Of a DNA stretch of 18,275 nucleotides, positions 1 through 18,275 are shown piece after piece. The notes beneath the pieces were generated by a model. That model was not told the DNA's origin. It made no database searches and worked only from the letters and a program-made list of their open reading frames with translations. Made by a program: the position numbers and the translations under genes. The stretch comes from an uncultured Burkholderiaceae bacterium (GTDB lineage: Bacteria > Pseudomonadota > Gammaproteobacteria > Burkholderiales > Burkholderiaceae). Each line of letters opens with the position of its first letter. Position 1 is the stretch's first letter. The stretch covers positions 1 through 18,275 of the forward strand of contig CALMPB010000377.1 in NCBI GenBank assembly GCA_937871985.1, written 5' to 3'.

Positions 1-160
1 TTGCCATCGGCATGGGCCTGCGAGGCCATTGCCGCAAAACCGAATGCCCGATAGGGGGAAGCTTGGCAACATATTCTTGACCGTCTCGCTCGACGAGGCA
101 GACACGCGAATTCACCGTGGCATGCAGAACGTCTTTGAGATCGTAGTGATCTGGCAGCAT
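1..160 (-). CDS. Partial CDS, possibly kinase-like fold (5' end only)
   Basis: This gene starts with ATG at 160-158 on the minus strand and runs off the left edge of the window, so only about 53 residues are visible. Its start codon shares one base with the stop of the upstream DUF91-like gene (TGATG), which implies translational coupling and makes the start convincing although no separate long ORF is left in the window. The visible N-terminus contains RVCLVERDGQEYVAKLPP. A hydrophobic strand, an acidic/Gly turn and a VAK tripeptide is the pattern of strands beta1 to beta3 of protein-kinase-like or aminoglycoside-phosphotransferase-like folds, where the lysine binds ATP phosphates. That reading is an inference from about 20 residues; no glycine-rich loop is obvious and the catalytic loop would lie outside the window. 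It could equally be an unrelated protein. It is the last visible gene of the defence-like operon. Confidence 0.6.
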   Translation of the reverse strand, partial: MLPDHYDLKDVLHATVNSRVCLVERDGQEYVAKLPPIGHSVLRQWPRRPMPMA

Positions 161-1251
161 CAGGTATCCAGTTTGAACGCGTCACTGATCTGCTCGATCG
201 TGAACTGTTGACGCAGCTTTGCTGCAGTGTTCTGGTTGGCGAACATGCCGTTCTTCCAGAATGCTTGTTCGCGGGGCACTGTGTGGATCCATTCGATCGG
301 AACGACCCACTCAGCTGCTTCGTCTGCCTCGTCGCCGTCATGACGATAGGTGCCAGCAAGTTCAAGCTCCCGAAGTGGCGTGGCAACACCATCCACGTTC
401 ACGACAGCCTGGTCAAACCGTTTGGCCTCGCCCGTCACAGTTCCTACGCCCACATATCCCGTCTTCGGGATGTGTACGAGCACTCTTGCCCCGACGGGCA
501 AGTTTTTCAGGGTCTGGGAAAACCACTTGCCACCTCCGCCTGAGACAAAGCCATACTTTCGTCCGTCGACCCACTGACGGGTGCCGCTGTCTTCACCAAA
601 GGACACATACCAATCAGTTCCATTCCACGGCTCGCGAGTCTTCGTTTTACGAGAGACCAACGATGTCGAGATTGCTGTCTGTCCTTCGTGCTCGACGAGC
701 CAAGTTCGGGCGAGGTAGGAGGATCCGTTATCGATGAAGTGGCGGAAAAAGACGACGTTGATGGGCACACCAAAGTCCTCGTTGAGGAACCGCACGATGC
801 GTTCCGTTGCCGAATCGATGCTGGCTGCGACGATCGTGAACGTTTGCGTAGCATTCACTTCTTCTGGAAGTGTCTCGTTGAAGCATTCTGCAAACGCTTC
901 TTCTAGTGCTGTGCCAGGCCGGTACTGATCGAAGATTCCTTGGATCTCTGCCCGACCGAGCGATGATACCCATGACCCATAATCAAGTGCTTGTGCTGTC
1001 ACATCCCGCGGGGTCTTGTCGCGCTTGAGTTCGATGACGTGCACCGCGGCCGTCTCGTCCAGTGCTAGAAGGTCGATGAAACCACCGAATGCTGTCGGAA
1101 CTTGGCGTCCGACGATCATCAGTGTCTCTCCCAGCATTGAGGGGTCCGACTCGATGTACGTTTCGAGCTGAGACTCCAATCCAATCGCGGTCGGCACGAT
1201 GCGACTCAGTTTGTCGCTATCAGCTCGCCACAGCCCCATTTCAACTGCCAC
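160..1251 (-). CDS. DUF91/NucS-like PD-(D/E)XK nuclease family protein
   Basis: A 363-residue protein. Residues about 55-92 hold a PD-(D/E)XK-type core: GGFIDLLALD with D60, then VIELKRDK with E74 and K76, then TAQALDY with Q87 and Y91. This is the arrangement of DUF91/NucS C-terminal nuclease domains, which cut DNA using a metal bound by the acidic residues. A middle segment (about 135-190) and a C-terminal part (about 215-363, with KYGFVSGGGGKWF, GYVGVG and FANQNT) are recurrent in full-length members of this family; the C-terminal part may bind nucleic acid, but that is an inference. The start is GTG; GAAGAGAG lies about seven bases upstream, which favours it over an ATG four codons in. 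It follows the AAA ATPase gene after 34 bp and overlaps the next gene by one base. Such proteins also occur alone in genomes, so its membership in the upstream system rests only on gene order. Family call is firm; the substrate is unknown. Confidence 0.85.
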   Translation of the reverse strand: MAVEMGLWRADSDKLSRIVPTAIGLESQLETYIESDPSMLGETLMIVGRQVPTAFGGFIDLLALDETAAVHVIELKRDKTPRDVTAQALDYGSWVSSLGRAEIQGIFDQYRPGTALEEAFAECFNETLPEEVNATQTFTIVAASIDSATERIVRFLNEDFGVPINVVFFRHFIDNGSSYLARTWLVEHEGQTAISTSLVSRKTKTREPWNGTDWYVSFGEDSGTRQWVDGRKYGFVSGGGGKWFSQTLKNLPVGARVLVHIPKTGYVGVGTVTGEAKRFDQAVVNVDGVATPLRELELAGTYRHDGDEADEAAEWVVPIEWIHTVPREQAFWKNGMFANQNTAAKLRQQFTIEQISDAFKLDT

Positions 1252-1285
1252 AGTTCACTCTCTTCAGTCTCATATCGTCACGCTA

Positions 1286-3865
1286 TTAATTGGCGTACGA
1301 TTTCACACGTTTGTGCCATGCCTTGAGCCATGCGATTTCACGGGCAACCTCGTCTGTCGTAGGAGGTACGTAATTTTCTTCAGGCGCGTTGTCATGTCTC
1401 TCAGCCCAGCCTGAGATTTTTCCATACGCAGATTGATACTCGTCGTGATCGGCTTGCGTGAACCTGGGCAAGATCTTGAGCATAGTTGGGCGAACTTCAT
1501 TCTTGCCGCGGTCGACCAGCTCATTAACGATATGTAGGTTCACAGCCCGTTCAAGTGTTTGCGAAAGGCGGCCAGTTAGAGCACCGATGCGAGCAACGTA
1601 GTCTTCCTCGCTTAGTTCCGCTCGTATCTTCGCAATTGCGGCCAAGTCTGACTCCATCAAGCTGATTCGCTGCGGAATATCCTTAGCCGCCCAAGGCAAC
1701 TCGTCGGAAATAAGACCCGGCTGAGCCTCACCTATGCGCTGTACTGAACGCTTCTCCAGGGAAACCGGTTTTCGTTCGGCTTCTTTGATTAGCGCCTGAA
1801 CAAAAGTGATCTCGTGGGTGAAAACAATAACCTGCCGAGTATCAGCCAACTCAACAAGCCTCTGCGCAACCCTAGTTCGCCTTTCGGAGTCCAGTGACGA
1901 TACTGGGTCGTCAAAAACTACTCCGGACAGCGATGCATCCAGTTCGACTTCGGTCAAAAATCCTGCTAACCCAAGCGCGGTCTGCTCACCTTCACTCAGG
2001 ACCAGCTCAACGGCAGCAGCGTGCGGCGAACCGACCAGGCCAGGCTGATGCTCCAGAGCCTGCTGCCGACCCCGACCGGTTCGATTCAGCGTGACACGAC
2101 GAAGGCCAAGCCGTTCTGTCTCTCGCGTAAAGTGATCCCGAACCTCCTGAGTAACATACTGCTCTGTCAGTTCGCCACGTTTGGTGGTAATAGAGTTCGT
2201 CGCAGCGAGCGGCTTGATGGCTTCAATTTTCTTACGCTGAGCGAGACGTTTGATTTCTGCCTCGATGGAGGTCTGTGCCTCTGCAAGCAACTTTGAATCC
2301 TGCAATTCAAGAACCTTGGAACTGGCTGCCGAACTGGTTTCCGCAAACTTGGTGTCGTCGATGCCCTCCGCAAGTTCACTTAGTTCTTTTGCTCGATCAG
2401 CGGCCGCAGTACTGACAGACTCAACTAATGGAGTTGGTGCAATTGCAGCTCCGGATTCATCCTTTAGCCATTCTTCGGCGCTGAGAACAACCTTGCACGC
2501 TTCCTCAAACCAGCTCCTTACCGAAGCAGTATCTTCGCCGCCCTCCTGCAGCGTGCCTAGCGCAGCACTAACAGCGGTCGGTAGAACACTTAGTGAATTG
2601 AGAGTATTCATCGCATCAATAAGAGATTCCGCAGCGTCATCCGCGTCCCGGGAAGTTGTATCTGAGACGAAAGTCTCGAACCTGACCAAACGGTCTGATG
2701 CTTCTTCACTTAATCTTTGTTGGCACAGCAAGCAGACTGCAGCTTCTCCGGTGTAAGGGAACTCATGATCGTGGTAGGCCTCGGTGAGTGAGAACTTCCT
2801 AGCTGCTTCCCACAGCAATCGCCATGTTTCCGATCCGACATTAGTGATGGGCTCAGCCTCAAAGGTATTCGAGGAAGCAATTCTCGCGGCCTCACGAAGT
2901 TGTTTGGCGTTCTGGCGCTGTGTCTTCAGATCATTCAGCGATTCCATGCTCACCATGCCGCCAAGCTCCTTGGCATGAACTTCGAGCGTTGACCATTCTC
3001 GTGAAAGCGCTAGTAGCCGCGTCTTTTCCTTGGCTGGGTCGCTGCCCTTAAGACGAGCCTCCTCAGCGAGCGCTTGTGCAAGCTGGCTATCGTGGTCATT
3101 TGTTAGGGCAAGTGCGACGCGCACCGACTCAGAGTCAGTATCAGCGGACAAAGAATCAAGAAAACGTGAAGAGGCCGTCCCGCTATGCAGCATCGGCAAC
3201 GAGGGCTTCTCAGTATCGTTAGTGGCGAGCCTCTTTCCAATCTCGAGAGAGATTCTTTCACAGGCCCCGGATAGCTGATCCAGGATCGTTAGCGCGGAAG
3301 GTTGGTAATCAACTTCAGCTGCCTTCGTGACGTAAGCGTCACCGCAATCTTCGTCGTAGAACCGAATACGTGATAAGTGCTTACTCGGTGAGTCTCCAAG
3401 CCGCCACGCATTTGGTTCACCTGCCTTTGAATATGAAATGGTGGCGGTCTGCGGAATCGGGTTCGAAGAGAACACGTCCCCGAGCAGTCGCCCGGACTTA
3501 AAACGAGCAGTCACTGACTCACGAATCAGGCGCGCGTATCCAGATTTTCCACTGGCATTGTTTCCGAAGACAATCGTGAGGCCACTTGCGTTGAAAGACA
3601 GAGTTTGCCCGGGCAACAGTGCATTGATCCCCGCAACTTCGGTGATCTCTGCAAGAGCGACTGCGTCTCCAGAAGCAGTCGAACCTGGGACATCCGCTGC
3701 CTCTATATCTAAGGCCTCTGGAAGCTCACCATTGATTAGCTGGTCTACTATTTCACTCACATCAGAGTCGGAGATTGGCTCATGATCGCATAACCGCGCG
3801 ACTACCGCCTTCTGCCAGTCATGGCGAGTGTTCACCCACGTAGCGAGTTCCTCGTTGAGTGTCAT
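1286..3865 (-). CDS. AAA_13 / RloC-PrrC-like ATPase with CxxC hook motif
   Basis: An 859-residue ABC/SMC-type ATPase. The Walker A motif GNNASGKS is at 101-108, an ABC-signature-like LSEGE at 623-627, Walker B VVFDDP at 649-654, a D-loop SSLD at 656-659 and a switch histidine in FTHE at 682-685. Between the two ATPase halves is a long, mostly helical, probably coiled-coil region with CLLC at 378-381, placed like the Rad50/RloC zinc hook. AAA_13 proteins include the anticodon nucleases PrrC and RloC, which often accompany restriction systems and cleave tRNA when restriction is disturbed. A C-terminal tail of about 150 residues after the ATPase contains R766, E772 and H824, which could be a nuclease triad, but the spacing is not the R-x3-E of PrrC and this is unproven. 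The start overlaps the GIY-YIG stop by four bases (ATGA), so translation is coupled. The gene looks more AT-rich than its neighbours, suggesting a separate origin. Confidence 0.85.
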   Translation of the reverse strand: MTLNEELATWVNTRHDWQKAVVARLCDHEPISDSDVSEIVDQLINGELPEALDIEAADVPGSTASGDAVALAEITEVAGINALLPGQTLSFNASGLTIVFGNNASGKSGYARLIRESVTARFKSGRLLGDVFSSNPIPQTATISYSKAGEPNAWRLGDSPSKHLSRIRFYDEDCGDAYVTKAAEVDYQPSALTILDQLSGACERISLEIGKRLATNDTEKPSLPMLHSGTASSRFLDSLSADTDSESVRVALALTNDHDSQLAQALAEEARLKGSDPAKEKTRLLALSREWSTLEVHAKELGGMVSMESLNDLKTQRQNAKQLREAARIASSNTFEAEPITNVGSETWRLLWEAARKFSLTEAYHDHEFPYTGEAAVCLLCQQRLSEEASDRLVRFETFVSDTTSRDADDAAESLIDAMNTLNSLSVLPTAVSAALGTLQEGGEDTASVRSWFEEACKVVLSAEEWLKDESGAAIAPTPLVESVSTAAADRAKELSELAEGIDDTKFAETSSAASSKVLELQDSKLLAEAQTSIEAEIKRLAQRKKIEAIKPLAATNSITTKRGELTEQYVTQEVRDHFTRETERLGLRRVTLNRTGRGRQQALEHQPGLVGSPHAAAVELVLSEGEQTALGLAGFLTEVELDASLSGVVFDDPVSSLDSERRTRVAQRLVELADTRQVIVFTHEITFVQALIKEAERKPVSLEKRSVQRIGEAQPGLISDELPWAAKDIPQRISLMESDLAAIAKIRAELSEEDYVARIGALTGRLSQTLERAVNLHIVNELVDRGKNEVRPTMLKILPRFTQADHDEYQSAYGKISGWAERHDNAPEENYVPPTTDEVAREIAWLKAWHKRVKSYAN

Positions 3866-5073
3866 TCCCAGCCTGCCTCATAATCTTTACCGCGTAGTCG
3901 CTGAGTCTGCGCGTCGTAGGTGTAGTTCACGATGCTGCCACTAACGATGAGGTCGACTGCTTGGTCAATGACCGGCCGCGGCACGATGAACCACTCGGTG
4001 GGGTCATACCCACGTCCGTCAGCGCCGACTTGATTGAGGTCCAAGCGCACCTCGGCGAAGACTCGGTGCAGCAGGTGTTCCAGCGCGGAGGTTTTCATGT
4101 TGTATGTCCGGTAGCTAGCCACGATGTCCACTGGTGCCATCAGGTAGGTAGGCGATTTCTCGGCCCCCTGAATTCTCTTCTCCACTTCGCCGCGCGTGAA
4201 GCCAATCTTGTGCAGGTCTTTCAGACTCGCGAGCTGAGGGTCCTCGCTCCGCGAGCGCAGCACGTAAATGTACCCGCTCGCCTCATCATCTCCGAAAATT
4301 TCGGGGGCTCCGGCGTCGACGACAATGAAGCCGTCTTCATCACTCAACCGAATCGCCAACGACTGACGGTACATGGCTGACTCGGTACCGTTCTCGAAGA
4401 TCACACGCAACCGCTCACGCTTGTTCTCGCGAACCGTTGACTTCTTGTACTCGGTCTCTCCGACCTCTGCCACAAACAGCATCACACCGTTGAGCACGAA
4501 GAACGCGCCAGGAACGATGCTTCCCATACCGGGATACGGATGTAACTTGCTGACGCCGTCGCGAAGTTCCTGGTGCTTATGCTCGAACAGCGGTGCAAAC
4601 GTCTCGAAATCATCGGCAGGACGCCTTCGAGCAGCTTCTCCGCTGTCAAACTGTTGCCGACGCACCGGCAGGTCCGAGACATCGAGGATTCCAGACTCAT
4701 CACCGAGCAGGTCGAGATCATCACTTTCGAGGAGGTCATCGAGAGACTCAGGCGCAGCCGGTGTTTCCAGCAAGCCAAACTCGTCGTCAAGATGCTTCAG
4801 TGCCGTGATCTTGTCGTCGTTTGCAAGGATGCCATCGAGCCGGGCACCGAGCTTTCGCTCTGCGATCTCCCGTGTCTGAGAGCTGGGCAGTCGATCATGC
4901 GCACGACGGAATTCCACGATCTCCAGGAACGCGCGCTCAAGACGATCCGAGGATGTGACCTTCTTCGGCTTCTCAGGAGCATCGAGCAACCCGTCGATGT
5001 CCGAGTCGAGAATCGCCTCAATGCTGGTCGGCGTGATGAAGTCGGCTGGCCCTAAGCTCGATGAATCGCTCAT
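3862..5073 (-). CDS. GIY-YIG nuclease family protein (T5orf172-like)
   Basis: A 403-residue protein with a C-terminal GIY-YIG domain. GYIYV is at 267-271, HKIGFT at 288-293, an arginine at 300 in EKRI, and a glutamate at 332 in SALEHLLH: these are the GIY strand, YIG strand, catalytic Arg and metal-binding Glu of the fold, in the order seen in T5orf172/MUG113-type domains. The first 140 residues are acidic and helical, with runs such as DDLLESDDLDLLGDE, and hold no domain I recognise; the middle (about 155-260) probably forms a beta-rich module. Predicted role: the metal-dependent DNA-cutting subunit of the operon, working with the helicase. ATG start overlaps the helicase stop (ATGA) and its own stop overlaps the AAA ATPase start the same way. 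All key GIY-YIG residues are present, so it is probably active. The target and its dependence on the methyltransferase are inference. Confidence 0.9.
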   Translation of the reverse strand: MSDSSSLGPADFITPTSIEAILDSDIDGLLDAPEKPKKVTSSDRLERAFLEIVEFRRAHDRLPSSQTREIAERKLGARLDGILANDDKITALKHLDDEFGLLETPAAPESLDDLLESDDLDLLGDESGILDVSDLPVRRQQFDSGEAARRRPADDFETFAPLFEHKHQELRDGVSKLHPYPGMGSIVPGAFFVLNGVMLFVAEVGETEYKKSTVRENKRERLRVIFENGTESAMYRQSLAIRLSDEDGFIVVDAGAPEIFGDDEASGYIYVLRSRSEDPQLASLKDLHKIGFTRGEVEKRIQGAEKSPTYLMAPVDIVASYRTYNMKTSALEHLLHRVFAEVRLDLNQVGADGRGYDPTEWFIVPRPVIDQAVDLIVSGSIVNYTYDAQTQRLRGKDYEAGWE

Positions 5074-7061
5074 GCGTCACCGCCCTCGGCTGTCGCAGCT
5101 GCACGCGCTTCCGTGGCACGCTGCTGCTTCTGACGCTGCAGAAAGAGCAGGATCTCGGCGTACCGCTTCTCAGTGGGGTCTTCAGATCTCACGTTCGGTC
5201 GACCGTTGAGCTTCGCCCACTGCTGAATCCTCGGCCACGCAGCCAATGCTTCTTCCTCGGTCACCTCAACGCGGGTCGCGGTGATCGAGTCCTGGATGAT
5301 GCGCAGCACACTCGGTGTGACCGACTTCGACAGCACTTCGAAGGCACGCTGGAACGGGTTGACCGAGTCGATGAGATTGATGTTGATGTCGTCGATGTTG
5401 ACGAACTTTTCACTCATCTTGATGAATCGCTTGTCGCCGACCTCGCGCACCTCACCGTTCTTGATCACCGAGTCAACAACGACTTGCTGACGCAACTCTT
5501 CGACCTGGGTCTCATTGAGATCCGGGTAGCGCTCGCGAATGATCTTCGGGATCAGCACCTTGTTGGTGGTTTCGGGATCAACTGAGCCCGCTGCGGCCTT
5601 CGCGAACGTGTCGTCTTGCAGGATCGTAGCCTTGAGATCGTTCAAGTCGGTCTCAACGATCTGCTTCACACGCTCAGACGATGGCTCTTTGAATCCCTTG
5701 ATCTTGATGACACCGGGCGCGGTCGCTGAGTCTTCACCTGTCCGCTTGGTCTTGAAGGTGAAGTTCTGCGCGAGCACCTGTTCCATGAGGAGGGAGGCTG
5801 TGATGGCCTTCAGCATGTTGTTCACCGAAACCTTCACCTCGCTTTGCGACGCGTCGGGTTCAGCGATCAGGTTGGTGAACTGTGCGTGATCTTTGCCGGG
5901 GCTGTCGCGGGTAACGCGGCCGATGATCTGAATGACCTCGGTCAGTGACGCACGATAGCCGACGGTGAGCGCGTGCTCGGCAAATGGCCAGTCGAAACCT
6001 TCCTTCGCCATGCCCAGAGCGATGATCACGTCGATGGTGTCGCGGTCTTTGGATGCGACCGTTGAGAGATAGTGCAGTGTTTCAGCGCGCGCGGCCTGAT
6101 CTGTGTCATCTACGAGATCAGCAACGCGGATCAGCTCTCCGTTGTCGTTACGGCGGATCACAATGACGCCAGTGTCCGGCTCGGTGTGGTCGACATGGCC
6201 GATGGAGTCGATGATGAATCCGACTTCTTCGATCTTATCTTTTGTCGACTCACCCGAGTTCACGTTGGGGATGTGGATGATTGTCTTCTTGTCGAGGTCG
6301 AAGACCTCTCCGATCGCTTCGGTGTAGCGACCCTGATAGAAGTGGTGACCGATGCCGAGCGAGTGCAGATGCTCGTAGCCGTTGAGTTGGTCATAGTAGT
6401 TGAACGTGACCGGCGTGAACTTCGCTTCGTCCTCCGCTGACAGCACTGGGACGGAGTCACCGCGGAAGTAGGAGCCGGTCATCGCGACGATGTGAACGTC
6501 GGAACCGTTCATGACGTCGCGCAGCAGTGCACCGAGTCGGCTTGATTCGGTGTCCGCTGAAACGTGGTGGAACTCGTCGATCGCGAGCACCGTACCGTTG
6601 AACGCTTCTGGTGCGAGCTTCTCGAACGCGAATCGTAGGGTGGCGTGAGTGCAGACCAATGTTGTGGCCGCCGAATCATTCAGGAAGTCGATGAATGCGC
6701 CGACTTTGCCCTGCGAGGAGCCTGGGTCGCAGAGGTTGTGCTTGTCTAGGATCTCCCAGTCGGCGAAGAACCCGAACTTCGTGAGGTTGGTTGAGGCGAA
6801 GGACGCACCGATCGAGCGTTCGGGGACGGCGACGATCACCTTCTTGCGTCCCTGGTTGAAAAGCTTGTCGAGTGCCACGAACATCAGTGCTCGGGACTTG
6901 CCCGAGGCAGGCGGTGCTTTGACGAGCAGGTGCTGGGCGTCGCGCTTCGCGAACACTCGCTGCTGCATCTCACGCATGCCCATCGCATCGGTGTTTACGG
7001 ATGCGCCGGTGCGCGCGTAGGTCACATCGACAATGTTCAACGGCTTCTTGATCTCGCTCAC
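5070..7061 (-). CDS. SF2 DEAD/DEAH-type helicase or translocase
   Basis: A 663-residue superfamily 2 ATPase. Motif I APPASGKS is at 49-56, motif Ia/Ib material around VAVPERS (77-83) and THATLR (138-143), motif II DEFHH at 162-166, motif III MTGS at 194-197, motif V GMAKEGFDW at 350-358 and motif VI QIIGRVTRD at 378-386. Both RecA-like lobes are therefore complete, as in the ResIII/HsdR-like helicases that move along double-stranded DNA. About 270 residues follow the second lobe; I recognise no nuclease motif in them, so cutting is likely done by the adjacent GIY-YIG protein. The start is GTG, sharing GTGA with the methyltransferase stop; AGGAG lies nine bases upstream and supports it. The gene sits between the methyltransferase and nuclease genes, overlapping both, which argues for a stoichiometric complex. 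Function as an ATP-driven translocase is known for the family; its role here is inferred. Confidence 0.9.
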   Translation of the reverse strand: MSEIKKPLNIVDVTYARTGASVNTDAMGMREMQQRVFAKRDAQHLLVKAPPASGKSRALMFVALDKLFNQGRKKVIVAVPERSIGASFASTNLTKFGFFADWEILDKHNLCDPGSSQGKVGAFIDFLNDSAATTLVCTHATLRFAFEKLAPEAFNGTVLAIDEFHHVSADTESSRLGALLRDVMNGSDVHIVAMTGSYFRGDSVPVLSAEDEAKFTPVTFNYYDQLNGYEHLHSLGIGHHFYQGRYTEAIGEVFDLDKKTIIHIPNVNSGESTKDKIEEVGFIIDSIGHVDHTEPDTGVIVIRRNDNGELIRVADLVDDTDQAARAETLHYLSTVASKDRDTIDVIIALGMAKEGFDWPFAEHALTVGYRASLTEVIQIIGRVTRDSPGKDHAQFTNLIAEPDASQSEVKVSVNNMLKAITASLLMEQVLAQNFTFKTKRTGEDSATAPGVIKIKGFKEPSSERVKQIVETDLNDLKATILQDDTFAKAAAGSVDPETTNKVLIPKIIRERYPDLNETQVEELRQQVVVDSVIKNGEVREVGDKRFIKMSEKFVNIDDININLIDSVNPFQRAFEVLSKSVTPSVLRIIQDSITATRVEVTEEEALAAWPRIQQWAKLNGRPNVRSEDPTEKRYAEILLFLQRQKQQRATEARAAATAEGGDA

Positions 7062-9775
7062 TTCTTCGCGCTCCTGGTCTTCTTCGCCAGGAGCTTGGTA
7101 GCTGCCTCAGCAGTCATGCGCTCGTACATCGCAAAGAGGTCAGCGAGCCGCTGCTCGTCTGTCTCGTAGCCACGCTTCGAGTAGATCGAGTCAACAAGCG
7201 CGTCGACCTCCGCGTGCGCAGCCCGTAGATCATCGGGCATCTTGTCCGGATCGTAAAGGTCGGCAAGGGTCAGCTCGCAGTGGTATTCGCGAATATCCAA
7301 CACTCTGAGAGCGGCGGAGGTCAGCCGTTCCTGTTGAGAGTTAGATAGCGGCGGCACCGGAAAATTGTTGTAGACAATGAACGCGCCGTATCTGTAGTCC
7401 GTCTTCATTCGACCGCCGACGGCGGCCAGCCAGGCCATGTGAATGCGCGAGGTAAGCAGCGAAAAAATCCAGGGCTCAGCATCGTAGACAGCATTCGCTG
7501 CGTCAGAAATAACACTTCCTTCGTCAAGATATCCAATCGGCACATAGTCACGCCGTTCAGAAGATACACGTGGGACTACCACTGACTCTGTCGCTTTGTA
7601 CGCGTTCTGCTTGAACCGGTTTGGGAATGCGGCGAATGCGCGAACCCCCGACTCTTCACGGCTATCACGCCACGAAGTGACCTGTTTCAGTCTTGCAGCG
7701 ATTGGCGACACAGAGCGAGCATCTGCAAGTTTCGAATCTGGAACCCAGATGCAGTATCTCTGAATGTCATTGATAAACTCTGCTGAGCCAACATACCGTT
7801 TTAGATAGAGCGCAGCACCCGGATCCTGCGCGAGCATGAGGCGGTGTTCTAGCTCGTCTACGATCAGATAGCCGCCGTCCTTCGGCATTGAACCTAGTAC
7901 CATCTTCGGCAGTTGCGGGCTGAGAACATGAGACCTACGGTATACAAAGACCGACGGCGCATCGGCAAGGTACCCGTTTATGTTCTTTGCCTCAACTTGC
8001 AGACCGTCAGTAAAGATGTATTTGGGGTTGGTGCTCTTCGCTCGCAAATTGATGACAGCGACCGTCACGCCCGCGTTGTGTTTCGCGTTGTTTTCCCACT
8101 TGAATGACGTGTATGCATAGCCGATCTCTATACCCTTGGCGAAAATCATTGGAAACATCAGGCCAACATGCTCTCCTTGCGAGACCGAGTTGGTTGTGAC
8201 GAAGGCTAGCTCAGCTTGCGTGCCCTCGATGTAGTCGGCGCCCTTTACGAACCAGAGCGCAATGTAGTCAAGGTCTTTCGAGTACGATCGGCTCCCGAAT
8301 ACGTATGGGTAGTCGGCCTTCATCTGTTTGCCCTGAGCCTTACCACCCTTATAGGGCGGGTTACCAATCAGATAGATCTCGCCGCCGTCGTTAGGGCAGA
8401 CCTTGTTCCAGTCAACTCGCGCTGCGTTGCCCTGTTGAACTTGCCCGGTCTCCTTCAAAGGGATCAGAGGGATAGCGAGGTTGAACTTCTCTTTGAACTC
8501 GGCGTTCATCTGGTGCTTGGCGATCCAGAGTGAGAGGATCGCGACCTCGACCGCGAAGTCGTCTATCTCAATTCCGAAGAAGTTCTCGATGTTGATCTTC
8601 GATTCGGCATAGAGCACCTGGTACCTGGCGTCCAGCTCGGTCAAGCGCTCCAGGATCGCGTGTTCCAGCCTTCGCAGTTCCTTGTAGGCGATGACGAGAA
8701 AATTGCCAGAGCCACAAGCTGGGTCAAACACCTTGATCTCGCTGATACGCGTGAGCAGAGCTTCGAGCTTCTTGACCGAGTCGTACCCGGCGTCAAATGA
8801 AGCCTTCAAGTCATCGAGGAAAAGCGGTTCGATCGTCTTGAGGATATTGGGCACTGACGTGTAGTGCTGCCCGAGGTCAGAGCGAGTTCCCGGCGTCACG
8901 ATGGCCTGGAACATCGACCCGAAAATGTCGGGATTGATCTCGCGCCAGATGAGCGTCCCGGACTCGATGAGGTACTCGCGGGCCTTCTTCGTAAAGTTCG
9001 GCACTACTTGGTCGGCCGACATCGTGAAGAGTCTTCCGTTGACGTACGGGAACGCCGCCAGATGGCTGGGCTTGTCTTCAGCTCGCTGCGTGTCGAGAGC
9101 CGTGAAGAGATCAGTCAGGAAGGCGGCGACGTCGGAGCCGTCGGCTTGAGTGTGGGAGCCGACAGCGTTTGTGAACTGGTTCGGTTCGAAGATGTCGGTG
9201 TCTTCGGCGAAAAAGCAGAACAAGAGCCGAGTGAAGAAGATGTTGAGCGCGTGGCGTCCACTCGATGCGTCAAGCAGGCCTGGGTTGGCATGTAGCAGCT
9301 CATCGAACAGCTTGCCCATGCGTTCCGCCGCCTTGACATCGGCATGTGTTTCGGCGACATACTGCGCCTTCTCCATCCCGGCCCACGGAAGGAAGAATGT
9401 GAAGTGCTGGTCGATTTCGGCAATCGGGAACCCGATGGTCTCGCTCGTCTTTGTATCGGTGGCGACAAGCTCGTCGAAGTCGGTCACAATAACGAAGCGC
9501 GTGTTGTATCGAACTACCGCGGGTGAGGTTTTCAGATCATCAAGCACCGCCAGCGGATCACTGGTCGTCTCTTTGAAGTAGACGACGTTCTTCTGGGCAA
9601 CCTCTGTCGAGGGGTCAACCGCAACGCTGAGGGAACCATTGCGAAGTCGAGTCACGTTGCCCTGCGGCTTGCCATAGGCGAGTAGCAGATCAAAAATGAA
9701 CTCGCGATTGTACGAGTCGCGCCCAGCCAGGGGCGCGACTCGGTCCTCCACTGCTTTGAGATTTAGCCTTACCAT
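7058..9775 (-). CDS. MmeI-family class I SAM-dependent adenine DNA methyltransferase
   Basis: A 905-residue protein. SAM-binding motif I FDPACGSGNF is at 350-359 and catalytic motif IV NPPY at 472-475, so it is a gamma-class N6-adenine methylase. A helical spacer precedes the methylase (about 130-310). A target-recognition region follows it, and the C-terminal part holds ADLYDPDKMPDDLRAAHAEV and an LFAMYERMT tail, the signature of the MmeI_C domain. MmeI-type enzymes carry a nuclease at the N-terminus, but here residues 1-130 show only VVYFKETTS where an ExK would be expected, so the nuclease appears lost or replaced. The ATG has GAGGAGAG eight bases upstream; that site overlaps a small palindrome CCTCATGAGG at 9787-9796. 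The gene follows the HTH gene after 58 bp and overlaps the helicase (GTGA). It probably modifies host DNA and supplies specificity to the system. DNA encoding the presumed recognition region is visibly AT-richer than the first half. Confidence 0.9.
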   Translation of the reverse strand: MVRLNLKAVEDRVAPLAGRDSYNREFIFDLLLAYGKPQGNVTRLRNGSLSVAVDPSTEVAQKNVVYFKETTSDPLAVLDDLKTSPAVVRYNTRFVIVTDFDELVATDTKTSETIGFPIAEIDQHFTFFLPWAGMEKAQYVAETHADVKAAERMGKLFDELLHANPGLLDASSGRHALNIFFTRLLFCFFAEDTDIFEPNQFTNAVGSHTQADGSDVAAFLTDLFTALDTQRAEDKPSHLAAFPYVNGRLFTMSADQVVPNFTKKAREYLIESGTLIWREINPDIFGSMFQAIVTPGTRSDLGQHYTSVPNILKTIEPLFLDDLKASFDAGYDSVKKLEALLTRISEIKVFDPACGSGNFLVIAYKELRRLEHAILERLTELDARYQVLYAESKINIENFFGIEIDDFAVEVAILSLWIAKHQMNAEFKEKFNLAIPLIPLKETGQVQQGNAARVDWNKVCPNDGGEIYLIGNPPYKGGKAQGKQMKADYPYVFGSRSYSKDLDYIALWFVKGADYIEGTQAELAFVTTNSVSQGEHVGLMFPMIFAKGIEIGYAYTSFKWENNAKHNAGVTVAVINLRAKSTNPKYIFTDGLQVEAKNINGYLADAPSVFVYRRSHVLSPQLPKMVLGSMPKDGGYLIVDELEHRLMLAQDPGAALYLKRYVGSAEFINDIQRYCIWVPDSKLADARSVSPIAARLKQVTSWRDSREESGVRAFAAFPNRFKQNAYKATESVVVPRVSSERRDYVPIGYLDEGSVISDAANAVYDAEPWIFSLLTSRIHMAWLAAVGGRMKTDYRYGAFIVYNNFPVPPLSNSQQERLTSAALRVLDIREYHCELTLADLYDPDKMPDDLRAAHAEVDALVDSIYSKRGYETDEQRLADLFAMYERMTAEAATKLLAKKTRSAKK

Positions 9776-9833
9776 GTGCTGTCTCTCCTCATGAGGTCTA
9801 TCTCAGCACCAACCACCGACATCGAAATCTTCA

Positions 9834-10031
9834 TCAGGCGGTACCTCCAGCATCTGAGGCGGCAGCGCCACCGTGGCGGACCCACTCGTCGACCTCCGTG
9901 GTTTGAAACTTCCAAAGTCGTCCGATCTTGTGTGCTGGCATGCCCTTGTCGGCAATCCAGGTGTAGACGGTGTCTTTGGTGACGCCGAGATGGGTTGCGA
10001 TGTCGTCGGCAGACAACCACGGCTCAGCCAT
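9834..10031 (-). CDS. Excisionase-family HTH DNA-binding protein
   Basis: A 65-residue protein that is essentially one winged HTH domain of the excisionase/MerR-like HTH_17 type: WLSADDIATHLGVTKDTVYT, a basic turn HKIGRLWKF and TTEVDEWV. These small proteins bind DNA as excisionases or as transcription regulators. A strong ribosome binding site (GGGAGGG about six bases before ATG) supports the start. It is the first gene of the minus-strand defence operon and ends 58 bp before the methyltransferase. In that place it is more likely a regulator of the operon, in the way controller proteins time methylation ahead of restriction, than an excisionase; no integrase is in the window. A palindrome 38 bp upstream is a possible binding site. 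The regulatory role is inference. Confidence 0.88.
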   Translation of the reverse strand: MAEPWLSADDIATHLGVTKDTVYTWIADKGMPAHKIGRLWKFQTTEVDEWVRHGGAAASDAGGTA

Positions 10032-10068
10032 CGTTGACCCTCCCTCATAGCTAGTTCACACTTCTGCC

Positions 10069-10081
10069 CCGATTCTATCGG
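10069..10081 (-). promoter_or_regulatory. Short palindrome over a candidate -10 box upstream of the HTH/methyltransferase operon
   Basis: CCGAT and ATCGG form perfect 5-bp arms around TCT. Read on the minus strand the centre gives TAGAAT, a fair -10 hexamer, about 40 bp before the HTH start codon. The -35 region is weak (CTAATA at 17 bp). The palindrome could be the operator of the HTH protein or of another factor. With arms this short, chance occurrence is possible. Confidence 0.3.
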
Positions 10082-10161
10082 TGGTAACCGGGTTTATTAG
10101 GGTTTCTCGGCGTGAACATCCACTCAAGGCATGGCCAAAAAGTGAGAAGTAGACTGCCGAC

Positions 10162-10362
10162 ATGGAGTTTGAAGAGATCGGCTCGTTCCAAGGCGCACCC
10201 ATTCGTGTGCCGACCGACTACGGGTACCGCACGTGTGATCAGTGCGGTGGCGATTGTGATCCTGACCACATGGCAACCGACAGTGGCATCCGAATCGCAT
10301 TCATTTGCCGCGATCACGGGATTCAGTCGCTCATTGATCCGTTTGAAGATTTGAGGAACTGA
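10162..10362 (+). CDS. Small zinc-ribbon-like protein of unknown function
   Basis: A 66-residue ORF divergent from the HTH gene. It contains RTCDQCGGDCDPDHM and then FICRDHG: a CxxC followed by further Cys/His pairs, the pattern of a small zinc-binding fold. Codon third positions look coding, but the ribosome binding site is weak (GAGAAG about 11 bases before ATG). Its last 40 bp overlap the 3' end of the convergent hydrolase gene, so the two transcripts would be antisense there. I do not recognise the family. It may be a small accessory or transcription-related protein. It is not obviously part of either neighbouring operon, and a competing minus-strand ORF over the same bases (10075-10380) looks less convincing because it lacks a start signal and a recognisable domain. 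Confidence 0.6.
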   Translation: MEFEEIGSFQGAPIRVPTDYGYRTCDQCGGDCDPDHMATDSGIRIAFICRDHGIQSLIDPFEDLRN

Positions 10363-11477
10363 GCGACTGCCGATGACCACTTACTTGGGTCACTGTTCCA
10401 GTTGAGTGTGTGACCAGATTCGAATTCTTTTACCATCACCAAGTCTGGGCGCTGCAGGCGCAGGTCGCGCGCATCTGTGATCGGCACCGAGTCATCCCAC
10501 CTCCCATGCAGCATCAACATCGGGACGGTCAGCTCATGGGCTCGCTCGATCCAGTTCATCTCGTACAGAGGAATCGCCGAGGGCAGCCCAGCGAGCTGAG
10601 CCAACCCCGACGTTGTTAGCCACGGAATAGTGAGCTTGCCAGCGCTTGATGGCAGCCCTGATCGATTGCAGTTCACTTCGATCACCTCTGTCCAGTCGAG
10701 GACGGGTGAATCGAGCACGAGGCCGACGATCAATCCGCGGTACTCGGGGCGGTCAGCGAGTTGTAGCGCGATTGCTGCTCCCATCGACCAACCGAAGAGC
10801 ACTATTCCCTCCGCCCCTCGTCGTATTGCGTAGCCGATTGCCTCATCTACGTCGTTGGCTTCGGTTGCGCCGAGTGTTGAGTGTCCGTTGCCGACTTGGG
10901 GGCCTTCTCCATCGTTACGGTAGCTGACAACGAGTGAGGTATAGCCGAGTTCGGTCGCGACTTGAACCCCGCGAAGGGTCCCTGCTCGGGGGCTGCCGAG
11001 CCCATGAATGTGGATCGCCCAGGTGGTCGTGTTGCCGTTGATTCGCCAGGCTGGTGCGTCGCCGGCCGGCGTCTTGATGACGATGTCCTTATGGTCAAGC
11101 CCGGCATCCGCCGGCGTTGCGTAGTAGACGCCGCTCCATGAAACTCGATCACCCAGTTTTGGGTTCAGGCCTTTAGAGATGCCAGTCACGGTTCGAGCGA
11201 TGAGGCCCCGCCCGCGATCCTCGATCTCGACACCAAGCTGCACCCAACCACCCTGCTCAAACCAGAGATTGTAGATACCTGCCGCTGTGGTGCTGGGTGT
11301 GCGATCAAGCACGACCTTAAGTTGGTCGCCGCCGTCTTCAACTCTGCAGATCGTGAGATTGAATGATCGTGGTCCCACTGGTGCAGTGAGGCGTCGAGCA
11401 ATGACCCAACCAGTCGCAGCGCTGATCAAGGTGCCAGCAGAGGCCAGCAACCCGAGGATGGTCAGAATGCGTTTCAT
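10323..11477 (-). CDS. Membrane-anchored alpha/beta hydrolase
   Basis: A 384-residue protein beginning MKRILTILGLLASAGTLISA, a signal peptide or single membrane anchor (about residues 4-27), so the catalytic domain is probably outside the membrane. Residues 40-125 form an N-terminal region without a clear match. The alpha/beta hydrolase part has an oxyanion-type HGLGSPRAG at 158-166, the nucleophile elbow GWSMG at 229-233 (S231), an acid at D328/D329 in HGRWDDSVP and a histidine at H356 in ESGHTLNW; the triad is complete. Such enzymes cleave esters, thioesters or peptides; the substrate cannot be told. Its ATG overlaps the stop of the seven-helix membrane protein gene (ATGA), and it is the last gene of the XRE-ImmA operon. 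That suggests the membrane protein and hydrolase work together at the cell envelope. No terminator was found after it; its 3' end runs into the convergent small ORF. Confidence 0.88.
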   Translation of the reverse strand: MKRILTILGLLASAGTLISAATGWVIARRLTAPVGPRSFNLTICRVEDGGDQLKVVLDRTPSTTAAGIYNLWFEQGGWVQLGVEIEDRGRGLIARTVTGISKGLNPKLGDRVSWSGVYYATPADAGLDHKDIVIKTPAGDAPAWRINGNTTTWAIHIHGLGSPRAGTLRGVQVATELGYTSLVVSYRNDGEGPQVGNGHSTLGATEANDVDEAIGYAIRRGAEGIVLFGWSMGAAIALQLADRPEYRGLIVGLVLDSPVLDWTEVIEVNCNRSGLPSSAGKLTIPWLTTSGLAQLAGLPSAIPLYEMNWIERAHELTVPMLMLHGRWDDSVPITDARDLRLQRPDLVMVKEFESGHTLNWNSDPSKWSSAVAQFLKSSNGSMSD

Positions 11478-12493
11478 GAAGCACTCTCTTCGGCTCGTAT
11501 CTCGTTCTTCCTGGCTTTGCCCGGCGCAGCAGTGGGGGCATCGCCGAGCAGGTGCTGCTCAGCTCGTTCGAGAAGCGCGATCTCTGATTCAGAGACGTCA
11601 AGTTGCGCCTCGGGATCGAGCATGGCGTCCCTGATTTCGACGATTTGACGGTGGAGCCGTGCCTCTGGGTCATCGAAACGAGAGGTCTCAGGGAGCGCGC
11701 CACTGAGCCCGGGATGTTTCCGCAACGCTTGGAACCAGATCGGTTCAAGCTGCGCGATGAGCACATCGGTTTTCACGCGACGAAGACGGTTCTTTATGAA
11801 TCTCAGTGCGGGTTGACCTGCGAAGCCCATGCACAGGAACACGAAGGTGAGCACCGTGAGCGGGTTGTAACCGAGCGCCGCGGCGTTCATGAGGTCGATT
11901 GCGCCAGCAACGTGGGAAACATCCATGATGAGCACCACGATGCACAGTGCTACGCCGCAGGCTGACCCCAAAGCGAGAAGTGCAGCTGGGATTCGCGGGA
12001 TGCCGGTGTCGCTTGTGCATTGTCTAATAGCGAGTACGAGCATCGCAGTGAGCACGATTCCACAGTAGGCGAAAGAGACGATCGAGTAGATCGCGGCCAC
12101 GGGCTGAGCGCCCAGGTCCATCATGAATGTGGTGGTTGTGTCGCCTCTGTTGATGAAGAAGAACAGCGTGATGATTGCAGCGAGGGCCACGATGAGTGCA
12201 GGCACCCCCACTGTGAATCTCACGAGCCCCGGACGGTATTGGCCTGCGTGCATGACGCCGCGCCCGAGGAAGAAGAGACCAGTCATGAGCAGCCCGTCTG
12301 AGATCAGCGTTGCGAGGTTCGTATCGCCGAGCAACGGATCGATCCAGAGGTAGACATCGTCGATGTTCAAGGTCATCGCAACAGCGATCAAGATAGCGGC
12401 GTAGGTGATGCTGTGGTCGGTGCGGCCTCGGCGGAGCGTGAGGAGGCTGAGCACCAGCATCCACATCAACAGGGCAACTATTGCTTGAGTCAT
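11474..12493 (-). CDS. MAB_1171c-like (DUF6545) seven-helix membrane protein
   Basis: A 339-residue integral membrane protein. Seven hydrophobic segments lie at about 1-20, 29-49, 60-80, 93-114, 131-157, 166-190 and 208-227, followed by a cytoplasmic tail of about 110 residues. The tail has LEPIWFQALRKHPGL and then RLHRQIVEIRDAMLDPEA, which matches my memory of the MAB_1171c/DUF6545 tail (an Arg-rich helix ending in EIRD). Proteins of this family are annotated as putative transporters, but no transport has been shown that I know of; a receptor role is as plausible. In actinobacteria such genes commonly sit beside XRE regulators and ImmA/IrrE proteases, as here. It overlaps ImmA upstream and the hydrolase downstream (ATGA at both ends), so the three proteins should be co-translated. 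Family call is good; function unknown. Confidence 0.85.
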   Translation of the reverse strand: MTQAIVALLMWMLVLSLLTLRRGRTDHSITYAAILIAVAMTLNIDDVYLWIDPLLGDTNLATLISDGLLMTGLFFLGRGVMHAGQYRPGLVRFTVGVPALIVALAAIITLFFFINRGDTTTTFMMDLGAQPVAAIYSIVSFAYCGIVLTAMLVLAIRQCTSDTGIPRIPAALLALGSACGVALCIVVLIMDVSHVAGAIDLMNAAALGYNPLTVLTFVFLCMGFAGQPALRFIKNRLRRVKTDVLIAQLEPIWFQALRKHPGLSGALPETSRFDDPEARLHRQIVEIRDAMLDPEAQLDVSESEIALLERAEQHLLGDAPTAAPGKARKNEIRAEESAS

Positions 12494-12966
12494 CCGAAGA
12501 CCTCGCCGTAGCTGGAGTCTTTGAATGCCGAATTTCGAATTGCTGCAGCAAGACGATCCGCGAGGTGTTCTGCACTGATTTCGTCGGTTGAGTCGATGTC
12601 TGTGCGAGCGAAGAATCTCACCCTTACATCCGTTGGAATATCTGGGAGCAGGGCGTCGAGTTCTTCTCTGTTCAGCTCGCGACTTTCGTCATCACAGTGG
12701 CCGAGGATGAGGTGGGCAAATTCGTGCAGCACGAACTGCTGCCGGTGCAGTTCTGAGTCGGTGTGGATGAGCAGGATCAGGTCGCCGTGTTCCGCAGCAA
12801 GGAGAAGCGCGCAGAGACCTCCGTGCTCGGTGAGTGTGGAGAGTTCTTTGAGGTGGATCTTGCGGCCACGTTGATGTTCAAGTGTGGTTAGGAGTTCGTC
12901 GTAGCTGAAGCGATTGCCCAGACCGAGACCATCGAAGGCCTGGGAGACGGTCTGTTCGATGTTCAC
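12490..12966 (-). CDS. ImmA/IrrE-family metallopeptidase
   Basis: A 158-residue protein with HEFAH at 81-85 inside FVLHEFAHLILGH, the zinc-binding and catalytic HExxH of the ImmA/IrrE (DUF955) family; E133 in SAEHLAD is the likely third ligand. In ICEBs1 and related elements ImmA cuts the XRE repressor ImmR and so switches the element on. Here the upstream neighbour is an XRE protein, so that partner is likely but not proven. The start is GTG at 12966; AGGTGAG lies about seven bases upstream. It follows the XRE gene by 76 bp, in which I see no other feature, and overlaps the membrane protein gene by four bases. Coupling of protease and membrane protein in one operon suggests the protease may be controlled from the membrane. 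Confidence 0.9.
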   Translation of the reverse strand: MNIEQTVSQAFDGLGLGNRFSYDELLTTLEHQRGRKIHLKELSTLTEHGGLCALLLAAEHGDLILLIHTDSELHRQQFVLHEFAHLILGHCDDESRELNREELDALLPDIPTDVRVRFFARTDIDSTDEISAEHLADRLAAAIRNSAFKDSSYGEVFG

Positions 12967-13042
12967 GGTGTGCTCACCTTCCTCGCGAAAGCATCCCGGT
13001 GTCAGTGTTAGTACGGTTGACGCCTTCGTTGCTCGCTTACAC

Positions 13043-13459
13043 TCATTTCACTTCACTATCCAGAAATTCACTGATGGCTTGAAGAGCCTCGGGCGAGAGA
13101 TCGCCGAGGGTACGTGCGGCATATGACTTCACCTTCGCTGCACGCATAGAACGCACGAGATCAAGCTGCGCGTTGACCTTCTCAGAGCTTGAGATGTCTG
13201 ATGCGCCCGTGAGAAAGTCGACATCGACATCGAAATACTCGGCCAGCCCTGCGAACAGCTTTGGCTCTTGCACCTCGCGATGGCCGTTGATCATGTATGT
13301 CCAACGTGACCTGGAAAGGTTGATGTCGCGCTCTTTCAAGAACGCAGCGATTTGCGAGTATGACGGTTCTTCGCCGTCCTCGGCATGTTTCACATCCATG
13401 AGTAGACGCAGTCGCTTCTCCAGGACCTCGGCTGCTGCTGTGCGTTCGTTCTCAGCCAT
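13043..13459 (-). CDS. XRE-family transcriptional regulator
   Basis: A 138-residue protein with a Cro/CI-type HTH at about 34-85: SYSQIAAFLKER, then SRSRWTYMINGHREV as the recognition helix region, then FAGLAEYFDVDVDFLTG, the usual end of XRE domains that dock on position-dependent promoters. The remaining 50 residues are a helical tail, probably for dimerisation or cleavage by ImmA. I chose the ATG at 13459 because AAAGGAGAG lies about nine bases upstream; the reading frame is open further (to 13738) but that part would cross the operator array and codes for an implausible Cys/Trp/His-rich stretch. It is the first gene of the XRE-ImmA-membrane protein-hydrolase operon. It most likely represses both its own promoter and the divergent ArdC promoter through the repeats at 13526-13653. 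Confidence 0.9.
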   Translation of the reverse strand: MAENERTAAAEVLEKRLRLLMDVKHAEDGEEPSYSQIAAFLKERDINLSRSRWTYMINGHREVQEPKLFAGLAEYFDVDVDFLTGASDISSSEKVNAQLDLVRSMRAAKVKSYAARTLGDLSPEALQAISEFLDSEVK

Positions 13460-13538
13460 GTGACCGACTCTCCTTTCCCTTGTGGCGGGCCAGGTGTGCA
13501 GATGTTGCCGCCCCCTTGCAGAGCGTTGGGCATGACTA

Positions 13539-13567
13539 ACGATACGCCTTGAGTATGCACAAAACAA
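13539..13567 (-). promoter_or_regulatory. Candidate promoter of the XRE-ImmA operon
   Basis: On the minus strand TTGTTT (13567-13562) and TATCGT (13544-13539) are separated by 17 bp. The second 14-bp operator lies in the spacer and the first touches the -10, so a bound repressor would block it. The hexamers match consensus only in part. Confidence 0.4.
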
Positions 13568-13570
13568 GTA

Positions 13571-13599
13571 TTGCGCATGCTCAATCAAAGTGCTAGAAC
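13571..13599 (+). promoter_or_regulatory. Candidate promoter of the ArdC operon
   Basis: TTGCGC (13571-13576) and TAGAAC (13594-13599) are separated by 17 bp. The third 14-bp operator covers the -35, and the fourth and fifth lie downstream in the transcribed leader. The mRNA leader to the ArdC start would be about 190 bases. Hexamer matches are partial. Confidence 0.4.
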
Positions 13600-13752
13600 G
13601 GTAAGTCCAACAATATTTGGGCATGCCCAACAAATGACGTGGGGCATGAACCAATCTCTGCACAGAGGAGGTGCACCATGCGATACCCCCATGCCAAAAA
13701 CCGACCACCGGCCCATTCGCTGGGTCTGCTCCGCCCACCTCTTAGACGCAAT

Positions 13753-13774
13753 GCCACCGGGCTCACCCGGTGGC
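13753..13774 (+). other. Leader hairpin just upstream of the ArdC ribosome binding site
   Basis: GCCACCGGG and CCCGGTGGC form a perfect 9-bp stem with loop CTCA. No T-run follows, so it is not a classical terminator. It ends seven bases before GAGAGGAGG (13781-13789), close enough to affect ribosome access. A second strong ribosome binding site (GAGGAGG at 13666-13672, before ATG 13678) lies upstream; its frame reads into ArdC out of frame, so a leader ORF that melts the hairpin is conceivable. Confidence 0.45.
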
Positions 13775-13796
13775 GCATCGGAGAGGAGGCCGGGCG

Positions 13797-14897
13797 ATGG
13801 CCACGATTGAGGATCGGAAAGCAGCGCGAGACGCGAAGCTCGACGAGTTGCACGAGAAACTCGCTGGCGCGGTGGAACAACTCGTGTCAGGTGAGGATTG
13901 GAAACGAGCGCTCACGTTCGCTGCGAACTTCCGCAGCCGCTCATTCAACAACACGCTGCTGATCTGGGCACAGCATCAGGCGGCCTACGAACTCGGTCTG
14001 GTGCCTGACCCAGTCCCGTCGTATGTCGCCGGGTACAAGCAGTGGCAGGATCTCGGCCGCCAAGTACAGAAAGGGCAACCCGGGTATCAGATCCTCGCCC
14101 CGGTGACTGGTCGCTTCGCTTCAGCAACCCCTGCGGATGCGGATTCGTGGCGCAGGCTGCAGAAGTTCGAGAAGCCGCGCCCCGGCGAGGTGGTGCGGTC
14201 GAAGATGATCGGCGTGCGCCCCGCCTACGTGTGGGACGCCTCGCAAACTGCTGGCGATCCGCTCCCTGAAACGCCGCCACCGAAGATGCTCGAAGGCGAA
14301 GCACCCAAGGGTCTTTGGGCAGGCCTCGCTGCACAGATTGAAGCGGCAGGGTTCTCGCTGGGCGATGCACCGGATGCATCGTCAATTCATGGTGCGAACG
14401 GAGTGACGAACTACAGCGACCGCACCGTGTTCGTCCGCGCGGATATGGATGATGCCGCCCGGGTCAAGACCCTCGCGCACGAGTTGGGGCATGTGCTCAT
14501 GCACGACCCCGAAAGTGTAGACGTTCGCCTGCACCGCGGCATCGGCGAGGTTGAGGCTGAATCGGTGGCACTGATGATCGGTGCAGCACACGGCATGGAC
14601 ACGAGCATCTATTCGATCCCGTACGTCGCGAGCTGGGCAGCAAATGTGGACGGTAAAGAACCCGCCGAAATCGTTAAGGCGACCGGAGACCGGGTGCGAG
14701 CAACGGCGATGAAGATTCTCGATCAGCTCGATACCGAGCAGCTCGGCAATGGCACCCCTCCCGGCCTCGAACGGGATGCCCCGAAGCGACGTAGCCCGGG
14801 GGCAGAGCGGTCAGCTGCTGAGCATCGTCTCACGCGCTCGTCGGGTGCTATGTCTCGGCGAGAACCGGCTGTCACATCACCGAGGAGCCTGTCATGA
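13797..14897 (+). CDS. ArdC-type antirestriction protein (ssDNA-binding domain plus metallopeptidase)
   Basis: A 366-residue protein. Residues 1-150 hold the ArdC N-terminal ssDNA-binding domain, with FRSRSFNNTLLIWAQHQ (45-61) and GYKQWQDLGRQVQKGQPGYQ (79-98) as typical motifs. Residues about 170-290 hold an ImmA/IrrE-like peptidase with HELGH at 228-232 and an EVEAES segment (about 251-256) for the third zinc ligand. The last 50 residues are polar and low-complexity. ArdC proteins are carried by conjugative plasmids and protect incoming single-stranded DNA from host restriction. The ATG at 13797 is chosen over one nine codons upstream because GGAGG lies eight bases before it. It is the first gene of a plus-strand operon and overlaps the prim-pol gene (ATGA). 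Expression is probably controlled by the upstream operator array. Confidence 0.9.
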   Translation: MATIEDRKAARDAKLDELHEKLAGAVEQLVSGEDWKRALTFAANFRSRSFNNTLLIWAQHQAAYELGLVPDPVPSYVAGYKQWQDLGRQVQKGQPGYQILAPVTGRFASATPADADSWRRLQKFEKPRPGEVVRSKMIGVRPAYVWDASQTAGDPLPETPPPKMLEGEAPKGLWAGLAAQIEAAGFSLGDAPDASSIHGANGVTNYSDRTVFVRADMDDAARVKTLAHELGHVLMHDPESVDVRLHRGIGEVEAESVALMIGAAHGMDTSIYSIPYVASWAANVDGKEPAEIVKATGDRVRATAMKILDQLDTEQLGNGTPPGLERDAPKRRSPGAERSAAEHRLTRSSGAMSRREPAVTSPRSLS

Positions 14898-15814
14898 GCG
14901 AGCAGTTGAGTTCTTGCGCCGCCGTGCTGTCACAGATGCCCGCGAGCGTGAGCACTCTTGAGGTGGCGAGCAAGCTCGCGTCGTTCGGTGTGCCGGTGTT
15001 TCCGGTCTGGTCAAACTCGAAACGGCCAGTCACTCGCCACGGCTTCCACGACGCAACAACCGATGCCTGGCAGGTCGAAGCATGGTGGTCGACGGTTCCG
15101 AGCGCCTCACTCGCGGTGCCCACTGGCCAGGCATCAGGTGTTGTCGTGCTCGATGTCGATGTGCATGGTCGGGTCAACGGGTATGAGGCAGCAACTCGGG
15201 CGAAACGAGCAGGTCTGCTCACAGGGTGGGAACTGATGGCTCGCACACCATCCGGGGGCATGCACCTGTATTACCCCGCGGACCGAGCTGCCGAGCAACG
15301 CTCGTGGCAGTCAGCGGGCGCGGGCATCGACTTTCGCGGCGACGGCGGCTACATCATCGTGCCGCCGTCTGCTCGGTTGATCAGAGACCAGTTGGAGTAC
15401 TACACCGTGGAGCAAGTCAACAGCGGGTTCACGAACACTCTCGATGTCGATCGGCTGCGCGCGTTTCTTGAACCGAAGCCCGACAACCCTCGTCGAGTGT
15501 TCTCAACTGATCGACCAATGGATGTCGAGCGGCTCGCTGCATGGGTGTCACGTCTGCAGGAGGGCGAGCGCAACCATGGGCTGTTCTGGGCTGCCTGCAA
15601 GATGGCCGAAACCGACATCGCACAGGGTACTGCGCTTGACGCACTTACGACCGCTGGGAGTAATGCCGGGCTCACCGAGCGGGAGGTCGCAACGACCGTA
15701 CGCTCCGCATACCGAACTGTTCACGGCGCACCCGCAGGAGGACCAGCATCGGCGACTCCTTCAACACCAGATCGGCCGCCGCCGAGCACGGCGCAGGCAC
15801 GGGTGCTGTCATGA
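14894..15814 (+). CDS. AEP-type bifunctional primase/polymerase N-terminal domain protein
   Basis: A 306-residue protein with a prim-pol (archaeo-eukaryotic primase) domain. The catalytic DVD is at 87-89 in VVVLDVDVHG, the active-site His at 124 in SGGMHLYY, and GIDFRGDGGYIIVPPS at 144-159 closes the core. Residues about 205-285 form a helical C-terminal region (EGERNHGLFWAACKMAE) like those found after prim-pol domains on plasmids. There is no helicase domain, so a separate helicase or host enzyme would be needed. Expected role: priming or initiating replication of the mobile element. GAGGAG six bases before ATG supports the start; the gene overlaps ArdC and the DUF2637 gene by four bases each, so all are co-expressed during transfer or establishment. 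Confidence 0.9.
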   Translation: MSEQLSSCAAVLSQMPASVSTLEVASKLASFGVPVFPVWSNSKRPVTRHGFHDATTDAWQVEAWWSTVPSASLAVPTGQASGVVVLDVDVHGRVNGYEAATRAKRAGLLTGWELMARTPSGGMHLYYPADRAAEQRSWQSAGAGIDFRGDGGYIIVPPSARLIRDQLEYYTVEQVNSGFTNTLDVDRLRAFLEPKPDNPRRVFSTDRPMDVERLAAWVSRLQEGERNHGLFWAACKMAETDIAQGTALDALTTAGSNAGLTEREVATTVRSAYRTVHGAPAGGPASATPSTPDRPPPSTAQARVLS

Positions 15815-16455
15815 GCACGTCACAGAATGGTCACCGCTGGGCGGCACGCACAGCAGTCAGCGGCACGGTATTCATCGCCGTGGGTGCTTTCTGGTTGTCG
15901 TTCACCTCTCTCGCAGATCTCGCGCTGCGATCAGGGATCGGTGGCGGTCAGGCTTGGGCGTGGCCGCTCATCGTCGATGGCATCATCGTCGTCGCAACGG
16001 TTGCCGTTGTCGCCCTCGCTGGCAATCGCGCCGCCTGGTACCCATGGGCGCTCCTCACCGGTGGTGCGACCGTATCGGTCACCGCGAACGCGATCCACGC
16101 AGTAATCGCAGCCGACGCCGACGTTCCGAGTATCCTCGCCGGGGCCGTCGCAGCAGTACCACCGGTCGTACTGCTCGCGATCACGCACCTCACAGTGATC
16201 CTCACCCGAACAAACATCGCCATGTCAGCCGATTCGTCGAGCCAAGAGGACGATGACGAGGAGGCGATGCCGCCGGATCGACGAGATCTCGCTTCGGCAC
16301 TGCACGGCTTCGGATGGACAAATAAGCAGATTGCCCGCGAACTCGACGTACACCCGACAACCGTTGGCCGCTGGCTCACCACGGATGAACTGCCGCCGAC
16401 GGGAAGCGAGGTTCACCTACTGGCCAACACCGAATCACTTGAGGAGCAATCATGA
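15811..16455 (+). CDS. DUF2637 (Spd-like) membrane protein with C-terminal HTH
   Basis: A 214-residue protein. Four hydrophobic segments lie at about 13-38, 48-70, 77-100 and 105-131, the pattern of DUF2637 proteins found on actinobacterial conjugative elements and linked to plasmid spread (Spd). An acidic linker (SSQEDDDEEAMPP) leads to a helix-turn-helix-like segment at 159-189: DLASALHGFGWTNKQIAREL then VHPTTVGRWL. Membrane attachment plus a DNA-binding tail suggests it tethers element DNA at the membrane during transfer; that is inference. The start overlaps the prim-pol stop (ATGA) with a weak ribosome binding site, so translation is likely coupled. Confidence 0.82.
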   Translation: MSTSQNGHRWAARTAVSGTVFIAVGAFWLSFTSLADLALRSGIGGGQAWAWPLIVDGIIVVATVAVVALAGNRAAWYPWALLTGGATVSVTANAIHAVIAADADVPSILAGAVAAVPPVVLLAITHLTVILTRTNIAMSADSSSQEDDDEEAMPPDRRDLASALHGFGWTNKQIARELDVHPTTVGRWLTTDELPPTGSEVHLLANTESLEEQS

Positions 16456-16811
16456 ATGTCAAAGAATACGCCCGAACCACTGTCGGCGATGTCGCCGGGA
16501 TCGATGGCAACCCCGACGCTATAGAAGCCGCGTCGATCCGACACCGCAGTGGACTGTCGATCGACCCTGCCGCGGTTCGTGCTCGTGGGGTTGAGTGGGT
16601 GCGTCCCACCGATCTCATGGTCCGTGGCGGATCACGTGTCGCAGGAGCCGGGATCGACTTCCAGCGAGAGCTTGCACGTCGCGCCCGCACCGCAACAACA
16701 GAGCGGATGCACGCAGTCGGTGATCATGCTCGCAGGCTCCCACCACTGTCGGCATTCGGTCGAGGCGGCACGGATCGCGGTGTCGAACGAAGCGCTGTCG
16801 GCATGCGCTGA
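16452..16811 (+). CDS. Hypothetical protein of mobile-element operon
   Basis: A 119-residue protein that I do not recognise. It is polar and arginine-rich with no membrane segment: the N-terminus is MNVKEYARTTVGDVAGIDGN, the middle has RGVEWVRPTDLMVRGGSRVA, and a basic helix FQRELARRARTATTERMHA follows. The latter two suggest binding to nucleic acid or a partner protein, but no motif is diagnostic. GAGGAG five bases before ATG and an ATGA overlap with the DUF2637 gene strongly support that it is translated. A 94-bp gap follows, holding only the ribosome binding site of the next gene near its end. Confidence 0.75.
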   Translation: MNVKEYARTTVGDVAGIDGNPDAIEAASIRHRSGLSIDPAAVRARGVEWVRPTDLMVRGGSRVAGAGIDFQRELARRARTATTERMHAVGDHARRLPPLSAFGRGGTDRGVERSAVGMR

Positions 16812-16905
16812 TCGGCAGCGGGCATGGAGGCTGATGATGCGTACGAACACGGTGAAGCGATTCGTGGGAACCGGTGCGCACCTGTCTTCCAGGAGGTTCC
16901 CCACA

Positions 16906-17754
16906 ATGACTACAAAAACCCGAAACGCAGCGCCCGAGAACTACGTGAGCAGCGAAGGTTTACGCCGGGTGCTCAATCGGCTGCATCAGCAAGGCGCAGG
17001 TGCCTGGCAACACGATCCAGTCGCCGCCGACCTGATGGGCTTTGCAGCTGACAAGTACGCTGCTCTCGCCAGACGACACGGTCTCGACCCGTGGGAGGCT
17101 GCAAGCGCCGCATTCGATGTGATGCGGCTTCGATCCACCCGGCAAGCCAACGATCCCTGGGCAGTCGTCACTCGTGGTGTGCAGATTACGTGCATCGCTG
17201 AGGAACGCGGCCAAGGTCTACTGTGCTCGACAAACAAGGCTCGCCGCCCGCATATCTCGCAGTTGCACGATCCTGAGAGGATCTCCGATCGTGAGACACC
17301 GCTCAGTGACTATCACCCTGCCTTCCATTTCGAGGAAGACTTCAGCATCGACGACGAATCTGAAGTTGGCGTGTTCGACGACCCAGAGCAGACTGCTACG
17401 CAGGCTGTTGTCGAGTGCGTATCGATGCTGACCGGTCTCGGCTGGCCAGAGGACGTGGCGCTCCATGCAACCGAATATGTGTGTGAGGCTCTGGCGAGGC
17501 TCGGTAATCGTTCAACGGCGTACGAGTCGCTGCGTCGAGATCGCCACGCGCTCGCATTTCTTGATCTCCCACGCACTTCGTGGACTGCTCTCTTGCGTGC
17601 TCTGCTCGGCAACCCGAGCCCCGCACTCTGCGCAACGCCCGCTGGTCGCGGAGTCTTGCTTCGCCTTGTCGTTGGCGAACCGCTCCGTTCAATCCTTCGA
17701 GACGACGATCTCGTGCTCTCGATCGCGATGAACGCCCCAAAGCAGGGCAGGTGA
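16906..17754 (+). CDS. Hypothetical mobile-element protein, possibly sigma-like helical fold
   Basis: A 282-residue protein without a family I can name. The frame is open from 16549, but AGGAGG at 16891-16896, nine bases before the ATG at 16906, fixes the start and the upstream part only shadows the 119-residue gene. Residues about 38-115 (AALARRHGLDPWEAASAAFD, then NDPWAVVTRGVQITCIAEER, then LLCSTNKARRPHIS) have the rhythm of a helical, sigma-region-2-like or other DNA-binding module; this is a weak impression. An acidic stretch (about 140-165, FEEDFSIDDESEVGVFDD) separates it from a helical C-terminal half. It lies between the ArdC/prim-pol operon and the ParB-like gene, six bases before the latter, so it probably serves replication, partition or transfer of the element. 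Confidence 0.75.
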   Translation: MTTKTRNAAPENYVSSEGLRRVLNRLHQQGAGAWQHDPVAADLMGFAADKYAALARRHGLDPWEAASAAFDVMRLRSTRQANDPWAVVTRGVQITCIAEERGQGLLCSTNKARRPHISQLHDPERISDRETPLSDYHPAFHFEEDFSIDDESEVGVFDDPEQTATQAVVECVSMLTGLGWPEDVALHATEYVCEALARLGNRSTAYESLRRDRHALAFLDLPRTSWTALLRALLGNPSPALCATPAGRGVLLRLVVGEPLRSILRDDDLVLSIAMNAPKQGR

Positions 17755-17760
17755 GCAATC

Positions 17761-18275
17761 ATGAGCGGCGACCAGGGCGGTATCGAACTCGACCGATCGG
17801 TAGACACGATCATGGTCGGGATCAGGCACCGCGCTGAGCTTGGCGACATCGACTCACTCGCAGAATCCATCAAAAGATGCGGGCTGCTCCAGCCGATTAC
17901 CATCACCCTCGATGGCACGCTACTGTGTGGTGCGCGCAGGCTCGCCGCGATCAAGAAGCTCGGCTGGTCAACGGTGAAGGTGTGGGTGAGATCCGGGATC
18001 TCGGGAAAGCTTGCGCACCTACTTGCTGAGCAGGACGAGAACGTGCTGCATAAGCCCCTCACACAACTCGAGAATGCGACGCTCTACCGCGAGATCCGCG
18101 AATTGATTCGCGAAGACGCTGCCCGCCGGAAGGCTTCAACGCAGTTCAGCTCCGAATATCAACCGGGAAGTGACGGTCCCGAAAAATTTTCGGGACCGTC
18201 ACAGGCTCTGGGTGATGCCCGAGAACAGGCTGCAAGCATGCTGCCCGACGCACCCTCATTTATGACGATGGACAA
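17761..18275 (+). CDS. ParB-like partition/regulatory protein (5' part)
   Basis: The visible 171 residues begin with a ParB N-terminal domain: IDSLAESIKRCGLLQPITIT (30-49) is box I and GARRLAAIKKLG (57-68) is box II, the CTPase/DNA-binding signature of ParB/Spo0J/Noc-like proteins. Residues about 80-130 (HLLAEQDENVLHKPL then LYREIRELI) continue the family pattern. The reading frame passes through a 33-bp palindrome (codons about 137-148) without a stop and is still open at the window end. ATG 17761 has AGGTGAG upstream and starts six bases after the preceding stop, so it belongs to the same operon. On mobile elements such proteins serve partition or act as transfer regulators; which one cannot be decided without the rest. 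Confidence 0.88.
   Translation, partial: MSGDQGGIELDRSVDTIMVGIRHRAELGDIDSLAESIKRCGLLQPITITLDGTLLCGARRLAAIKKLGWSTVKVWVRSGISGKLAHLLAEQDENVLHKPLTQLENATLYREIRELIREDAARRKASTQFSSEYQPGSDGPEKFSGPSQALGDAREQAASMLPDAPSFMTMD
18170..18202. repeat. Perfect 33-bp palindrome inside the ParB-like gene
   Basis: Two perfect 16-bp arms flank a single A. The left arm is GTGACGGTCCCGAAAA (18170-18185) and the right arm TTTTCGGGACCGTCAC (18187-18202). It lies in frame within the ParB-like coding sequence and encodes DGPEKFSGPS. Candidate roles: a ParB or replication-protein binding site, a palindromic insertion, or a cruciform/transfer site. Coding function alone would not demand such symmetry. Confidence 0.85.

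Follow-up and report, generated by a model that had tools for sequence, protein, structure and literature searches.

A new member of the dnmA-yeeB-yeeC restriction-like gene trio in a defence-rich and probably mobile element

Introduction

In restriction enzymes of type ISP, a nuclease, an SF2 motor, an adenine methyltransferase (MTase) and a target recognition domain (TRD) are laid out on a single chain. Cleavage by these enzymes is reported to take place only on the convergence of two translocating enzymes coming from head-to-head unmodified sites (PMC7049714). For a set of separate genes, namely dnmA together with yeeB and yeeC of Bacillus subtilis, the idea of a Type I-like restriction-modification (RM) system is credited to Morgan 2009 (as given in PMC7261158). 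DnmA is described as resembling MmeI without a nuclease motif, the order dnmA-yeeB-yeeC as conserved, and YeeB and YeeC as having been assigned to defence islands by Makarova 2011, as cited (PMC9973331; PMC7261158). According to the same two sources, deletions of dnmA, yeeB and yeeC in B. subtilis left phage infection unchanged and deletion of dnmA left transformation unchanged, the system being termed a relic by the authors. In Vibrio crassostreae, deletion of dnmA or yeeB is reported to result in higher sensitivity to some phages (PMC9973331).

The DNA considered here is a stretch of 18,275 nucleotides, referred to in its entirety as the window. A sequence-only reading had proposed a candidate defence system in which an MmeI-family MTase, a helicase, a GIY-YIG nuclease and a RloC-like ATPase acted together. 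As reported below, the gene trio of MTase, helicase and GIY-YIG nuclease in the window is a solid addition to a known kind and lies inside a defence-rich mobile element, while linkage gives no support to a four-gene system.

Gene layout and genomic setting

The genes, their motifs, their minus-strand order and the three 4-nt overlaps on which the sequence-only reading was built, i.e., at the MTase/helicase, helicase/GIY-YIG and GIY-YIG/ATPase junctions, are all present in the window (Table 1). So are the NucS-like gene and the further coupled gene it had placed behind the ATPase, with a gap of 34 nt between the ATPase and NucS-like genes and a single nucleotide (TGATG) shared by the stop of the latter and the start of the next gene at position 160. 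Given their length and their strong relatives in databases, the main genes are not chance frames. The gene start at the very end of the window gave no Pfam match above cut-off and no tblastn match in the loci examined, and on this downstream side the window probably stops at the contig end, since the longest contig recorded for its ATPase and NucS-like proteins measures 18,275 bases, as the window does. At the opposite side of the gene cluster, 58 nt separate the end of the HTH_17 gene from the MTase gene that follows, and the HTH_17 product, a short query, had no tblastn match (E 1e-4) in 69 other loci selected by helicase or GIY-YIG protein.

Table 1. Position and nature of the genes in the trio region of the window
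Feature	Position	Strand	Product and best evidence
HTH_17 (excisionase-like) protein, candidate regulator	9834-10031	-	65 aa; Pfam HTH_17 E 4.8e-14
DnmA/YeeA-like adenine methyltransferase of the MmeI family, including a TRD	7058-9775	-	905 aa; five MmeI Pfam domains
YeeB-like SF2 DEAD/ResIII-type helicase/translocase	5070-7061	-	663 aa; Pfam DEAD E 5.2e-8
YeeC-like GIY-YIG (T5orf172/MUG113) nuclease	3862-5073	-	403 aa; MUG113 E 3.3e-14, T5orf172 E 2.2e-12
AAA_13 / PADLOC PDC-S06 ABC ATPase, CxxC zinc hook, helical C-terminal domain	1286-3865	-	859 aa
NucS_C-like PD-(D/E)XK-type putative nuclease, PADLOC PDC-S11	160-1251	-	363 aa; PDC-S11 E 7.9e-151
Start of further coupled gene, cut by window end	1-160	-	53 codons

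From position 13770 onwards, the plus strand carries genes for an ArdC-like antirestriction protein, a primase-polymerase, a DUF2637 protein and a ParB-like protein, and on account of this gene content a plasmid or an integrative element is the probable source of the window. The ArdC-like protein (13770-14897, plus strand), encoded by the same element as the trio, combines an ArdcN match (E 4.3e-10) with an M78 peptidase domain. Four consecutive minus-strand genes occupy positions 10323-13738 and encode a protein devoid of Pfam match, a weakly M78/IrrE-like protein, a DUF6545 protein and an alpha/beta hydrolase; 4-nt overlaps link all of these genes but the first.

The methyltransferase

The MTase of the window is an evident relative of MmeI, with Pfam E-values of 2e-97 for the MmeI MTase domain and 9.2e-73 for the TRD and an alignment to the MmeI structure 5hr4 that spans residues 91-899 (E 1.6e-175). 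The nuclease activity of MmeI is reported to require D70, E80 and K82 (PMC4833311). In the window protein, the position of the E-x-K motif reads Y66-F67-K68; D54 and K68 may still correspond to D70 and K82 of MmeI. Among the 47 distinct trio MTases possessing the N-terminal nuclease region, the column of the E-x-K glutamate is occupied by H, Y, F or L in every case and never by D or E, and an incidental [DE]-x-K is found elsewhere in the nuclease-region stretch of four of them. At the level of sequence, MmeI's own nuclease motif has thus been lost from the window MTase. The PADLOC model REase_MTase_IIG (PDLC03598) nonetheless matches this protein over nearly its full length (E 4.5e-285). As such, trio MTases may be misnamed complete type IIG enzymes by PADLOC despite the missing nuclease glutamate, and in the window this label hides the probable separate cutter, i.e., the product of the GIY-YIG gene. 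In a resistance plasmid of Proteus terrae (L007:8029-10005), the trio MTase is missing its front part and begins at a copy of IS26.

The helicase and the GIY-YIG protein

In an alignment of 15 helicase sequences, the motifs GKS, DEFHH, TGS, GFDW and GRxTRD are invariant. Searching solved structures with the helicase profile gave no close relative, DHX58 being matched weakly only, and the corresponding sequence search with the GIY-YIG protein returned nothing significant. In the GIY-YIG protein, nine positions (G267, Y270, K289, G291, R300, E332, H336, E360 and W361) show no variation across all 61 distinct sequences. This set leaves out L007 and L025, in which no frame exceeds 250 aa, L037 and L051, whose coordinates mark them as near copies of L035 and L039, and repeats from the same genomes. 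By analogy with the family, R300 and E332 are presumably the catalytic pair. In one genome (G588, L111:8174-11014, minus strand), a single frame of 946 aa joins helicase residues 1-517 to GIY-YIG residues 23-393; lacking about 146 C-terminal helicase residues, this fusion may be the decayed product of an in-frame deletion.

Conservation of the trio

The comparison set comprised 69 loci other than the window (70 with it). Selection by helicase gave 43 IMG/VR viral-contig loci with a few near copies among them, 10 genome loci and 4 plasmid loci, whereas selection by GIY-YIG gave 12 plasmid loci chosen for taxonomic spread out of 230 matching records. In the helicase-selected loci, the GIY-YIG gene lies directly behind the helicase gene in 39/43 viral, 9/10 genome and 4/4 plasmid cases; conversely, the helicase gene is found upstream in all 12 GIY-selected plasmid loci. 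An MTase gene stands upstream in 34/43 viral, 9/10 genome and 16/16 plasmid loci. As for the exceptions, the viral loci without GIY-YIG gene are L022, whose match stops at residue 549, L049, which runs into a contig end, and L064 and L065, whose helicases are partial, and all nine viral loci without MTase carry less than 1 kb of DNA upstream. At the one genome locus lacking the GIY-YIG gene (L108:7945-10755), helicase residues 19-610 continue in frame into a tail that resembles a permease (APC-type by eye), and the 19 kb examined contain neither an MTase nor a GIY-YIG match; this frame is likely the result of a rearrangement or a misassembly.

Between helicase and GIY-YIG genes, no insertion was seen among the 64 loci having both, in an adjacency test that tolerated gaps of up to 700 nt, and a start codon follows closely behind the helicase gene in 55 of 61 loci (window included). 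Behind the MTase gene, a close start codon, be it of the helicase or of an inserted gene, is found in 36 of 52 loci (window included), and the distance between MTase and helicase matches exceeds 150 nt in 15 loci. Four of these 15 are plasmids, and their annotation places extra genes in the gap: one hypothetical protein in the first, an IS5 transposase in another, a RelE-type toxin-antitoxin pair in Synechococcus (L071:3206-3735), and a Schlafen-like (AlbA_2) protein plus further genes in Actibacterium (L068:1224-3723).

The split RM-like unit of MTase, helicase and GIY-YIG nuclease claimed from the sequence is thereby borne out: plasmids from Actinomycetota, Pseudomonadota, Bacillota and Cyanobacteriota show the trio in this order too, as do viral contigs. 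The trio is widespread, the helicase being matched in 264 of 72,556 plasmid records at E 1e-5, with at least 80% of its length covered in 153 of them. Among genomes, a full helicase match was present in 1/296 of a class sample (five other matches were weak) and relatives in 10/396 of one order; in a second draw of 383 genomes from that order, matches were confined to genomes already found.

The ATPase and its linkage

The likeness of the ATPase to RloC put forward by the sequence-only reading holds for the head and the zinc hook. As in RloC and PrrC, a Rad50-like head is split by a coiled coil bearing a CxxC hook and followed by a helical C-terminal domain with E and H: the head has Rad50/SMC matches, long helices flank the hook in the structure model, and C378/C381 are invariant in aligned relatives. 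In the tail, E772 and H824 are invariant in 36/36 sequences, and the chains best aligned to this domain, with weak resemblance, are HEPN-type toxins. The anticodon nuclease (ACNase) triad of RloC is reported as R-x3-E...H (PMC2610378), but the R-x3-E spacing is absent from the window ATPase, where the position four before the glutamate is an invariant serine (Ser768) instead of an arginine. A further difference from RloC and PrrC is that no type I system is linked to this protein, which matches the PADLOC candidate PDC-S06 over nearly its full length.

Regarding linkage, the ATPase profile found nothing in any of the 69 other loci of the comparison set, of which 64 have the GIY-YIG gene and 60 of these 64 extend at least 3 kb beyond it. 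Reciprocally, helicase and GIY-YIG genes are absent from the examined flanks of 10/10 ATPase loci, one of which (L003) shows a weak match to a methyltransferase domain 3 kb away. Of the co-occurrence that had been set beforehand as the check, the keeping together of the trio was thus observed, whereas the four overlapping genes occur together in no other locus examined, and the claim of a four-gene system that includes the ATPase fails accordingly. In the order sampled, helicase (10 genomes) and ATPase (8 genomes) co-occur in 0/396 genomes, which alone is weak evidence since only about 0.2 shared genomes are expected by chance; five of the eight ATPase relatives are at 26-29% identity and one is G001, the sample centre, itself reached via its ATPase. 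Scanning viral contigs for the ATPase gave no relative, and a genome scan gave three loci with no trio within about 10 kb and no helicase anywhere in those genomes. Seven plasmids matching either the ATPase (four) or the NucS-like protein (three) are annotated without the trio; some of the matching genes adjoin other defence genes. In searches of the open-licence literature, no listed title or abstract linked an AAA_13 gene to the trio.

The longest contigs of the best relatives were further compared by size (120, 120 and 119 of 120 sizes per protein set), an equality that does not prove one contig. Sizes common to helicase and ATPase are 5175 and 619864 (0.44 expected by chance). The latter belongs to Dermabacter vaginalis, in which two helicase relatives (P0053 and P0086) and an ATPase relative (P0165) each have a longest contig of 619,864 bases; a second joint case of ATPase and trio may be found in this species, the equal contig size not being proof of a shared contig. 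In the samples examined, the ATPase is a neighbour and not a conserved part of the trio.

The NucS-like gene and other genes behind the trio

The NucS_C match of the NucS-like protein (E 1.2e-4, 22.5 bits) is just under the Pfam cut-off of 24, two of the listed relatives carry the NCBI name PDDEXK family nuclease, the PADLOC candidate PDC-S11 is matched nearly full-length, and a search of solved structures gave nothing significant. In genome G490, a NucS-like gene 75% identical to that of the window lies directly behind the GIY-YIG gene and starts on the last base of its stop (TAATG). Relatives exist in 9/396 genomes of the order; helicase and NucS-like protein co-occur in G490, where they belong to the same gene cluster, and in G635, where only a distant piece of 90 residues is found. 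The 13 other NucS-like loci gave no methyltransferase, helicase or GIY-YIG match. At a solitary NucS-like locus (L138), a weak HTH match lies 7 kb away. Longest-contig sizes are shared by helicase and NucS-like relatives in four cases (8227, 19439, 50206 and 1072763; 0.30 expected by chance) and by ATPase and NucS-like relatives in two (4004 and 5654; 0.64 expected), with the same proviso on equal sizes. In the loci examined, the NucS-like gene is an occasional trio accessory and mostly solitary.

The genes that follow GIY-YIG genes frequently belong to the conflict class: the ten scanned encode a reverse transcriptase, an OLD-like protein, Abi_C (twice), PRTase-CE, DUF4062, DUF3644, DUF4357, GMT-wHTH and one protein without match; elsewhere, ApeA-HEPN and SIR2 with HerA occur. 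A dedicated slot for a fourth gene was considered and rejected: coupling behind the GIY-YIG gene (14/56, window included) is not commoner than at 150/522 other frame ends of the same loci, a control that includes spurious and antisense reading frames. Such linkage counts caution against declaring a new multi-gene system on the basis of 4-nt overlaps alone.

Discussion

The reading preferred here, to which a probability of about two in three is given, is that MTase, helicase and GIY-YIG genes form one ATP-dependent RM unit of the DnmA-YeeB-YeeC kind, while the two genes behind them, for the HEPN-like ATPase and for the NucS-like protein, would be separate defence genes collected in the same mobile element. 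In favour of this reading are the gene order kept across loci, the conserved GIY-YIG residues, the loss of the nuclease glutamate from the MTase, the helicase/GIY-YIG fusion of G588, the phage sensitivity of the Vibrio crassostreae deletions and the type ISP precedent; against it stand the absence of phage and transformation effects in B. subtilis, the possible origin of the G588 fusion by deletion and the possible joint case of ATPase and trio in Dermabacter vaginalis. By extension from MmeI and DnmA, the MmeI-like protein would read a short asymmetric site and methylate one adenine. On unmodified DNA, the MTase would load the helicase, which would then move along the duplex, and, attached to the helicase, the GIY-YIG protein would cut when motors meet or stall. 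As such, the unit is best read as a split counterpart of type ISP: recognition, motor and cutter, which form a single chain in type ISP, would be divided among three chains with GIY-YIG as the cutter. Were cutting to depend on two unmodified sites in suitable orientation, the newly replicated chromosome would be spared. MmeI-type enzymes are reported to rely on hemi-methylation for protection (PMC7261158), and therefore one daughter would be unmarked after replication; it is this daughter that a two-motor rule would protect. Counting against a single complex, the solved-structure searches gave MmeI for the MTase and no close relative for its two partners. With its intact motifs, the trio in this actinobacterial-type island offers a testbed for how single-strand marking avoids the self-cutting of newly copied DNA.

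A layered system, in which the trio would be a first line, the zinc-hook ATPase a coupled suicide effector kept silent by the intact trio and released on blocked restriction, like PrrC with EcoprrI, and the NucS-like nuclease a further arm, is rather unlikely. It would account for the 4-nt overlap of GIY-YIG and ATPase genes, for the RloC-type head with its hook and HEPN-like end, for the possible Dermabacter vaginalis case and for the position of the NucS-like gene in G490, and ABC-HEPN genes adjoining RM systems are reported as a known theme (PMC3710099). These points are outweighed by the absence of the ATPase from the other 69 loci, of helicase and GIY-YIG genes from the examined flanks of the ten ATPase loci and of any shared genome among the 396, as well as by the unremarkable coupling behind GIY-YIG and the missing R-x3-E spacing. 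Less probable is a decayed unit whose only remaining roles would be methylation and the control of genes, a proposal made for B. subtilis (PMC9973331; PMC7261158). In that precedent YeeB and YeeC are reported without stretches of C-terminal domain and without antiphage effect, but in the window the three genes are full length and coupled, with helicase motifs and GIY-YIG residues intact.

It is a still longer shot that the trio, as a split, translocating and GIY-YIG-cutting counterpart of type ISP, constitutes a separate restriction type and doubles, in this plasmid-like island, as a sensor for two coupled effectors. Under such a scheme, the zinc-hook ATPase with its unorthodox HEPN-like RNase tail would fire upon blocked restriction, the second effector would be the NucS-like nuclease recurring behind the trio, and the ArdC-like antirestriction gene would let the element cross into hosts with such systems. 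Finally, a type IIG/IIL enzyme, with the cutting done by the MmeI-like protein and the other genes as bystanders, would suit the PADLOC label but is highly improbable given the E-x-K glutamate replaced throughout and the conserved partner genes.

Comparison with known systems

In agreement with the sequence-only reading, which had set the locus apart from BREX and DISARM, PglZ and BrxC/BrxL as well as DrmA and DrmB are missing from the tables for the ORFs scanned (10 with PADLOC, 10 with NCBIfam), a scan that stops at window position 1 and in which the MTase is represented by the best 25 of 44 PADLOC families; the only DISARM-related matches are to DrmMI, on the MTase. PDC-S06 and PDC-S11, matched by the ATPase and the NucS-like protein respectively, are PADLOC candidates only. 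With MmeI (type IIL), the window MTase shares full-length homology from residue 91 on, but the E-x-K glutamate is missing and motor and cutter are separate genes. The type ISP enzymes LlaGI and LlaBIII have the same complement of functions, i.e., nuclease, SF2 motor, adenine MTase and TRD for an asymmetric site, whereas in the window these functions would be spread over three genes with a putative GIY-YIG cutter. The closest likeness is to DnmA-YeeB-YeeC of B. subtilis and its homologue in Vibrio crassostreae, where an MmeI-like MTase without nuclease motif is likewise followed by an SF2 helicase and a T5orf172/GIY-YIG protein, the likeness being one of domains and gene order as given in published descriptions; a PF20473 match is present in the B. 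subtilis control genome. While differing from the B. subtilis trio by the HTH gene in front and by the ATPase and NucS-like genes behind, the trio of the window is of the already described dnmA-yeeB-yeeC kind, an under-studied restriction unit.
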